Assembly (NCBI RefSeq): GCF_026339995.1
Contig: NZ_JAPEPT010000001.1
Span: forward strand, 2,041,001 to 2,105,000
Length of the DNA stretch: 64,000 bases
Reading direction: 5' to 3'
DNA from: Streptomyces sp. NBC_01481
GTDB taxonomy: Bacteria > Actinomycetota > Actinomycetes > Streptomycetales > Streptomycetaceae
Part shown: one piece after another, positions 1 to 64,000 of the stretch
How the letters are laid out: the number at the start of each line of letters is the position of its first letter
How positions within the stretch are numbered: the stretch's first letter is position 1
Program-made: the position numbers and the translations under genes
Notes under the pieces: generated by a model
The model's input: only the letters and a program-made list of their open reading frames with translations
Database searches by the model: none
What the model was told of the DNA's origin: nothing

Positions 1-1409
1 GCGAGCTGCGCCGCCCTGAGGATGCCCTGCAGGCAGGCAAGCGCGCCGACCACGACCGGCGAGGCGGACGAGGTGCCCGAGAAGGTGTCGGTGTACCAGG
101 CGATCTCCTCGGCGCCGCCCTGGAGATCACCCGCCCGGTCCCAGAAACCGCCGGTCGTGGTGACCTCGCGGCCCCAGCCCTGGGCGTCGATGCGCGCCCC
201 GTAGTTGGAGAACGCCAGCCGCGAGCGGTCGGGACCGTGGTCGCGGCCGTGCGTCCCGGGCGGGGGAGCGCCCGCTCCGACGAGGATCGCCCCGGACGAC
301 TGGTTCGACGGGTTGAAGGGGTTGCGCCACCACTCGGGGAACTCGTCGGGCCTGCGCTCGTACAGCGCGTCGTCCAGGCTCTCGGCGCCGTTGCCCGCCG
401 CCTCGACGACCAGGATGCCCTTCTCGCTCGCCCAGCGGATCGCCGCGCAGTCGTCCGGCCACCACTCCAGCGCGATGTAGCCGCACTGGTCGTCGCGCTC
501 CTCGAAGTCGAACCGCGGTCCCGGCCGGTGGAGTTCGACGAGCAGGATGTCGCCGGGGGAGAGCCTTTCGGCCGCCGCGTGGATGGCCGCGGCCGAGCCG
601 GTGCCCTGGAACGAGGCGGCCGCGGTCACCGCCTCCGGCGCGATCCCGGTGATGCCCTTCTCGTCGCGGTCGCCGCCGATGACGCCGAGGACGGCTGTGC
701 CGTGGTTGCGCCAGGCGACATCCTGGACCGGATTGCCGACGACGATGCCCGCGAGCCTGTCCGCCAGGTCCTCGTGGCCCAGCTGCCAGGCGCCCTCGAC
801 ATCGACGACGGTGACACCCTGTCCGGAGCCGCCGGGACGCTGCCAGGACCAGTACGCGTCCACTCCTTCGGGCGCGGGCCGCAAGTAGCCCTGGCGGCCC
901 GTGAAGTCGGGGGTCGCGGGCGCGCCCTCCTTGAGCCGCTTGGCCTCTTCCGTCAGGGCGGCCGGCGCCGGCGGGCCTTGTGGTGCCGTCCGTGCGGGCA
1001 CGGCGCCGGGCTTGACGTACGCCGTCTCGATCTCGGGGAGGGCCGCCAGCCGGGCGGTCAGCTCCAGGGCCCGGTCGCCTCCGCCCCGTACGCGATAGAA
1101 GAGCGAGAGGTCCGGCATCGCGCCCCGTCCGGCCGGCCCGGAAGGCGGCGAGGGCAGGGCGGACCGGGTCCGCTCCTCATTGCCGAACAGCGGCTCCAGG
1201 GCGAGCTGTTCGTCGCTGAGGAACATGTTGAGGGCGGAGATGTCCGCCCCGGAGGCCGACCGAACGCGATCCGTGCCGGCGCGCAGCCGGGCCTCGGCCC
1301 GTGCGACGACGATCAGCTCCGGCTCGGCTCCTTGATAGGTGAATCCAGCTCCGTCGGGTCCAGGGCCCGTCGTTCCGGGGCCCTGACCTGGGAGTGCCTG
1401 ATCGGTCAT
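1..1409 (-). CDS. S8 family (subtilisin-like) serine peptidase, C-terminus cut by the window
   Basis: About 469 codons are visible, read leftward from an ATG at 1409 and running off base 1. The subtilase catalytic triad is present in order: Asp203 in VVDVEG, His236 in NHGTAV and Ser447 in GTSSAS. Family members hydrolyse peptide bonds in proteins. The first 150 residues are a Pro/Ala/Gly-rich prodomain-like stretch. There is no N-terminal hydrophobic segment, so a Sec or Tat signal is not evident and the enzyme is either cytoplasmic or exported by another route. A purine-rich AAGGGAG lies 11 bases before the start, which is a long spacing. The extreme C-terminus is outside the window, so any C-terminal domain is unknown. 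The family call is firm; the biological role is not. Confidence 0.9.
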   Translation of the reverse strand, partial: MTDQALPGQGPGTTGPGPDGAGFTYQGAEPELIVVARAEARLRAGTDRVRSASGADISALNMFLSDEQLALEPLFGNEERTRSALPSPPSGPAGRGAMPDLSLFYRVRGGGDRALELTARLAALPEIETAYVKPGAVPARTAPQGPPAPAALTEEAKRLKEGAPATPDFTGRQGYLRPAPEGVDAYWSWQRPGGSGQGVTVVDVEGAWQLGHEDLADRLAGIVVGNPVQDVAWRNHGTAVLGVIGGDRDEKGITGIAPEAVTAAASFQGTGSAAAIHAAAERLSPGDILLVELHRPGPRFDFEERDDQCGYIALEWWPDDCAAIRWASEKGILVVEAAGNGAESLDDALYERRPDEFPEWWRNPFNPSNQSSGAILVGAGAPPPGTHGRDHGPDRSRLAFSNYGARIDAQGWGREVTTTGGFWDRAGDLQGGAEEIAWYTDTFSGTSSASPVVVGALACLQGILRAAQL

Positions 1410-1427
1410 CGCGGTGACCGCTCCCTT

Positions 1428-1475
1428 CGGGTGCGTGCTCCGTGTCTGTGCCGGGTGCGTGCTCCGTGGCTGTGC
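1428..1475. repeat. 24-bp tandem repeat (two copies plus a partial third)
   Basis: A 24-bp unit beginning CGGGTGCGTGCTCCGTG occurs at 1428-1451 and 1452-1475. A partial copy, TGTGCTCCGTG, follows at 1471-1481. The array lies just upstream of the leftward protease start, in its probable leader or promoter. The rest of the 1410-1680 gap shows no gene. Confidence 0.7.
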
Positions 1476-1680
1476 TCCGTGCTGCCGGTGGCCACCCTGC
1501 TACCGACACCGCGGTACGTCCACCCGCTGAGCGAAATACGTTTGAATTCAAGCTGGTTGGGCAGCCCGTGCATTTCGGCTTGAAGGCGATGTCACGCCGC
1601 AATTCGGCCAAACACTGCAGGGTCGCGTGGTGTGTGCTGAGGTGAGAGCGTCTGTGGAACGTGTGTCGGAAGGACGCTCA

Positions 1681-2646
1681 ATGAACGGTCCCTTAGCACG
1701 TCGAAGAGTTCTCGGGGCGGTCGCAGCCCTCGGCGGCGCGGCTCTGCTCGCCCCTCTGGAAGGGGTGGCGCGCGCGGCCGAATCCACCGGGGCGCGATGG
1801 CCCGCCCAATTCCCCTTGCCGAATGGCTTTCAGCCCGAGGGCATCACCATCGGAAAGAGTCCCTGTGCCTATTTCGGATCGATAGCGAACGGCGACATCT
1901 ACCGAGCGAGCCTGGCCACGGGCCGTGGACGAGTCATCAGCCAGGGCGGCGGCGCCGCTCACCCCGTGATCGGACTGAAAATCGACCGGCGCGAGCGCCT
2001 GCTGTTCCTCAGCGGCGGCCCGAGCCGGGAGATCCGGGTCGCCGATGTCCGCTCGGGGAAGCTGCTGAAGACCTTTACCGTCGGCTCGGCTTCCACCTTC
2101 GTCAACGACGTGATCCTCATGCCGGGCGCCGCTTGGTTCACGGATTCGTTCGCACCGCAGATCTACCGGCTTCCACTGGACCGGCACGGCGATCCCGGTG
2201 ACACGGTGACCACCGTCCCGCTGACCGGCGACTGGCAGCAGGGCCCGAGCTTCACGGCAAACGGCATCGAGCGCACACCGGACGGCAGCGCGCTGCTGTT
2301 GGTCAACGCCTTTGCCGGCGGCGGCGGTCTGATGCGCGTCGACCCGCGCACAGGAGTCGCCCGCAGCGTCGACATCGGCGACACCAAACTCCCCAACGGG
2401 GACGGCCTGTTACTGCTCGGCCGCACGCTCTATGTCGTACAGCAGCAGCAGAACGCCATCGACGTGCTGCGGCTCAACGAGTCCGGCACCCGAGGCAGGG
2501 CGATCGCGCGCATCACCGATCCACGCTTCAAGATCCCCACCACGGCTGCCGCCTGGGGCGACAGGGTCTATCTGCCCAACGCCCGCTTCGATGTGGAGCC
2601 CACACCCGACACGACATACGACGCCGTAGCGGTGGATCAGGTCTGA
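1681..2646 (+). CDS. Tat-exported SMP-30/NHL-like beta-propeller protein
   Basis: 321 residues. The N-terminus carries a twin-arginine signal (ARRRVLG at residues 6-12, then a hydrophobic Ala/Leu core ending near VARAA), so export of a folded protein through Tat is expected; tatA and tatC lie elsewhere in this window. The mature part has repeated blades with Gly/Asp turns, typical of SMP-30/gluconolactonase or NHL six-bladed propellers. Catalytic residues are not obvious enough to name a reaction. An in-frame GTG/ATG region lies upstream at 1627, but ATG 1681 is preferred because GAAGGA sits just before it and the signal peptide begins there. Two TTA leucine codons occur (1693-1695 and 2410-2412), so translation probably depends on the bldA tRNA. 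A strong hairpin follows the stop. Confidence 0.8.
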   Translation: MNGPLARRRVLGAVAALGGAALLAPLEGVARAAESTGARWPAQFPLPNGFQPEGITIGKSPCAYFGSIANGDIYRASLATGRGRVISQGGGAAHPVIGLKIDRRERLLFLSGGPSREIRVADVRSGKLLKTFTVGSASTFVNDVILMPGAAWFTDSFAPQIYRLPLDRHGDPGDTVTTVPLTGDWQQGPSFTANGIERTPDGSALLLVNAFAGGGGLMRVDPRTGVARSVDIGDTKLPNGDGLLLLGRTLYVVQQQQNAIDVLRLNESGTRGRAIARITDPRFKIPTTAAAWGDRVYLPNARFDVEPTPDTTYDAVAVDQV

Positions 2647-2665
2647 GCCGTACGGAGCTCACGAG

Positions 2666-2698
2666 AGCGGGGCGGCACCGATGAGGTGCCGCCCCGCT
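2666..2698. terminator. Bidirectional terminator between convergent genes
   Basis: Perfect 13-bp stem (GCGGGGCGGCACC) with a 5-base loop, flanked by A and T bases. It serves the propeller gene on the left and the PAC2 gene arriving from the right. Confidence 0.85.
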
Positions 2699-2725
2699 TC
2701 TCATGTCCGTGCCCCAGTGCCGTAC

Positions 2726-3718
2726 TCAGTCCTCCGACGAGTCGTCCTCGTCGCCGGTATCGCCTTCCGCGTCGGCCCCGGGCTCCGCACGGGGCGGCAT
2801 CGGCGGACGGGTGCGCCCGCTGGAGGTGTCGCGCAGATACGAACCGCCCTCGCCGCCGTCGGTCGCATGCCCCGGACCGCCGTCGCGCCGCCGCAGATAC
2901 CGTTCGAATTCGCGGGCGATCGCCTCGCCCGTGGCCTCCGGAAGCTCCGCGGTGTCCCGAGCCTCCTCCAGCGTCTGGACGTACTCCGCCACTTCGCTGT
3001 CCTCGGCGGCCAGTTGGTCCACGCCGAGCTGCCACGCCCGGGCGTCCTCGGCCAGTTCGCCCAGCGGGATCCGCAGACCGATCAGGTCTTCCAGGCGGTT
3101 GAGCAGCGCCAGCGTCGCCTTGGGATTGGGCGGCTGCGACACATAGTGCGGCACCGCGGCCCACAGGCTCACCGCCGGAACACCCGCGTGGGTGCAGGCC
3201 TCCTGGAGAATGCCGACGATCCCGGTCGGACCCTCGTATCTGGTCTCCTCCAGATCCATGGTCCTGGCCAGGTCCGGGTCCGAGGTGATCCCGCTGACCG
3301 GCACCGGCCGGGTGTGCGGGGTGTCGCCGAGCAGAGCGCCCAGAATCACCACCATCTCGACGCCCAGCTCATGGGCGAAGCCCAGAATCTCGTTGCAGAA
3401 CGAGCGCCAGCGCATGGACGGCTCGATGCCGCGTACGAGCACCAGGTCGCGCGGCTTGTCGCCGCCGATGCGGACCACGGAGAGCCGGGTGGTGGGCCAG
3501 GTGATCTTCCGTACCCCGCCGTCCAGCCACACGGTGGGACGGTTGACCTGGAAGTCGTAGTAGTCCTCGGCGTCGAGCGCCGCGAACACCTCGCCCTTCC
3601 ACTCCCGGTCCAGGTGTGCGACCGCGGTGGAGGCAGCGTCGCCGGCGTCGTTCCAGCCCTCGAACGCGGCCACCATGACCGGGTCGATCAGCTCGGGTAC
3701 CCCCTCGAGCTCGATCAC
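2726..3718 (-). CDS. PAC2 family protein
   Basis: 330 residues starting at GTG 3718, preceded by GGAAGGGAGG. The N-terminal half reads as a PAC2 domain (proteasome-assembly-chaperone superfamily), with the segment MVAAFEGWNDAGDAAS near residue 15 typical of the actinobacterial family. The C-terminal ~60 residues are acidic and low-complexity (Asp, Glu, Gly, Arg). Eukaryotic PAC2 proteins help assemble the 20S alpha ring; bacterial members are abundant in actinobacteria, but their role is not settled. The gene is single, convergent with the propeller gene, and lies over 20 kb from the proteasome genes in this window. I would not infer a proteasome role from the name alone. Confidence 0.85.
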   Translation of the reverse strand: MIELEGVPELIDPVMVAAFEGWNDAGDAASTAVAHLDREWKGEVFAALDAEDYYDFQVNRPTVWLDGGVRKITWPTTRLSVVRIGGDKPRDLVLVRGIEPSMRWRSFCNEILGFAHELGVEMVVILGALLGDTPHTRPVPVSGITSDPDLARTMDLEETRYEGPTGIVGILQEACTHAGVPAVSLWAAVPHYVSQPPNPKATLALLNRLEDLIGLRIPLGELAEDARAWQLGVDQLAAEDSEVAEYVQTLEEARDTAELPEATGEAIAREFERYLRRRDGGPGHATDGGEGGSYLRDTSSGRTRPPMPPRAEPGADAEGDTGDEDDSSED

Positions 3719-3923
3719 CCAGTGCCTCCCTTCCGAAGTTCCCTTGTCTACGCCCCAACCTTACGGCTTACCGGGTGCCCGGCCGCAGCCCCCGTGCACG
3801 GCAGGGTGAACTTCCGCTCTATCGGGCATACGTCGGAGAACCCCCGTACTCACCCCTCGATTCATCCGAGCTGTGCACGAGAAACTTGGTCCCGGACCTG
3901 GACGATGGCCCGTGAGCGGCGTT

Positions 3924-3954
3924 ATACATCGGATGACCGGTAAAGGTCCGATGT
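3924..3954 (+). promoter_or_regulatory. Putative GntR operator in front of the fuconate-type operon
   Basis: ATACATCGGATG at 3924-3935 and CCGATGT at 3948-3954 match the left and right halves of the perfect palindrome ATACATCCGATGTAT found upstream of the GntR gene at 7017-7031. The first copy overlaps a possible TATACA -10 box. Confidence 0.65.
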
Positions 3955-3975
3955 TCTACCCGCGGGGGTGCGTGG

Positions 3976-5295
3976 ATGAGCCAGACCGTCACGGAGTTCG
4001 AGGTCCACGACATCCGCTTCCCCACCTCGGAACAGCTCGACGGCTCCGACGCCATGAACCCCGACCCCGACTACTCCGCCGCCTATGTGGTGATGCGCGC
4101 GACCGACGGGGGTGAGGGACACGGCTTCTGCTTCACCATCGGGCGCGGCAACGATGTCGCCGCCGCTGCCATCGAGGCGCTGCGCCCTCATGTCGTAGGA
4201 CGCCCGGCCCCCCGGACGGCAGCCGACCTCGCCGCGCTCCATATCGAGCTGACCCATGACTCACAGCTGCGCTGGCTCGGCCCGGAGAAGGGCGTGATGC
4301 ACATGGCGGCCGGCGCGGTCGTCAACGCCGCCTGGGACCTGGCGGCCAAGCGCGCGGGACAGCCCGTCTGGGAGTTCCTCGCCTCGATGAGCCCCGAAGA
4401 GCTCCTCTCGCTCGTCGACTTCCGCTATCTCACCGATGTCCTCACCCGCGACGAAGCCCTCGCCATCCTCCGGGCCGCCGAACCGGGCAGGGCCGAACGC
4501 GCCGCGCGGCTGCGCGAACAGGGCTACCCCGCGTACACCACATCGCCGGGCTGGCTCGGCCACTCCGACGAGAAGCTCGTGCGACTCGCCAAGGAGGCCG
4601 TCGCCGACGGATTCGGCCAGATCAAGCTGAAGGTCGGCGGGGACATCGACGACGACATCCGGCGCATGAAGCTCGCCCGCGCGGCCGTCGGACCGTCCGT
4701 ACGTATCGCCGTGGATGCCAACCAGCGCTGGGACGTCGGCGACGCGGTGCGCTGGATGACCGCGCTCGCGCCGTACGAACCGCACTGGATCGAGGAGCCG
4801 ACCAGCCCCGACGACATCCTCGGCCATGCCGCCGTACGGGCGGGCCAGCCGGTCAAGGTCGCCACCGGCGAACATGCCGCCAACCGCGTCGTGTTCAAGC
4901 AGCTGCTCCAGGCAGGGGCCGTCGACTTCGTCCAGATCGACGCCGCCCGGGTCGCCGGCGTCAACGAGAACCTCGCCGTCCTGCTGCTCGCGGCCAAGTA
5001 CCGGGTCCCCGTCTGCCCGCATGCCGGCGGCGTAGGACTGTGCGAACTCGTCCAGCATCTGGCCATGTTCGACTACGTCGCCGTCTCCGCCAGCTGGGAG
5101 GACCGCGTCATCGAATACGTCGACCACCTGCACGAGCACTTCACCGACCCCGCCGTGATCGACTCCGGACGCTATGTCGCCCCGCGCGCCCCGGGATTCT
5201 CCGCCCGCATGCTCCCCGAGTCGATCGCCGCCCACAGCTATCCGCACGGGCCCCTCTGGCAGGCCCGACGCGCCACAGAGGAGGTCAACTCATGA
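3976..5295 (+). CDS. Enolase-superfamily acid-sugar dehydratase, probable L-fuconate dehydratase
   Basis: 439 residues. The mandelate-racemase-type barrel residues are visible: KLK (general-base lysine) in IKLKVGG, metal ligands in [13 protein letters not shown] and TGEH, the [12 protein letters not shown] stretch and a late CPHAGG histidine. The N-terminal cap contains the [10 protein letters not shown] segment characteristic of fuconate dehydratases. The expected reaction is dehydration of L-fuconate (or a close acid sugar) to a 2-keto-3-deoxy acid in the cytoplasm. The stop overlaps the next gene's start as ATGA, so the two are translationally coupled. The downstream dehydrogenase and GntR regulator complete a small catabolic locus. 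Substrate is inferred from family resemblance; D-arabinonate or related acids remain possible. Confidence 0.85.
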
Positions 5296-6068
5296 CGCAG
5301 ACGGGGGACTTCGAGTCACTGTCCGCGGTGGTGACCGGCGGGGCATCGGGCATCGGGGCCGCCGCGGCGAGGCTGCTCCTCAGCCGTGGGGCGCGGGTCG
5401 CCGTCCTCGACCGGGACACCGCGGGAGCGCCCGACGGCGTCCTCGCCCTCCAGGCCGATGTCACCGACGACGAGGCCGTACGCGACGCGGTCGTCCGGGC
5501 GGCCGCGGAATTCGGCGCGCTGCACACCCTCGTGTCCAACGCCGGTGTCGGCGCCATCGGAACCGTCGCCGACAACGACGACGAGGAATGGCAGCGCGTC
5601 CTCGACGTCAATGTCCTCGGCATGGTGCGCGTCGCCCGGCACGCCCTGCCGCATCTGCGTCGCGCGGCCGCCGACCGCCCGGGCCATGTCTCCATCACCC
5701 ACACCTGCTCCATCGCCGCGACCGCCGGACTGCCCCAGCGCGCCCTCTACAGCGCAAGCAAGGGCGCCGTCCTCTCCCTCACACTCGCCATGGCCGCCGA
5801 CCATGTGCGCGAGGGAATCCGCGTCAACTGCGTCAACCCCGGCACCACCGACACCCCGTGGATCGGCCGCCTGCTCGACCAGGCCGACGACGCCGCCGCC
5901 GAACGCGCCGCGCTGGAAGCCCGCCAGCCCACCGGACGGCTGGTCGCGGCGGACGAGGTCGCCGCGGCCATCGTGTATCTCGCCAGCCCCGCTGCCGCCG
6001 CCGTCACGGGCACGGTCCTCGCGATCGACGGCGGAATGCAGGGCCTGCGCCTGCCCCCGCCGAACTGA
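5292..6068 (+). CDS. SDR family NAD(P)-dependent oxidoreductase
   Basis: 258 residues, a classical short-chain dehydrogenase. The nucleotide motif TGGASGIG is near residue 15, NAG near 85 and the catalytic YSASK near 155, with a conserved Ser just upstream. It starts at ATG 5292 inside the stop of the dehydratase gene. In L-fucose-type oxidative pathways, an SDR oxidises 2-keto-3-deoxy-L-fuconate after the dehydratase step, and this pairing suggests that role. A preceding lactonase and a sugar transporter are not in the window. The palindrome-rich region after the stop probably ends the transcript. Confidence 0.85.
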
Positions 6069-6076
6069 GCGTGCCG

Positions 6077-6330
6077 CTGCGCGGGGCTTGTTCCCCACCC
6101 CGCCCTCCCCCAGACTCCGTCCGGGGGGACCCCCAACCTCCCCGTGTGCGACCTCCGGCCGCATGTCCTCAAACGCCGGACGGGCTGAACTCCAGCCCCG
6201 TGGGGGTACCCCCGGACGAAGTCTGGGAAGTTTGAGGCGCGGGGGTCCGGGGGCAGCGCCCCCGCCACGCGGCGGAGCCGCAAATCGATACAGCGGGAAG
6301 GGGCGGGGTGGGGGACAAGGCCCGCCGCAG
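6077..6330. repeat. Nested palindromic intergenic element
   Basis: Outer arms: CTGCGCGGGGCTTGTTCCCC from 6077 (arm to 6105) pairs with the GGGCGGGGTGGGGGACAAGG region at 6300-6330. Inner arms: CCCAGACTCCGTCCGGGGG near 6110 pairs with CCCCCGGACGAAGTCTGGG near 6209-6227. CCTCAAACGCCGGA at 6167-6180 pairs partly with GTTTGAGG near 6230. No coding potential. Part of the right arm recurs at 61007-61028. It looks like a dispersed Streptomyces intergenic palindrome and may terminate both flanking convergent transcripts. Confidence 0.75.
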
Positions 6331-6333
6331 GCG

Positions 6334-7005
6334 CTAAAGCGTCGACCTCAGCCACTGCTCCACGCTTGCGATATGCACCGTTGCCCACGACCTCGCCGCC
6401 TCCCCGTCCCGCTCCCGCAGCGCCGACACAATCGCCCGGTGTTCGCGCAGCGTGCGGCCGACCGCGTCCTCCTGGGTCAGGCCGCGCCACACGCGGGCCC
6501 GGGTGGTCGGACCTGAGAGACCGTCCAGCAGGGAGCAGAGCACCGAATTGCCCGACGACTGAACGATGGCGCGGTGGAATTCGAGGTCGGCGGCGACCAG
6601 CTCCTCCACCGAGGGCTGCGGCCCGAGCGCGTCCAACTGCGCGCTCAGTACGTCCAGTTCGCTCTCGCTGATCCGCGTCGCGGCCATCGCCGTGGCGGCG
6701 GGCTCCAGGATGCGGCGTACGGCCAGGAACTCCAGCACCGTGTCGTCCCGGTGGAAGTCCACGACGAAGCTCAGCGCCTCGAGCAGCAACTGCGGGTCCA
6801 GGCTGGTGACATACGTGCCGTCGCCCTGCCGCACATCGAGAATGCGGATCAGTGACAGCGCGCGCACCGCCTCGCGCAGTGAGTTACGGGACAGGCCCAG
6901 CTCGGCGGCGAGTTCGCTCTCTTTGGGGAGGCGGTCGCCGGGGCGCAGCGCACCCGAGACGATCATTGCCTTGATCTTCTCGATGGCCTCGTCGGTTACG
7001 GCCAT
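6334..7005 (-). CDS. FadR-type GntR regulator (FCD domain) of the fuconate-type operon
   Basis: 223 residues. An N-terminal winged HTH of GntR type (RLPKESELAAELGLSRNSLR around residues 23-43) is followed by an FCD ligand-binding domain with the metal-ligand pattern of DLEFHRAI and a later LREHRAI. I place the start at ATG 7005, preceded by GGAGGT at 7011-7016. The palindrome ATACATCCGATGTAT lies directly upstream of that ribosome site, and a related sequence precedes the dehydratase operon. It is therefore likely a self-repressing regulator relieved by a sugar acid. It is convergent with the operon it probably controls. Confidence 0.85.
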   Translation of the reverse strand: MAVTDEAIEKIKAMIVSGALRPGDRLPKESELAAELGLSRNSLREAVRALSLIRILDVRQGDGTYVTSLDPQLLLEALSFVVDFHRDDTVLEFLAVRRILEPAATAMAATRISESELDVLSAQLDALGPQPSVEELVAADLEFHRAIVQSSGNSVLCSLLDGLSGPTTRARVWRGLTQEDAVGRTLREHRAIVSALRERDGEAARSWATVHIASVEQWLRSTL

Positions 7006-7016
7006 GGGCGACCTCC

Positions 7017-7031
7017 ATACATCCGATGTAT
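7017..7031 (-). promoter_or_regulatory. Operator palindrome of the GntR gene
   Basis: ATACATC-C-GATGTAT is a perfect 7-1-7 palindrome directly upstream of the GGAGGT ribosome site of the gene starting at 7005. It matches the divided copy at 3924-3954. Confidence 0.7.
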
Positions 7032-7064
7032 CGGCCCCCATTATGCGTCCCCCAAAGGGCATGC

Positions 7065-7097
7065 GTAAGGGGCGGCCGCTATGCGACCGCCCCTTAC
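7065..7097 (-). terminator. Terminator after glpD
   Basis: GTAAGGGGCGG at 7065-7075 pairs with CCGCCCCTTAC at 7087-7097 around an 11-base loop. It lies 10 bases past the glpD stop. Confidence 0.7.
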
Positions 7098-7106
7098 CGA
7101 CCTGCG

Positions 7107-8708
7107 CTACTTGCCGAGCAGATCCTCGACCTTGCTCCGGATCTCGTCCGTCGCGAGACCCCGGATCGTCAGCGTCGTACGACGGCGCAGCACATCGTCG
7201 GCCGTTTCGGCCCACTCGTGGTCACGCGCGTACACGACCTGCGCCCAGATCTCCGGAGCGTCCGGGTGGATGCGCTCGGCCAGCGCCGGGTCGTCGTTGG
7301 CGAGCCGGGCGATGTCGAACGAGAGCGAACCGTAGTGCGTGGCGAGGTGGCGCGCGGTGTCCGCGGCCATCCGCGGGCCCGGCGTGCCGCCGTCGACCAG
7401 CAGCCGGTGCGCCACCGCGTTCGGGTTGGCGATACCGGGCAGCGGGACCTTCTTCGGCAGCCGCGAGATCGGCTCCATGTCGTCGGCCAGCGGCTGCCCG
7501 GGCAGGGCGGCCAGCTTGTTCATCACCGTACGGCCGATGTGGCGGAAGGTCGTCCACTTGCCGCCGGCCACCGACAGCATGCCGCCGCGGCCCTCGGTGA
7601 CGACCGTCTCGCGCTTGGCCTTCGAGGTGTTGCCGGGACCGCCGGGGAGCACCCGCAGACCCGCGAAGGAGTACGTGATCAGATCGCGGGACAACTGCTG
7701 GTCGCGGATGGAGAACGCGGCCTCGTCCAGGATCTGCGTGACGTCCTTGTCGTTGACCGCGACGTCCGCCGGATCGCCCTCGTACTCCTCGTCCGTCGTG
7801 CCGAGCAGCAGCATGTCCTCCCAGGGGAGCGCGAAGGTGATGCGGTACTTGTCTATAGGGGTCGCGAGGGCGGCCTTCCAGGGCGAGGTGCGCTTGAGCA
7901 CCAGGTGCGCGCCCTTGGACAGCCGGATGGACGGGGCCGCGTTCGGGTCCTCCATCGTGCGCAGGTGGTCGACCCAGGGCCCGGTGGCGTTGAGTACGAG
8001 ACGCGCGCTGACGCCGAACTCGGTGCCGTCCATACGGTCCTTGAGCTCCGCGCCCGTGACCCGGCCCCTGGTGAAGCGCAGGCCGGTGACCTCGGCGTGG
8101 TTGAGCACGGTGGCGCCGGACGCGACGGCCGCGCGGACGGTCATCAGCGCCATCCGGGAGTCGTTCATCTGGTCGTCGCCGTACACGGCAACGGCCTTCA
8201 GGTTCTCCGTACGCAGCTCGGGAACGTCGCGCTGCGCCTTGGACGCGCTGATGACATGGCCGACGCCGTCACCGAACGCGGAGAGCGCGGAGTAGGCGAA
8301 GACGCCCGCGCCGAGCTTCGCCGCGCCGTGCGGCCCGCCTTTGTAGACCGGCAGATAGAAGGTGAGCGGGTTCGCCAGGTGGGGAGCCACCTGGCGGGAG
8401 ACCGCGCGCCGTTCGAAGTGGTTCTCCGCGACCAGCTTCACCGCGCCGGTCTGCAGATAGCGCAGACCGCCGTGGAGGAGCTTGGAGGAGGCGGAGGAGG
8501 TGGCGCCGGCGAAGTCGCCGGCGTCCACCAGAGCCACCCGCAGCCCGGACTGCGCCGCATGCCAGGCGGTGGAGATGCCCAGGATGCCGCCGCCGATCAC
8601 CAGGAGGTCGTATGTCGCCTTGGAAAGGTGCTCCCGAGTCTCGGCGCGGCTCGGAAGGGAGCCGGCCGGGTGCGTCCCCAGGGCAGGGACGCTCTGCAGG
8701 GTGTTCAT
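7107..8708 (-). CDS. glpD: Aerobic glycerol-3-phosphate dehydrogenase
   Basis: 533 residues, full length for the bacterial GlpD family. The FAD-binding motif LLVIGGGILG sits near residues 35-44, followed by GATSSASSKLLHGGLRYL, the conserved FAD/substrate region. The C-terminal DAO_C domain includes the HEW region near residue 500. It oxidises sn-glycerol 3-phosphate to dihydroxyacetone phosphate at the membrane, passing electrons to quinone. It is the last gene of glpF-glpK-glpD, only 6 bases after glpK, so one transcript is expected. A hairpin follows. This is the counterpart of gylB in the S. coelicolor gyl operon. Confidence 0.95.
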   Translation of the reverse strand: MNTLQSVPALGTHPAGSLPSRAETREHLSKATYDLLVIGGGILGISTAWHAAQSGLRVALVDAGDFAGATSSASSKLLHGGLRYLQTGAVKLVAENHFERRAVSRQVAPHLANPLTFYLPVYKGGPHGAAKLGAGVFAYSALSAFGDGVGHVISASKAQRDVPELRTENLKAVAVYGDDQMNDSRMALMTVRAAVASGATVLNHAEVTGLRFTRGRVTGAELKDRMDGTEFGVSARLVLNATGPWVDHLRTMEDPNAAPSIRLSKGAHLVLKRTSPWKAALATPIDKYRITFALPWEDMLLLGTTDEEYEGDPADVAVNDKDVTQILDEAAFSIRDQQLSRDLITYSFAGLRVLPGGPGNTSKAKRETVVTEGRGGMLSVAGGKWTTFRHIGRTVMNKLAALPGQPLADDMEPISRLPKKVPLPGIANPNAVAHRLLVDGGTPGPRMAADTARHLATHYGSLSFDIARLANDDPALAERIHPDAPEIWAQVVYARDHEWAETADDVLRRRTTLTIRGLATDEIRSKVEDLLGK

Positions 8709-8714
8709 CTCGAA

Positions 8715-10250
8715 TTACTCCTCGTCAGCGTCGTCTTCGAGCCAGCCCATGGTCCGCTCGACGGCCTTGAGCCAGCTCTTGTACTCGCGGTCCCGTTGGG
8801 CCGCATCCATGTGGGGGGTCCACTCGGCGGCCCGGCGCCAGTTGGCGCGCAGCGCGTCGGTGTCCGGCCAGTAGCCGACGGCGAGACCGGCGGCGTAGGC
8901 AGCGCCGAGGCAGGTCGTCTCGGCGACCATCGGGCGCACCACCGGTGCGTCCAGGAAGTCCGAGAGGGTCTGCATCAGCAGGTTGTTGGAGGTCATGCCG
9001 CCGTCGACCTTGAGCGCGGTCAGCTCGACGCCGGAGTCCTTGGTCATGGCGTCACTGATCTCGCGGGTCTGCCAGGCGGTGGCCTCGAGCACGGCACGCG
9101 CGATGTGCGCCTTGGTGACATAGCGGGTCAGGCCGGCGATCACACCGCGGGCATCGTCGCGCCAGTACGGGGCGAACAGGCCGGAGAAGGCCGGTACGAA
9201 GTAGGCGCCGCCGTTGTCCTCGACACTCAGCGCGAGGGTCTCGATCTCCGCGGCAGTGCTGATCAGGCCCATCTGGTCGCGCATCCACTGCACCAGCGAA
9301 CCGGTGACGGCAATGGAACCTTCCAGCGCGTACACGGGGGGCTGGTCGCCGATCCGGTAACCGACGGTCGTCAGCAGGCCGTTGTACGAGTTGACGGGCT
9401 CGTGACCGGTGTTCATCAGCATGAAGGTGCCGGTGCCGTACGTGGACTTGGCCTCGCCCTCGGAGAAACAGGTCTGGCCGAACAGCGCCGCCTGCTGGTC
9501 ACCGAGCGCCGAGGCGACCGGCACACCGGCGAGGGCGCCGCCCTTGGCGACTCCGTACACCTCGGCGGAGGAGCGGATTTCCGGCAGCACCGCGGCCGGC
9601 ACGTCCATCGACTGGAGGATCTTCTCGTCCCAGTCGAGGGTGTGCAGGTTCATCAGCATGGTGCGCGAGGCGTTGGTGACGTCGGTGACGTGGTGGCCGC
9701 CGTCGACGCCGCCTGTCAGGTTCCAGATGACCCACGAGTCCATGGTGCCGAAGAGGATCTCGCCGCGCTCGGCGCGCTCGCGCAGGCCCTCGACGTTGTC
9801 GAGCAGCCAGCGGATCTTCGGTCCGGCGAAGTACGAGGCGAGGGGCAGGCCCGTCTCGCGCCGGAAGCGGTCCTGGCTCACGTTGCGGCCGAGCTCCTTG
9901 CAGAGCGCGTCCGTACGGGTGTCCTGCCAGACGAGAGCGTTGTGCACCGGCTCGCCGGTGTTCTTGTCCCACAGGACGGTGGTCTCACGCTGGTTGGTGA
10001 TGCCGATGGCCTTGACGTCGGCGGCGGTGATGCCCGCCTTCGCGACGGCGCTGTCGACAACCTCCTGGACGTTGGTCCAGATCTCGGCGGCGTCGTGCTC
10101 CACCCAGCCCGGCTTCGGGAAGATCTGCTCGTGCTCCTTCTGGTCGACGGAGACGATGCGGCCGTCGGTGTCGAAGACGATGCAGCGGCTGGAGGTGGTG
10201 CCCTGGTCGATGGCCGCGATGAAGGGGCCGGTGGTGTGTGCGTCAGTCAC
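8715..10250 (-). CDS. glpK: Glycerol kinase
   Basis: 511 residues, a complete FGGY-family kinase. The N-terminal phosphate loop [15 protein letters not shown] and the C-terminal [11 protein letters not shown] and [14 protein letters not shown] motifs are all present. It phosphorylates glycerol with ATP to sn-glycerol 3-phosphate in the cytoplasm. It lies between glpF (30 bases upstream) and glpD (6 bases downstream) on the same strand and is the counterpart of gylA. Expression is expected to be induced by glycerol or glycerol 3-phosphate through the neighbouring GylR. Confidence 0.96.
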
Positions 10251-10280
10251 GGGGTGCTCCTGCGAGATCGAAGGGAGGGC

Positions 10281-11069
10281 TTAGGCGAACGCGAGGTTGT
10301 AGATACCCGCCGCGAGGGCTCCGCCGGCCAGCGGTCCGACGACGGGGATCCAGGCGTAGCCCCAGTCCGAGCCGCCCTTGTTGGGCAGCGGAAGCAGGGC
10401 GTGCACGATACGCGGGCCCAGGTCGCGGGCGGGGTTGATTGCGTAGCCCGTCGGGCCGCCGAGCGAGAGGCCGATGCCGACCACGGTGAGCGCGACGATC
10501 AGTCCGCCGATGACGCCCAGACCCTTGCCGCTGTCGTTGAGGCCCTGTGTGAGTACCGCGAGGACGAGCACCGTGGTGCCGATGATCTCGGTGGCCAGGT
10601 TCTGCCACACCACGCGGACCTCGGGTCCGGTGGAGAAGACACCGAGCACCGGGCCGGCCTTCGGAGCGGCCTCTTCGCTGACCAGGCCTTCCTCGTGCGG
10701 AGGCGCGGAGATGATCTCCGGGTCCGTGAGGTGCGCCTGGAACTGTCCGTAGTACGCGATCCAGACCAGGGCGGCACCGAGCATGGCGCCGACCATCTGT
10801 CCGGCGATGTAGAGCGGAACGTTGCTCCAGTCGCTGTCCTTGATCGCGATGCCGACGGTGACGGCTGGGTTCAGGTGGGCGCCGGACAGTGTGCCCGTCA
10901 TGTAAACCGCGATCAGGACCGCGAAGCCCCACCCGAAGGTGATCGCCAGCCAGCCGGCGTTCTGCGCCTTCGAGCGCTTGAGTACGACTGCGGCGACCAC
11001 GCCGCCGCCGAGCAGGATGAGAACGGCGGTACCAATGATCTCGCCGATGAAGATGTCGGAGTTGGACAC
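10281..11069 (-). CDS. glpF: Glycerol uptake facilitator (aquaglyceroporin)
   Basis: 262 residues from a GTG at 11069 with AAAGGAG upstream; the longer in-frame extension to 11213 lacks a credible ribosome site. Both pore half-helix motifs are seen, HLNPAVTVG near residue 67 and [11 protein letters not shown] near 205. The Asp after the second NPAR marks the glycerol-conducting subgroup. Six membrane spans are expected. It lets glycerol diffuse across the membrane for GlpK to trap. First gene of the operon; its upstream region carries the sequence shared with the gylR promoter. Confidence 0.93.
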
Positions 11070-11189
11070 CCGCGACTCCTTTGTCCTTCGGGGGAAGGCG
11101 AACCCCGGGTCCCTCCGGTGGTCCGCGCCCTCAGGTGAGGGCGTTCTCGGCTTGGCGTTGCCACACTCTAGCGTGTATTGCCGGTAGGT

Positions 11190-11211
11190 GTTCGACAATG
11201 CCGACCGATGC
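11190..11211 (-). promoter_or_regulatory. Putative GylR operator before glpF
   Basis: GTTCGACAATGC at 11190-11201 followed by CGACCGATGC is repeated upstream of gylR (12082-12093 and near 12105). It lies just upstream of a TAGAGT sequence on the minus strand (11165-11170) that could be the glpF -10 box. Confidence 0.6.
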
Positions 11212-11295
11212 ACGGCAGTTTTGCGCCAGGGTTAACACGACGTCAAGGGTTGTGTGGCCGAAAATCGGATCGTTATCGATGAGGCGACAGAACGG

Positions 11296-12060
11296 TCAGA
11301 ATCGCCCGGCGCCGAGGTCGCGCGAAACCGAGCGTGCGCAGTCCCGTACTGCCGCGACCAGTTCCGACCGCAACTCGCCCGCGCTGCATACGCGTTCGAC
11401 CGCTCCTGTGATGGCGACAGCCCCGACCGGCATCCGGCGCCGGTCGTGGATCGGGGCGGCAACCGCGGCCACGCCCTCCCAGGTCTCTTCCACATCCGCC
11501 GCCCAGCCCCGCGCCCGGGTGTGGTCGAGCACCAGCTCGAACTCCTCCACGCCGGTCACCGTCCGCGGCGTGAAGCTCTTGCGCTCCACCTCCATGACCT
11601 CGGTGTGGGCCACCGGGTCGAACGCCGAGAGCACCTTGCCCAGCGCGGTGGAGTGCAGTGGCTGCATGGCCCCCACCTCCAGCACCTGGCGGCTGTCGTC
11701 GGGTCTGAAGACGTGGTGCACGATGAGCACGCCGTGCTGGTGCAGCACCCCGAGATGGACGCTCTCGCCGCTGGAACGCGCCAGGTCGTCCGTCCAGACC
11801 AGAGCGCGGGCGCGCAGCTCGTGGACGTCCAGATAGCTGTTGCCGAGCCTGAGCAGCTCGGCCCCCAGCTGGTAGCGGCCGGACGCCGGGTCCTGTTCGA
11901 CGAAGCCCTCGGCCTGCAGGGTGCGCAGAATGCCATGGGCGGTGCCCTTGGCGAGATCGAGCGAGGAAGCGATGTCCGACAGGCCCAGTCGGCGTTCCCC
12001 GCCCGCGAGCAGTCGCAGCATCGCCGCCGCCCGCTCGAGTGACTGGATGTTTTTCGCCAT
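11296..12060 (-). CDS. gylR: IclR-family glycerol operon regulator GylR
   Basis: 254 residues from ATG 12060. An N-terminal IclR winged HTH (LSDIASSLDLAKGTAHGILR, about residues 26-45) is followed by an IclR effector domain. The opening residues MAKNIQSLERAAAMLRLLAG match what I recall of S. coelicolor GylR. That protein represses the gyl operon and its own gene and responds to glycerol 3-phosphate. The gene is upstream of and co-directional with glpF, separated by 226 bases. Shared 12-bp sequences in both upstream regions support regulation of both promoters. Confidence 0.93.
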   Translation of the reverse strand: MAKNIQSLERAAAMLRLLAGGERRLGLSDIASSLDLAKGTAHGILRTLQAEGFVEQDPASGRYQLGAELLRLGNSYLDVHELRARALVWTDDLARSSGESVHLGVLHQHGVLIVHHVFRPDDSRQVLEVGAMQPLHSTALGKVLSAFDPVAHTEVMEVERKSFTPRTVTGVEEFELVLDHTRARGWAADVEETWEGVAAVAAPIHDRRRMPVGAVAITGAVERVCSAGELRSELVAAVRDCARSVSRDLGAGRF

Positions 12061-12081
12061 CGCTCGGCCCTTCTCACTGCG

Positions 12082-12117
12082 GTTCGACAATGCTGAACAC
12101 TATCGGTCGATGCCGAC
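12082..12117 (-). promoter_or_regulatory. Putative GylR operator before gylR
   Basis: GTTCGACAATGC at 12082-12093 is an exact copy of the glpF site. It is followed by TCGGTCGATGCCGACC at 12102-12117, itself near-palindromic and sharing CGATGC and CCGACC with the glpF region. Confidence 0.6.
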
Positions 12118-12228
12118 CTTGGTCACCACAGAGTGAATCCTTCGTGTCCGAAAGACCATCCGGTGCGGCGAGGACATGATGCTGTCCCGCCCCGTGGGAC
12201 GGCCACGCCCTGTTTCGGCGGGCACGGC

Positions 12229-12234
12229 TAGGCT
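12229..12234 (+). promoter_or_regulatory. Probable -10 box of metH
   Basis: TAGGCT at 12229-12234 would start transcription near 12241, giving a leader of about 59 bases. No clear -35 element. I found no convincing cobalamin or SAM riboswitch in the 12061-12299 gap. Confidence 0.45.
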
Positions 12235-12299
12235 GGCTCCGTGCGCCTTCCACCGGAGGACGCAAAGCCGACAGCCGTCGCATCCCAGGGAGCACATCC

Positions 12300-15200
12300 A
12301 TGGCCTCGCTGCCGACCCCTTCCGCTGACAGCCGGACCCGAATCGACGCCCTTCGCGAAGCGCTCGCCACCCGAGTGGTCGTAGCCGACGGGGCGATGGG
12401 CACGATGCTCCAGGCCCAGGACCCGACACTCGAGGACTTCGAGAACCTCGAAGGCTGCAACGAAATCCTGAATGTGACCCGCCCGGACATCGTCCGGTCC
12501 GTCCATTCGGCCTATTTCGAGGTCGGCGTCGACTGCGTCGAGACGAACACCTTCGGTGCGAACCTCGCGGCCCTCGGTGAGTACGACATCCCCGAGCGGG
12601 TCTTCGAGCTCTCCGAGTCCGGCGCGCGGATCGCCCGCGAGGCCGCCGACGAGTTCACGGCGTCGACCGGGCAGCAGCGCTGGGTGCTGGGCTCGATGGG
12701 ACCGGGCACCAAGCTGCCGACCCTGGGACACGCCCCGTACGTGAAGCTGCGCGACGCCTACCAGCAGAACGCCGAGGGCATGATCGCGGGCGGCGCCGAC
12801 GCCCTCCTGGTGGAGACGACCCAGGACCTGCTCCAGACCAAGGCTGCCGTCCTGGGCGCCCGCCGCGCTCTGGAGGCGACCGGCACCAACCTCCCCGTCA
12901 TCTGCTCCGTGACGGTCGAGACGACGGGCACGATGCTGCTCGGCTCGGAGATCGGCGCGGCCCTGACCGCGCTGGAGCCGCTGGGCATCGACATGATCGG
13001 CCTGAACTGCGCCACCGGCCCGGCCGAGATGAGCGAGCACCTGCGCTACCTCGCCCGGCACTCCCGCATCCCGCTGTCCTGCATGCCCAACGCGGGCCTG
13101 CCGGTGCTCGGCAAGAACGGCGCGCACTACCCCCTGTCGGCGGGCGAGCTGGCCGACGCGCAGGAGACCTTCGTACGCGAATACGGCCTCTCCCTGGTCG
13201 GCGGCTGCTGCGGTACGACGCCCGAGCATCTGCGCCAGGTCGTCGAGCGCGTACGCGATCTCGCGCCCACCGAGCGCGTGCCGCACCCTGAGCCGGGCGC
13301 CGCGTCCCTCTACCAGACCGTGCCGTTCCGTCAGGACACCTCGTTCATGGCCATCGGCGAGCGGACGAACGCCAACGGGTCCAAGAAGTTCCGCGAGGCC
13401 ATGCTGGACGGCCGCTGGGACGACTGCGTGGAGATCGCCCGGGACCAGATCCGCGAGGGCGCGCACATGCTCGACCTCTGCGTCGACTACGTGGGCCGGG
13501 ACGGCGTCGCCGACATGGAGGAACTGGCCGGCCGTTTCGCCACCGCGTCGACGCTGCCCATCGTGCTCGACTCCACCGAAGTCGACGTCCTTCGGGCCGG
13601 GTTGGAGAAGCTGGGCGGCCGCGCGGTCCTCAACTCCGTCAACTACGAGGACGGGGACGGGCCCGAGTCGCGGTTCGCGAAGGTCACCGGGCTCGCGGCC
13701 GAGCACGGCGCCGCGCTCATCGCGCTGACCATCGACGAAGAGGGCCAGGCCCGTACGGTCGAGAACAAGGTCGCCATCGCCGAGCGGCTCATCGACGACC
13801 TGACCGGCAACTGGGGCGTGCACGAGTGCGACATCCTCATCGACACGCTGACCTTCACGATCTGCACCGGCCAGGAGGAGTCCCGCAAGGACGGCATCGC
13901 CACCATCGAGGCGATCCGTGAGCTCAAGCGCCGCCGCCCCGACGTGCAGACCACGCTGGGCCTGTCGAACATCTCCTTCGGCCTGAACCCGGCCGCCCGG
14001 GTCGTCCTCAACTCCGTGTTCCTCGACGAGTGCGTCAAGGCCGGCCTCGACTCGGCCATCGTGCACGCATCCAAGATCCTTCCCATCGCGCGTCTCGAGG
14101 AGGAGCAGGTCAAGGTCGCCCTGGACCTCATCCACGACCGCCGCAGCGAGGGCTACGACCCCCTGCAGAAGCTCATGGAGCTCTTCGAGGGCGTCAACAT
14201 GAAGTCGATGAAGGCGGGCAAGGCCGAGGAGCTCCTGGCCCTGCCGCTGGACGAGCGCCTCAAGCGCCGCATCATCGACGGCGAGAAGAACGGCCTGGAG
14301 GCCGACCTCGACGAGGCGCTCCAGACCCGCCCCGCCCTCGGCATCGTCAACGAGACGCTGCTGGACGGCATGAAGGTCGTCGGCGAGCTCTTCGGCTCCG
14401 GCCAGATGCAGCTGCCGTTCGTCCTGCAGTCCGCCGAGGTCATGAAGAACGCGGTCGCCTACCTCGAACCGCACATGGAGAAGTCCGACGCGGAGGGCAA
14501 GGGCACCATCGTCCTGGCGACCGTCCGCGGCGACGTCCACGACATCGGCAAGAACCTCGTCGACATCATCCTCTCCAACAACGGCTACAACGTCGTCAAC
14601 CTGGGCATCAAGCAGCCGGTCTCGGCGATCTTGGAGGCCGCCGAGGAACACCGCGCCGACGTGATCGGCATGTCCGGCCTGCTGGTGAAGTCCACGGTGA
14701 TCATGAAGGAGAACCTGGAGGAGCTCAACCAGCGCAAGATGGCCGCCGACTACCCGGTCATCCTCGGCGGAGCGGCGCTGACCCGGGCATATGTCGAACA
14801 GGACCTGCATGAGATCTACGAGGGCGAGGTTCGCTACGCGCGCGACGCCTTCGAGGGCCTGCGCCTGATGGACGCGCTGATCGCGGTCAAGCGCGGCGTC
14901 CCCGGAGCGGTCCTGCCCGAGCTCAAGCAGCGCCGGGTCCGCGCCACCACGAACGCCGTGGTCGAGGAGCGCCCGGAAGAAGGCGCCGTGCGCTCCGACG
15001 TCGCGATCGACAATCCGGTCCCCGAGCCGCCGTTCTGGGGCACCCGGGTGATCAAGGGCATCCAGCTCAAGGAGTACGCGTCCTGGCTGGACGAGGGCGC
15101 GCTGTTCAAGGGCCAGTGGGGCCTCAAGCAGGCCCGCGCCGGTGACGGACCGACCTACGAGGAGCTCGTCGAGACCGAGGGACGGCCGCGGCTGCGCGGC

Positions 15201-15812
15201 TGGCTGGACCAGCTGCACACCCGGAACCTGCTGGAGGCGGCCGTCGTCTACGGCTACTTCCCCTGCGTGTCCAAGGGCGACGACCTGATCCTGCTGAACG
15301 AGGACGGCTCCGAGCGCACCCGCTTCTCCTTCCCCCGCCAGCGCCGCGGCCGCCGCCTGTGCCTCGCCGACTTTTTCCGGCCCGAGGAGTCCGGCGAGCG
15401 GGACGTCGTCGGGCTTCAGGTCGTCACCGTCGGCTCCAAGATCGGTGAAGCCACGGCAGAGCTCTTCGAGTCGGACTCGTACCGCGACTACCTCGAACTG
15501 CACGGCCTGTCCGTGCAGTTGGCGGAGGCGCTGGCCGAGTACTGGCACGCCCGTGTGCGTGCCGAGCTGGGCTTCGCCGGCGAGGACCCGGCCGATGTGG
15601 AGGACATGTTCGCCCTGAAGTACCGGGGTGCGCGCTTCTCGCTCGGTTACGGAGCGTGCCCGGACCTCGAGGACCGTGCGAAGATCGCCGAGCTGCTGGA
15701 GCCCGAGCGGATCGGCGTCCAGCTCTCGGAGGAGTTCCAGCTCCACCCCGAGCAGTCCACCGACGCGATCCTGATCCACCACCCCGAGGCGAAGTACTTC
15801 AACGCACGTTAG
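12300..15812 (+). CDS. metH: Cobalamin-dependent methionine synthase
   Basis: 1170 residues with all four MetH modules. The homocysteine domain covers about 20-320, with zinc ligands Cys237 (NCATG) and Cys303/Cys304 (GGCCGTT). The pterin/methyltetrahydrofolate domain covers about 340-610. The B12 cap and Rossmann domains cover about 640-890, with cobalamin-ligating His747 in DVHDIGKN. The SAM reactivation domain occupies the C-terminal ~250 residues (ARFSLGYGACPDLEDR). It transfers the methyl group from 5-methyltetrahydrofolate to homocysteine through methylcobalamin. AGGGAG precedes ATG 12300. The gene stands alone with a probable TAGGCT promoter. The length is slightly below the E. coli enzyme, mainly from a compact C-terminus. 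Confidence 0.97.
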   Translation: MASLPTPSADSRTRIDALREALATRVVVADGAMGTMLQAQDPTLEDFENLEGCNEILNVTRPDIVRSVHSAYFEVGVDCVETNTFGANLAALGEYDIPERVFELSESGARIAREAADEFTASTGQQRWVLGSMGPGTKLPTLGHAPYVKLRDAYQQNAEGMIAGGADALLVETTQDLLQTKAAVLGARRALEATGTNLPVICSVTVETTGTMLLGSEIGAALTALEPLGIDMIGLNCATGPAEMSEHLRYLARHSRIPLSCMPNAGLPVLGKNGAHYPLSAGELADAQETFVREYGLSLVGGCCGTTPEHLRQVVERVRDLAPTERVPHPEPGAASLYQTVPFRQDTSFMAIGERTNANGSKKFREAMLDGRWDDCVEIARDQIREGAHMLDLCVDYVGRDGVADMEELAGRFATASTLPIVLDSTEVDVLRAGLEKLGGRAVLNSVNYEDGDGPESRFAKVTGLAAEHGAALIALTIDEEGQARTVENKVAIAERLIDDLTGNWGVHECDILIDTLTFTICTGQEESRKDGIATIEAIRELKRRRPDVQTTLGLSNISFGLNPAARVVLNSVFLDECVKAGLDSAIVHASKILPIARLEEEQVKVALDLIHDRRSEGYDPLQKLMELFEGVNMKSMKAGKAEELLALPLDERLKRRIIDGEKNGLEADLDEALQTRPALGIVNETLLDGMKVVGELFGSGQMQLPFVLQSAEVMKNAVAYLEPHMEKSDAEGKGTIVLATVRGDVHDIGKNLVDIILSNNGYNVVNLGIKQPVSAILEAAEEHRADVIGMSGLLVKSTVIMKENLEELNQRKMAADYPVILGGAALTRAYVEQDLHEIYEGEVRYARDAFEGLRLMDALIAVKRGVPGAVLPELKQRRVRATTNAVVEERPEEGAVRSDVAIDNPVPEPPFWGTRVIKGIQLKEYASWLDEGALFKGQWGLKQARAGDGPTYEELVETEGRPRLRGWLDQLHTRNLLEAAVVYGYFPCVSKGDDLILLNEDGSERTRFSFPRQRRGRRLCLADFFRPEESGERDVVGLQVVTVGSKIGEATAELFESDSYRDYLELHGLSVQLAEALAEYWHARVRAELGFAGEDPADVEDMFALKYRGARFSLGYGACPDLEDRAKIAELLEPERIGVQLSEEFQLHPEQSTDAILIHHPEAKYFNAR

Positions 15813-15846
15813 CCGCCCGAGACGTAGACTTGTCGGTCCAGTGCAG

Positions 15847-15887
15847 GCCGGTTGCCTTCCCCACTTGGGAGGCGGCCGGCCTTCTCG
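15847..15887. terminator. Imperfect hairpin between metH and the HAD gene
   Basis: GGCCGGTTGCCTTCCC pairs with GGGAGGCGGCCGGCC around CACTT. It lies 34 bases past the metH stop and ends near the GGAGGTG ribosome site of the next gene. It could be the metH terminator or a leader structure of the HAD gene, since TAGACT at 15825-15830 resembles a -10 box. Confidence 0.55.
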
Positions 15888-15908
15888 TCCCCAGTGGAGG
15901 TGTGCCGG

Positions 15909-16610
15909 ATGACCAGTACGGTCCCCGCGTCCCTGACCCGTTCGGCGGAAGGCTCTGCCCTTCAGGCCGTGTTTCTCGACATGGACGGCACCCTCGTGGA
16001 CACCGAAGGCTTCTGGTGGGACGCGGAGGTGGACGTCTTCGCGGACCTCGGCCACGATCTCGACGAGGCATGGCGGGAGGTGGTGGTCGGCGGCCCCATG
16101 ACGCGCAGTGCCGCGTACCTCATCGAGGCGACCGGCGCGGACATCACGCTCGCCGAGCTGACCGTGCTGCTCAATGACCGCTTCGAGGACCGGATCGGGC
16201 GCGGTGTGCCCATGATGCCGGGCGCCGAACGGCTGCTGGCCGAGCTGGCCAGGCACAATGTGCCCACCGCGCTGGTCTCCGCCTCCCACCGCCGCATCAT
16301 CGACCGCGTCCTCGCCTCGCTCCGCCCGCACAACTTCGCACTGTCGGTCGCGGGCGACGAGGTGCCGCGCACGAAGCCGCACCCCGACCCCTATCTGCTG
16401 GCCGCGCGCGGACTGCGGGCCGAGCCCGCGAGATGTGCGGTCATCGAGGACACGGCCACCGGTGTCGCCTCCGCCGAGGCCGCGGGCTGCCGGGTGGTGG
16501 CCGTGCCGTCCGTGCACCCGATCGCGCCCGCCGACGGGCGCCTGGTCGTACGGTCGCTCGAAGAAGTGGACCTTGGTTTTCTGCGCACGCTCATCACCGC
16601 GATGAACTGA
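15909..16610 (+). CDS. HAD superfamily hydrolase, phosphatase-like
   Basis: 233 residues from ATG 15909, preceded by GGAGGTG. HAD motif I is FLDMDGT (nucleophile Asp24, acid/base Asp26), motif II is a Ser in LVSASH, motif III a Lys in TKPHPDPY and motif IV VIEDTATG. An alpha-helical cap of the beta-phosphoglucomutase/GPH type lies between motifs I and II. Such proteins hydrolyse small phosphorylated metabolites; the substrate cannot be told from sequence. It lies 96 bases after metH on the same strand and may be partly cotranscribed. Confidence 0.9.
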   Translation: MTSTVPASLTRSAEGSALQAVFLDMDGTLVDTEGFWWDAEVDVFADLGHDLDEAWREVVVGGPMTRSAAYLIEATGADITLAELTVLLNDRFEDRIGRGVPMMPGAERLLAELARHNVPTALVSASHRRIIDRVLASLRPHNFALSVAGDEVPRTKPHPDPYLLAARGLRAEPARCAVIEDTATGVASAEAAGCRVVAVPSVHPIAPADGRLVVRSLEEVDLGFLRTLITAMN

Positions 16611-17113
16611 TGCGTGTACGGTCCGTGTTTCTCGAATGCAGTGGAAACTCTGGGCAGCCGAGCGTGCCTTTTCCGTGACGAGCCCGGACGGTTATCCGGT
16701 GCCGTTGGTGCAGAATTCACCGCGTGACGTTCGTCACCGTGAGTGGCCTGGGTGATGTTGGTCCGGACCACTCCCCGCCCCTTCCTGGGGTGCGGGACGC
16801 GCCATTGTGTCCGCATTGGTGGAGAGATGTACCAATCATTCCACCGTGGGGGCATCCACTCACAGGCATAACCGATCACTGAGCGAATACGCCCCAACTC
16901 GGGCCCGGTCACGCTTTCCTGGCGTCGCCGACTAATCTCGTCGCGAGAACTTCGTCGCATCATCGATGTGTCTCGGCGCCACCCAGTCATGGGGAACTCA
17001 GTGCCGATCGCTCTGTTTCCCCCTCCCGATCGCACCGCTCCGAACGGGCGGCCGCGACGGAGGCTCCCGAAGACATCGCTGTATCCCAGTGCCGGATGAG
17101 GAGAACGTCCAGG
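16611..17113. other. 500-bp intergenic region upstream of the binding protein
   Basis: No convincing gene on either strand. It holds a perfect 6-2-6 palindrome GTGACG-TT-CGTCAC at 16724-16737, a short GGTCCGGACC palindrome, and a comparatively AT-rich stretch around 16800-16950 that probably carries the promoter of the binding-protein gene. The operator identity is unknown. Confidence 0.6.
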
Positions 17114-18709
17114 ATGAACCGTAAGACTTTGGTGCTGCCGGCCTTGGTCGGCCTGCTCGCGCCAGTGCTTGTCGCCTGCGGCGGGGCGAAAGGCGGGTCC
17201 GGCGGCGGTGACGCCATTGTCGTGGGCACCACGGACCAGTTCATCGCCACCGACGACGCCCCCGCGCCGCTCGACCCGGCCTACGCCTACGACACCGGTT
17301 CGTGGAGCGTCCTGCGGCAGACCGTCCAGACGCTGATGCACGCCCCGCGCGGCGGCGGCGCGCCCGTGCCCGAAGCGGCCCAGTCGTGCGACTTCACGGA
17401 CAAGGTCAGCGAGAGCTACCGCTGCAAGCTGCGCAGCGGGCTGAAGTTTGCCGACGGCAGTGCCATCACCGCCGAGGACGTGAAGTTCTCCATCCAGCGT
17501 GTCCTGGACATCAACGCCGACAGTGGTGTGGGCTCCCTCCTCGCGAACATCGACACGATCGAGGCCAACGGCGACGAGGTGGTCTTCCACCTCGCCACGC
17601 CGGACGCGACCTTCCCGTACAAGCTCTCGACGCCCGTCGCTGCCATCGTCAGCAAGAAGCAGTACGAGGGCAAGAAGCTCCGCGAGGGCTTCCAGGTCGA
17701 CGGCTCCGGCCCGTACACCATGAGCGCCGAGACCAAGGACGGCCACGTCGCCAAGGTCACCTTCACCAAGAACCCCAACTACCTGGGTGACATCAAACTC
17801 CGCAACGACAAGGTTGAGCTGCGGTCCTTCGCGGACGCCGACTCGATGGGCAAGGCGCTCGAGTCGGGCGACATCGACATGATGACCCGGGCGATGTCGC
17901 CCGAGCAGATCAAGAGCATGTCCGAGAGCCCGAAGGAAGGCATCGAGCTCACCGAGATGCCGGGCCTGGAGATCCGCTACCTCGGCTTCAACACCAACGA
18001 CCCGTCGGTGAAGAACAAGGCCGTCCGGCAGGCCATGGCCGCTGTTGTCGACCGTGGTCACATCGCGGGCAAGGTATACGGCTCCACCGCCGAGCCGCTC
18101 TACTCGCTCATCCCGGCGAGCGTCGGGGCGCACACCAACTCCTTCTACAACAAGTACGGCGAGCCGAACCAGAAGAAGGCCGCGGAGCTGCTGCGCAAGG
18201 CCGACATCACCACCCCGGTGAAGCTGAAGCTCCACTACACGACCGACCACTACGGCGCCGGTACGGCCAAGGAGTTCCAGGCGCTCAAGCAGCAGCTGAA
18301 CGCCACCAAGCTCTTCGACGTCACCATCGAGGGCGCCGAGTGGTCGAAGTTCGTCCCCGCCCAGAAGCGCGGTGAGTACGCGGTCTACGGAATGGGCTGG
18401 TTCCCCGATTTCCCGGACCCGGACAGCTTCATCGCGCCGTTCCTGGACAAAGGCAACTTCCTCAACACCCCGTACGTGAGCACCGAGGCGCGGGACCTCA
18501 TCCCGCAGTCGCGGAAGGCCGCCGACCGCACCTCCGCGTCCCAGGCCTTCACGCAGATACAGGAGATCGTCGCCAACGACGTGCCTTTCCTGCCGCTGTG
18601 GCAGGGCAAGCAGTACGTCGCGGCGCGCACCGGCGTCACCGGCGTCGAGCGGGTGGTCAACTCCAGCTCGGACCTTCAGCTGTGGGAGCTGGGCCGCGGC
18701 ACCGCGTGA
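17114..18709 (+). CDS. ABC transporter substrate-binding lipoprotein, peptide/nickel family
   Basis: 531 residues from ATG 17114; GAGGAGA at 17098-17104 favours this over ATG 17096. A lipoprotein signal ends in the lipobox LVAC with Cys near residue 22, so the mature protein is anchored to the outer face of the membrane. The rest is an SBP_bac_5 domain: LRSGLKFADGS, VKFSIQRV and the long C-terminal lobe. These proteins bind oligopeptides or similar solutes and deliver them to an ABC permease. No permease or ATPase gene adjoins it, so it is an orphan that must share a transporter encoded elsewhere. A strong terminator follows. Confidence 0.92.
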   Translation: MNRKTLVLPALVGLLAPVLVACGGAKGGSGGGDAIVVGTTDQFIATDDAPAPLDPAYAYDTGSWSVLRQTVQTLMHAPRGGGAPVPEAAQSCDFTDKVSESYRCKLRSGLKFADGSAITAEDVKFSIQRVLDINADSGVGSLLANIDTIEANGDEVVFHLATPDATFPYKLSTPVAAIVSKKQYEGKKLREGFQVDGSGPYTMSAETKDGHVAKVTFTKNPNYLGDIKLRNDKVELRSFADADSMGKALESGDIDMMTRAMSPEQIKSMSESPKEGIELTEMPGLEIRYLGFNTNDPSVKNKAVRQAMAAVVDRGHIAGKVYGSTAEPLYSLIPASVGAHTNSFYNKYGEPNQKKAAELLRKADITTPVKLKLHYTTDHYGAGTAKEFQALKQQLNATKLFDVTIEGAEWSKFVPAQKRGEYAVYGMGWFPDFPDPDSFIAPFLDKGNFLNTPYVSTEARDLIPQSRKAADRTSASQAFTQIQEIVANDVPFLPLWQGKQYVAARTGVTGVERVVNSSSDLQLWELGRGTA

Positions 18710-18725
18710 GCTGCGAGCCATGAAC

Positions 18726-18757
18726 AAGCGGCGGCGGGCCGATGCCCGCCGCCGCTT
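18726..18757. terminator. Bidirectional terminator
   Basis: A perfect 14-bp stem AAGCGGCGGCGGGC with loop CGAT ends in TTTT. It separates the binding-protein gene from the convergent response regulator. Confidence 0.9.
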
Positions 18758-18779
18758 TTCGCGTGCTCCGTCCGGAGAA

Positions 18780-19451
18780 CTACTGTGCGCCGGGGCGCAC
18801 CAGACCGCTCTCGTAGGCGTACACCGCCGCCTGCACCCGGTCCCGCAGGCCCAGCTTCGTCAGCACATGGCCCACATGCGTCTTGACGGTGGTCTCACTG
18901 ACGAAGAGATCGGCCGCGATCTCGGCATTGGACAGCCCCCGCGCGACCAGCTTGAGCACCTCCACCTCGCGCTCGGTCAGCGTGTGCAGCGTGTCCGGGA
19001 CCGGCTCCTCGCCCGAGGGCAGATGGTCCGCGTACTTGTCGAGAAGCCTGCGGGTGATGCTCGGCGCGAGCATTGCCTCGCCCGCCGCGACCACCCGGAT
19101 CGCCTGGACCAGCTCATTGGCGGGCGCGTCCTTCAGCAGGAAGCCGCTCGCCCCGGCCCGCAGCGCCTCCACCACGTACTCATCGAGGTCGAAGGTGGTC
19201 AGCACCAGCACCTTCGCCGGGCCGTCCCGCCCGGGGCCGGTGATCTGACGGGTCGCCTCGACGCCGTCCATGCGGGGCATCCGGATGTCCATCAGCACCA
19301 CATCGGGCTGCAGCGCACGCACCTGGTCGATGGCCTGCAGACCGTCCCCGGCCTCGCCGACCACCGCGATGTCCTGCTCCGCCTCCAGGATCATCCGGAA
19401 GCCGGTGCGCAGCAGCGGTTGGTCGTCGACCAGTAGGACGCGGATAGCCAC
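18780..19451 (-). CDS. NarL/LuxR-type two-component response regulator
   Basis: 223 residues. The receiver domain has the acidic pair VDDQ (9-10), the phospho-acceptor Asp55 in LMDIRMP and Lys near 105 in LKDAP. A LuxR HTH occupies the last ~65 residues (LTEREVEVLKLVARGLSNAEI). Phosphorylation should drive dimerisation and promoter binding. No histidine kinase gene is adjacent in the window, so the partner is unknown. It lies 13 bases after the RecB-like gene on the same strand, so the two are probably cotranscribed. If so, the damage-type promoter of the nuclease would also feed this regulator. Confidence 0.92.
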   Translation of the reverse strand: MAIRVLLVDDQPLLRTGFRMILEAEQDIAVVGEAGDGLQAIDQVRALQPDVVLMDIRMPRMDGVEATRQITGPGRDGPAKVLVLTTFDLDEYVVEALRAGASGFLLKDAPANELVQAIRVVAAGEAMLAPSITRRLLDKYADHLPSGEEPVPDTLHTLTEREVEVLKLVARGLSNAEIAADLFVSETTVKTHVGHVLTKLGLRDRVQAAVYAYESGLVRPGAQ

Positions 19452-19464
19452 GGGTACTCCTTAG

Positions 19465-20325
19465 TTAGACCGGGCCCATTCTGCCCTGACCATCCTCTGC
19501 CGAAGCGGTCGGGGAGACGCTCAGCGGATATACCGGGGGAGTGCCGCCGAATTCCGGACAGACCGCCTGGTGGTCGCACCAGCCGCACAGCTTCGTCGGC
19601 CGCGGCCGCCAGTCGCCCGTCTCGGTGGCCAGCCTGATCGCGTCCCAGAGTGCCAGCAGCTTGCGCTCCACGCGCTCCAGGTCCGCCGGGGCAGGGTCGT
19701 ACGTCAGCACCTCTCCGCTGCCCAGATAGACGAGCTGGAGGCGGCGCGGCACCACGTTCTTCAGCCGCCAGATCACCAGGGCGTAGAACTTCATCTGGAA
19801 CAGCGCGCCCTCGCTGTACTCGGGGCGCGGGGCCTTGCCCGTCTTGTAGTCGACGATCCGGACCTCGCCGGTGGGCGCGACATCGACCCGGTCGATGACA
19901 CCGCGCAGCCGCAGCCCCGACTCCAGCTCCGTCTCGACGAACAGCTCCCGCTCGGCCGGCTCCAGTCGGGTCGGGTCCTCCAGCGAGAACCACCGCTCCA
20001 CCAACTGCTCCGCCTTGGCGAGCCAGCCGGTCAGCCGCTCGCCTTCGGAGTCCTCCGCGAACAGCTCGCCCAGCTCCGGCTTCGTCTCCAGCAGCCGGTC
20101 CCACTGACCCGGGATCAGGGCCTTGGCACGCGGAGCCGTTCGCTCCGCCGCCGGCGCGTCGAAGAGCCGCTCCAGCACCGCATGCACCAGCGTCCCGCGG
20201 GTAGCCGCCTCGCTGGGCTTCTCCGGCAGCTTGTCGATCACCCGGAACCGGTACAGCAGGGGACACTGCATGAAGTCGCTCGCACGCGAGGGCGACAGCG
20301 ATGTGGGCTGCTGACTCGTACTCAT
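19465..20325 (-). CDS. RecB/Cas4-like PD-(D/E)XK nuclease with probable Fe-S cluster
   Basis: 286 residues from ATG 20325. RecB-family nuclease motifs are present: GTLVHAVLERLF (His), GVIDRVD and IVDYKTGK (catalytic Asp and Lys). One Cys near residue 21 (MQCPLLYRF) and a C-terminal CGWCDHQAVC give the four cysteines that hold a 4Fe-4S cluster in Cas4/AddB-type enzymes. The protein likely processes DNA ends as a stand-alone exonuclease. Its minus-strand promoter is a TGTCAGTG-N8-TAGGGT element whose -10 ends 7 bases before the ATG, implying a leaderless transcript under PafBC-type DNA-damage control. It is the first gene of a pair with the response regulator. No other CRISPR-associated genes are nearby, so a Cas4 role is unlikely. 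Confidence 0.88.
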   Translation of the reverse strand: MSTSQQPTSLSPSRASDFMQCPLLYRFRVIDKLPEKPSEAATRGTLVHAVLERLFDAPAAERTAPRAKALIPGQWDRLLETKPELGELFAEDSEGERLTGWLAKAEQLVERWFSLEDPTRLEPAERELFVETELESGLRLRGVIDRVDVAPTGEVRIVDYKTGKAPRPEYSEGALFQMKFYALVIWRLKNVVPRRLQLVYLGSGEVLTYDPAPADLERVERKLLALWDAIRLATETGDWRPRPTKLCGWCDHQAVCPEFGGTPPVYPLSVSPTASAEDGQGRMGPV

Positions 20326-20332
20326 GACGCAG

Positions 20333-20354
20333 ACCCTACGGCCCGCCACTGACA
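20333..20354 (-). promoter_or_regulatory. PafBC-type (RecA-NDp-like) promoter of the RecB-like nuclease
   Basis: Minus strand: TGTCAGTG (20354-20347), 8 bases, TAGGGT (20338-20333), then 7 bases to ATG 20325. This matches the mycobacterial DNA-damage consensus TTGTCRGTG-N8-TAnnnT at every scored position except the first T. Confidence 0.7.
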
Positions 20355-20445
20355 GCGAGCGGAATACCATCGACGTCAGACCCTCGAAACTGCATGATCG
20401 AACGAGCGAAGCATTCGCGACACATTCGCGACAAAAAGGGGACCC

Positions 20446-21696
20446 GTGGACGAGGACGACACCAGCGGCGAGCGTGAGCGGGCGCAGTCCGGTGCGGGAG
20501 GAACGGACCCCGAGGGCAGCAAGCCGCGGCGTTCCGACGGCCCCGGCGGCGGCATTCTCATGGGCCGTCCCTTCGGTGTGCCCGTCTATGTCGCCCCGAG
20601 CTGGTTCATCGTCGCCGCGCTCATCACCTGGGTCTTCGGTGGTCAGCTCGACCGTGTGCTCCCCGAGCTCGGCGGCACGCGCTATCTCGTCTCGCTCTTC
20701 TTCGCGGTCGCCTTCTACGCCTCCGTACTGGTCCACGAACTCGCCCACACCGTCGCCGCGCTGCGCTTCAAACTGCCGGTACGCCGGATCCAGCTGCAGT
20801 TCTTCGGCGGGGTGTCCGAGATCGAGAAGGAGTCCGAGACCCCCGGCCGCGAGTTCGTCCTGGCCTTCGTCGGACCACTGCTCTCCCTCGTCCTGGCCGG
20901 TCTCTTCTACCTCGGGATGCAGGCCGTCGATCCCGGTACGGTCCCCGGCGTGCTGCTCGCCGGGCTGATGATCTCCAACCTGATCGTTGCCGCGTTCAAC
21001 CTGCTGCCCGGTCTGCCGCTCGACGGCGGCCGCATGCTGCGCGCCGTCGTGTGGAAGATCACTGGCAAGCCGATGTCGGGCACCGTCGCCGCGGCCTGGG
21101 TGGGCCGGGCGCTCGCCGTCGCCGTCCTCATCGGCCTGCCGCTCCTCACCCACACCGGCGCCCTCGGCAATGCCACCGAGGACATCGGCGGCATGGAGAC
21201 GGTCACGGACGCGCTGCTCGCCGCGATCCTCGCCGCGATCATCTGGACCGGGGCGGGCAACAGCCTGCGCATGGCCCGGCTGCGCGAACACCTCCCCGAG
21301 CTCGAAGCCCGCACGCTCACCAGGCGCGCCGTCCCGGTCGAGTCCGACACCCCGCTCTCCGAGGCCCTGCGCCGCGCCAACGAGGCGGGCGCCCGCGCGC
21401 TGGTCGTCGTCGACGGCCACGGCGACCCGACGGCCCTGGTACGCGAGACGGCCATCGTCGGCGTTCCGGAACACCGCCGCCCCTGGGTCGCGGTCAGCGG
21501 CCTCGCCCAGGAGCTCACCGAAGGCATGAAGGTCTCGGCGGAACTGGCCGGCGAGGCGCTTTTGGACAAGCTCCGGGCCTCTCCGGCGACGGAGTACCTG
21601 GTGGTCGAGGAGTCGGGCGAGATCTACGGCGTCCTGTCCACGGCGGACGTCGAGCGCGCCTTCGTCGCCGCGATGGCCCGGCCCGCGTCTTCTTGA
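20446..21696 (+). CDS. Site-2 protease family (M50) metalloprotease with CBS domains
   Basis: 416 residues from GTG 20446 with AAGGGG upstream. It has multiple membrane spans with the intramembrane zinc motif HELAH (His97, Glu98, His101) and the third ligand in LPLDGGR (Asp193). The C-terminal ~130 residues form a cytoplasmic CBS-pair region that may sense adenine nucleotides. Members cleave membrane-bound substrates such as anti-sigma factors; no substrate is indicated here. The N-terminal 35 residues are charged and probably disordered. It is divergent from the RecB-like gene, with 120 bases between the two starts. Confidence 0.92.
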   Translation: MDEDDTSGERERAQSGAGGTDPEGSKPRRSDGPGGGILMGRPFGVPVYVAPSWFIVAALITWVFGGQLDRVLPELGGTRYLVSLFFAVAFYASVLVHELAHTVAALRFKLPVRRIQLQFFGGVSEIEKESETPGREFVLAFVGPLLSLVLAGLFYLGMQAVDPGTVPGVLLAGLMISNLIVAAFNLLPGLPLDGGRMLRAVVWKITGKPMSGTVAAAWVGRALAVAVLIGLPLLTHTGALGNATEDIGGMETVTDALLAAILAAIIWTGAGNSLRMARLREHLPELEARTLTRRAVPVESDTPLSEALRRANEAGARALVVVDGHGDPTALVRETAIVGVPEHRRPWVAVSGLAQELTEGMKVSAELAGEALLDKLRASPATEYLVVEESGEIYGVLSTADVERAFVAAMARPASS

Positions 21697-21767
21697 GGTC
21701 TCGGTTCGCCTCCGGGGCGCCGGGCCCGCCGGGGCTCGCCGTGGTGAACGGGTCCGTTCCGGGCCGG

Positions 21768-21773
21768 TAGGCT
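21768..21773 (+). promoter_or_regulatory. -10 box for a leaderless trmI transcript
   Basis: TAGGCT lies 6 bases before the ATG at 21780 with no ribosome site between, and GTGAAC about 18 bases upstream could be the -35. Transcription would begin at or next to the start codon. Confidence 0.6.
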
Positions 21774-21779
21774 GGTCGC

Positions 21780-22667
21780 ATGTCCGAACCGACCGGTGCC
21801 GCCCGCCGACGCGGGCCCTTCAAGGTCGGGGACCAGGTCCAGCTCACCGACCCCAAGGGACGCCACTACACGTTCACGCTCGAGGCCGGGAAGAATTTCC
21901 ACACCCACAAGGGTTCCTTCCCGCACGACGAGCTGATCGGCGCTCCCGAGGGCAGTGTTGTCCGTACCACGGGAAACGTCGCCTACCTCGCGCTGCGCCC
22001 CCTGCTCCCCGACTATGTCCTGTCCATGCCCCGCGGCGCCGCCGTGGTCTACCCCAAGGACGCGGGGCAGATCCTGGCCTTCGCCGACATCTTCGCCGGC
22101 GCCCGCGTCGTCGAGGCGGGCGTGGGCTCCGGCTCGCTGAGCGCCTTCCTGCTGCGAGCCATCGGCGACCACGGCATGCTGCACTCCTACGAGCGCCGCC
22201 AGGACTTCGCCGAGATCGCCCAGCAGAATGTGGAGCGCTACTTCGGCGGCCCGCACCCCGCCTGGCAGCTCACCGTGGGCGACCTCCAGGACAACCTGAC
22301 CGACGCCGACGTCGACCGCGTGATCCTGGACATGCTCGCCCCCTGGGAGTGCCTGGAGGCGGTCTCCAAGGCCCTCGTCCCCGGCGGCATCCTCTGCTGC
22401 TACGTCGCGACCACCACCCAGCTCGCGCGCACCGTCGAGTCCATCCGCGAGATCGGCTGCTTCGCCGAGCCTCAGCCCTGGGAGTCGATGATCCGCAACT
22501 GGCACGTCGAAGGTCTGGCCGTCCGCCCGGACCACCGGATGATCGGGCACACCGGATTCCTCCTCACGGCCCGCCGTCTCGCGGACGGCGTGGAGCCCCC
22601 GATGCGCCGCCGCCGCCCCGCCAAGGGCGCGTACGGCGATGACTACGAAGGCCCCAACAAGGGCTGA
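21780..22667 (+). CDS. trmI: tRNA (adenine-58-N1)-methyltransferase
   Basis: 295 residues. An N-terminal beta domain (about 1-75) is followed by a class I SAM methyltransferase fold with VVEAGVGSGSLS near residue 112 and the active-site DMLAPWE near 185. It methylates N1 of adenine 58 in the T-loop of tRNAs as a tetramer. In actinobacteria this gene commonly adjoins the ARC/Dop proteasome genes, as it does here. The start is fixed by a leaderless promoter. The last ~25 residues are a basic/acidic tail. A 24-bp hairpin follows the stop. Confidence 0.93.
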   Translation: MSEPTGAARRRGPFKVGDQVQLTDPKGRHYTFTLEAGKNFHTHKGSFPHDELIGAPEGSVVRTTGNVAYLALRPLLPDYVLSMPRGAAVVYPKDAGQILAFADIFAGARVVEAGVGSGSLSAFLLRAIGDHGMLHSYERRQDFAEIAQQNVERYFGGPHPAWQLTVGDLQDNLTDADVDRVILDMLAPWECLEAVSKALVPGGILCCYVATTTQLARTVESIREIGCFAEPQPWESMIRNWHVEGLAVRPDHRMIGHTGFLLTARRLADGVEPPMRRRRPAKGAYGDDYEGPNKG

Positions 22668-22707
22668 CGGAACGCCCCAAAACGGGCTGACGCCCGCACA
22701 ACGTACC

Positions 22708-22758
22708 GACGCCGCCGCCGAGTTCCCCAGGCACCCTGGGGAACTCGGCGGCGGCGTC
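22708..22758. terminator. Long perfect hairpin after trmI
   Basis: A 24-bp uninterrupted stem beginning GACGCCGCCGCCGAGTTCC and a 3-base CAC loop, followed by a short T-containing tail. It is unusually long for a terminator. Confidence 0.85.
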
Positions 22759-22778
22759 TTCGTGTTGACCGCTTTACC

Positions 22779-22807
22779 GACCTACACACTTTCTTGACCT
22801 ACACACT
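22779..22807 (+). repeat. 12-bp direct repeat upstream of the secreted-protein gene
   Basis: GACCTACACACT occurs at 22779-22790 and 22796-22807, a 17-bp step. It lies about 90 bases before GTG 22894 and may be an operator or promoter region. Confidence 0.5.
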
Positions 22808-22893
22808 CGGACCCCGCTGTTCCGCACCCGCTGTGACGTATGGCACGATGCAGGCCATCCCCGCCGGTTCCGCCTTCCCAGGAGACATCCCGC

Positions 22894-23469
22894 GTGCAGA
22901 CCTCCGCCGTCCCGGACCTCGCGCACACGCACGCACGCCCGGTGCACTGGCTCGCCACCGCGACAGCGATGGCCGGGGTGGTGGCCGCCGCCGGACTGCT
23001 GCAGCCCACTGCCCAGGCCGCCCCTCAGACAGGCCCGCAGAACACCGGAACGGCCGCTGCACCCGCCCCCGCGCCCGATCCGGCGGGAGTGCGGCTCCCC
23101 CTGGAGTGCGGCGGCGCGAAGAGCGTGGTGACCAAGAAGGCCTCGGGCGACCTGGACGGCGACGGCAGCCTCGAAACCGTGGCGGTGGCCCGCTGCGACG
23201 CGGGCTCCGGCACCCCGCCGAGCGGGGTCTACGTACTGACCCAGGGCCGGGGTACGGGCCCGCGCGTCGTCGCGACCCTCGTGGAGCCCGCGCAGAAGCT
23301 CAGCGTCAAGGAGTTCGCCGTACGTGACGGTGCGATTACGGCCACCTTGCTCGGCTACTCCTCGCCGGACGTGCCGAGCTGCTGCCCCGACCAGCTCGAG
23401 AAGGTCAAGTGGCAGTGGCAGGGCGGGAAGTTCGTCCGTACCGCCCAGCCCGAAGCACGCAGTATGTGA
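22894..23469 (+). CDS. Secreted protein of unknown function
   Basis: 191 residues from GTG 22894, with GGAGA 8 bases upstream. A Sec-type signal is visible: a short polar start, the hydrophobic stretch WLATATAMAGVVAAAGLL and an Ala-rich cleavage region AQAAPQ. The mature part begins with a Pro/Ala/Thr linker and continues as a compact domain with the segment SGDLDGDGSLETVAVARC, resembling an FG-GAP-like or EF-hand-like Asp-rich loop, and four cysteines that could form disulphides. I do not recognise a named family. It converges with the ferredoxin gene with only 4 bases between stops. Confidence 0.75.
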   Translation: MQTSAVPDLAHTHARPVHWLATATAMAGVVAAAGLLQPTAQAAPQTGPQNTGTAAAPAPAPDPAGVRLPLECGGAKSVVTKKASGDLDGDGSLETVAVARCDAGSGTPPSGVYVLTQGRGTGPRVVATLVEPAQKLSVKEFAVRDGAITATLLGYSSPDVPSCCPDQLEKVKWQWQGGKFVRTAQPEARSM

Positions 23470-23473
23470 TCCG

Positions 23474-23785
23474 TCACTCTGCGTCGGGTCCGAAGACCTC
23501 GACCCTGTCCGAAACGCGGCGGACATGGATGCAATCGCCCGGGCACTCCTTCGCGGAGTCCACCACATCGCTCAGCAGCGGCAGCGGCACGGGCGTTGTG
23601 GCGCCCGGGTTCTGGAGCAGTTCGTCGTCGGTGCTCTTCACGTAGGCGAGCCCGTCGATGTCCAGCTCGAAGACCTCGGGAGCGTACTGCGCGCAGATCC
23701 CGTCTCCGGTACAGAGGTCCTGGTCGATCCAGACCTCAAGGGCCTCGCCGACGGCTTCTGTGGGGACCTCGTGCTGCACGGTCAT
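23474..23785 (-). CDS. Single-cluster ferredoxin, 3Fe-4S or Asp-ligated 4Fe-4S type
   Basis: 103 residues from ATG 23785, preceded by AGGAGAG; the upstream in-frame extension lacks a start signal. The cluster motif is CTGDGIC ... CPGDC. In place of the usual CxxCxxC there is Asp at the middle position, as in ferredoxins that hold a 3Fe-4S cluster or a 4Fe-4S cluster with an Asp ligand. It is a small cytoplasmic electron carrier; redox partner unknown. It is divergent from the ARC gene over 253 bases, a neighbourhood typical of actinobacteria. The intergenic region has TAGGGT at 23994-23999 that may serve ARC. Confidence 0.88.
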   Translation of the reverse strand: MTVQHEVPTEAVGEALEVWIDQDLCTGDGICAQYAPEVFELDIDGLAYVKSTDDELLQNPGATTPVPLPLLSDVVDSAKECPGDCIHVRRVSDRVEVFGPDAE

Positions 23786-24038
23786 CTCTCCTGCCGTTTC
23801 CTTCGCCGGGTGTAGCAAAATGAAGCAAGTCGCGCCAGCCCTGACGGGTGTTGAACACTTCGACGATACCTCCGCCCGCTTTCCGATGTTGATGGGTGGG
23901 TATTCACCTGGCGTGAGGGAGAGCGCAAGGGTGAAGATCGGACACACCTCTACCGTCTTTGTGATCTAGGGGTTTCAATCACCACCCACCCAGGTAGGGT
24001 CAGGAAGCGTCCAGCTCCCCTTGGAGGAGGTGAGGACC

Positions 24039-25805
24039 GTGGCAGCCCACGACGACGACATCAACCGCGGCATCCGGCCGGGGCGGGGGTCTGAAGACCC
24101 CGCCGGTCAGGTTGCCTATCTCGAGCAGGAAATCGCCGTCCTGCGCCGCAAGCTCGCCGACTCTCCGCGTCATACGAGGATTCTCGAAGAGCGGATCGTC
24201 GAGCTACAGACAAACCTGGCCGGCGTCTCCGCACAGAATGAGCGGCTCGCCAACACGCTCCGTGAGGCCCGCGACCAGATCGTGGCCCTCAAGGAGGAGG
24301 TCGACCGGCTCGCACAGCCGCCGGCCGGCTTCGGTGTCTTCCTGCAAGCGAACGAGGACGGCACCTGCGACATCTTCACCGGGGGCCGCAAGCTCCGGGT
24401 GAACGTCAGCCCCAGCGTCGAGCTCGAAGAGCTCCGGCGCGGCCAGGAAGTCATGCTCAACGAGGCGCTCAACGTGGTCGAGGCCATGGAATTCGAGCGC
24501 GCCGGGGACATCGTCACCCTCAAGGAGATCCTCGAGGACGGCGAGCGCGCCCTGGTGATCGGGCACACCGACGAGGAAAGGGTGGTGAGGCTCGCGGACA
24601 CGCTGCTGGACACCACCATCCGCCCCGGCGACGCCCTGCTGCTCGAGTCCCGCTCCGGCTACGTCTACGAAGTGATCCCCAAGAGCGAGGTCGAAGAGCT
24701 CGTCCTCGAAGAGGTCCCGGACGTCGACTACACAAAGATCGGCGGTCTGGGCAGCCAGATCGAGATGATCCGCGACGCGGTCGAGCTTCCGTACCTCCAC
24801 CCGGACCTCTTCAAGGAGCACGAACTGCGGCCGCCGAAGGGCATCCTGCTCTACGGCCCGCCCGGATGCGGCAAGACGCTGATCGCCAAAGCCGTCGCCA
24901 ACTCCCTTGCCAAGAAGGTCGCCGAGGTGACCGGCCAACCCGCGGGGAAGAGCTACTTCCTCAACATCAAGGGCCCCGAGCTCCTCAACAAGTACGTCGG
25001 TGAGACCGAGCGGCACATCCGCCTCGTCTTCCAGCGTGCCCGGGAGAAGGCGAGCGAGGGCACCCCCGTCATCGTCTTCTTCGACGAGATGGAATCCCTC
25101 TTCCGCACCCGTGGTTCCGGCGTCAGCTCGGACGTGGAGAACACCATCGTCCCGCAGCTGCTCGCCGAGATCGACGGTGTAGAGGGCCTGGAGAACGTCA
25201 TCGTCATCGGCGCCTCCAACCGCGAGGACATGATCGACCCCGCGATCCTGCGCCCCGGCCGGCTCGATGTGAAGATCAAGATCGAGCGTCCGGACGCGGA
25301 GGCCGCGAAGGACATCTTCGCCAAGTACCTCACGTCCTCGCTGCCGCTGCACGCCGACGACCTCGCCGAGCACAGCGGCTCCAAGGACGCCGCCGCTCAC
25401 GCGATGATCCAGTCCGTCGTCGAGCAGATGTACGCGGAGTCCGAGGAAAACCGCTTCCTCGAGGTCACGTACGCCAATGGCGACAAGGAAGTCCTGTACT
25501 TCAAGGACTTCAACTCCGGCGCGATGATCCAGAACATCGTCGACCGGGCCAAGAAGATGGCCATCAAGGCCTTCCTCGACCACAACCAGAAGGGCCTTCG
25601 GGTCTCCCATCTCCTCCAGGCATGCGTGGACGAGTTCAAGGAGAACGAGGACCTGCCGAACACCACCAACCCGGACGACTGGGCCCGGATCTCCGGAAAG
25701 AAGGGCGAGCGGATCGTCTTCATTCGCACCCTCGTCACCGGAAAACAGGGCGCGGACACCGGACGTTCCATCGACACGGTGGCGAACACCGGTCAGTACC
25801 TGTAG
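24039..25805 (+). CDS. arc: Proteasome-activating AAA ATPase ARC (Mpa)
   Basis: 588 residues from GTG 24039 with AGGAGGTG upstream. An N-terminal coiled coil (about 20-85) binds Pup. It is followed by tandem OB domains (about 90-235) and an AAA module with Walker A GPPGCGKT (273-280), Walker [10 protein letters not shown] (about 345-353) and the arginine-finger region. The C-terminus ends GQYL, the tail that docks into and opens the PrcA ring. Hexameric ARC unfolds pupylated proteins and feeds them to the 20S core. It is monocistronic, followed by a terminator and then dop. No feature is missing from the family pattern. Confidence 0.96.
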
Positions 25806-25814
25806 AACGCAGAC

Positions 25815-25848
25815 CGGCTGCGGATGCCCGGTCGGGCATCCGCAGCCG
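25815..25848 (+). terminator. Terminator after arc
   Basis: A 15-bp stem CGGCTGCGGATGCCC with loop GGTC, then AATGCTTTT. Confidence 0.88.
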
Positions 25849-25921
25849 AATGCTTTTCCGACAGGTCCAGCCATACCGGAGCAATGACGAAATTGATCTC
25901 CCCACCAGCGCAGAGGCGTTC

Positions 25922-25927
25922 TAGGCT
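25922..25927 (+). promoter_or_regulatory. Probable -10 box of dop
   Basis: TAGGCT about 115 bases before the dop start. No clear -35 and no TGTCRG element at the PafBC spacing. Confidence 0.4.
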
Positions 25928-26041
25928 CGTCGGTACCGCCGAGTCGCGCAGTGCGGGGACGGGCACCGCACACGCACCGGAGCTACAGCGGTACTTGAGC
26001 GCCGTTCCCGGAGGGGAGCGCCGCCGGGCAAGGAGGGCCGC

Positions 26042-27553
26042 ATGACCGTACGGCGAGTAATGGGCATCGAGACGGAGTACGGCATCTCCGTCCCGGGCCA
26101 CCCGAACGCCAATGCCATGCTCACCTCGTCCCAGATCGTCAACGCCTACGCGGCGGCGATGCACAGGGCGCGGCGCGCCCGCTGGGACTTCGAGGAGGAG
26201 AATCCGCTGCGGGACGCCCGCGGCTTCGACCTCGCCCGCGAGGCCGCCGACTCCAGTCAGCTCACCGACGAGGACATCGGCCTGGCCAATGTGATCCTCA
26301 CCAACGGTGCCCGGCTGTACGTCGACCATGCGCACCCGGAGTACAGCTCGCCCGAGGTCACCAACCCGCGCGACGCCGTGCTGTGGGACAAGGCCGGCGA
26401 GCGGATCATGGCGGAGGCTGCCGAGCGCGCGGCCCAGCTCCCCGGCGCCCAGCCGATCCACCTGTACAAGAACAACACCGACAACAAGGGCGCGTCCTAC
26501 GGCACGCACGAGAACTACCTGATGAAGCGGGAGACCGCCTTCTCGGACATCGTGCGCCACCTGACGCCCTTCTTTGTCTCCCGCCAGGTCGTCACAGGCG
26601 CCGGACGGGTCGGAATCGGCCAGGACGGCCATGAACACGGCTTCCAGATCAGCCAGCGGGCCGACTATTTCGAGGTCGAGGTCGGGCTCGAGACCACGCT
26701 GAAGCGGCCCATCATCAACACCCGCGACGAGCCCCACTCCGACGCCGAGAAGTACCGCAGGCTCCATGTGATCATTGGCGACGCGAACCTGTCGGAGATC
26801 TCCACGTACCTCAAGCTGGGCACCACGGCCCTGGTGCTCTCGATGATCGAGGACGGCTTCATCGCGGTGGATCTGGCGGTCGAGCAGCCGGTGCGCACCC
26901 TGCACCAGGTCTCGCACGACCCGACCCTCAAGCGGCTGGTCACGCTGCGCAGCGGCCGGACACTCACCGCGGTGCAGCTTCAGATGGAGTACTTCGAGCT
27001 TGCCCGCAAGTACGTCGAGGAGCGCTTCGGCGCGGACGCCGACGACCAGACCAAGGACGTCCTGATCCGCTGGGAGGACACCCTCAACCGGCTCGAGAAC
27101 GACCCGATGAGCCTCGCCGGGGAACTGGACTGGATCGCCAAGAAGGAGCTCATGGAGGGCTACCGCAGGCGCGACGGCCTGGACTGGGACGCGGCTCGGC
27201 TGCACCTGGTGGACCTCCAGTACGCCGACGTACGCCCCGAGAAGGGCCTGTACAACCGGCTGGCGGCCCGCGGGAAGATGAAGCGGCTCCTGGACGAGCA
27301 GGATGTCGTACGGGCCGGGACGAAGCCCCCGGAGGACACCAGGGCGTACTTCCGCGGTCGCTGTCTGGAGCAGTACGCGGACGACGTCGCCGCGGCCTCC
27401 TGGGACTCGGTGATCTTCGATCTGCCCGGCCGTGACTCGCTGCAGCGGGTGCCAACCCTCGAACCGCTACGCGGAACGCGTAATCACGTCAAGGAGCTCC
27501 TTGACCGGTGCCGGACCGCGGAAGACCTGGTCCGGGTGCTGTCCGGCGGCTGA
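26042..27553 (+). CDS. dop: Depupylase / Pup deamidase
   Basis: 503 residues. Glutamine-synthetase-like carboxylate-amine ligase fold with the metal ligands Glu10 and Glu12 in GIETEYG and the catalytic Asp95 in [14 protein letters not shown]. The stretch between about residues 40 and 80 is the Dop-specific loop absent from PafA. Dop converts the C-terminal Gln of Pup to Glu and also removes Pup from substrates. The Pup encoded next ends in GGQ, so this deamidation is required. AAGGAGG precedes ATG 26042. The gap to pup is 137 bases and contains a separate promoter-like element. Confidence 0.96.
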
Positions 27554-27615
27554 AATGGCTCAGGTCCGGGAATCATCGAGGTGGTCCCCGGACGTTGAGG
27601 AAAGTGCGGGGCCGA

Positions 27616-27637
27616 TGTCGGACCCTGCTTGTAGGGT
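27616..27637 (+). promoter_or_regulatory. Possible PafBC-type promoter of the pup-prcBA cluster
   Basis: TGTCGG at 27616-27621 plus AC, then 8 bases and TAGGGT at 27632-27637. The spacing equals the TTGTCRGTG-N8-TAnnnT class, but the last two motif bases and the leading T do not match. The expected start near 27644 leaves a leader of about 47 bases before pup. Confidence 0.45.
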
Positions 27638-27690
27638 CTGATCTTGACCGAACGAACTCACGTCAGGGCAAACCGAGCGGGGTGAGGGAT

Positions 27691-27909
27691 ATGGCGACCA
27701 AGGACACCGGCGGCGGACAGCAGAAGGCGACGCGTTCCACTGAGGAGGTCGAGGAGCAGGCGCAGGACGCGCAGGCTTCGGAGGACCTCAAGGAGCGCCA
27801 GGAGAAGCTGTCGGACGACGTCGACTCCGTGCTGGACGAGATCGATGACGTACTCGAGGAAAATGCGGAAGACTTCGTTCGAAGCTTCGTTCAAAAAGGT
27901 GGACAGTAG
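27691..27909 (+). CDS. pup: Prokaryotic ubiquitin-like protein Pup
   Basis: 72 residues, mostly disordered and rich in Glu, Asp and Gln. A helical region at about 25-60 (DLKERQEKLSDDVDSVLDEI) binds the ARC coiled coil. It ends in the hallmark GGQ, so Dop must deamidate it before PafA can attach it to lysines. The N-terminus serves as the unfolding initiator for ARC. The ribosome site GGTGAGGG is just upstream. The next gene begins 8 bases after the stop, so pup, the HNH gene, prcB and prcA form one cluster. Confidence 0.97.
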   Translation: MATKDTGGGQQKATRSTEEVEEQAQDAQASEDLKERQEKLSDDVDSVLDEIDDVLEENAEDFVRSFVQKGGQ

Positions 27910-27917
27910 TCACACAA

Positions 27918-28514
27918 ATGAACGAGGGGGCGAAGCGATGCACGGGGTGTGAGCGGACGCTACCGCTCGCTTCGTTTGCTGCGGACCGAAATCGACGCGA
28001 CGGTCTCCAAGTGCGGTGCCGGGAGTGCGTGGCGGAATATGGGGCCGCGTACTACCGGCGTCGCAGGGAAGCCACGGGCAAGACCGTGCGCGACAAGGTA
28101 GAAGTGCCGCCGGGTCACAAGCTGTGCCGCACATGCGGTGAGATCAAGCCTCACAGCGAGTGGCATCGCAATGCGACCGCTTCGGGCCTGTCGACGCGCT
28201 GCAAGGCGTGCAGGGCCGTCCAAGGGCGGGCCGGACACCTCAAACGGCAGTACGGCATCACGGAGGTTGAGCGCGACGACATGATCTCGTCCCAGATGGG
28301 GATCTGCTCGATCTGCCTGACTGCTCCCGCAGTGCATGTGGATCACTGCCACGAGACGGGTAAGGTCCGTGGCGTACTGTGCTTCAACTGCAATTCGGCC
28401 ATCGGCAAGTTGGGAGATGATCCCGACACTGTTCGTCGAGCTGCGGCCTATTTGGAAGGAAACTCGTGGAAGCCAACACTCGTGGCGCCGGGCGTCTACC
28501 AACTGCCTTCCTGA
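27918..28514 (+). CDS. HNH / recombination endonuclease VII-like zinc protein inside the proteasome cluster
   Basis: 198 residues. The C-terminal part carries the endonuclease VII-type HNH signature [23 protein letters not shown]-like (about residues 137-160), preceded by CSIC. Two further CxxC pairs upstream (CTGC...CREC and CRTC...CKAC) suggest two more zinc ribbons, probably for nucleic-acid binding. Known relatives include phage T4 endonuclease VII, which cuts branched DNA. Codon use differs from neighbours: 15 of the first 53 codons end in A or T, and a rare CTA leucine codon is present. The last 49 bases overlap the prcB start in another frame, so translation is probably coupled. Its role in a proteasome cluster is unknown. 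I recall similar genes at this place in other Streptomyces, so it is likely an old acquisition rather than a recent insertion. Confidence 0.88.
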
Positions 28515-29311
28515 CGCCCGGCTCGTCCTCATTCATGGACTTCCTCGGTCAGCACTCCCCGGAGATGCTGCCCGGAAGGCGGGTCCTGCCGCCCGTGCAG
28601 GGCGCCATCCAGGCACCGCACGGCACGACCATCGTCGCGACGACGTTCCCCGGCGGTGTGGTGCTCGCCGGTGACCGGCGGGCGACCATGGGCAACATGA
28701 TCGCCCAGCGCGACATCGAGAAGGTCTTCCCGGCAGACGAGTACTCGGCCGTGGGCATTGCCGGCACCGCCGGCCTCGCGGTGGAGATGGTCAAGCTGTT
28801 CCAGCTGGAGCTGGAGCACTTCGAAAAGGTGGAAGGCGCCCAACTCTCCCTGGAGGGTAAGGCGAACCGGCTCTCCACCATGATCCGCAGCAACCTCGGC
28901 ATGGCCATGCAGGGCCTGGCCGTGGTGCCTCTCTTCGCCGGATACGACGTCGACCGCGAGAAGGGCCGCATCTTCTCCTACGACGTCACGGGCGGCCGCT
29001 CCGAGGAGCACGGGTTCGCGGCCACCGGCTCCGGCTCGATCTTCGCCCGCGGGGCCATGAAGAAGCTCTACCGCGAGGACCTGACGGAGCAGCAGGCCAC
29101 CACCCTGGTCATCCAGGCGCTGTACGACGCGGCCGACGACGACTCGGCGACCGGCGGACCCGATGTGGCCCGGCGGATCTATCCGATCGTCACGGTCATC
29201 ACCGACGAGGGCTTCCGCAAGCTCACCGAGGCCGAGTCCTCCGAGATCGCCCGCTCGATCCTGGAGCGCCGCCTCGAACAGCCCGACGGCCCCCGCGCCG
29301 CGCTGCTCTGA
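28466..29311 (+). CDS. prcB: 20S proteasome beta subunit
   Basis: 281 residues from GTG 28466 with GGAAGGA upstream; the start lies inside the HNH gene. A 53-residue propeptide ends at PHG, and autocatalytic cleavage exposes Thr54 (TTIVATTF), the N-terminal nucleophile. The catalytic Asp/Lys environment (GDRRAT, KVFPAD) is intact. Two beta rings form the proteolytic chamber between alpha rings. The protein closely matches what I know of the S. coelicolor subunit. It is followed 50 bases later by prcA. Confidence 0.97.
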
Positions 29312-29361
29312 TGACCCCCTCTTCTGAACACATGCCACTGACAGAAAGGGACGGATAGCCG

Positions 29362-30135
29362 GTGTCGACGCCGTTCTACGTCTCACCCCAGCAGGCCATG
29401 GCCGACCGGGCGGAATACGCCCGCAAGGGCATCGCCCGTGGTCGCAGCCTCGTTGTGCTGCAGTACACCGACGGCATCGTGTTCGTCGGCGAGAACCCGT
29501 CCCGTGCGCTGCACAAATTCAGTGAGATCTACGACCGGATCGGCTTCGCCGCCGCCGGTAAGTACAACGAGTACGAGAACCTGCGGATCGGCGGCGTGCG
29601 CTATGCCGATCTGCGCGGATACACCTACGACCGTGACGATGTGACGGCCCGTGGGCTCGCCAATGTCTATGCCCAGACGCTGGGCACCATCTTCTCCAGT
29701 GCGGCCGAGAAGCCGTACGAGGTGGAGCTGGTCGTCGCCGAGGTCGGCGCGACTGCCGAGGGCGACCAGATCTACCGACTGCCGCACGACGGATCGATCG
29801 TGGACGAGCACGGCTCGGTCGCGGTCGGCGGCAATGCCGAACAGATCAGCACCTATCTCGATCAGCGGCACCGCGACGGGATGTCGCTGGCGGAGGCGCT
29901 GAAACTGGCCGTACAGGCCCTGTCCAACCAGTCCAACGGCAGCGAGCGGGAGATCCCCGCGGATCGCCTGGAAGTCGCGGTCCTGGACCGGACGCGACCG
30001 CAGCAGCGGAAGTTCAAGCGCATCGTCGGTCGGCAGCTGGCCCGGCTGCTGGAGGCGGACGGTGCCGCGTCGACCCCGACGGACGCGCCGTCGGACACGG
30101 AGGAGACCGAGGACGGCGGGGAGGGCGGGGAGTAG
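29362..30135 (+). CDS. prcA: 20S proteasome alpha subunit
   Basis: 257 residues from GTG 29362. The proteasome alpha signature at the N-terminus ([20 protein letters not shown]) forms the gate, and the fold continues to about residue 230. No catalytic Thr, as expected. The C-terminal ~25 residues are a disordered acidic tail ending in Gly-Gly-Glu, the same three residues as deamidated Pup. Alpha rings dock the GQYL tails of ARC. Last gene of the cluster; a hairpin follows before a convergent gene. Confidence 0.97.
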
Positions 30136-30164
30136 CCCTGCCGGAGTCTCGGCGACACGCGCGA

Positions 30165-30200
30165 CTGCGCCCCGGACCGCCCGTGCGGGCCGGGGCGCAG
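30165..30200. terminator. Terminator between prcA and a convergent gene
   Basis: CTGCGCCCCGG at 30165-30175 pairs with CCGGGGCGCAG at 30190-30200, with an inner CCGC/GCGG pairing. No T-run. Confidence 0.7.
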
Positions 30201-30223
30201 CCGTCTGCCCGGCTGCTCTGCAC

Positions 30224-31279
30224 TCAGGGGAGCGCCCAGTGGTGGAGGCGTTCGCGGTCCCGGGTGAGCCAGCTGCCGTCGCCGAGCGGGGTCACATCGC
30301 CCCCGACCGCCACCGGGTACCGCAGCCGTCCCAGGGGGCGGAGCGTCGCCGTGTCGCACAGCCAGTGACGGATCGAGACCGGCCGCCCGGGCAGATAGAT
30401 CCGGCCGGTGACCAGGACATGATCCGCGTCGATCAGGAACGCGCCGGCGACCTCGTCGTTGTCGCGGTCGGCCGCCAGCTCCCCGAGGTCGAAGAGACCG
30501 GCCGGGTCGTCGGCGGCCACATCGTGCGAGGCGAGTTCGTCGCGGTCGTCGTTGTGCGCGATGCCCTCCGCGCGTCGCAGGGTGAGGACCCGGCCCTGGT
30601 CCGGCAGGAAGTCGATCACCTCGCGCATCGTGGTGCCGCCGCGGATGTGCAGCCCGTCCTTGCGGGGCTCGATCCACCACGTCGACCAGCTGTACCAGGC
30701 CGTCCAGCAGGAGAGGGCGAGCAGTGAGCCGTCCGGATGCCACCGCTGTGTCACGTCCGAGGAGACCGCTCCGATGGGGCGCCGGGCGCGGATATCGCCG
30801 GTCGCCGCGTCGAGCAGGAGCAGCGTGTCCCGCCCGTAGCGGTGCCGTGGCGGGTTGTCGCAGATCAGTATGGCGGCGCGCTCGTCCCTGGTCGGCGTGG
30901 GCACGAGGACGCTGACGAGGGCCCCGTCCGGGCTCACGGCGGGCCTGCCGGGAGGGCGGGGGTCGCGGTGTGCGCCGTGCCAGCGGGCGTGTGACAGCTC
31001 CCAGCGGGTGGCTCCGTCGGGACCGAGTGCGCGGATCCTGCTGCCCTCGGCGACGACTACCGCGCCTCCGGGCAGCGGGGCCGCCGCGCAGTACGGCGGG
31101 AGGCGCAGGCTCCGGGTGGGCGCGAGGGTGCCCGAGAGGAAGGTGTCCGCGTCGTGTAACTCCAGCCCTTCGTCCGTTCTGACGGAAAGCCGCCCGTCCA
31201 CAAGCGGTGTCACGGAGCCCGCCGCGGGGGCCGTCCCGATCAGCGTCGCGTCGATCGGGCTCTCCGCCGTACTCATCAT
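30224..31279 (-). CDS. WD40/propeller-like protein of unknown function
   Basis: 351 residues, with either ATG 31279 or 31276 as start. Repeating units such as WHPDGSLLALS, GPDGATRWELS and AVSPDGALVSVLV look like blades of a WD40 or quinoprotein-type propeller. It has no signal peptide or membrane span, so it is cytoplasmic. A Trp-rich patch (SCWTAWYSWSTWWIEP) near residue 205 is distinctive. I cannot name a ligand or partner. It sits between prcA and a LacI regulator on the opposite strand to the proteasome genes, so a functional link to protein degradation is not implied. Confidence 0.75.
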   Translation of the reverse strand: MMSTAESPIDATLIGTAPAAGSVTPLVDGRLSVRTDEGLELHDADTFLSGTLAPTRSLRLPPYCAAAPLPGGAVVVAEGSRIRALGPDGATRWELSHARWHGAHRDPRPPGRPAVSPDGALVSVLVPTPTRDERAAILICDNPPRHRYGRDTLLLLDAATGDIRARRPIGAVSSDVTQRWHPDGSLLALSCWTAWYSWSTWWIEPRKDGLHIRGGTTMREVIDFLPDQGRVLTLRRAEGIAHNDDRDELASHDVAADDPAGLFDLGELAADRDNDEVAGAFLIDADHVLVTGRIYLPGRPVSIRHWLCDTATLRPLGRLRYPVAVGGDVTPLGDGSWLTRDRERLHHWALP

Positions 31280-31370
31280 GATCGTGATCGTTCCACGACG
31301 GACGGCGCGGTCTCAAGGCCGCTGGGTGAGGACCATACGTACGGGTTGGCGCCACCCCGGACGTTCGGGT

Positions 31371-32402
31371 TCACACCTTCCGGGCGGGGGCTGAGGAGCC
31401 GCGTACGACCAGGCGGACCGGGAGGTCGCCCTCCTCGGGGCGGCGGCCCTCGAGAACGGCGAGCAGGGCCGCCATGCCCCGCTCGCCCACGCGTTCCGCG
31501 GGCAGGCTGAGCGTGGTGAGCTCGGGCTCCACCGCGGTGGCGAGCGCGAGGTCGTCGAAGCCGGTGACGGACACGTCCTCGGGCACCCGCAGTCCCGCGC
31601 GGCGCACGGCCTTGCAGGCTCCGGCGGCAATGATGTCGTCGTCGCAGATGATCGCGGTGGGCCGGGGTTCTGGGGCGGCCAGGGCCCGCTCGGCGGCCTC
31701 GCGCGCGCCGTTGACTTCCAGGGGTGCGGAGACGGTCCGCACCACCGCGCCGGGGACGGTGCTCAGCGCCTCGTGGAGTGCCCGGGCCCGTACGTCGAAG
31801 GTCCAGGAGCTGATGGCCGACGCGAGATGGACGAAGCGGCGATGTCCGAGGGACAGCAGATGGTCCGTCATCTGCCGCATGCCGTCGGCGATGTCGAGGT
31901 TGACGTGAGCGGCCGCGCCGGGATCCGCCGGGTCGCTGTCGAGCATCACGAGCGGGAGATCCGTGCCGCGGATGGCGGTCAGCGCCTCGGCGGCCATCGA
32001 GGAGGCGATCACGCCGTCGAGCGCGGCCCGCGCCGAGGCGAAGGGGTCCTTGGCGGGTCCGACGCCCTCGGGGGACGGGTAGAGCACTACGCCGAAGCCG
32101 TGCTCGGCGGCGACGGTCGCAGCGCCGGTGTAGACGCGGGCGAAGAACTCATTGGTCAGCGCGGGCACCACGAGCAGCGCGGTCCTGGTCCGCCCGAGCC
32201 GCAGATTCCGTGCGGCGAGATTGGGCCGGTAGCCGAGCTCGCGGGCGGCGTCCCGCACCATCCCGGCGGTCCGCTCGGAGACGCGTCCGCGCCACTTCTC
32301 ACCGAGGACGAGGGAAACCGTGGCCTGCGAAACCCCGGCAACCCTGGCGACATCCCGGCTGGTGGGGCGCACGCCGCCGGGCTGGGTGAACCCGTGTGCC
32401 AT
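31371..32402 (-). CDS. LacI-family transcriptional regulator
   Basis: 343 residues. An N-terminal LacI HTH with hinge (TSRDVARVAGVSQATVSLVL, about residues 14-33) is followed by a periplasmic-binding-protein-like sensor domain (DGVIASS, TGFDDLALATAVEPELTT). It probably binds a sugar or nucleoside. It diverges from an MFS transporter gene with 140 bases between the starts. A 10-bp inverted repeat in that gap is the likely operator, so the regulator probably controls the transporter and perhaps itself. Confidence 0.9.
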   Translation of the reverse strand: MAHGFTQPGGVRPTSRDVARVAGVSQATVSLVLGEKWRGRVSERTAGMVRDAARELGYRPNLAARNLRLGRTRTALLVVPALTNEFFARVYTGAATVAAEHGFGVVLYPSPEGVGPAKDPFASARAALDGVIASSMAAEALTAIRGTDLPLVMLDSDPADPGAAAHVNLDIADGMRQMTDHLLSLGHRRFVHLASAISSWTFDVRARALHEALSTVPGAVVRTVSAPLEVNGAREAAERALAAPEPRPTAIICDDDIIAAGACKAVRRAGLRVPEDVSVTGFDDLALATAVEPELTTLSLPAERVGERGMAALLAVLEGRRPEEGDLPVRLVVRGSSAPARKV

Positions 32403-32468
32403 CGAAGCCGTCCTCAGCCCTCGCCGCTCGCCGTGCCTCCGCGGTGGACCCGCGGACTGCCGTCATGG

Positions 32469-32495
32469 TACGTATGACGGAACAAGTTATACGTA
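32469..32495. promoter_or_regulatory. Inverted repeat between LacI and MFS genes
   Basis: TACGTATGAC at 32469-32478 and GTTATACGTA at 32486-32495 are inverted copies with one mismatch and a 7-base spacer. Centred between divergent genes, it is the best operator candidate for the LacI regulator. Confidence 0.6.
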
Positions 32496-32542
32496 AAACC
32501 CTGGGTCGCACCCGTGGAAAGCCGGGGGAAGAGGAGCAGAAC

Positions 32543-33823
32543 ATGGCCGAGGGAACCGCCGGCTACCGGGACATCCTCAAGGTGCCGCACGCCGCGCGGC
32601 TGCTCTCCGGCACGCTCGTCGGGCGGCTGCCCAACGCCACCGGTCCCGTGGCGATCGTCCTGTTCACCCGCGCCGAGGGCGGCAGCTACAGCCTCGCCGG
32701 CGGGCTCGCCGCCGTGTACGGCATAGCCACCGCGATAGGCCAGCCCCTCCTCGGCCGGGCGGTCGACCTGCACGGGCAGCCCCGCGTCCAGTTCCCCGCC
32801 GCCGTCGTCTCGGCCATCGGCATGGTGCTGCTGGCCGCCGTCGGGATCGGCGCGCTGCCGCTCGCGTACGCGGCCGTCGCCGTCGCGGGCGTGTTCACAC
32901 CACCGCTCGAGGGCGGCCTGCGGGCCCTGTGGCCCAGCGTCCTCGGCCGTGAGGACCGGGTGCACCGGGCCTACGCCATGGACGCCGTCGCCCAGGAAGT
33001 GATGTTCACCGTCGGCCCCCTGCTGGTGACGCTGCTCGTATCGCTCTGGTCGGCGGGAGCCGCGCTCCTCGTCATCAATGTCATCGGCGTCCTCGGCGCG
33101 CTCTCCGTCGTCCTCTCGGAGCCCTCCCGAGGCTGGCGCTCCGCACCTCGAGAGGCCCACTGGCTGGGCGCCCTGCGCTCGCCCGGGCTCCTCGCGCTCC
33201 TCGGGGCCTTCTTCTTCGTCGGCCTCGCGCTCGGCTCGATCACCGTGGCCGCAATCGCGTACGCGGACGACCACGGTCAGGAGTCGGTGTACGGCTGGCT
33301 GATGGCGGCACTGGGCCTCGGCGCCCTCATCGGCGGCACGGCCTACGGCGCGCGGCAGTGGGCCGGAGCCCCCGAGCGCCGGCTGCGTGCCATCGTCGCC
33401 CTGCTCGCCCTCGGCTATCTGCCGCTCGCGCTCACGCCCGGTGTCGTCGCCATGACGGCGCTGGCCGCGGTCTCGGGCGTCTTCCTCGCACCCGCGATCG
33501 CCTGCGCCTTCATCGTCGTGGACCGGCATGCCCCGCGCGGCACGGTCACCGAGTCCTTCTCCTGGCTCGTCACCACCTTCGGCGTCGGCGCGGCGCTCGG
33601 AACGGCCGTCGCGGGCCCGGCCGTCGAGCTCGGCGGAACCTCCTGGAGCTTTGCCGTCGCGGGAGCCGGGGGCATTGCCGCACTCCTGGTTCTGATGACC
33701 ACTCAGCGGGTCCTGGCAGTTCCCGCCCGCAGCAAGGACATCGCGGTCGCAATCCCGGGCTCATCGGAAAATGATCGAAACGGTGCTGCCGAACCCGGTT
33801 TCAGCTCAGGCCGTGAGGCGTAA
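32543..33823 (+). CDS. MFS transporter
   Basis: 426 residues from ATG 32543, preceded by GAGGAG; an in-frame region extends upstream but has no ribosome site. About 12 hydrophobic helices are visible, with the inter-helix basic loop GRAVDLHGQPR after helix 2 and similar features midway. It resembles drug/metabolite exporters of the major facilitator superfamily; the substrate is unknown. The stop overlaps a possible -10 box of pafA, which starts 9 bases later, so pafA may be read both from this transcript and from its own promoter. Confidence 0.9.
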   Translation: MAEGTAGYRDILKVPHAARLLSGTLVGRLPNATGPVAIVLFTRAEGGSYSLAGGLAAVYGIATAIGQPLLGRAVDLHGQPRVQFPAAVVSAIGMVLLAAVGIGALPLAYAAVAVAGVFTPPLEGGLRALWPSVLGREDRVHRAYAMDAVAQEVMFTVGPLLVTLLVSLWSAGAALLVINVIGVLGALSVVLSEPSRGWRSAPREAHWLGALRSPGLLALLGAFFFVGLALGSITVAAIAYADDHGQESVYGWLMAALGLGALIGGTAYGARQWAGAPERRLRAIVALLALGYLPLALTPGVVAMTALAAVSGVFLAPAIACAFIVVDRHAPRGTVTESFSWLVTTFGVGAALGTAVAGPAVELGGTSWSFAVAGAGGIAALLVLMTTQRVLAVPARSKDIAVAIPGSSENDRNGAAEPGFSSGREA

Positions 33824-33826
33824 TGT
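33821..33826 (+). promoter_or_regulatory. Possible -10 box for a leaderless pafA transcript
   Basis: TAATGT at 33821-33826 lies 6 bases before ATG 33833 with no clear ribosome site between. -35 is weak. Confidence 0.35.
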
Positions 33827-33832
33827 TCAGAC

Positions 33833-35194
33833 ATGGACCGCCGCATTTTCGGGCTGGAGAACGAGTACGGCGTCACGTGCACGTTCAGGGGACAGCGCCG
33901 ACTGTCACCTGACGAAGTGGCGCGCTACCTCTTCCGCCGTGTTGTCTCATGGGGCCGCAGCAGCAATGTCTTCCTGCGGAACGGCGCCCGCCTCTACCTC
34001 GACGTGGGTTCGCATCCGGAATATGCAACTCCCGAATGCGACAACGTGACCGAGCTGGTCACCCACGACAAGGCCGGCGAGCGCATTCTCGAAGGCCTGC
34101 TCGTCGACGCCGAACGCCGCCTGCACGAGGAGGGAATCGCGGGCGACGTCTATCTCTTCAAGAACAACACCGACTCGGCGGGAAACTCCTACGGCTGCCA
34201 CGAGAACTATCTCGTCGCCCGCCACGGAGAGTTCTCCCGGCTCGCGGACATCCTCATCCCGTTCCTGGTGACCCGTCAGCTGCTGTGCGGCGCGGGCAAG
34301 GTGCTGCAGACCCCGCGCGGCGCGGTCTACTGCGTCAGCCAGCGCGCCGAGCACATCTGGGAGGGCGTCAGCTCCGCCACCACCCGCTCGCGCCCGATCA
34401 TCAACACCCGCGACGAGCCGCACGCCGACGCCGAGCGCTACCGCCGCCTGCATGTCATCGTCGGCGACTCGAACATGTCCGAGACGACCATGCTGCTGAA
34501 GGTCGGAGCGACCGATCTCGTCCTGCGCATGATCGAGGCGGGCACCGTGATGCGCGACCTGACCCTGGAGAACCCGATCCGGGCGATCCGCGAGGTCAGC
34601 CACGACATCACGGGCCAGCGCAAGGTGCGCCTGGCCAGCGGCCGTGAGGCCTCCGCCCTGGAGGTCCAGCGCGAGTACTTCGAGAAGGCCGTGGACTTCG
34701 TCGAGCGGCGTGGGATCCGCACCGGCATCGTCGAGCAGGTCCTGGAGCTCTGGGGCCGCACGCTGGACGCGATCGAGGCAGAGGACCTCGACCGGATCGG
34801 CACCGAGATCGACTGGGTCATGAAGTACAAGCTCATCGAGCGCTACCGCGCCAAGCACAACATGACCATGTCGCATCCGCGAGTCGCCCAGATAGACCTC
34901 GCCTACCACGACATCCACCGCCGCCGGGGCCTCTACTACCTGCTGGAACGCAAGGGCCAGGCCGCTCGCATCTGCAACGACCTGAAGATCTTCGAGGGCA
35001 AGTCGGTGCCCCCGCAGACCACCAGGGCGCGGCTGCGCGGCGACTTCATCCGCCGGGCGCAGGAGCAGCGGCGGGACTTCACCGTCGACTGGGTGCACCT
35101 CAAGCTCAACGACCAGGCGCAGCGCACCGTGTTGTGCAAGGACCCGTTCCGGTCGGTCGACGACCGGGTGGAGAAACTGATCGCAGGGATGTAA
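33833..35194 (+). CDS. pafA: Pup-protein ligase
   Basis: 453 residues, homologous to Dop but lacking the Dop loop. Metal ligands Glu9 and Glu11 lie in GLENEYG, with the catalytic Asp57 in [15 protein letters not shown]. It activates the C-terminal Glu of deamidated Pup with ATP and joins it to lysine side chains of target proteins. It is separated from the dop-pup-prcBA cluster by four genes. The spacing to the MFS gene is 9 bases. Two hairpins follow the stop. Confidence 0.96.
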
Positions 35195-35218
35195 TGACAC
35201 GTTGAGTGGAACGCCACT

Positions 35219-35248
35219 CGGGCCCCGTACGTTCTCGTACGGGGCCCG
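35219..35248 (+). terminator. Terminator after pafA
   Basis: A 13-bp stem CGGGCCCCGTACG with loop TTCT, followed by TTGC. Confidence 0.85.
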
Positions 35249-35263
35249 TTGCACGCCCGTAGC

Positions 35264-35312
35264 GGGTGCTCGGCCGATCCTGCCGGGCTCCGACAGGATC
35301 GGCCGAGCACCC
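35264..35312. terminator. Second hairpin between pafA and the FKBP lipoprotein gene
   Basis: A 19-bp perfect stem starting GGGTGCTCGGCCGATCCTG with an 11-base loop. It lies 15 bases after the first hairpin and 48 bases before the next GTG start. It lacks a T-run and may instead be a leader structure. Confidence 0.65.
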
Positions 35313-35359
35313 CCTAGAGTGTCCGGGACCTACTGTGCCGTCTGAGATCTGAGGAACAC

Positions 35360-36298
35360 GTGCGCCGACTAGCCGGCCTTCTCGTCATCCCCTTGCTGCT
35401 GCTGTCGGCAGTGGCGTGCGGCAGCGACGACAAGGACTCCGACTCCACCTCGTCCAGCGGGCTGCCCGCCATCACCGCAGGCGCCAAGTTCGGCGAGAAG
35501 CCGACCCTGGCCAAGGGTGAGGGTGATCCGCCCAAGGACCTGAAGGTCGTCGTGATCAGCGAGGGCAAGGGCGCGAAGCTGAAGAAGGGCGACCAGGCCC
35601 AGGTCAATTACCTCGGCCAGATGTGGGACTCCGACAAGCCTTTCGACAACAGCTTCGACCGGGGCCAGCCCTTCGATGTGACGATCGGCGGCGGCGGTGT
35701 CATCGAGGGCTGGCAGAAGGCTCTCGACGGCCAGAAGGTTGGCAGCCGTCTCGAGGTGTCGATCCCGCCGGCGCTCGGCTACGGCAAGCAGGGGCAGGGC
35801 GACATCAAGCCCAACGCCACGCTCGTGTTCGTCATGGACATCGTCAAGGCCACCGTCATTCCCGTCTCCGCCAAGGGCACCGAGGTCGCGCAGGACAACA
35901 TCGATCTGCCGAAGGTGGGCACCAACACCGACGGCAAGGCTCCCTCGGTGACCTTCCCCAAGAAGGCCGACCCGCCGAAGAAGCTCGTCTCGAACTACGT
36001 GATCGAGGGCACGGGCCCGGTGCTCACGGCGAAGGACACCATCGTCGTGAAGTACGAGGCCTACCTCTGGGCCGGCGGCAAGAAGTTCGACAGCACCTAC
36101 GCCGCGGGCAAGACCCAGACCTTCCCGCTGGCGCAGGTCACGCTCAAGGGCCTCAAGGACGGCATCATCGGCAAGAAGGTCGGCAGCCGTGTGCTGCTGG
36201 TCATCCCGCCGGACCAGGCCTTCGGCGCCAAGGAGCAGCAGGGCATCCCGAAGAACTCGACGCTCGTCTTCGCCATGGACCTTCTGACGAAGCCGTAA
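35360..36298 (+). CDS. Lipoprotein with two FKBP-type peptidyl-prolyl isomerase domains
   Basis: 312 residues from GTG 35360 (GAGGAAC upstream). The lipobox LSAVAC puts the lipid Cys near residue 20. FKBP domain 1 covers about 75-170 (GQAFDVTIG-like region, VIEGWQKALDGQKVGSR) and domain 2 about 210-312 (FPLAQVTLKGLKDGIIGKKVGSR). Several active-site aromatic residues are replaced in domain 2, so it may be mainly a chaperone. It likely assists folding of exported proteins on the cell surface. The next gene is a cytoplasmic FKBP, 57 bases on. Confidence 0.9.
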   Translation: MRRLAGLLVIPLLLLSAVACGSDDKDSDSTSSSGLPAITAGAKFGEKPTLAKGEGDPPKDLKVVVISEGKGAKLKKGDQAQVNYLGQMWDSDKPFDNSFDRGQPFDVTIGGGGVIEGWQKALDGQKVGSRLEVSIPPALGYGKQGQGDIKPNATLVFVMDIVKATVIPVSAKGTEVAQDNIDLPKVGTNTDGKAPSVTFPKKADPPKKLVSNYVIEGTGPVLTAKDTIVVKYEAYLWAGGKKFDSTYAAGKTQTFPLAQVTLKGLKDGIIGKKVGSRVLLVIPPDQAFGAKEQQGIPKNSTLVFAMDLLTKP

Positions 36299-36355
36299 GG
36301 GCAAAGATGTAAGACTGTCCTGGTTGCCCCGTTCATCATTAAGAGGAGCAGTTCA

Positions 36356-36730
36356 GTGAGCATCGAGAAGCCCGAGATCGACTTCCCGGGTGGCGAGCCG
36401 CCGGCCGACCTGGAGATCAAGGACATCTGGGAGGGCGACGGCCCGGTGGCCAAGGCGGGCGACACCGTCTCCGTCCACTACGTGGGCGTGGCCTTCTCCA
36501 CCGGCGAGGAGTTCGACGCTTCCTGGAACCGCGGCACCCCGCTGCAGTTCCAGCTCGGTGTCGGCCAGGTCATCTCCGGCTGGGACCAGGGCGTGCAGGG
36601 CATGAAGGTCGGCGGCCGCCGCCAGCTGATCATCCCGGCGCACCTCGCGTACGGGGACCGCGGCGCCGGTGGCGGCGCCATCGCCCCGGGCGAGACGCTG
36701 ATCTTCGTCTGCGATCTGGTCGCCGTCTGA
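36356..36730 (+). CDS. Cytoplasmic FKBP-type peptidyl-prolyl isomerase
   Basis: 124 residues from GTG 36356 with AGAGGAG upstream. A single FKBP domain with the conserved active-site set (FDASWNRG, QVISGWDQGVQGMKVGGRR, IPAHLAYGDRGAGG). No signal sequence. It catalyses cis-trans isomerisation of prolyl bonds and is typical of FK506-binding proteins of Streptomyces. A terminator follows, so it closes the two-gene FKBP unit. Confidence 0.93.
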   Translation: MSIEKPEIDFPGGEPPADLEIKDIWEGDGPVAKAGDTVSVHYVGVAFSTGEEFDASWNRGTPLQFQLGVGQVISGWDQGVQGMKVGGRRQLIIPAHLAYGDRGAGGGAIAPGETLIFVCDLVAV

Positions 36731-36747
36731 TCACGTACGGACAGTAA

Positions 36748-36777
36748 GAGGGCCCATGCCGGTCGGCATGGGCCCTC
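36748..36777 (+). terminator. Terminator after the FKBP pair
   Basis: GAGGGCCCATGCC pairs with GGCATGGGCCCTC, followed by GGCTTT. Confidence 0.88.
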
Positions 36778-36842
36778 GGCTTTGCCGCGACACCCCGGGG
36801 CGGTACGGTCGACGATCAGAAGCACTGTGAGGAAGGGCGTCG

Positions 36843-37799
36843 ATGGCCATTGCCAAGGCCGAGCGGCTGATGAATCTGGCGCTGTGTCTGCTGGGCACCC
36901 GCCGCCCGCTCAGCAAGCGCGAACTGCGCGGGTCCATCGAGGCCTACCTGGAGGCCGGTTCCGACGACTCCTTCAACCGGATGTTCGAGCGCGACAAGGA
37001 CGACTTGCGCGAACTCGGCCTGGTCATCGCGACGGTGGAGAACCTCGACGGTGAGACCGGCTATCTCGCACGCCGCGACTCCAACCGGCTGCCCGCCATC
37101 ACACTCGACGGCGAAGAGGCGGCCGCACTCGGCCTCGCGGCCAAGGTCTGGCAGCAGGCGCGCCTCGCCGGAGCCGCAAGCGGCGCTCTGCAGAAGCTGC
37201 GTGCGGCCGGTATGCCGGAGGCAGAGGACTCCTACGAGGCGCACCACAGCGCCCTCGAACCCCGAATTCCCGTCCACGAGGCGGCCTTTGAGCCGCTGAT
37301 GCTCGCCTGTCGCGACCGCCGCCCCGTCGTCTTCGACTACCGCAAGGCAAACGCCGCGCGCCCCGGGCAGCGCCATGTCGAACCATGGACCCTCGAATGC
37401 TGGCGCGGGCACTGGTATCTGGCGGGCTGGGACCGCGACCGCGGCGCCGAACGGGTCTTCCGGCTTTCGCGTATCACCGGTCGGGTCCGCTCGCGCGCCG
37501 GCTCGTTCACCGCGCCCGTGCCCGATGTCGTCACCGTCCGGGAGACCGTCGAGACCTGGGCCGGGGAGACCGCCACCCGTTCCGCGCGGATCCGGCTGCG
37601 CACCGGCTGCGGCTACCCGCTGCGCTCCAGGGCCCAGTCCATACGGGAACTGGGGGAGGGCTGGGACGAGTTGGAGATTCCGTACGGACACGGGCTCGAC
37701 GCCTGGCTCGTGGAGTTCGGCCCGGACGTCGTCGTACTGGAGCCCGCGGATCTGCGGGCCGATGTGGTCGAGCGGCTGCGCGCCGTGGCCAAGGGCTGA
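36843..37799 (+). CDS. pafB: WYL-domain regulator PafB
   Basis: 318 residues. An N-terminal winged HTH (about 1-70), a central WYL domain (about 135-210, with WTLECWRGHWYLAGWD) and a WCX C-terminal extension. Together with PafC it forms the PafBC activator, which in mycobacteria drives LexA-independent DNA-damage genes, probably in response to single-stranded DNA. The stop lies 17 bases before pafC. It is named for its linkage to pafA but is not needed for pupylation. GGAAGGG precedes ATG 36843. Confidence 0.93.
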   Translation: MAIAKAERLMNLALCLLGTRRPLSKRELRGSIEAYLEAGSDDSFNRMFERDKDDLRELGLVIATVENLDGETGYLARRDSNRLPAITLDGEEAAALGLAAKVWQQARLAGAASGALQKLRAAGMPEAEDSYEAHHSALEPRIPVHEAAFEPLMLACRDRRPVVFDYRKANAARPGQRHVEPWTLECWRGHWYLAGWDRDRGAERVFRLSRITGRVRSRAGSFTAPVPDVVTVRETVETWAGETATRSARIRLRTGCGYPLRSRAQSIRELGEGWDELEIPYGHGLDAWLVEFGPDVVVLEPADLRADVVERLRAVAKG

Positions 37800-37816
37800 G
37801 GGGGACTCGGACAACC

Positions 37817-38773
37817 ATGGCCGCCAATGCCATCGACCAGACCCGGCGGATGCTCTCGCTGGTGACCTATCTGCGCGAGCGCCCCGGCGCGCGCGTCGGT
37901 GATGTCGCCCGCGCCTTCGGCATCACCGAGGACGAGCTGATCTCCGACCTCGACGTCCTGCCGATGTGCGGGACGAGCTTCCGGGGTGGCGATCTGCTCG
38001 ACATCGACACAGACGGTGACCGCATCTGGTGGCACAACCCCGACGATGTCGCCGAGCCGCTGCGGCTCGCGGCCGACGAGGCGACGGCGCTGCTGGTCGC
38101 CGCGCGCGCCGTGGCCACGCTGCCGGGCCTGCGCGAGAGCGACCGGCAGGCGCTGCTGCGCGCCACCGCGAAGCTGGAGACGGCCGCGGGCGAGGTGGCC
38201 GGGGCCAGCTCCCGGCTGTCGGTCACCTTCGAGTCCGAGGGCGGCGTCTTCGCCGAGGTCGACCGGGCGATCTCGGAACGGCGCCGGCTGTGGCTCAAGT
38301 ACTACTCGCCCGCGCGCGACGAACTCACCGAGCGCGAGGTCGACCCGATCAGGCTCTTCGCGGTGGGACACACGTATATGGAGGCCTGGTGCCGTCTCTC
38401 CGAGGCGCGCCGGACCTTCCGTCTCGACCGGGTGGCGGAGATCAGGCTGCTCGACGCCCCCGCGGCGCCGCCCGAGATCGAACTGCGTGATCTTTCGGAG
38501 GGGCTGGTCCAGCCGTCGGCCGACGATCCCGAGGTCGTGGTCGAGGTCGGCCCCGGCGGGCGCTGGGTCGCGGAGTACTACCCGCACGACAGCGCGGAGG
38601 AGCTGCCCGACGGGGGGCTGCGCATCACGCTGCGTACGCCTGCTCCCGCCTCGCTGCGACGGCTCGCCCTGCGGCTGGGACAGGACGGGCGGATCGTCTC
38701 GCCGCAGGACCTGGCGGACAGCGCCCGGCTCGCGGCGCGCGAAGCGCTCGAGGCCTATGACGGTGAGGAATGA
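37817..38773 (+). CDS. pafC: WYL-domain regulator PafC
   Basis: 318 residues with the same architecture as PafB: HTH (about 5-65), WYL core (about 145-225, RRRLWLKYYSPARDELTEREVDP) and WCX domain. It is the partner of PafB; the two together recognise the extended -35/-10 promoter TTGTCRGTG-N8-TAnnnT with RNA polymerase. Several sequences of that form occur in this window. The last codons are part of a 22-bp tandem duplication that carries the stop. Confidence 0.93.
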   Translation: MAANAIDQTRRMLSLVTYLRERPGARVGDVARAFGITEDELISDLDVLPMCGTSFRGGDLLDIDTDGDRIWWHNPDDVAEPLRLAADEATALLVAARAVATLPGLRESDRQALLRATAKLETAAGEVAGASSRLSVTFESEGGVFAEVDRAISERRRLWLKYYSPARDELTEREVDPIRLFAVGHTYMEAWCRLSEARRTFRLDRVAEIRLLDAPAAPPEIELRDLSEGLVQPSADDPEVVVEVGPGGRWVAEYYPHDSAEELPDGGLRITLRTPAPASLRRLALRLGQDGRIVSPQDLADSARLAAREALEAYDGEE

Positions 38774-38793
38774 GGCCTATGACAGTCAGGAAT
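38750..38793 (+). repeat. 22-bp tandem duplication at the end of pafC
   Basis: GAGGCCTATGACGGTGAGGA at 38750 (unit to 38771) is repeated with two changes at 38772-38793. The stop codon spans the junction. Confidence 0.75.
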
Positions 38794-38810
38794 AAGGAGA
38801 TCTGCGCCGG

Positions 38811-39065
38811 ATGTCTCTGATGTCTTCCATCCCTGCCCAGGTGGGCCCGGTTCTCTTCAAGGCGGCGTGCCCCGAGTGCCGGGCCGGCTTGGAGTTGTCG
38901 GCGGGGGCGCTGCGACTGGCCATCGGCGCCAGCCGTCGCACCACCTTCTACTCCTTCACCTGTCCCGAGTGCGAGACCGCCGTCCGCAAGCCGGCCGGTG
39001 AGCGCATCATCGAACTCCTCACCGGGGGTGGAGTGCGGACGCTGCGCCTGCACTCCACCGTCTAG
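38811..39065 (+). CDS. Small zinc-ribbon-like protein
   Basis: 84 residues with two CPEC motifs about 29 residues apart (residues near 20-23 and 51-54), enough for one zinc-ribbon fold. The middle contains basic residues (GASRRTTF). The family is unnamed as far as I can tell. It lies 37 bases after pafC and 20 bases before a small membrane protein, in the gap between pafBC and tatAC seen in many Streptomyces. GGAGA precedes ATG 38811; an alternative ATG lies three codons in. Confidence 0.75.
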   Translation: MSLMSSIPAQVGPVLFKAACPECRAGLELSAGALRLAIGASRRTTFYSFTCPECETAVRKPAGERIIELLTGGGVRTLRLHSTV

Positions 39066-39072
39066 AACGGTC

Positions 39073-39078
39073 TAGGCT
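39073..39078 (+). promoter_or_regulatory. -10 box for a leaderless small-protein transcript
   Basis: TAGGCT lies 6 bases before ATG 39085 with no ribosome site between. It overlaps the direct repeat GTCTAG...GTCTAG that contains the previous stop. Confidence 0.5.
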
Positions 39079-39084
39079 CTGCGC

Positions 39085-39282
39085 ATGTTCTGGCCCATGC
39101 TCGCCATCGCCCTCGGTTTCCTCGGGATCGCCGTGCTCGGCATCCTCGGTATCCGGGTCTTCGTCGAGGCCCAGCGCCTGGGCCGTGAGGTGGCACGCAC
39201 CACCGAGCGGATCAACCGGGCGGCGGAGGATCTGGAGCACGCGGCGACCGATCTGGCCCGTACCGGCGAGGCCCTGCGCTAG
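39085..39282 (+). CDS. Small single-span membrane protein with amphipathic tail
   Basis: 65 residues. One N-terminal hydrophobic helix (about residues 3-26) is followed by a charged helix with Arg/Glu/Ala periodicity (EVARTTERINRAAEDLEHAA) that could form a coiled coil. The general shape resembles TatA/B but lacks the FG hinge. Function unknown. A TAGGCT box 6 bases before the ATG suggests a leaderless transcript. It lies upstream of tatA. Confidence 0.65.
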   Translation: MFWPMLAIALGFLGIAVLGILGIRVFVEAQRLGREVARTTERINRAAEDLEHAATDLARTGEALR

Positions 39283-39330
39283 AAGAACTGCTGGCACGGG
39301 TGCACCCTGCTGCCGGGGTGACGCGGGCGG

Positions 39331-39336
39331 TAGGCT
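39331..39336 (+). promoter_or_regulatory. Probable -10 box of the tatAC operon
   Basis: TAGGCT about 175 bases before tatA. It precedes an ATG at 39342 whose frame overlaps tatA and is not a credible gene, so a long untranslated leader is more likely. Confidence 0.45.
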
Positions 39337-39510
39337 GGTAGATGGCGGCAACAGGCAATGAGGCGCCGGCCGCAAACGGGAGTATGCAGAGGGATTGCCC
39401 TGCGTTTACCCGTGAGAGTTACGATCGCAGCCAGTCGCGGCTCGGACACCAGTCCAGCGCGATCAGCAGCTCAGCCCCATGCCGCCTCGGTGAGAAGGTA
39501 GACACCAGTT

Positions 39511-39804
39511 ATGTTCCGACAGATCGGCCCCACCGAGATCATTCTCATCCTCGTCGTCGTGGTCTTGCTCTTCGGAGCCAAGAAGCTTCCCGAGATGGCC
39601 CGCTCGCTGGGCAAGTCGGCCCGGATCCTCAAGAGCGAGGCCAAGGCCATGAAGTCCGAGGGTCAGCCGGCTGCCACTCCTGCCGACCCGCCGCAGGACC
39701 CGGCCCAGGGTCAGGCCGCTCCTCGGACGATCCAGGCGTCCCCCGGCGATGTGACGAGCGCTCGCCCGGTGGCCGAGCCGACCGACACCACCCCCCAGCG
39801 CTGA
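39511..39804 (+). CDS. tatA: Sec-independent translocase subunit TatA
   Basis: 97 residues. An N-terminal membrane helix (about 7-21, IILILVVVVLLFG) is followed by the FGAKKLPE hinge and an amphipathic helix (to about 48), then a Pro/Gln/Thr-rich tail. TatA assembles with TatC to move folded twin-arginine proteins across the membrane. tatC starts 47 bases after the stop. A Tat substrate candidate lies at 1681 in this window. Confidence 0.95.
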   Translation: MFRQIGPTEIILILVVVVLLFGAKKLPEMARSLGKSARILKSEAKAMKSEGQPAATPADPPQDPAQGQAAPRTIQASPGDVTSARPVAEPTDTTPQR

Positions 39805-39851
39805 CCCCAAGGCCGCCCGCAGCGGCCTGCCGCACGAGATGAGGACGTGGG

Positions 39852-40793
39852 TTGCTCAAGCCTGCCCGCTCTAAACCGAAGGAGAAGGACCCCGAGGGGC
39901 GGATGCCGCTCGCGGACCATCTGCGTGAGCTCCGCAACCGGCTTGCGAAGGCGATGCTTGCGGTCACGATCGCGTCTGTCGCGGCCGCGTTCTACAGCCA
40001 GGAGCTGATGCATCTCCTGGCCTCGCCGGTCACCGCCTGTGAAAAGGGCGTGCTCGAGACCGGCGGCAAGTGCGCCACGATCGTGTACACGGACCTGCTG
40101 TCCCCGTTCACCACCACGGTGAAGGTGGTCATGATGGCGGGCATCATCGCGTCCTGCCCGGTCTGGTTCTACCAGCTGTGGGCCTTTGTGGCCCCGGGTC
40201 TGCACAGGAACGAGAAGAAGTACACGTACTACTTCGCCGCCGCGGCCGTTCCCCTCTTCGCGGCCGGTGCCTATCTCGCCTTCGTGGTCATGCCGGTCAG
40301 CATGAAGGTGCTGCTGAGCATCACTCCGGACACTGCGGCGAACTTCCTCGAGGTCGACAAGATCCTGGACTTCGCCGTCCGGATGGTGCTGATCTTCGGC
40401 TTCTCCTTCGAGCTGCCGCTGCTGCTGATCATGCTCAACGCGGCCGGCGTCGTCACTGGACGCCGGATGGCCGGCTGGTGGCGGGGCGTGGTCATGGGGA
40501 TCTTCGTCTTCGGGGCCGTCGCCACGCCGTCGACGGACCCGCTGGGCATGGTCGCGCTGGCAGGGCCGATCATCGTGCTCTACTTCATGGCGGTCGGTTT
40601 CTCGATCCTCAACGACAAGCGGCGCGCTCGGAACAACCCCGACGCCGAACTTGACGACGACGAGGCGTCCGACCTCGACCTCACCCCCGGGGACATCGGC
40701 GAGATCGAGTCCGTACCGGCCAGCCGCGTCCTGCCCGAGCAGGCGCACGGCAGCCGCTCGGAGCGGCTCAACGGTTACGACGACGTCACCTGA
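39852..40793 (+). CDS. tatC: Sec-independent translocase subunit TatC
   Basis: 313 residues from TTG 39852, with GAGGAC before it. Six membrane helices, with the N-terminal signature MPLADHLRELRNRLAKA (about 18-34) that helps bind signal peptides and the periplasmic loop region with the conserved FELPLLL stretch. It recognises the RR motif of Tat signals. The C-terminal ~60 residues form an acidic cytoplasmic tail common in actinobacteria. A terminator follows. Confidence 0.95.
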   Translation: MLKPARSKPKEKDPEGRMPLADHLRELRNRLAKAMLAVTIASVAAAFYSQELMHLLASPVTACEKGVLETGGKCATIVYTDLLSPFTTTVKVVMMAGIIASCPVWFYQLWAFVAPGLHRNEKKYTYYFAAAAVPLFAAGAYLAFVVMPVSMKVLLSITPDTAANFLEVDKILDFAVRMVLIFGFSFELPLLLIMLNAAGVVTGRRMAGWWRGVVMGIFVFGAVATPSTDPLGMVALAGPIIVLYFMAVGFSILNDKRRARNNPDAELDDDEASDLDLTPGDIGEIESVPASRVLPEQAHGSRSERLNGYDDVT

Positions 40794-40810
40794 GACGCGG
40801 ACTGTGCGAG

Positions 40811-40836
40811 GGGCCGGATGGGAATCCATCCGGCCC
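40811..40836 (+). terminator. Terminator after tatC
   Basis: GGGCCGGATGG pairs with CCATCCGGCCC around GAAT, then TTGT. Confidence 0.85.
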
Positions 40837-40871
40837 TTGTCAGGTCCAAAGGGGAACGTACCTACCCCAAG

Positions 40872-40960
40872 GCGAGCACCCACCGCGTCCGGACGATCAC
40901 GCTCCTGGCCGAGGGGGTCACGGGATACTGCGTGCCCGGTGCGGTGCGGGTGCTCTCGCC
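40872..40960. repeat. Imperfect inverted repeat upstream of the helicase promoter
   Basis: GCGAGCACCCACCGC at 40872 and GCGGTGCGGGTGCTCTCGC ending at 40960 are inverted copies with small gaps. No gene seen between tatC and 41018. Confidence 0.5.
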
Positions 40961-40994
40961 GGTGCTTGCCCCGGTCAATTAAAGATCGCCTGAC

Positions 40995-41016
40995 TGTCAG
41001 TGGTGGCGGGTAGGCT
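40995..41016 (+). promoter_or_regulatory. PafBC-type (RecA-NDp-like) promoter of the helicase gene
   Basis: TGTCAGTG at 40995-41002, 8 bases, TAGGCT at 41011-41016. It matches TTGTCRGTG-N8-TAnnnT except for the first T (C here). The expected start near 41023 leaves only about 4 bases before ATG 41027. Confidence 0.72.
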
Positions 41017-41026
41017 CGTGAGCAAG

Positions 41027-43855
41027 ATGACCGAGGACCTCTCTCCCGCCGAGCGCTACGCCGCCGCCCGCATCCGCGCTGCTGAGGAGGCCACTGCACT
41101 GGCCCCCTTCCGCGCGATGTACGAATTCGAGCTGGACCCTTTCCAGATCGAAGCCTGTCAGAGCCTGGAGGCGGGCAAGGGCGTGCTCGTTGCCGCGCCC
41201 ACCGGTTCCGGCAAGACCATCGTCGGCGAATTCGCCGTCCATCTGGCCCTTCAGCAGGGCCGCAAGTGCTTCTACACCACGCCCATCAAGGCCCTTTCCA
41301 ACCAGAAGTACACCGACCTGGCCAAGCGCTACGGCCCGGAGAAGGTCGGCCTGCTCACCGGCGACAACAGCGTCAACTCCGAAGCCCCCGTGGTCGTGAT
41401 GACCACCGAGGTGCTGCGCAACATGCTGTACGCGGGCTCGCAGTCGCTGCTCGGACTCGGCTACGTGGTCATGGACGAGGTGCACTACCTCTCCGACCGC
41501 TTCCGCGGGGCCGTGTGGGAGGAAGTGATCATTCACCTCCCCGAGTCGGTGACTCTGGTGTCCCTGTCGGCGACCGTGTCCAATGCCGAGGAGTTCGGCG
41601 ACTGGCTCGACACCGTCCGCGGCGACACCGACGTCATCGTCTCCGAGGAGCGGCCCGTGCCGCTGTGGCAGCACGTCATGGCCGGCCGCCGGATGTACGA
41701 CCTCTTCGAGGAGGAGACCGACCACGGCGGCCGCGGCCCCGGCCGGCGCGAGGTCAATCCCGAACTCGCCCGTCTGGCACGGATGGAGAACCAGCGCACG
41801 TACAACCCCAAGGACCGCCGCCGCGGAAAGATGGTGCGCGAGGCGGACCGGGAGCGCGAGCGGCGCCAGCGCACCCGGATCTGGACACCGGGACGGCCGG
41901 AGGTCATCGAGCGGCTGGATGCGGAAGGGCTGCTGCCCGCGATCACCTTCATCTTCAGCCGCGCCGCCTGCGAGGCCGCCGTACAGCAGTGCATGTACGC
42001 GGGACTGCGGCTGAACAATGACGAGGCGCGTGCGAGGGTGCGCGAAATCGTCGAGGAGCGGACCTCCGCCATTCCGTCCGAGGACCTTCATGTCCTTGGC
42101 TATTACGAGTGGTTGGAAGGACTTGAGCGGGGCATCGCCGCGCACCACGCGGGCATGCTGCCGACCTTCAAGGAGGTCGTCGAAGAGCTCTTCGTCCGTG
42201 GTCTGGTGAAGGCCGTCTTCGCCACCGAGACGCTGGCGCTCGGCATCAACATGCCCGCCCGCTCCGTGGTGTTGGAGAAGCTCGTCAAGTGGAACGGCGA
42301 GCAGCACGCCGACATCACCCCCGGTGAGTACACCCAGCTCACCGGACGGGCCGGGCGGCGCGGTATCGACGTCGAGGGCCATGCGGTCGTGCTGTGGCAG
42401 CGCGGCATGGATCCCGTCGGTCTCGCCGGGCTCGCGGGCACTCGCACCTACCCCCTGCGCTCCAGCTTCAAGCCCTCGTACAACATGGCCGTCAATCTTG
42501 TGCAGCAGTTCGGGCGGCACCGCTCGCGCGAGCTGCTCGAGACGTCGTTCGCGCAGTTCCAGGCGGACAAGTCCGTCGTCGGCATCTCCCGCCAGGTGCA
42601 GAAGAACGAAGAGGGACTTGAGGGCTACCGCGAGGGAATGACCTGCCACCTGGGGGACTTCGAGGAGTACGCGCGGATGCGCCGCGACCTGAAGGACCGC
42701 GAGACGGAACTGGCCAAGCAGGGCGCGGCCCAGCGTCGGGCGGCTGCTGCCACGTCGCTGGAAAAGCTGAAGCCGGGCGATGTCATTCATGTCCCCACGG
42801 GCAAGTTCGCGGGCCTCGCGCTGGTCCTCGACCCGGGTATCCCGGCGGGACGGAGCAACGGCCACCGCGGGTTCGAGCACCACGACGGCCCCCGTCCGCT
42901 GGTGCTGACGGCCGAACGGCAGGTCAAGCGGCTGGCGTCGATGGACTTCCCGGTGCCGGTGGAGCCGCTGGAGCGGATGCGGATCCCGAAGTCCTTCAAC
43001 CCGCGCTCGCCGCAGTCGCGCCGCGACCTGGCCTCCGCGCTGCGGACGAAGGCCGGGCACATCGAGCCCGAGCGGCACCGCAGGAACCGGGCGGCAGCGG
43101 CCGACGACCGCGAGATCGCCCGGCTGCGCACGGAGTTGCGGGCGCATCCGTGTCACGGCTGCGACGAGCGCGAGGACCATGCGCGCTGGGCCGAGCGCTA
43201 CCACCGGCTGCAGCGTGACACCCGCCAGCTGGAGCGCCGGATCGAGGGCCGGACGAACACCATCGCCCGTACCTTCGACCGGATCGTGGCGCTGCTGACC
43301 GAGCTGGACTATCTGCGCGCCGACGAGGTCACCGAGCACGGCAAGCGGCTCGCCAGGCTGTACGGGGAGCTGGATCTGCTGGCGAGCGAGTGCCTGCGCG
43401 ACGGTGTGTGGGAGGGGCTCAGCCCGGCCGAACTGGCCGCGTGCGTCTCGGCGTTGGTGTACGAGGCGCGTCAGTCGGACGACGCGGTCGCACCCAAGGT
43501 CCCGGCGGGGAAGGCGAAGGCCGCGCTCGGCGAGATGGTCCACATCTGGGGCCGGCTCGACGCGCTGGAGGAAGAGTTCAAGATCAACCAGGCGGAGGGT
43601 GTCGGGCAGCGGGAGCCGGATCTCGGCTTCGCCTGGGCCGCGCACCAGTGGGCCTCGGACCGGACGCTGGACGAGGTGCTGCGCGAGGCGGAGATGCCAG
43701 CGGGTGACTTCGTACGGTGGACGAAGCAGGTCATCGACGTGCTCGGGCAGATCGCGGCCGCGGCGCCGCGCGAGGGCAGCACGGTCGCGAAGAACGCGCG
43801 CAGGGCGGTCGACGCGCTGCTGCGGGGTGTCGTGGCGTACAGCTCGGTCGGCTGA
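41027..43855 (+). CDS. Ski2-like DEAD/DEAH-box helicase (HelY family)
   Basis: 942 residues from ATG 41027; a GTG at 41018 is possible but sits one base from the -10 box. RecA-like domain 1 has Walker A APTGSGKT (about 60-67) and DEVH; domain 2 has the TGRAGRRG motif VI. A C-terminal DSHCT domain fills the last ~170 residues, as in the Mtr4/Ski2 and mycobacterial HelY families. Such enzymes unwind RNA or DNA with 3'-5' polarity. A central insert of ~60 charged residues (about 230-290) lies between the RecA domains. A PafBC-type promoter suggests induction by DNA damage. The bidirectional terminator downstream ends the unit. Confidence 0.92.
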   Translation: MTEDLSPAERYAAARIRAAEEATALAPFRAMYEFELDPFQIEACQSLEAGKGVLVAAPTGSGKTIVGEFAVHLALQQGRKCFYTTPIKALSNQKYTDLAKRYGPEKVGLLTGDNSVNSEAPVVVMTTEVLRNMLYAGSQSLLGLGYVVMDEVHYLSDRFRGAVWEEVIIHLPESVTLVSLSATVSNAEEFGDWLDTVRGDTDVIVSEERPVPLWQHVMAGRRMYDLFEEETDHGGRGPGRREVNPELARLARMENQRTYNPKDRRRGKMVREADRERERRQRTRIWTPGRPEVIERLDAEGLLPAITFIFSRAACEAAVQQCMYAGLRLNNDEARARVREIVEERTSAIPSEDLHVLGYYEWLEGLERGIAAHHAGMLPTFKEVVEELFVRGLVKAVFATETLALGINMPARSVVLEKLVKWNGEQHADITPGEYTQLTGRAGRRGIDVEGHAVVLWQRGMDPVGLAGLAGTRTYPLRSSFKPSYNMAVNLVQQFGRHRSRELLETSFAQFQADKSVVGISRQVQKNEEGLEGYREGMTCHLGDFEEYARMRRDLKDRETELAKQGAAQRRAAAATSLEKLKPGDVIHVPTGKFAGLALVLDPGIPAGRSNGHRGFEHHDGPRPLVLTAERQVKRLASMDFPVPVEPLERMRIPKSFNPRSPQSRRDLASALRTKAGHIEPERHRRNRAAAADDREIARLRTELRAHPCHGCDEREDHARWAERYHRLQRDTRQLERRIEGRTNTIARTFDRIVALLTELDYLRADEVTEHGKRLARLYGELDLLASECLRDGVWEGLSPAELAACVSALVYEARQSDDAVAPKVPAGKAKAALGEMVHIWGRLDALEEEFKINQAEGVGQREPDLGFAWAAHQWASDRTLDEVLREAEMPAGDFVRWTKQVIDVLGQIAAAAPREGSTVAKNARRAVDALLRGVVAYSSVG

Positions 43856-43862
43856 CCAGGAC

Positions 43863-43918
43863 GACGCGCGTCGGCCCCGTGCACCGCCCTTCGGCGGCGA
43901 ACGGGGCCGTCGCGCGTC
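43863..43918. terminator. Large bidirectional hairpin between convergent genes
   Basis: GACGCGCG-T-CGGCCCCGT pairs with ACGGGGCCG-T-CGCGCGTC, with an inner CCGCC/GGCGG stem and CTTC loop. Confidence 0.85.
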
Positions 43919-43950
43919 TCCGGCGACAAAACGCCGCCGTCGGCGCCCGG

Positions 43951-44349
43951 TCAGGCCGCCCAGAACGTGTCCTCCTCGTCGATGTCCTCGGTGCACTCGT
44001 CAATGTCGGTGATCTTGCCGCCGACGATCGTGAAGAAGAGCCCCTGGCGGATCTCGATACCGCGGTCGCCCCGGTCGGCCCGGGTCAGATGGAGTGACAT
44101 GGCGTGCCCGCGCCCGTCGGCGAGCACTGCTTCGAGTTCGACCTGCATGGAGCCGTTGGTCTCCTCGCCCAGGCGGCGGTACAACATGAGAACCGCGTCC
44201 CGGCCCTTGTGGTGCCCGGAGAAGATGTTGTTCCCGGGCACGTGGTGGACGACGTCCGCCGTCATCAGAGAGCCGAGTGTCTCCATGTCACCCGCTCCGA
44301 ACGCTGCGTAACCCCGGCGTACCAGGGCACTGTCCGGGTGCTCAGCCAT
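43951..44349 (-). CDS. SnoaL/NTF2-like protein
   Basis: 132 residues from ATG 44349, with GGAAGG upstream. A single SnoaL-like (NTF2) fold: an N-terminal helix pair (LVRRGYAAFGAGDMETLGSL), then curved sheets with VHHVPGNN and FTIVGGKITDIDEC. Members may be isomerases, hydrolases or simply ligand-binding. The active-site acid/His pair of polyketide cyclases is not certain here. It is monocistronic and convergent with the helicase. No partner identified. Confidence 0.82.
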   Translation of the reverse strand: MAEHPDSALVRRGYAAFGAGDMETLGSLMTADVVHHVPGNNIFSGHHKGRDAVLMLYRRLGEETNGSMQVELEAVLADGRGHAMSLHLTRADRGDRGIEIRQGLFFTIVGGKITDIDECTEDIDEEDTFWAA

Positions 44350-44545
44350 GCGAATCACGCCTTCCGTCCCGATAACTTCCCCTTTGTTCCATGTTCCGCC
44401 GGGCGTGGAGGGCTGTCCACGCAGGGGCTGTCAGCTGTCTCTGTACGCCTGTCCTTGCGGGTCCGGGCGATTGCGGGACCGTTAGGGAACGCTCACCGTG
44501 ATCTTGCGGACGGGGGCGTTCCGGGCGTGTGCGACGATCGGCTTT

Positions 44546-45201
44546 ATGGGCACCACCACGGGACGACGAGTCGGCAGGCCGCGCGCGACGCAGCGGCCGG
44601 ACAGCGGGATGTCCGCACGTGACGAACTCCTGCTGGCCGCCGCGGAGTTGTTCACGACGCGGGGCTACGCGGCGACGACGACGCGGGCGGTCGCCGAGAG
44701 CGCGGGCATGCGGCAGGCGACGATGTACCACTACTTCACCGGGAAGACCTGCTGGCGGAGCTGCTCGAGTCGACGGTCACGCCGTCCCTGACCCTCGCGC
44801 GCGCACTGCTGGCGGACGACGGGCGCCCGGCGGAGGACCGCCTGTGGGAGCTGTGCCGCTCCGACGTGGGACTGCTGTGCCGGGGCCCGCACAACCTGGG
44901 CGCGCTGTACCTGCTGCCGGAGGTGCAGGGCGAACGATTCCAGCGCTTCCACGGCGTACGGGCGGACCTGAAGGCGGCGTACGGACAGCTGCTGGCGGCG
45001 ACGGCGGCGGGCTCGGAACTCTCCCGTCTGGAGCGGGCGCTGCGCACGGACCTGGTGTTCGGCCTGATCGAGGGCGTCATCCTGATCCACAGGGGCACAC
45101 CGGGCCGGGCGGTCTCGGGCCTGGCGGCGGCGATGGCGGACGCGGCCCTGCGCATAGTGGGAGCGTCGCGGTCGGGGGAGCCCGTCATCAGCAGGCCGTA
45201 G
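44546..45201 (+). pseudogene. TetR-family regulator broken by a frameshift
   Basis: The N-terminal HTH reads normally from ATG 44546 (DELLLAAAELFTTRG, TTRAVAESAGMRQATMYHYF) until GKT at about 44746, then drifts into an Arg/Ser-rich tail ending at 44791. Joining the preceding frame to the -1 frame at 44746-44749 restores DLLAELLESTVTP and the complete ligand-binding domain to 45201. The simplest repair is one missing base in a GGGAAG(G)ACCTG run. Both halves have normal codon bias. It may be a real recent pseudogene or a sequencing error. If intact, the protein would be about 219 residues, normal for TetR. Confidence 0.8.
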
Positions 45202-45426
45202 GCCACGGCCAGTGCGTTGATCGGCAGGGCCCAGGAAGAACAGGGGCTGCCCTTCTCCTCCGTCGCGGTGGTGGCGGGGCCATGTGCCGCGCAGCCGGCG
45301 GAGCTGCGTTCGCCGAAAGATCCCGCCGCGGTACCAATCCGCGGCCGCCCCCGCGCCGAATGCCCACTGAGGACGGCGCCACCGTCGCCATGTTCAGTGG
45401 AGTCCGGCTCCCCAGGAGGGTGTGAA

Positions 45427-46659
45427 TTGAGCGTGTCCCTGTCCCCGGCATCCTGGTCCCAGGCCCGGCCAACCGCGCCCGTCGCCGCACGCCGTTGGCC
45501 CGATGTGGCAAGCCCGCCCCCGTCCTCCCGACTGCGGACGGCCGCGGCCGGACGGCGTGTGCGGCATGCGCTCGGCGCGCTGCCGCTTCGGGTGCGCTTC
45601 GGCGGCGGCGACGCGGTCGGCCGAGGCGGCCCCCTCATGGAGGTGCGCGATCCGGCCGCCTTCTTCCGCAGGATCGGCGCCGGCGGCCTCGTCGGCTTGG
45701 GTGAGTCCTATATGGCCGGGGAGTGGGAAGCCCGCGATCTCGTCGGTGTGCTGACCGTGCTCGCCGAGCACGATGCCGCCCTCGTTCCCAGGCCGCTCCG
45801 GCGGACGCGCGGAGCCCAGCTGGCCGACGGTCGCCCGCGCCCGTACCTCTCCGGCGAACTGCTCGCGCTTTCCCTCGACGAGACGCTGACGTACTCCTCC
45901 GCGCTCTTCCGCGGCTTCCCGGCCGAGCAGCATCTCCTGGCGGCGGCGCAGCACCGCAAGGCCGACCGGCTGCTCGACCTCGCCCAGGTAGGCAGCGGCA
46001 CCCAGCTCCTCGAACTCGGCACCGGATCGGGTGAGTTGGCGATCAGGGCGGCGCAGCGCGGGGCACGGGTCCTGACCGTCGCCCAGTCGTCGGAGCAGCA
46101 GGAACTGGCCCAGCGGCGCATCCGTGACGCGGGGTTCGAGAACCGCGTGAGTGTCCTGCTGCGCGACTTCAGCAGGGTGCTCGGCCGTTTTGACGCCATC
46201 GTCAGTGTGGAGATGATCGAGGCGGTCGGCGAGGAGTGCTGGGCGCAGTACTTCCTGACGCTCGACCGTGTGCTCGCGCCCGGCGGACGTGTCGCCCTGC
46301 AGACGAGCACCATGCCGCACGACCGGCTGCTCGCCTCGCGCGGCACCCGCACCTGGACCCAGAAGTACATCGTTCCCGGCGGGCTGCTGCCGTCGGCCGA
46401 GGCGATCGAGCGCTTCGTCACCCGCCGCACCGGGCTGAGCCTGGCCGGACGGGACAGCTTCGGCCCGCACTACGCCGAGACGCTGCGGCTGTGGCGCGAA
46501 CGCTTCACGCACAACGCCGCGCGTGCCGACGCCCTCGGCTTCGACGAGATCTTCTGCCGGATGTGGATCTTCCATCTCGCCCACAGGGAGGCGGGCTTCC
46601 GGTCCGGAACGCTGGATGTGCAGCAACTGCTGTTCACGAAGGAGGAGTTGGCGGATTAG
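45427..46659 (+). CDS. Cyclopropane-fatty-acyl-phospholipid synthase-like methyltransferase
   Basis: 410 residues from TTG 45427, with AGGAGG 6-7 bases upstream. The N-terminal ~130 residues contain the SCP2-like/lid region (GLGESYMAGEW), followed by a class I methyltransferase with LLELGTGSGELAI near residue 195 and the VSVEMIEAVGEECW region. CFA synthases transfer a methylene from SAM to unsaturated acyl chains of membrane lipids. The gene is convergent with a photolyase gene, 9 bases apart, in what looks like a stress-response neighbourhood. Its exact lipid substrate is unknown. Confidence 0.88.
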   Translation: MSVSLSPASWSQARPTAPVAARRWPDVASPPPSSRLRTAAAGRRVRHALGALPLRVRFGGGDAVGRGGPLMEVRDPAAFFRRIGAGGLVGLGESYMAGEWEARDLVGVLTVLAEHDAALVPRPLRRTRGAQLADGRPRPYLSGELLALSLDETLTYSSALFRGFPAEQHLLAAAQHRKADRLLDLAQVGSGTQLLELGTGSGELAIRAAQRGARVLTVAQSSEQQELAQRRIRDAGFENRVSVLLRDFSRVLGRFDAIVSVEMIEAVGEECWAQYFLTLDRVLAPGGRVALQTSTMPHDRLLASRGTRTWTQKYIVPGGLLPSAEAIERFVTRRTGLSLAGRDSFGPHYAETLRLWRERFTHNAARADALGFDEIFCRMWIFHLAHREAGFRSGTLDVQQLLFTKEELAD

Positions 46660-46668
46660 GGCGGAGGA

Positions 46669-48039
46669 TCAGTCGAGGCCGCGGGCCCGCTCGAACCGGG
46701 CTCGCCCCTCCGCGTGGTCCACCAGCGGATCCGGGTAGTCCAGCAGGGCCCGCTGGAGCACGTCCAGCTTCCACGGCTCGTGGACGGCGGGCCCGGCCAG
46801 CTCCGCGAGTTCCGGCACCCAGCGCCGGACATAGTCGCCGTTCGGGTCGCAGCGCTTCGCCTGCGCCGCCGGATTGAGGACACGATGGGGGCGGGTGTCG
46901 GTCCCGGTGCCCGCCGCCCACTGCCAGTTGAGCTGGTTGTTGGCGATGTCCCCGTCCACCAGCAGCTCCAGGAAGTGACGGGCGCCGACGCGCCAGTCCA
47001 CGTACAGCGTCTTGGTGAGATAGCTCGCCGTCAGCAGCCGCGCCCGGTTGTGCATCCAGCCCTCGTGCAGCAGCTGGCGCATCGCGGCGTCCACGATCGG
47101 GCAGCCCGTGCGGCCCTCCTTCCAGGCGGCGATCTCCTTCTCGTCGCCGCGCCAGTGGTCGTCGCGGCCGCGGTAGTCGGCGCGGGACGCGTCGGGCCGG
47201 GCGGCGAGTATCTGATGGTTGAAGTCCCGCCAGGCCAGCTGCCGTACGAACGCGTCCGCGCCCGGGCCGCCCTTGGCGCGTGCCCGCTGGACGACTTCGG
47301 TGGCCGAGAGCGTGCCGAAGTGGAGGTGCGGGGACAGCCGGGAGGTGGCATCGCCTGGCAGATCGTTCTGCCGCCCGTCGTACGCCGCGATGCCGTGGCT
47401 TTCGTCGGCGAGCCAGGTCCGCAGCCGCCGTCTGGCCTCCGTCTCCCCGCCCAGGGCCAGCCCCGGCGACACCCCGCCGACCGCGGTGCGCCGGGGCATG
47501 GGATGGCCCGCGAGTTCGGGAACCGGCACGGCGCGCGGCGCGGGCAACGTCTCGCGCGGTGGGGTGTCCTGCCACCTGCGGAAGTACGGCGTGAACACCG
47601 CGAAGTGGTCGCCGCCCTCCGGTGTCACCCGACCCGGCGGCAGCGCGGTCACCACCCCGTCGTGGACGTGCAGGGCGCAGCGGAGCGCGCTCAGCCCCTC
47701 CCTCAGCCGTTCCTCCCTGCGCAGCGCGTATGCGCTGACTCCGCCCGCGACGTGCACCGAGCGGGCGCCGCTCTCGGTGATCACCCGGCAGACCTGCTCG
47801 GTGACATCGCCGGTACGGACCACCAGCCGGCCGCCGCGCTCGCGCAGCCCGGCGTCCAGCGCGTGCAGACAGTCCGCCAGAAACGCCCGCCGGTTGGGCG
47901 TGTCGAAGCCCGCCTTCCGTATGCCCCTGTCCAGCACGAACAACGGCACGATCTCGTCGGCCTCGCGCAGCGCGGCACTCAGCGCCGGCTGGTCGTGGAG
48001 TCGCAGATCGGAGGTGAAGAGCATGACCGCAACGCTCAT
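46669..48039 (-). CDS. phrB: Deoxyribodipyrimidine photolyase (cryptochrome/photolyase family)
   Basis: 456 residues. An N-terminal Rossmann antenna domain (about 1-130) is followed by the alpha-helical FAD domain with WRDFNHQILAARP, GCPIVDAAMRQLLHEGWMHNR and NQLNWQWAAGTG. It repairs cyclobutane pyrimidine dimers using light. All family signatures are present. It is transcribed leftward, 64 bases downstream of the anti-sigma gene, so it may be part of the sigma/anti-sigma transcript. No LitR-type light sensor is in the window. Confidence 0.93.
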   Translation of the reverse strand: MSVAVMLFTSDLRLHDQPALSAALREADEIVPLFVLDRGIRKAGFDTPNRRAFLADCLHALDAGLRERGGRLVVRTGDVTEQVCRVITESGARSVHVAGGVSAYALRREERLREGLSALRCALHVHDGVVTALPPGRVTPEGGDHFAVFTPYFRRWQDTPPRETLPAPRAVPVPELAGHPMPRRTAVGGVSPGLALGGETEARRRLRTWLADESHGIAAYDGRQNDLPGDATSRLSPHLHFGTLSATEVVQRARAKGGPGADAFVRQLAWRDFNHQILAARPDASRADYRGRDDHWRGDEKEIAAWKEGRTGCPIVDAAMRQLLHEGWMHNRARLLTASYLTKTLYVDWRVGARHFLELLVDGDIANNQLNWQWAAGTGTDTRPHRVLNPAAQAKRCDPNGDYVRRWVPELAELAGPAVHEPWKLDVLQRALLDYPDPLVDHAEGRARFERARGLD

Positions 48040-48103
48040 GCGGCGTCCTTCCTCGGACGAGGCGTCGGACAGGCAGCGGACAGGCGCCGGACCCGGGCGG
48101 TCA

Positions 48104-48853
48104 TCACGTCGGGAACCGCACCAGGGCCAGCGGATCGGTCGTCGGCTGTGTCGAGCCGCCGGCCGGTTCGACCGTGATCCCCATGCCCGACGCGGCGTCC
48201 AGCGGACCGTCCATCAGTACGGCGTTGTTGGTGACGACCGGGTCCATCAGACCGGCCGAGCGGAACTTCTCCCCGTCGGAGAACCAGAGTTGGTAGACCT
48301 TGCCCTGCGGCGGCCTGGGCAGTCCCGAGGTCAGGAAGGCCGCCTTGTTCTCGCTCTGCGAGACCACGACCGTGCCGCGCGCACCGCCCTTCAGGTTCGC
48401 GCTGCTCACCCGGGCGTCGGGCGCGGCGAGCACCGAGGCCAGCTCCTCGGCCCGCTGCTGTGCACGCTGCGCCTCCTGGCGGGCGTCCTGGGCCTCCTGG
48501 TGCTGCCAGAACGAGACACCGCCGAACGCGGCGGCTGCGGCCACACATGCGGCCAGGACGAAGCGCGACATCGTCCGGCTGCGGTGGGCGCCGCCGGAGC
48601 GCCCCTGTCGTGCGACCCGGGGCGGATCCTGCCGCTCCGCGGCGATCCGCCGCAGCACGTGATGCTTCAGCGCGGGCGGCGGCGTCACGGCCACCGCGAG
48701 ACCCAGCTTGCCGACGGTGGCGGCCAGTTCACGCACTTCCTGGGCGCAGGCAGGACACACCAGCAGATGCCGCTCGAACTCGGCACGCTCGTCGGGCGCC
48801 AGCGCGTGCAGCACATAGGCGCCGGTCAGCGTGTGCAGATCAGCGGTGGTCAT
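48104..48853 (-). CDS. Anti-sigma factor of the RskA/ZAS type
   Basis: 249 residues. The N-terminal anti-sigma domain carries the zinc motif HLLVCPAC (H-x3-C-x2-C, about residues 29-36). One membrane helix (about 97-113, FVLAACVAAAAAFGGVSFW) leads to a coiled region and an extracytoplasmic RskA C-terminal domain. It should hold the adjacent ECF sigma factor inactive at the membrane until an outside signal triggers release, possibly by proteolysis; a site-2 protease lies at 20446. The start overlaps the sigma stop as ATGA, so the pair is translationally coupled. Confidence 0.93.
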   Translation of the reverse strand: MTTADLHTLTGAYVLHALAPDERAEFERHLLVCPACAQEVRELAATVGKLGLAVAVTPPPALKHHVLRRIAAERQDPPRVARQGRSGGAHRSRTMSRFVLAACVAAAAAFGGVSFWQHQEAQDARQEAQRAQQRAEELASVLAAPDARVSSANLKGGARGTVVVSQSENKAAFLTSGLPRPPQGKVYQLWFSDGEKFRSAGLMDPVVTNNAVLMDGPLDAASGMGITVEPAGGSTQPTTDPLALVRFPT

Positions 48854-49434
48854 GCGCTCACCCCCAGGCAGTCGCGCAGCCGGATGAGCCCGTCGCGCAG
48901 TCGTGTCTTGACCGTGCCGAGTGGCACGGCGAGCAGTTCGGCCACTTCGCGGTAGGCCAGCCCGCGGTAGTACGCGAGCGTCACCGACTGCCGTTGCAGC
49001 TCGGTGAGGGTGCGCAGGCAGCGTCGTACCTGTTCGCGCTCAAGACGGGCCTCGACCTGCTCGGTGACCTCGTCGTAGGCGGGTGTCTGCTCCAGCAGCG
49101 CCGCCCTGCGCTCCCGGTCGGTCGCTGCTTGGGCCGAGCGGACCCGGTCCACGGCCCGCCGGTGCGCCAGCGTCAGGATCCAGGTCATCGCCGATCCGCG
49201 GGACGGCTGGAAGCGCGCCGCGCTGCGCCAGACCTCGATCAGCACTTCCTGGGTCACCTCCTCGGACTGGGCCGGATCGCGCAACACGGCGCGCACCAGC
49301 CCCAGGACCGGACCGCAAACAGCGTCGTACAGCCGGGAGAAGGCCTCCTGGTCCCCGCGGGCGACCAGTCCGAGCAGCTGTTGCAGATCGGGTCCCGCCG
49401 GGGCGGGGCCGCCGATGTGTACGGCTTCTTTCAC
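48850..49434 (-). CDS. sigK: SigK-type ECF sigma factor
   Basis: 194 residues from GTG 49434 (GGAGG 8 bases upstream); the longer start at 49488 lacks a ribosome site. Region 2 (FSRLYDAVCGPVLGLVRAVL ... EVTQEVLIEVWRSAARF) and region 4 (QRQSVTLAYYRGLAYREVAE, GTVKTRLRDGLIRLRD) are complete. It belongs to the group paired with RskA anti-sigma factors. Likely targets are its own operon and perhaps the photolyase and CFA genes. The symbol rests on the sigma/RskA arrangement and should be treated as provisional. Confidence 0.88.
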   Translation of the reverse strand: MKEAVHIGGPAPAGPDLQQLLGLVARGDQEAFSRLYDAVCGPVLGLVRAVLRDPAQSEEVTQEVLIEVWRSAARFQPSRGSAMTWILTLAHRRAVDRVRSAQAATDRERRAALLEQTPAYDEVTEQVEARLEREQVRRCLRTLTELQRQSVTLAYYRGLAYREVAELLAVPLGTVKTRLRDGLIRLRDCLGVSA

Positions 49435-49562
49435 GCGGCTTTCCTCCACTGTGCGGGCATGTAGTCCGGACAGGATTTCACCAGGCATTCGGAGCCCGTG
49501 AGGCGGTGGATTGGTAGGGATGCGCAGATGGTTGCACGCGAGTCTCCTGAAGCCTCACAGAT

Positions 49563-49607
49563 TCGCGATATGTCGTGGTTGACGAGCGGCCTGACTCGCG
49601 ATATGTT
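49563..49607 (+). promoter_or_regulatory. Promoter of the PadR gene with two operator-like direct repeats
   Basis: -35 TTGACG at 49579-49584, 17 bases, -10 TATGTT at 49602-49607. TCGCGATATGT occurs at 49563-49573 and 49596-49606, a 33-bp step (about three turns). One copy is upstream of the -35 and the other overlaps the -10. Confidence 0.7.
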
Positions 49608-49640
49608 CGGTCACGAGTATTCGGGAGCGAGGTGATCGGA

Positions 49641-50300
49641 ATGGCCACCAAGAGGCGCAGGCTCAGCAACCCGCTGGCGCTCGTGGTGATGGTGCTGCTC
49701 TCCGAGCGGGCCATGCATCCCTACGAGATCGCGCAGACGATCCGCCAGCGCGGCAAGGAGAACAGCGTCAAGGTCAACTTCGGCTCCCTCTACACCGTCG
49801 TGCAGAACCTCGAGAAGCACGGCCTGGTCGAGGTCACCGATGTGCAGCGCCAGGGCAACCGGCCCGAGCGCACGCTGTACGGCATCACCGATGCCGGCCG
49901 TGCGGAAACGGCGGAGTGGCTGTCCGATCTGCTCAGTGTGCCTGCCCGTGAGTACCCGCTCTTCGAGACCGCGCTCTCACTCATGGCCGTCCTGCCGCCC
50001 GACGAGGTCATCCCGCTGCTCGCGGACCGGCTCGCCGCTCTGGAAGTCCAGATCGCCTCCGCGCGTGGCGCGCTGCAGATGCTGTACGGCACGCTGCCCC
50101 GGATCTTCGTCGTCGAGAACGAGTACCAGCTCCACATGCTCGAGGCCGAGGCGGAGTGGGTCCGCGGCTTCCTCAAGGAGGTCGAGCACGGCACCTACCA
50201 GGGTGTCGCGGAGTGGCGGACCTTCCACGAGACCGGTGAACTGCCTCCGGAATTCAAGGAACTTCAGCAGAGAGCCGAGGGCCGCTCCACGGATACGTAA
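49641..50300 (+). CDS. PadR-family regulator of the DrrAB-type exporter
   Basis: 219 residues from ATG 49641 (GAGGTGA upstream). The PadR winged HTH occupies about 12-90 (YEIAQTIRQRGKENSVKVNFGSLYTVVQNLE), and the C-terminal helical domain mediates dimerisation. PadR repressors often control neighbouring multidrug ABC transporters and bind the drug itself. The promoter carries paired TCGCGATATGT repeats suited to autorepression. The ABC genes start 184 bases downstream on the same strand. Confidence 0.9.
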   Translation: MATKRRRLSNPLALVVMVLLSERAMHPYEIAQTIRQRGKENSVKVNFGSLYTVVQNLEKHGLVEVTDVQRQGNRPERTLYGITDAGRAETAEWLSDLLSVPAREYPLFETALSLMAVLPPDEVIPLLADRLAALEVQIASARGALQMLYGTLPRIFVVENEYQLHMLEAEAEWVRGFLKEVEHGTYQGVAEWRTFHETGELPPEFKELQQRAEGRSTDT

Positions 50301-50308
50301 CCAGAAAA

Positions 50309-50348
50309 GACCCCGGCGGAGGCTGTTGGAGCAGCTCCCGCCAGGGTC
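50309..50348 (+). terminator. Imperfect hairpin after padR
   Basis: GACCCCGGCGGAGGCTG pairs with CAGCTCCCGCCAGGGTC with two or three mismatches. It may terminate or attenuate read-through into the ABC genes. Confidence 0.55.
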
Positions 50349-50483
50349 TCGAACCCCGGACCGGACCCGCCGAGAAGGCAGACCGGGCGATCGAGGTGCG
50401 GCACACCCAGGATAGCCCGATGCTCTTCACGCGGTTCGGCCCGGCATACCCAGAAGCCGACGAACCCCGAGGAGAGCTCCGTC

Positions 50484-51521
50484 ATGAGCACCCCTGTGCC
50501 CGCCGTCGCGGCGCGGCAACTGATCAAGACCTACCCCGGTGATGTCACCGCCCTGCGCGGCATGGATCTCACCGTCGAGACCGGCACCGTCTTCGGACTG
50601 CTCGGCCCCAACGGCGCCGGCAAGTCCACCACCGTCAAGATCCTCACGACCCTGGCCAGGCCCGACTGCGGCAGCGCCGTCGTGGCGGGCCACGATGTGC
50701 TGCGCCACCCCGACCGGGTGCGCCGCTCGATCGGCGTCGTCGCCCAGAGGTCCGGCGCCGACCCGGTCGCCACCGGCCGTGAGAACCTTCTGCTCCAGGG
50801 CAGGCTGTACGGGCTCGGGGGCGCCGTGCTGGGCCGCCGCGTCGATGAGCTGCTCGCCCGCTTCGACCTCACCGGCGCCGCGAAGCGCCAGGTCAGGGGA
50901 TACTCCGGCGGGATGCAGCGGCGCCTGGACGTGGCGCTGGGACTGGTGCACCGGCCAGAGGTGCTCTTTCTGGACGAGCCGACGACGGGCCTCGACCCCG
51001 AATCCCGTACCGCCATGTGGGAGGAGATCTCCCGCCTTGCCGGTGACGACGGCATGACCATCGTCCTCACCACCCACTATCTGGAGGAGGCCGACCGGCT
51101 GGCCGAGCGGATCGCGATCGTCGACCGCGGCAGGGTCGTCGTCGAGGGCACCCCCGAGGGACTCAAGGGCGAACTGCGCGGCGACGCCGTGCATCTGGAA
51201 CTGCGGACGGAGGGGGACCGGACACATCTCACCGGAGCCCTCGCCCCGCTGCCGGGCATCCACGAGGTCCTCGTCGACGGCCGCCGCGTCAGCGTCCGCG
51301 CCGACGACGGCGCCGCCGCCGTGCCCGTACTGCTCGGCGCGCTGGAGCGGGCGGGAGCCGCCGTCACCGCGGCGACCGTCGCCCGGCCCTCGCTCGACGA
51401 CGTCTATCTGCGGTACGCGGGACGCCGGTTCGCCGAAGCCGAGTCCGAGGCTCAGTCCGTGCCGACGCAGGCCGACACCCAGGACGAGCCCGCCCTCGCC
51501 GCCTCGGGAGGCACCCGATGA
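50484..51521 (+). CDS. DrrA-type ABC transporter ATP-binding protein
   Basis: 345 residues. Walker A GPNGAGKS (about 39-46), the signature YSGGMQRR (about 139-146), Walker B VLFLDEP and the switch His in TTHYLEEA. The C-terminal ~110 residues form the DrrA-type extension. It powers export of a drug or similar hydrophobic molecule with the permease encoded next. Start and stop overlap ATGA with the permease gene. The PadR gene upstream is the likely regulator. Confidence 0.93.
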   Translation: MSTPVPAVAARQLIKTYPGDVTALRGMDLTVETGTVFGLLGPNGAGKSTTVKILTTLARPDCGSAVVAGHDVLRHPDRVRRSIGVVAQRSGADPVATGRENLLLQGRLYGLGGAVLGRRVDELLARFDLTGAAKRQVRGYSGGMQRRLDVALGLVHRPEVLFLDEPTTGLDPESRTAMWEEISRLAGDDGMTIVLTTHYLEEADRLAERIAIVDRGRVVVEGTPEGLKGELRGDAVHLELRTEGDRTHLTGALAPLPGIHEVLVDGRRVSVRADDGAAAVPVLLGALERAGAAVTAATVARPSLDDVYLRYAGRRFAEAESEAQSVPTQADTQDEPALAASGGTR

Positions 51522-52297
51522 GCACCAACGCAGTCGCCCAGACCTGGTACATGACACAGCGTCAGCTCGTCGCGGTCGCCCGCCAGCCCGCCTATCTGGT
51601 GATGATGCTGATCCAGCCGGTGATCTGGCTGTTCCTCTTCGGCAATCTCTTCAAGAAGATCGTGGAGCTGGGCGGCTTCGGCACCACGACCTATCTCGAC
51701 TACCTGATCCCCGGCATCGTGGTGATGAGCGCGCTCAACTCCAGCATGTGGGCCGGGATGGGCACGCTCGAGGAGATCGAGCGCGGCACGCTCAACCGCT
51801 TCCTGACCACGCCCGTGAGCCGCAGCGCGCTGATGAACGCCAATGTTGTGCAGAACGGCATCAGTACCGCCCTGCAGTCCGTGATCATCGTGCTGCTCGG
51901 CCTGGCCGGGGGAGCGGAGTACCCGGGCGGCGCGGCCGGGATCGCGGTCCTCGTCCTCGCCTCGGTGCTGCTGGGCGCGGTCTTCGGCGCGTTCTCGAAC
52001 GCGGTGGGCATGCTGGTCCGCCAGCGCGAGTCGATCATCGGCTTCAACACCTTCCTGCTGCTGCCGCTGACCTTCCTTTCCTCGGCCTTCATGGCCCCGA
52101 GCCAGATGCCGCCCTGGATGGCCCGGATCGCGGACTTCAACCCGGTCAACTGGGCGATGGTGGCTGGCCGTTCGGCGCTGGCCGCCGAGCCGGACTGGGG
52201 CGATGTGCTCGGTCGCGGGGGAGCGCTCGTCGGCCTCGCGGTGGTCGCGGTGTGGCTGTCGACGCGCGCTCTCCGCTCGTACCAGAAGTCGGTCTAG
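51518..52297 (+). CDS. DrrB-type ABC-2 permease
   Basis: 259 residues with six predicted membrane helices and the ABC-2 motif region IPGIVVMSALNSSMWAG and FLSSAFMAPSQMPPWM near residues 65 and 185. It forms the transmembrane pore for the preceding ATPase. Family members export daunorubicin-like drugs; the actual substrate is unknown. The gene overlaps its partner by four bases. Confidence 0.92.
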   Translation: MSTNAVAQTWYMTQRQLVAVARQPAYLVMMLIQPVIWLFLFGNLFKKIVELGGFGTTTYLDYLIPGIVVMSALNSSMWAGMGTLEEIERGTLNRFLTTPVSRSALMNANVVQNGISTALQSVIIVLLGLAGGAEYPGGAAGIAVLVLASVLLGAVFGAFSNAVGMLVRQRESIIGFNTFLLLPLTFLSSAFMAPSQMPPWMARIADFNPVNWAMVAGRSALAAEPDWGDVLGRGGALVGLAVVAVWLSTRALRSYQKSV

Positions 52298-52344
52298 CCG
52301 CAACGCGGGCCAGAACGCGGGCTTGAACGCGGTCTGAAGCGAGG

Positions 52345-52806
52345 CTAGTACGACGACGGTTGTACGGCCCGGTCCTCGGCTCCGGTCGCGGACCGGGCCT
52401 TCGCCGCGCGCAGTGCCAGGAAGATCACCAGCCCGATCGGCGAGAGCAGGATCGTCAGCACCAATAGCGGGCCCATCACCAGCGGATGGATCCCCAGCCG
52501 GCGCGACTGGAGGAACATCCACTGGCCCAGCAGCAGATCCCAGGCGATGACTTGCGCCCAGACGGCTCCCGCGCCGTTCGCGAGGGCTGCCAGGTCCCGG
52601 AATCCGTCGAGGGACGGGCTGCTGACGGCCGCCCACAGTTCGGGGAAGACGGGAATCGCCATGGTCAGATAGACCGCCAGGATCGGGACGACCGTCAGTG
52701 GCGAGGCGGCGATCCGGGTCGTGGGGCGCCAGTTGGGGGCGAAGATCATCAGCAGCCATATGGGGCTTGCCAGATAGAAGGACAGGTCGAAGAGAAATTC
52801 GGTCAT
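52345..52806 (-). CDS. ABA4-like (DUF4281) membrane protein
   Basis: 153 residues, about four membrane helices. The conserved ABA4-like pattern is visible: MTEFLFDLSFYLASPIWLLM at the N-terminus and AQVIAWDLLLGQWMFLQSRR in the middle. The plant relative ABA4 takes part in neoxanthin formation, but bacterial functions are unknown. The start overlaps the stop of the upstream membrane-protein gene as ATGA, so the two are co-translated and probably work together. Confidence 0.82.
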   Translation of the reverse strand: MTEFLFDLSFYLASPIWLLMIFAPNWRPTTRIAASPLTVVPILAVYLTMAIPVFPELWAAVSSPSLDGFRDLAALANGAGAVWAQVIAWDLLLGQWMFLQSRRLGIHPLVMGPLLVLTILLSPIGLVIFLALRAAKARSATGAEDRAVQPSSY

Positions 52807-53759
52807 GTCACGAGCTCCTTGTGGGTGTCGTCTGCCGTACGGGAAGGGGGAGTTGTCCGCAGTGCGAGGAGTGATCCGACCGCAGCGGCGACGAGGATCG
52901 CGGCCGCGGCGGTGAGCGTCGCGCCGTCCGGGTTGATCAGGGCCTGGCCGCGCAGCGCCTGCCAGGTGACCAGGGCGACCACGGCGGCGTACACCCCGCA
53001 GGCCACGAGCACGAGCCGCAGGCGTACGCCCTCGTCACGCAGCCGGGCGAAGCGCGGCGCCAGAGCGATGAGGGCGAGCAGGAAGAGGGGGATGAGCTGA
53101 AGGGCGTGCATCCCGACGAAGTGCGGGATGCGCAGATCACCGCCGGTCGTCGACCAGCCCGTGATCGGCAGGGAGGGGCCGCCCTCCGGAACGCCGACGT
53201 TGTGGGAACCGAGGACTTTGGCGAGCTCGCCTTCCGCCCGTTGCTCGGAGGTGGGGCGCGTCATCAGGTTGCCGAGTCCGGCGCCCACCAGCGCGATGGC
53301 CGAGCCGAGCCGTATGGCCCAGGCGGCGGCGCGGTCGGCGAGGGGCGAGCGGAAGAGCAGGAACGCGATCACCATGGAACTCACCCAGAGAGTGATGATG
53401 GTGGCGCCCATGATGTTGAACAGCAGGGTGTCGAAAGCGGTTGCGTAGTTGAAATGGCTGCGTTTGCCGCGGATCACCTGACCGACGATGATCACCATCT
53501 CGATCGCCCCGGCCAGGGCGACGACCGTGCCCGCCCACCAGCCCACCCGTCGGCCGCGGGTGGCCATCGAGAGCATCCAGGCCAGTGCCGGGGCGTACAT
53601 CATCAGCGAGATCGAGAACTTGAAGGGCTTGAACCAGATCGGTGAGCCGACCAGAACACGGTCGTCGGCGATCATGCCGATGCCCGACACCACCGTCAGT
53701 ACGGCCATCGACGCGGCGAAGATCATGAGCGGCTGGTGCCAGGAACGCCATGAAGGCAT
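52803..53759 (-). CDS. Polytopic membrane protein of unknown function, partner of the ABA4-like protein
   Basis: 318 residues from ATG 53759, preceded by GGGAGGGAG. About eight membrane helices. Conserved-looking polar positions include SHFNYATAFD and RIPHFVGMHALQ, whose histidines in or near helices could ligate a metal or haem; that is speculation. I do not recognise a named family. It is the first gene of a two-gene leftward operon divergent from a MerR regulator, with tandem operator-like repeats between. Confidence 0.7.
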   Translation of the reverse strand: MPSWRSWHQPLMIFAASMAVLTVVSGIGMIADDRVLVGSPIWFKPFKFSISLMMYAPALAWMLSMATRGRRVGWWAGTVVALAGAIEMVIIVGQVIRGKRSHFNYATAFDTLLFNIMGATIITLWVSSMVIAFLLFRSPLADRAAAWAIRLGSAIALVGAGLGNLMTRPTSEQRAEGELAKVLGSHNVGVPEGGPSLPITGWSTTGGDLRIPHFVGMHALQLIPLFLLALIALAPRFARLRDEGVRLRLVLVACGVYAAVVALVTWQALRGQALINPDGATLTAAAAILVAAAVGSLLALRTTPPSRTADDTHKELVT

Positions 53760-53784
53760 GCGGAACTCCCTCCCGAGTAGAATG

Positions 53785-53822
53785 GATAGTGACACCATCT
53801 GCTATCCGGTAGTGAAACTATC
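53785..53822. promoter_or_regulatory. Tandem operator-like repeats between the membrane operon and merR
   Basis: GATAGTGACACCATC at 53785-53799 and GGTAGTGAAACTATC at 53808-53822 agree at 12 of 15 positions, 23 bp apart. The second is itself partly palindromic (TAGT-GAA-ACTA). Confidence 0.65.
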
Positions 53823-53867
53823 TATGCTGGTGTGTGGCGTTGGCAAGGGCGGAAGGATGAACGGGCA

Positions 53868-54632
53868 GTGCGCATTGGCGAGTTGAGTCGCAGAACCGGT
53901 GTTCCGGTACCGACGATCAAGTACTACATACGGGAAGGTCTGCTCCCCGCAGGGCAGCTGACCAGCCCCAATCAGGCGAGCTACGACGAAGCGCACGAGC
54001 GCAGGCTTCGGCTGATCCGCGCGCTCCTCGACGTAGGAGGGCTGAAAGTAGCGGCCATCGCGGAGGTCCTCACGGCCGTGGACGAGCCCGGCACATCGGT
54101 CCACAAGGTGCTGGGCGTGGCGACGGAACTGATCGTCCCGACCTATGCGGACGTCGAGCCCGACGCCGCACTGGACGCGGCCCGCAAGGAGGTCCGGGAC
54201 CTGATCGCCCGGCGCGGCTGGCTGACGGACGACGACTCTCCCGCCGGCGAGGCGCTCGCCATGGCGCTGGCCGCGCTGAACCGGGCCGGACACGGTGCCT
54301 TCGCCGAGGTCCTGGACGCCTACGCGGACGCGGCCGAGCAGATCGCACGGGCCGACCTCGCCTATGTGGCACGGCTCGCGGGGCTGGACGACCTGGTGGA
54401 GAGCGCGGTCGTCGGCACCGTGCTCGGGGACAGCCTGATCGCCTCGCTGCGCAGGCTCGCCCAGGCCGACGGCTCGGCCCGCGTGTACGAGAACGACGAG
54501 GCGGGGACGGACGAGGCGGGGGCGGGCGACGAGGCGCCCCGCGACAAAGCTCGGGCGGACGGCAAGGCTCGAGGCGGCCTCAAGTCCGGTGCGGGCCGCG
54601 GGACTTCTGCCGACAACAAGACCCCCGGCTGA
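53868..54632 (+). CDS. MerR-family regulator
   Basis: 254 residues from GTG 53868 (GGAAGGAT upstream, spacing rather long). The N-terminal MerR HTH (VRIGELSRRTGVPVPTIKYYIREGLLP) and wing are intact. The effector part (about 85-210) resembles TetR-like helical domains found in some actinobacterial MerR proteins, with no metal-binding Cys. The last ~45 residues are low-complexity Asp/Lys/Gly. It likely controls the divergent membrane-protein operon through paired repeats. A terminator overlaps its stop. Confidence 0.88.
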   Translation: MRIGELSRRTGVPVPTIKYYIREGLLPAGQLTSPNQASYDEAHERRLRLIRALLDVGGLKVAAIAEVLTAVDEPGTSVHKVLGVATELIVPTYADVEPDAALDAARKEVRDLIARRGWLTDDDSPAGEALAMALAALNRAGHGAFAEVLDAYADAAEQIARADLAYVARLAGLDDLVESAVVGTVLGDSLIASLRRLAQADGSARVYENDEAGTDEAGAGDEAPRDKARADGKARGGLKSGAGRGTSADNKTPG

Positions 54633-54647
54633 GGCAGCCGGGGGTCT
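54619..54647. terminator. Terminator overlapping the merR stop
   Basis: A 13-bp stem AGACCCCCGGCTG with loop AGG. The stop codon is inside the hairpin. It also faces the convergent SIP gene. Confidence 0.85.
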
Positions 54648-54661
54648 GTGGGTGGCGGGCG

Positions 54662-55504
54662 TCAGGCCACGCGGTCCTGCTCGCGCTCCACCTGCTCGTT
54701 CCACTCGCGCTTGACCGCGCGCCACGCCTCGTCGCTCTGGCCGAGCCGCCAGTAGCCCGAGATCGACAGCTGCTCGCGCGGGATCTGCCGGTCCAGGCGC
54801 AGATGGCGGCGCAGCTCCTTCACGAACGCCGCCTCGCCGTGGACGAACGCGCAGACGGCGCCCTCGGGGAAGTCCAGCGTCTTCACCGCGGCGATCAGCG
54901 ACTCGCCCGCCGGGAGGTCCCCGCGGTGCAGCCAGGTGATCTCGACACCGTCCGGCGTGACGACCTTCTGTTCCTCCTCCGGGCCCGCGACCTCGACGAA
55001 GGCGTGGACGACCGCGCCCGGCGGCATCCGCTCCATGGCCGCGGCGATCGCGGGCAGGGCGCTCTCGTCGCCCACCAGCAGATGCCAGTCCGCCTCCGGC
55101 GCCGGGGCGTAACCCCCGCCCGGACCGCTGATCCACATGATGTCGCCCACCTGCGCCCGCGCCGCCCAGGGACCGGCCAGCCCCTCGTCGCCGTGCACCA
55201 CGAAGTCGACCGCGAGTTCGCCGAGGACCGGGTCCCAGCTCCGTACCGTGTAGGTGCGGTTGGCGGGCCACTGCTCGCGCGGGAACTCCTCGCGGATCCG
55301 CTCGATGTCGAATGGTTCGGGATAGCTCACGCCCTCGGGCGCGAACAGCAGCTTGACGTAGTGATCGGTGTACGCGCCGAGGGTGAAACCGGCCAGCCCC
55401 TCGCCGCCCAGGACGACGCGCACCATGTGCGGGGTGATCCGCTCGGTGCGCACCACCCGCGCCTCGTACGGCTTGGGTCCCTTGCGGGCGGGTCGTTCTG
55501 CCAC
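54662..55504 (-). CDS. Siderophore-interacting protein (NAD(P)H-dependent ferric-siderophore reductase)
   Basis: 280 residues. FAD-binding N-terminal domain with RTYTVRSWDP (FAD contact, about residues 82-91) and a C-terminal SIP domain with HLLVGDESALPAI (about 140-152). Such enzymes reduce ferric siderophores to release iron in the cytoplasm. The upstream gap contains a perfect 7-2-7 iron box, so repression by DmdR/IdeR with Fe2+ is expected. The exonuclease gene upstream on the same strand is probably a separate transcript. Confidence 0.92.
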   Translation of the reverse strand: MAERPARKGPKPYEARVVRTERITPHMVRVVLGGEGLAGFTLGAYTDHYVKLLFAPEGVSYPEPFDIERIREEFPREQWPANRTYTVRSWDPVLGELAVDFVVHGDEGLAGPWAARAQVGDIMWISGPGGGYAPAPEADWHLLVGDESALPAIAAAMERMPPGAVVHAFVEVAGPEEEQKVVTPDGVEITWLHRGDLPAGESLIAAVKTLDFPEGAVCAFVHGEAAFVKELRRHLRLDRQIPREQLSISGYWRLGQSDEAWRAVKREWNEQVEREQDRVA

Positions 55505-55529
55505 GGCGGTCTCCCTGGGCTCGTGCGTG

Positions 55530-55545
55530 CTTAGGCTTGCCTAAG
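55530..55545 (-). promoter_or_regulatory. Iron box (DmdR/IdeR operator)
   Basis: CTTAGGC-TT-GCCTAAG is a perfect palindrome. It matches the core TTAGG...CCTAA of actinobacterial iron boxes and lies 26 bases before the SIP start. Confidence 0.85.
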
Positions 55546-55553
55546 TTAACACC

Positions 55554-56474
55554 TCAGCCCTGAAGTGTGGACAGCAGCCGCTGGAGCGCTCCGCCCAATC
55601 CCCAACGGGCCGCGAGCTCATCCAGGGTCGCCGGATCGCGCGGCTCGTCGGGCAGGGCCGGATCGAACTCGGGCAACGGCACGTCCGAGGCGACCCGCAC
55701 CACCTTGGGGGCGACCGCGACATAGTCCCTGGCCTCGTCCAGCCGCTTGCGCTGCGAGGGCGTCAGCTTGGCGCGCGGATCGTCGACCGCGGCCATGATC
55801 CCGGCCAGATCGCCGAAGGTGTCCAGCAGTTTGGCCGCGGTCTTCTCGCCGATCCCGGGCACACCCGGCAAGCCGTCGCTCGGGTCGCCCCGCAGCAGCG
55901 CCAGATCGACATAGCCCGGCCCGTCCACGCCGTACTTCTCGCGCAGCCACGCCTCGTCCGTGACTTGGAGCGTCCCGACGCCCTTCAGCGGATACAGCAC
56001 CCGCCGGCCGCGCGCGTCGTCCACCAGTTGGAAGAGGTCCCGGTCTCCGGTGACGATGTCGACGGGCCCGGTGGCCCGCCCGGTGAGGGTGCCGATGATG
56101 TCGTCCGCCTCATAGCCGTCGGCTCCGACACGGGCGATGCCCAGCGCGTCGAGGACATCCTCGATCACCGGGACCTGGGGGGAGAGGGTGTCGGGGATCT
56201 CCTCCGTGTCGGGTCCTGACTCCGTCTCGACGGCGACGCGATGCGCCTTGTACGAGGGGATCAGCTCGACCCGCCAGTGCGGCCGCCAGTCGTTGTCCCA
56301 GCAGGCCACCAGGTCGTCGGGGCGGTGGTCCTGGACCAGCCGTGCGATGAAGTCGAGCAGCCCGCGCACGGCGTTGACCGGGGTGCCGTCGGGGGCCCGG
56401 ACCGAGTCGGGGACGCCGAAGTAGGCGCGGAAGTACAGGGAAGCGGTGTCGAGGAGCATCAGGCGTCGCGTCAC
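55554..56474 (-). CDS. 5'-3' exonuclease (FEN/PolI N-domain family)
   Basis: 306 residues from GTG 56474. PIN-like active site with metal-binding acids in LLDTASLYFRAYFG, DGYEADDIIGTL and VTGDRDLFQLV, and the helix-3-turn-helix GDPSDGLPGVPGIGEKTAAK (about 197-216). It is the free-standing form of the PolI 5' nuclease and removes 5' flaps or RNA primers. An alternative GTG at 56498 has no ribosome site. The chosen GTG is 7 bases after a CATCAT -10 box in a TGTCAGTG-N8 promoter, so it is probably leaderless and DNA-damage inducible. Confidence 0.9.
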   Translation of the reverse strand: MTRRLMLLDTASLYFRAYFGVPDSVRAPDGTPVNAVRGLLDFIARLVQDHRPDDLVACWDNDWRPHWRVELIPSYKAHRVAVETESGPDTEEIPDTLSPQVPVIEDVLDALGIARVGADGYEADDIIGTLTGRATGPVDIVTGDRDLFQLVDDARGRRVLYPLKGVGTLQVTDEAWLREKYGVDGPGYVDLALLRGDPSDGLPGVPGIGEKTAAKLLDTFGDLAGIMAAVDDPRAKLTPSQRKRLDEARDYVAVAPKVVRVASDVPLPEFDPALPDEPRDPATLDELAARWGLGGALQRLLSTLQG

Positions 56475-56481
56475 AACCCTG

Positions 56482-56503
56482 ATGATGCCGCACGGCACTG
56501 ACA
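56482..56503 (-). promoter_or_regulatory. PafBC-type promoter of the 5'-3' exonuclease
   Basis: Minus strand: TGTCAGTG (56503-56496), 8 bases, CATCAT (56487-56482), then 7 bases to GTG 56474. The -10 has C in place of the first T of TAnnnT. Confidence 0.6.
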
Positions 56504-56636
56504 GTCACCGGCCTTGCCGACCCGTGGACCTCGTTGGTCCTGGAGGAGCCGCGGCTGCCGGCTCGAGGATTTCACGAGCCGTGGTGGAGCGTTCGGGCGC
56601 GGACGAGATCGCTCCGCAGTAGCCTGCAGTACGCAC

Positions 56637-56672
56637 AAGGGGTGGTCCTCGCCGGTGGCGGGGCCACCCCTT
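56637..56672. terminator. Strong hairpin upstream of the XRE gene
   Basis: AAGGGGTGG-T-CCTCGCC pairs with GGCGGGG-CCACCCCTT around GGT. It may be a terminator for upstream read-through. The rest of 56504-56793 holds no gene I can support. Confidence 0.6.
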
Positions 56673-56793
56673 CGGGCTGCCCCGCCGGGCGCGGGCCCGT
56701 GCTGCGCACGGGTGCGGTGGCCTGCGCGGGAAACCGGAGCCGGAAGCTGCGTAAGGTGAGACAGGACCAGGGAAGGGGAGGGGAGCCCGCCAG

Positions 56794-57372
56794 ATGGACG
56801 CGAAGGACGCGAAGGACCCGAAGGAGACCGAACCCCTTCGGGTGGGTGCCGCTGTCCGCAGACGCCGCCGCGCCCTGGACCTCACGCTCGCCGCGGTGGC
56901 GGAGCGCAGCGGCCTTTCCGTGCCCTTCCTCAGTCAGATCGAGAACGAGCGGGCCCGCCCCAGCACCCGCTCGCTCCAGCGGGTCGCCGACGCCCTGGAA
57001 ACCACGACCGCACGGCTGCTCGCCGCCTCCGACGCCGCCCGCACCATCAAAGTCGTACGCGCCCCGCACGGCGGTGAACTGCCGCCCACTGCGAGGACCC
57101 GCCGGCTCGTGCGGGGGCAGCACCAGCTGCAGGCCCTCGAATTCACCGGGGAGCAGGACGCGGGGCGCGAGTTCGAGCACCGTAACGACGAGCTGATGTA
57201 TGTCGCCGACGGCGCTGCGGAGGTCGAGGCGGAAGGCCGCGCCTACCGCCTGGCGCGGGGCGACACCCTCTTCCTCTCCGGAGGCGTACGGCACCGCTGG
57301 CGCGCGACCGCGCCCGACACCCGGATCATCGTCGTCACGGTCTCCGACCACATCGAGACGCCGGAGCCGTAG
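56794..57372 (+). CDS. XRE-family regulator with C-terminal cupin domain
   Basis: 192 residues. An N-terminal HTH (about 15-70: RVGAAVRRRRRALDLTLAAVAERSG, FLSQIENERARPS) and a cupin (about 115-185: GREFEHRNDELMYVADGAAEV, LARGDTLFLSGGVRHRWRA) that may bind a small ligand. This architecture is common in regulators of amino-acid or polyamine metabolism. A purine-rich GGGGAGGGGAG precedes ATG 56794. The next gene follows after 9 bases, so the two are one unit. Confidence 0.9.
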   Translation: MDAKDAKDPKETEPLRVGAAVRRRRRALDLTLAAVAERSGLSVPFLSQIENERARPSTRSLQRVADALETTTARLLAASDAARTIKVVRAPHGGELPPTARTRRLVRGQHQLQALEFTGEQDAGREFEHRNDELMYVADGAAEVEAEGRAYRLARGDTLFLSGGVRHRWRATAPDTRIIVVTVSDHIETPEP

Positions 57373-57381
57373 GAAGCCGTT

Positions 57382-58104
57382 ATGCGCGTCGTCTCCCTGG
57401 TGCCCTCGCTGACCGAGGCCGTTGCCGTCAGCGCGCCCGGGCTGCTGGTGGGAGCCACGGACTGGTGCAGCCATCCCGCCGGGCTCGACGTCGTACGGAT
57501 CGGGGGCACCAAGAACCCGGACGTGGCGGCCGTGATCCGGCTGCGGCCCGATCTGGTGATCGCGAACGAGGAGGAGAACCGGGCGCCCGACCTGGCCGCG
57601 CTCAGGGCGGCGGGCATCCAGGTGCTCGAAACGGAGATACGCGACCTCGACCAGGCCTTCCGCGAGCTGGAGCGGGTCCTGGTGGCCGGGTGCGGCCTGA
57701 CGCGGCCCCGCTGGCTGGACGAGGCGCAGGCGGCGTGGGCCGGGCTCGCGCCGCTGGGGGAGGTGCGGGCGGTCGTGCCCATCTGGCGGCGGCCGTGGAT
57801 GGTGCTCGGGCGCGACACCTTCGCCGGTGATCTGCTGGCCCGGCTCGGCGCCGGCAATGTGTACGCGGGGCACGCCGAGCGCTATCCCCGTATCCCGCTG
57901 GAGGAATTGCGGGACTGCGGCGCCCAGTTGGCGGTCCTGCCGGACGAGCCGTACCGCTTCACGGCGGACGACGGGCCAGAAGCCTTTCCTTCAATGCCGG
58001 CCGCGCTGCTCAGCGGCCGGCATCTCACCTGGTACGGGCCGTCACTGGCCGAGGCCCCGGCGATTCTCGGCGCGGCGCTGCGACGAGGACTCGGCCGGCT
58101 GTAG
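57382..58104 (+). CDS. Cytosolic BtuF-like helical-backbone metal-receptor protein
   Basis: 240 residues with the fold signature of cobalamin/haem/siderophore-binding proteins: RVVSLVPSLTEAVAV at the N-terminus, GGTKNPDVAAVIRLRPDLVIANEEEN, and the C-terminal lobe with WYGPSLAEAP. Unlike transporter-associated BtuF proteins it begins directly at the domain, with no signal peptide or lipobox. That implies a cytoplasmic role, possibly binding a corrinoid or related ligand inside the cell. It is paired with an XRE-cupin regulator. No permease gene adjoins it. Confidence 0.83.
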   Translation: MRVVSLVPSLTEAVAVSAPGLLVGATDWCSHPAGLDVVRIGGTKNPDVAAVIRLRPDLVIANEEENRAPDLAALRAAGIQVLETEIRDLDQAFRELERVLVAGCGLTRPRWLDEAQAAWAGLAPLGEVRAVVPIWRRPWMVLGRDTFAGDLLARLGAGNVYAGHAERYPRIPLEELRDCGAQLAVLPDEPYRFTADDGPEAFPSMPAALLSGRHLTWYGPSLAEAPAILGAALRRGLGRL

Positions 58105-58234
58105 CTGCCTGATACCTGCGTTCCTTCGGGATTCCGTCGGACGGCGCAGGGGCGTTCGCCACCACTCGCTGTAACCGATGTGTGGACATAGCGTGGCAGG
58201 CAAGCTGATTTCGGACGTGAATCGAGGAGCTGAG

Positions 58235-58516
58235 ATGGCAGTTCTGGTGCAGAACTACGGCGCGGGCTGGAACGAGGAGTTGTACCAGGCGACCTTCGAC
58301 GGTGCGATCCCGGACCGTACGAAGCCGCCCGCGGGGCTCATCGCCCACCTCGCTGCGCCCGGGGAGAACGGCGGCTGGCAGGTCGTTGACGTATGGGAGT
58401 CGGAAGCCGCGTTCCGGCAGTTCGTGGAAGGGACGCTCATGCCTGTCGCACAGGAGCTCGGAGCGCCGCCTTTCGACACGTCGGTGGTCGAGCTGCACAA
58501 CTCTCTGATCCCGTAG
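58235..58516 (+). CDS. Small dimeric alpha/beta-barrel-like protein
   Basis: 93 residues from ATG 58235, with GAGGAG upstream. The pattern of a short strand (MAVLVQNYGAG), long helix, then WQVVDVWESEAAFRQFVEGTLMPV resembles the ferredoxin-like alpha/beta barrel of antibiotic-biosynthesis-monooxygenase or Dabb families. No catalytic residues can be named. The stop abuts the stop of the convergent transporter gene with no gap, so transcripts from the two sides must overlap. Confidence 0.7.
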   Translation: MAVLVQNYGAGWNEELYQATFDGAIPDRTKPPAGLIAHLAAPGENGGWQVVDVWESEAAFRQFVEGTLMPVAQELGAPPFDTSVVELHNSLIP

Positions 58517-59647
58517 TCACCTCTGCCGGGGCGGCGCGAGCAGCGCTCCGCCGAACAGGCCGCGCAGCGTACGGAAGCCGGCCACCGCCCAGGCGGTGAC
58601 CAGGAGTACGTACAGGCCGACGGCCAGCCATTCGAGGGCCACCAGGCCGGTGTGGTGGGCGAGGCCCTCCGCGCCGGTCACACACGTGCCGACCGGGAAG
58701 GTGAAGGCCCACCAGCTCATCGTGAACGGCATGCCCTTCCGGGCGGCCCTCACCACCATCGCGGCGGCGAGTACCAGCCAGAGCAGGGCGAAGCCCAGCA
58801 CCGGTACGCCGTAGATCACCGCGAACGCGCCGAAGCCCTGTGCGTACGGGGCGTCGATCGCGCCCGGAGCGGCGTCCGCGAGCTTGTTGACCGCGGTCGT
58901 GGACTGGCCCAGCGGGCCGAGCACCAGGAAGAGGGAGGGGGTGAGCGCGAGGGGCAGGGCGCCGTGGTGGATCAGCCGGGAGAAGACCACCGGCAGGATG
59001 ATGAGCGTCGCGAGCAGGCTGATCCCGAACATGGCGTAGCTGGCGAGCAGCAGGGCCTCGCGCCACTGTCCGGCGGGCAGATGCGGCACCAGCAGGGGGC
59101 CGAGCGACGCGGAGACCATCGGCGGGACGACCGGAAGCAGCCAGACGGGTGAGGCGGTGGCGGGCCCGAGTCGCCGTCGTACGACCATCAAGTACGGGAC
59201 GACGACTGCGGCGGCGAGGCCGATGAGCGTGCCGACGCCGAACAGCCCCGCCGCCGTCGCCGGCGCGGCACTCTGGCCGATCACGTCCTGGCCCACGGTC
59301 AGGGTGCCGGTGCCGACGGCCAGCAGTGCCATCGCCAGACAGCCGTAGAACGGCGCGATCGCCGGGTCGACGAGATGGTCGCGGGCCTGGTCGCGGTGGT
59401 GGACCCAGTGGGCGGCGCGAGCGGTCAGAACGACGGCGAGCATCGCCGCGGACAGCGCCCACACAGCGGTGCAGGCGGTCCGCAGGCCGGGCACATCGAC
59501 CGGGAGGCCGGCGCCGGCGGTCGCGACGATGGCCGTGCCCATGACAGTCGCGTACCACTGGGGGCCGAAATGGCGGAGCGTCGGCAGCGGGACGGTGGTG
59601 AGAGCTGACGCGGTGGTGTGGGTGCGGGGCTGCACGGCTGTGACCAT
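58517..59647 (-). CDS. TDT-family (TehA/Mae1-like) transporter
   Basis: 376 residues from ATG 59647 (GGGGAA upstream). About ten membrane helices, with a motif around FGPQWYATVMGTAIVATAG and repeated Gly-rich helices typical of the tellurite-resistance/dicarboxylate transporter family. Members carry C4-dicarboxylates, sulphite or tellurite; the substrate is unknown. It is divergent from a LysR regulator gene with only 70 bases between starts, so control by that regulator is likely. Confidence 0.85.
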   Translation of the reverse strand: MVTAVQPRTHTTASALTTVPLPTLRHFGPQWYATVMGTAIVATAGAGLPVDVPGLRTACTAVWALSAAMLAVVLTARAAHWVHHRDQARDHLVDPAIAPFYGCLAMALLAVGTGTLTVGQDVIGQSAAPATAAGLFGVGTLIGLAAAVVVPYLMVVRRRLGPATASPVWLLPVVPPMVSASLGPLLVPHLPAGQWREALLLASYAMFGISLLATLIILPVVFSRLIHHGALPLALTPSLFLVLGPLGQSTTAVNKLADAAPGAIDAPYAQGFGAFAVIYGVPVLGFALLWLVLAAAMVVRAARKGMPFTMSWWAFTFPVGTCVTGAEGLAHHTGLVALEWLAVGLYVLLVTAWAVAGFRTLRGLFGGALLAPPRQR

Positions 59648-59717
59648 TTCCCCACTGTCACGCCGGGCGTGGCTCCCCACCACGGACCGCTGTCCTATGG
59701 CCCCATAAGCTGGGTTT

Positions 59718-60644
59718 ATGAGCGATGGCGATGAAGAGCGGATTCCGCTCGCACACAGGGTGCCGGATCTGGGCGCGCTGGAGCTGCTGCTGGCCGTTGC
59801 CCGGCACGGCAGCCTCGGGCGCGCGGCGCGTGAACTCGGGATCACCCAGCCCGCCGCGAGCAGCCGGATCCGCTCGATGGAGCGCCAACTGGGAGTGGCA
59901 CTCGTCGACCGGTCCCCGCGCGGCTCCCGGCTCACGGACGCGGGGGCGCTTGTCACCGACTGGGCGCGGCGGGTCGTGGAGGCGGCCGAGGCGTTCGACG
60001 CGGGGGCGCAGGCGCTGAGGGGGCGACGGGACTCGCGGCTACGCGTGGCTGCCTCGATGACGATCGCGGAGTATCTGCTGCCGGGCTGGCTGATCGCGCT
60101 CCGTGCGGCCCGGCCCGGCACGGCCGTCTCGCTGTCGGCCGGAAACTCCGCGGCGGTCGCTCAGCGGCTGCTCGCGGGCGAGGCGGACCTGGGGTTCGTC
60201 GAGGGCCTGTCCGTGCCGGAAGGCCTGGACGGGGCGGTGATCGGCCACGACCGGCTCGTGGTGGTGGCGGCGCCGAGCCATGCGTGGGCGAGGCGCCGTA
60301 CGCCGCTCTCGGCCCCCGAACTGGCGGCGGCCCCGCTGATCCTGCGGGAGCGGGGGTCGGGGACGCGGCAGGTCCTCGACTCGGCGCTGAGCGGATGCGG
60401 GGGGTTGGCGGAGCCGCTGCTTGAACTCGCCTCGACGACGGCGGTCAAGGCGGCGGCGGTGAGCGGGGCGGGGCCGGCGGTGATGAGCGAACTGGCCGTC
60501 ACGGAGGAACTGGCGTCGCGCCGCCTGACGCGCATCCCGCTGGAGGGGGTCGACCTGCGCCGGGCCCTGCGCGCGGTCTGGCCGACCTCGCACCGCCCGA
60601 CGGGCCCGGCGAGGGATTTGCTCACGCTGACGAGGTCGGGGTGA
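59718..60644 (+). CDS. LysR-family regulator of the divergent transporter
   Basis: 308 residues. N-terminal LysR HTH (about 17-76: ALELLLAVARHGSLGRAARELGITQPAAS) and a C-terminal LysR substrate domain (about 105-300). The start is ATG 59718. A TATGGCCCCATA palindrome near 59697 lies in the shared 70-bp promoter region. LysR proteins usually activate divergent genes with a small-molecule inducer, so the TDT transporter is the probable target. A repeat-rich gap follows the stop. Confidence 0.9.
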   Translation: MSDGDEERIPLAHRVPDLGALELLLAVARHGSLGRAARELGITQPAASSRIRSMERQLGVALVDRSPRGSRLTDAGALVTDWARRVVEAAEAFDAGAQALRGRRDSRLRVAASMTIAEYLLPGWLIALRAARPGTAVSLSAGNSAAVAQRLLAGEADLGFVEGLSVPEGLDGAVIGHDRLVVVAAPSHAWARRRTPLSAPELAAAPLILRERGSGTRQVLDSALSGCGGLAEPLLELASTTAVKAAAVSGAGPAVMSELAVTEELASRRLTRIPLEGVDLRRALRAVWPTSHRPTGPARDLLTLTRSG

Positions 60645-60664
60645 GCGGTCCGGGGTGGGGGCCC

Positions 60665-60713
60665 GGGGGTTGCCCGGTGCGCGTTCGGTGCGGGCCAGGG
60701 GGTTGCCCGGTGC
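60665..60713. repeat. 33-bp-period tandem duplication
   Basis: GGGGGTTGCCCGGTGC occurs at 60665-60680 and 60698-60713, just after the LysR stop. Confidence 0.7.
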
Positions 60714-60740
60714 CGTGGGCGTGCCGTTTGGGGTCCGCTC

Positions 60741-60848
60741 CGGGGTGGAGCCGGGACTGCATGATTTACGGCGCGTCTCTGGTCTGCCGCGGGGCGCGGG
60801 CGTTCCCGCGCCACAAATCACGCTCTACGTCCCGACTCCACCCGCTCC
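60741..60848. repeat. Large imperfect palindrome
   Basis: The left arm (60741-60774, containing GGTGGAGCCGGGAC and TGATTTACGGCGCG) is inverted in the right arm (60807-60848, CGCGCCACAAATCA and GTCCCGACTCCACC). The total span of about 108 bp could form a cruciform or long RNA hairpin. Confidence 0.7.
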
Positions 60849-61006
60849 ACGGCCCCCTTGTGGGGCAACGCTTTGTCGGTCCCCCGCGCCGCGAGGCGGG
60901 AGTGGGCGGGTTTCTCGCCGCGAAGCGGGCGCTTGGGGGTGTGGGGGCGTCAGCCCCCACGCTCTCCCTCCTCCCCGGTTGGGGGGCTGGGGGACTGCCC
61001 CCCTTT

Positions 61007-61028
61007 CGGGAAGGGGCGGGGTGGGGGA
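61007..61028. repeat. Second copy of the GGGG-rich arm seen at 6294-6315
   Basis: A 22-base stretch beginning CGGGAAGGGGCGGGGTGGGG is identical to 6294-6315 and is again followed by ACAA-like sequence. It supports a dispersed intergenic element. Confidence 0.7.
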
Positions 61029-61162
61029 ACAAACCGCCCCCGCCCCGATGCCGACGCCCCAGGGGCTGCGGGCCGCCAGGGTTCGCGCGGCCGTAACCGG
61101 CGCCCCCACGGGTGGGCTCGGGCGTCAGCCCACCGATCCCCCCGGAACGGCACGCGGGAAAC

Positions 61163-61840
61163 TCACCCCGCCGCCCCCACCAGCGCCGACATCACCCGCA
61201 CGTCCTCCCCCGCCTCCGGATGCCACTGCACCCCCAGCACCCACGACGCCCCCTCCAGCTCCGCCGCCTCCACCGTGCCGTCCTCCGCGTGGGCGCTCGC
61301 CGTGAGCGCGGTGGCGAGGCGGTCCACCGACTGGTGGTGGTAGGTCGGGACGGACGTCGCCTCCGGCACGATCGAGGCGTACAGCGTCCCCGGCACCGGC
61401 TTGACCGTGTGGCGGCCGAAGACACCCACACCCCCGACGTGTCCGTCCAGGTGCTGGACCAGCGTCCCGCCGAGCGCCACGTTCAGCAGTTGCAGGCCGC
61501 GGCAGATACCGAGCAGTGGGGTTCCGGCCGCCAACGCCGCCCGGATCAGGGCGAGTTCCCAGGCGTCCCGGTCCCGCGCCGGTGGGCCCGTGCGCGGGTC
61601 GGGCTCGGCTCCGTACCGTACGGGCTCGACGTCCGCGCCGCCCGCGACGACCAGGCCGTCCAGCCGGGCCACGACCGACTCGGCCGAGGCCGGGTCGTCC
61701 GGCGGGAGCAGTGCGGCGAGGCCGCCCGCCGCCTGGACGAGGCGGGGATATCCGGCGGGCAGTACAGCCGCGGGCATCTTCCACACGCCCCACGCGGCCG
61801 TTTCCAGGTAGGTGGTGACACCGATGAGCGGCTTGGACAC
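61163..61840 (-). CDS. Gamma-glutamyl-GABA hydrolase-like class I glutamine amidotransferase (peptidase C26)
   Basis: 225 residues. A class I amidotransferase fold with nucleophile Cys in LLGICRGLQLLN, and His and Glu in VQWHPEAG. Relatives such as PuuD cleave gamma-glutamyl-GABA or similar gamma-glutamylated amines in the cytoplasm. It lies 33 bases after the amine permease gene on the same strand, and a GntR regulator follows upstream. The set suggests uptake, gamma-glutamylation and hydrolysis of an amine. The ligase would lie beyond the window. Confidence 0.9.
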   Translation of the reverse strand: MSKPLIGVTTYLETAAWGVWKMPAAVLPAGYPRLVQAAGGLAALLPPDDPASAESVVARLDGLVVAGGADVEPVRYGAEPDPRTGPPARDRDAWELALIRAALAAGTPLLGICRGLQLLNVALGGTLVQHLDGHVGGVGVFGRHTVKPVPGTLYASIVPEATSVPTYHHQSVDRLATALTASAHAEDGTVEAAELEGASWVLGVQWHPEAGEDVRVMSALVGAAG

Positions 61841-61873
61841 AGCGACTCCCGTTTCGTTCCGTTCCGGTCTTGT

Positions 61874-63319
61874 TCAGTTGCGTTCGAGTTCGGCCTCCGC
61901 CGCCGCCAACGCCGCGAACTCCTCCTCCGGCGCGCGAGCGACCAGATGATGCCGACTGTAGATCGCGAAGTAGGCGAGGGCGACGGCGTAGACGCCGAGC
62001 GCGATGAACGCCGCGTCCTTGTCCACCAGGAACGTCGCCACCAGCGCGGAGAGCGCCAGTACGAACGCCACGGAGGAGGTCAGCACACCTCCCGGCGTGC
62101 GGTAGGGGCGCTCGAGGTCCGGCTCGCGGCGGCGCAGGACGATGTGTGAGAGGGCCATCAGCGCGTACGAGATCGTCGCGCCGAAGACCGCGATGTTGAG
62201 CATCCGCGCGCCGTTCCCGGTGCCCGCCGCCAGCGCGAAGCCGATCGCCCCGGGGATCAGCAGCCCGAGGTACGGCGACTTGCGGCGGCTGGTGAGGGAG
62301 AGGAAGCGGGGGAGATAGCCGGCGCGGGAGAGCGCGAAGAGCTGGCGCGAGCCCGCGTAGATGAGCGAGAAGAAGGACGCGACCAGGCCGGCCAGGCCCG
62401 CGTAGTTCACGAAGCGGCTGAGCGCGGTCGGGTCGCCGTTGCCCTGGAGTGCGACCACGAGCGGGTTTCCGGCTTCCTGGATCGCCGCCGAGCCCCGCGC
62501 GCCGGTCGACGCGAAGAATGTCACCACGGCCAGCAGCACCAGGATCGCCATCGAGATGGCGAGTGCCCGCGGCATCGAGCGCACCGGGTCCTTTGCCTCC
62601 TCCGCCGCCAGCGGTACGCCCTCGACGCCGAGGAAGAACCACATGCCGAAGGGGAACGCCGCCCAGATGCCCAGCAGCCCGAACGGCAGCCAGGAACCCG
62701 AGCCGAGGGCGTCCTTGTCGACGGGGATGTCGTCCAGATTGCCCGTGCTGAAGTCCGTGAAGGCGCCGACCGCGAAGATCAGCAGTGCCGCGACCGCGAT
62801 CGCCGTCACGATGAGGCTGAAGCGCAGCGCCTCGCCGACGCCCCACAGATGGATTCCGATGAAGATCGCGAAGCAGGCGAGATAGACGGGCCAGCCGGAC
62901 TCCAGGCCGAACAGGCCGAGCGATTCGACGTAGTCGCCGATGAAGATGGAGATCGCGGCAGGGGCGAGGATGTACTCGATGAGGATCGCGGTGCCGGTCA
63001 GGAACCCGCCCCAGGTACCGAGCGCCCGCCGGGCGAAGCCGTAGCCGCCGCCCGCGGTGGGAAGGATCGCCGACAGCTCGGCGAGTGCGAAGACGAGACA
63101 GGCGTACATCACGCCCATCAGGAGGGTCGCGATCGCGAGCCCGCCGAAGCCGCCCTTGGCAAGGCCGATGTTCCAGCCGGAGAAGTCCCCGGAGACGACG
63201 TACGCGACGCCGAGGCCGGTGAGCAGCAGCCAGCCGGCGCTGCCGCGGCGCAGCGTGCGGGCCTTCAGATAGGCGTCGTCGGCTGGGGAGGAGTCGCGTG
63301 TGGTGGTGCCCTGGGCCAT
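61874..63319 (-). CDS. APC-family amine/amino-acid permease, ethanolamine-permease-like
   Basis: 481 residues with about 12 membrane helices. The APC signature near the N-terminus (GVAYVVSGDFSGWN) and the stretch around AAFPFGMWFFLGVEGVPLAAEEAKDP match the ethanolamine/amine branch. It likely imports ethanolamine, a polyamine or an amino acid by proton symport. It is cotranscribed with the amidohydrolase. The upstream GntR gene on the same strand is 117 bases away. Confidence 0.88.
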   Translation of the reverse strand: MAQGTTTRDSSPADDAYLKARTLRRGSAGWLLLTGLGVAYVVSGDFSGWNIGLAKGGFGGLAIATLLMGVMYACLVFALAELSAILPTAGGGYGFARRALGTWGGFLTGTAILIEYILAPAAISIFIGDYVESLGLFGLESGWPVYLACFAIFIGIHLWGVGEALRFSLIVTAIAVAALLIFAVGAFTDFSTGNLDDIPVDKDALGSGSWLPFGLLGIWAAFPFGMWFFLGVEGVPLAAEEAKDPVRSMPRALAISMAILVLLAVVTFFASTGARGSAAIQEAGNPLVVALQGNGDPTALSRFVNYAGLAGLVASFFSLIYAGSRQLFALSRAGYLPRFLSLTSRRKSPYLGLLIPGAIGFALAAGTGNGARMLNIAVFGATISYALMALSHIVLRRREPDLERPYRTPGGVLTSSVAFVLALSALVATFLVDKDAAFIALGVYAVALAYFAIYSRHHLVARAPEEEFAALAAAEAELERN

Positions 63320-63436
63320 GAGTCGCTCCTGGCAGGCAGAGGTTCAAAGGTTTGTGCGGACACCATTGCGGTAGCCGTCGGGAATGCGCAAGACCCGCGC
63401 GTAAACCTGTGGTTACGGATCGGCCGACGGCGTGTG

Positions 63437-64000
63437 TCAGGACAGGAAGCCGCGCAGCAGCGCCGCGGTACCCTCGCAGTGCTCCCGCATCACCTCGCGC
63501 GCCGCGTCCGCGTCCCCGTCCAGAACCGCCTCGACCAGCGCGGTGTGCTGATGCTGGGAGTGCTCCAGATTGCGTACGAGCAGCGGAATGCAGTCCAGCA
63601 GATCGTTCAGCGTCGCCCGCACGGCGGCGTACTGAGCGGTCAGGGTGGGGGAGCCGGAGAGCTCGGCGAGGGTCAGATGCAGCAGGGTGTCCTGGCGCCG
63701 GTACTCGGTGAGCGGTGCGTCGTGTGTCGCGGAAAGCGCCGTACGCAGCCGCTCCGCGCCCTCGTCGGTCAGGCCGTACGCGGCGCACAGTCCGGCGGCT
63801 CCCACCTCCAGGACCTCGCGGAAACGCAGGGTGTCCTCGACGTCCACCGCCGCGACGCGCCTGCGCAGCTCGTCCTCGCCGTGGGCGTCCGGGCGGTGCA
63901 GGACGAAGGTGCCGCCGTACCGGCCGCGCCTGCTCTCCACGAGCCCCTGGTCGGTCAGGACCTTCAGCACCTCGCGCAGCGTGACCCGGCTGATCCCCAT
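63437..64000 (-). CDS. FCD-type GntR regulator, N-terminus cut by the window
   Basis: 187 residues visible, running off base 64000. The first residues, MGISRVTLREVLKVLTDQGLV, are the middle of a GntR HTH, so the true start lies outside; the Met at 64000 is internal. The FCD domain follows with the metal-ligand pattern. It is the likely regulator of the permease-amidohydrolase pair. In S. coelicolor a GntR gene of this kind lies beside an ethanolamine-specific gamma-glutamyl ligase; I infer, but cannot see, a similar neighbour here. Confidence 0.88.
   Translation of the reverse strand: MGISRVTLREVLKVLTDQGLVESRRGRYGGTFVLHRPDAHGEDELRRRVAAVDVEDTLRFREVLEVGAAGLCAAYGLTDEGAERLRTALSATHDAPLTEYRRQDTLLHLTLAELSGSPTLTAQYAAVRATLNDLLDCIPLLVRNLEHSQHQHTALVEAVLDGDADAAREVMREHCEGTAALLRGFLS

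Follow-up and report, generated by a model that had tools for sequence, protein, structure and literature searches.

The minus-strand element at positions 20354-20333 of the 64-kb stretch of Streptomyces DNA analysed here (the window) is very probably a promoter of the RecA-NDp or PafBC type, making a leaderless, damage-inducible mRNA for a nuclease of the PD-(D/E)XK class. Direct reading of this strand gives TGTCAGTGGCGGGCCGTAGGGT, i.e., the -26 element TGTCAGTG, eight further bases and the -10 box TAGGGT, followed by CTGCGTC (7 nt) and the ATG of the nuclease gene at 20325. This confirms the initial annotation, which had described a motif-N8-TAGGGT block on the minus strand ending 7 nt before the nuclease ATG. 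The assignment draws on the sequence itself, on the chance level of the pattern and on its conservation in 91 of 92 loci of the genus. PafBC binding, activation by single-stranded DNA and damage induction at this promoter are extrapolated from mycobacterial work, and the transcription start is predicted, from the spacing between the -10 box and the start codon, to coincide with the A of the ATG or directly adjoin it (20325-20332, minus strand).

The nuclease and its upstream element

The nuclease gene (19465-20325, minus strand; TAA stop at 19467-19465) encodes a RecB/AddB/Cas4-like protein of 286 amino acids with a single Pfam nuclease domain (PF12705, 6.1e-41). The residues H48, D145 and D159-x-K161 as well as the cysteines C21, C247, C250 and C256 are identical in 110 of 110 aligned orthologues (110 of 111 sequences, the unreadable L141 being left out). 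The protein thereby combines the catalytic H, D and (D/E)-x-K of a PD-(D/E)XK nuclease with the four cysteines of the AddB/Cas4 type, an arrangement which we take to be the pattern of the AddB/Cas4-type iron-sulphur nucleases, in line with the earlier proposal of a RecB/Cas4-like nuclease. Only five solved chains matched the nuclease at E ≤0.01 (best E 1.8e-5), all of them named UvrD/REP or DNA helicase and matching one C-terminal stretch; they presumably represent AdnAB. Between the start codon and the conserved core, the N-terminal stretch is about 50 to several hundred nt long depending on the locus (L001-L080), with constant promoter spacing, and is enlarged by repeats in L022.

The pattern TGTCNNTG-N8-TANNNT occurs twice in the window, compared with 0.07 matches expected from shuffled sequences (0 of 100 shuffles reached two). 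The second match (40995-41016, plus strand) is a promoter of the same type 10 nt from the ATG, at 41027, of a HelY-like helicase with DEAD and DSHCT domains, and is the other site before a DNA-processing enzyme to which the initial annotation had alluded. Here, TGTC-N12-TA-N3-T is found in 21 of 21 Streptomyces at 9-10 nt from the ATG, which differs from the nuclease spacing, and 12 of the same 21 have the TGTCRGTG form. Both sites share a TGTC-type -26 element and a TAnnnT -10 box at fixed spacing. No obvious LexA-type SOS box was seen by eye, judged against the LexA consensus, in the intergenic region of about 120 nt 5' of the nuclease. Repeated ATTCGCGACA units and a GCGAA-GCA-TTCGC inverted repeat at 20400-20440 (plus strand), upstream of a divergent M50 protease gene, could represent a possible regulator site.

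The initial annotation had proposed aligning the regions upstream of orthologues and had named a lack of conservation there as evidence against the promoter; the block proved to be conserved. The motif lies 5' of the nuclease orthologue in 80 of 80 Streptomyces loci (78 by script, L080 by eye and L022 at position 2123), which lean toward close relatives because they are the best 80 of 581 confirmed loci. When the window and 11 further Streptomyces loci are added to these 80, an in-frame start codon stands 6, 7 or 8 nt past the -10 box in 91 of the 92 genus loci (3, 41 and 47 loci, respectively), the lone miss being L134, where the contig has no more than 130 bases ahead of the match. Within the genus loci, seven motif positions are fixed by the selection itself. 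Among the remaining ones, the G, T and G of TGTCNGTG reach 2.0, 2.0 and 1.91 bits, compared with an average of 0.29 bits for 110 positions lying farther upstream.

In the same class outside Streptomyces, the nuclease gene is present in 18 of 26 sampled genomes, and 17 of these 18 loci contain TGTC-N12-TA-N3-T, each with a start codon 6-8 nt on; the orthologue L138 is without TGTC. For more distant genomes, 20 loci were drawn from the 131 matching genomes that follow the first 30 loci, and 8 without a usable anchor were left out; this looser motif was found in 6 of the 12 readable upstream regions, three of the six coming from one genus. Two distant loci, L169 and L173, have no TGTC motif and carry TGTGACAC, then a TAnnnT-like box and a start codon 5' of the nuclease, perhaps reflecting a different promoter type in other classes.

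The response regulator gene downstream

The nuclease gene is followed by a gene for a NarL/FixJ-type response regulator with receiver and LuxR HTH domains (18780-19451, minus strand). As had been noted before, 13 nt (CTAAGGAGTACCC) separate the nuclease stop from the GTG of the regulator at 19451, and a Shine-Dalgarno-like AAGGAG precedes this start. A GC-rich hairpin 3' of the regulator (18726-18757, minus strand; -41.5 kcal/mol for 65 nt folded, z = -5.6) probably marks the end of the transcription unit. The other neighbour of the regulator, besides the nuclease, is a convergent gene that by eye resembles one for a solute-binding lipoprotein.

All 93 genus rows (the window and L124 being one locus) have the regulator 3' of the nuclease, versus none of the 18 same-class loci outside the genus. 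The gap between both genes measures 9-16 nt in 69 of the 93 rows and 26-275 nt in 19, and is negative in five, which reflect unsettled gene-end calls. Outside the genus, 9 of 74 genomes encode relatives of the regulator with 73-79% identity, and at one of the seven readable loci among these (L206) the nuclease with a TGTC-N12-TA-N3-T motif stands directly upstream of the regulator. In the 11 Streptomyces loci L125-L135, the regulator is 95-98% identical, versus 78-90% for the adjoining nuclease.

Just before the regulator, the 13-mer CAGGGCAGAATGG (19476-19488, minus strand) forms a second conserved element, which recurs unchanged in 83 of 92 genus loci and has a single exact copy in the genome. 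On a relaxed form, 90 of the 92 loci align, one row (L014) on a wrong match, with each position 97-100% identical. The 13-mer is mostly found 33-37 or 68-74 nt from the regulator start codon, 3' of the nuclease stop in 20 of the 90 loci and inside the nuclease coding sequence in other species. This conservation at the DNA level suggests that the regulator has its own promoter or binding site.

Whether the regulator is mainly expressed from such a promoter and hence not meaningfully induced by damage appears to us evenly balanced, and this would be compatible with a damage promoter at the nuclease. The near-invariance of the 13-mer and its uniqueness in the genome speak for it, as do its position beyond the nuclease stop in part of the loci and the wider intergenic gaps in 19 rows, whereas the short gap in most rows and the strong hairpin after the regulator argue for transcription together with the nuclease. 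Moreover, the 13-mer is a putative promoter and both sources can operate together, so that the regulator may receive damage-induced read-through as well as separate control. The co-induction of the regulator claimed by the initial annotation is plausible in view of the 13-nt gap, the invariant adjacency and the hairpin, but is not secure because of the separate conserved element. From gene order, we take the regulator to be likely SCO1654 of S. coelicolor. The only literature found under this probable name is a table listing it as an orphan NarL-type regulator (PMC9739842, as far as the accessible part of that paper goes).

Genome-wide sites, PafBC and leaderless starts

The nuclease site belongs to a larger set. 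The genome of the strain (7.70 Mb) contains 46 motif matches versus 6 for the reversed pattern, and when TGTCRGTG is combined with spacers of 4-12 nt, a spacer of exactly 8 nt accounts for 43 of the 49 matches, the other eight spacers sharing the remaining 6. All of 61 Streptomyces genomes hold between 20 and 76 sites (mean 45.8, total 2791), compared with 27 control matches (0.44 per genome). In the Pfam scan, which covered 44 of the 46 downstream proteins, 17 of the 46 sites precede genes with repair, recombination or replication domains, a raw count without a genome-wide baseline. These targets comprise RecA, UvrB, the methylguanine methyltransferase Ogt, a RadA-like protein (which we take as such from its domain set), RuvC, DnaE, DnaX, endonuclease III, uracil-DNA glycosylase, an AlkZ-like glycosylase, two UvrD helicases, a DEAD helicase, an RNase_T exonuclease and a RecD2-HHH protein, together with the nuclease and the HelY-like helicase of the window. 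One further site is located 5' of ribosomal S6, a gene that often has ssb on its 3' side. No Pfam match at 1e-6 was obtained for 12 of the 44 scanned proteins, and other targets have no evident repair role, e.g., FolB, two FAD oxidoreductases, a DUF4253 protein, a PrsW protease and a MoaA-like protein; part of the sites in this genome may be chance matches. At the locus L116 (C9:1664803-1665971), uvrB and ogt are divergent and each have a promoter copy of their own, the two copies lying about 1.1 kb apart with 6 and 7 nt to the ATG.

In mycobacteria, PafBC acts through RecA-NDp sites (PMC6789036, PMC8223512), with PafB reading the -26 motif together with SigA and PafBC joining RNA polymerase once it holds single-stranded DNA (PMC11804915; all three as far as their accessible parts go). 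The window itself encodes both proteins: pafB (36843-37799, plus strand) is named from its WYL and WCX domains and its position after pafA, and pafC (37808-38773, plus strand, approximate start) has HTH_PafC, WYL and WCX domains (PF19187, 2.2e-31); pafA and mpa are located in the same window. The PafC family model matches in 38 of 38 same-class genomes. It is not specific, however, since it also picks up 5 of 14 control genomes, including E. coli and B. subtilis, three of the five scoring over the cut-off, so that a match does not by itself prove PafC. Natural absence of PafBC was considered as a test of dependence and offered no contrast, as all 38 same-class genomes have a PafC match. Likewise, all 12 readable distant loci come with a PafC-family match, the six motif-bearing and the six motif-less alike. 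Taken together, the conserved element, the fixed spacer, the repair targets and the presence of pafB and pafC in the window lend good comparative support to the PafBC-type class proposed at the outset, and PafBC control of the Streptomyces sites is suggested by analogy.

It is unlikely that the sites form a real, conserved damage promoter that in Streptomyces is operated by another protein, e.g., ClgR. A ClpR/ClgR-like regulator has been described to recognise the P1 motif in mycobacteria (work cited in PMC5656591, in its accessible part), and a PafBC-like response in Streptomyces was left open in PMC9380542. Against this, cross-linking in vivo found PafBC bound at RecA-NDp (PMC6789036), pafB and pafC are both encoded in the window, and the -26/-10 geometry fits the sigma adaptation described in PMC11804915, each paper being cited from its accessible part. 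In the PafBC-type mechanism that we favour, DNA damage would lead to PafBC loaded with single-stranded DNA, which would contact TGTC(A/G)GTG and stand in for a -35 element, so that the housekeeping RNA polymerase could read the promoter. Transcription would then begin at the A of the ATG or immediately beside it, yielding a leaderless nuclease mRNA whose synthesis would rise on DNA damage. Each Streptomyces genome would have about 45 promoters of this kind, the nuclease site being one of them, and roughly half would have a start codon in the putative leaderless position.

This last estimate derives from the start distances. In the strain's own genome, where distances were taken to the first start codon in the best open frame, this codon stands 6-8 nt past the -10 box at 19 of 45 assigned sites (L096, at a contig end, was dropped from the 46), and every other 3-nt interval contains 4 sites or fewer; a later start was chosen by judgement for L110, L117 and the HelY-like site, and the count is 18 without L117. 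Across 21 Streptomyces genomes, an ATG or GTG is located 6-8 nt downstream at 554 of 1022 sites, versus about 8% expected from the RTG frequency in the window, and 468 sites have none at this distance. For S. coelicolor, 21% of primary transcripts are reported to be leaderless (PMC4895711, accessible part), and if the codons counted here are the starts, the bias at these sites appears to exceed that background.

An alternative, which we rate slightly lower still than a different regulator, is a real promoter at a gene whose main mRNA begins at a more distant upstream site and has a leader, in which case the short spacing would be incidental. The frame is indeed open far upstream in the window (669-codon open frame), but the spacing of 6-8 nt persists across loci in which the motif lies anywhere between 77 and about 390 nt from the conserved core (farther still in L022), so that it is not a by-product of coding conservation. 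In addition, the ATG after the motif is the sole in-frame ATG, GTG or TTG from the upstream stop to the conserved core in L001, L032, L051, L057 and L073, and the same spacing recurs at the 554 sites. The conserved spacing fits the leaderless transcript originally proposed, whose 5' end is predicted from it. Finally, a chance string, for which the shortness of the motif alone could speak, can be practically dismissed in view of the excess in the window and in the genome, the preference for a spacer of 8 nt and the recurrence in 61 of 61 genomes and 91 of 92 genus loci.

Implications and comparison with known systems

The promoter type as such is already known in Streptomyces; what is added here is the nuclease as a target, the genome- and genus-wide scale, the specificity of the spacer and the leaderless bias. 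More tentatively, and with a little less than even confidence, we propose a Streptomyces PafBC regulon of about 45 promoters per genome with leaderless mRNA as its usual design, the activator-dependent promoter and the start codon forming one unit of about 32 nt. Damage-induced repair mRNAs would then lack a Shine-Dalgarno leader and could be translated when ordinary initiation is limited, and the regulon would also reach the very conserved response regulator, linking DNA damage to a two-component output. The data suggest that many damage-induced repair genes of Streptomyces are translated from leaderless mRNAs, and they provide a lead on this regulator.

According to the accessible part of a 2022 study, the M. 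smegmatis motif did not turn up as conserved in S. venezuelae in an initial search, and a PafBC-like damage response is stated as remaining to be shown in Streptomyces (PMC9380542); because that search did not detect the mycobacterial PafBC motif, a RecA/LexA-independent damage response was left open there. With the motif in all 61 Streptomyces genomes, a list of repair targets and a clear mutable site, this question is now directly testable. No paper on a PafBC regulon or on leaderless PafBC targets in Streptomyces was found among the titles and abstract openings of the open-licence literature.

With the AddB/Cas4-type iron-sulphur nucleases, the window protein shares H...D...D-x-K and C...CxxCx5C; it differs in its size of 286 amino acids and in having no adjoining helicase or CRISPR gene, and its iron-sulphur cluster is putative. 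We presume that Rv2119 of M. tuberculosis is the orthologue of the window nuclease, with a shared gene neighbourhood. The gene rv2119 is described as encoding a putative recB-like exonuclease of the RecB family and was over-expressed in a mitomycin-treated recA mutant (PMC8151990, accessible part), which is in line with a damage promoter at the window nuclease.

RecA-NDp promoters have been reported for Streptomyces recA and SCO6735 (PMC5087735, PMC9411070; the primary papers of 2002 and 2004 via citations), and SCO6735 of S. coelicolor, with its RecA-NDp-type promoter, is UV-inducible (PMC5087735). They represent the same element in the same genus, whereas the nuclease target and the genome-wide scale do not appear in the accessible parts of those accounts. 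A further close match would be the mycobacterial RecA-NDp (P1)/PafBC system of M. smegmatis and M. tuberculosis, with which the sites described here have in common the repair-gene targets, the location of pafBC beside Pup-proteasome genes and the TGTC-N12-TA-N3-T geometry, since the motif described for M. tuberculosis is TGTCGG, TGTCAG or TGTCAC-N10-TA-N3-T (PMC8151990, accessible part). In Streptomyces, by contrast, TGTC(A/G)GTG-N8-TAnnnT predominates and is often followed by a start codon after 6-8 nt, and its control by PafBC is a prediction from the mycobacterial case.
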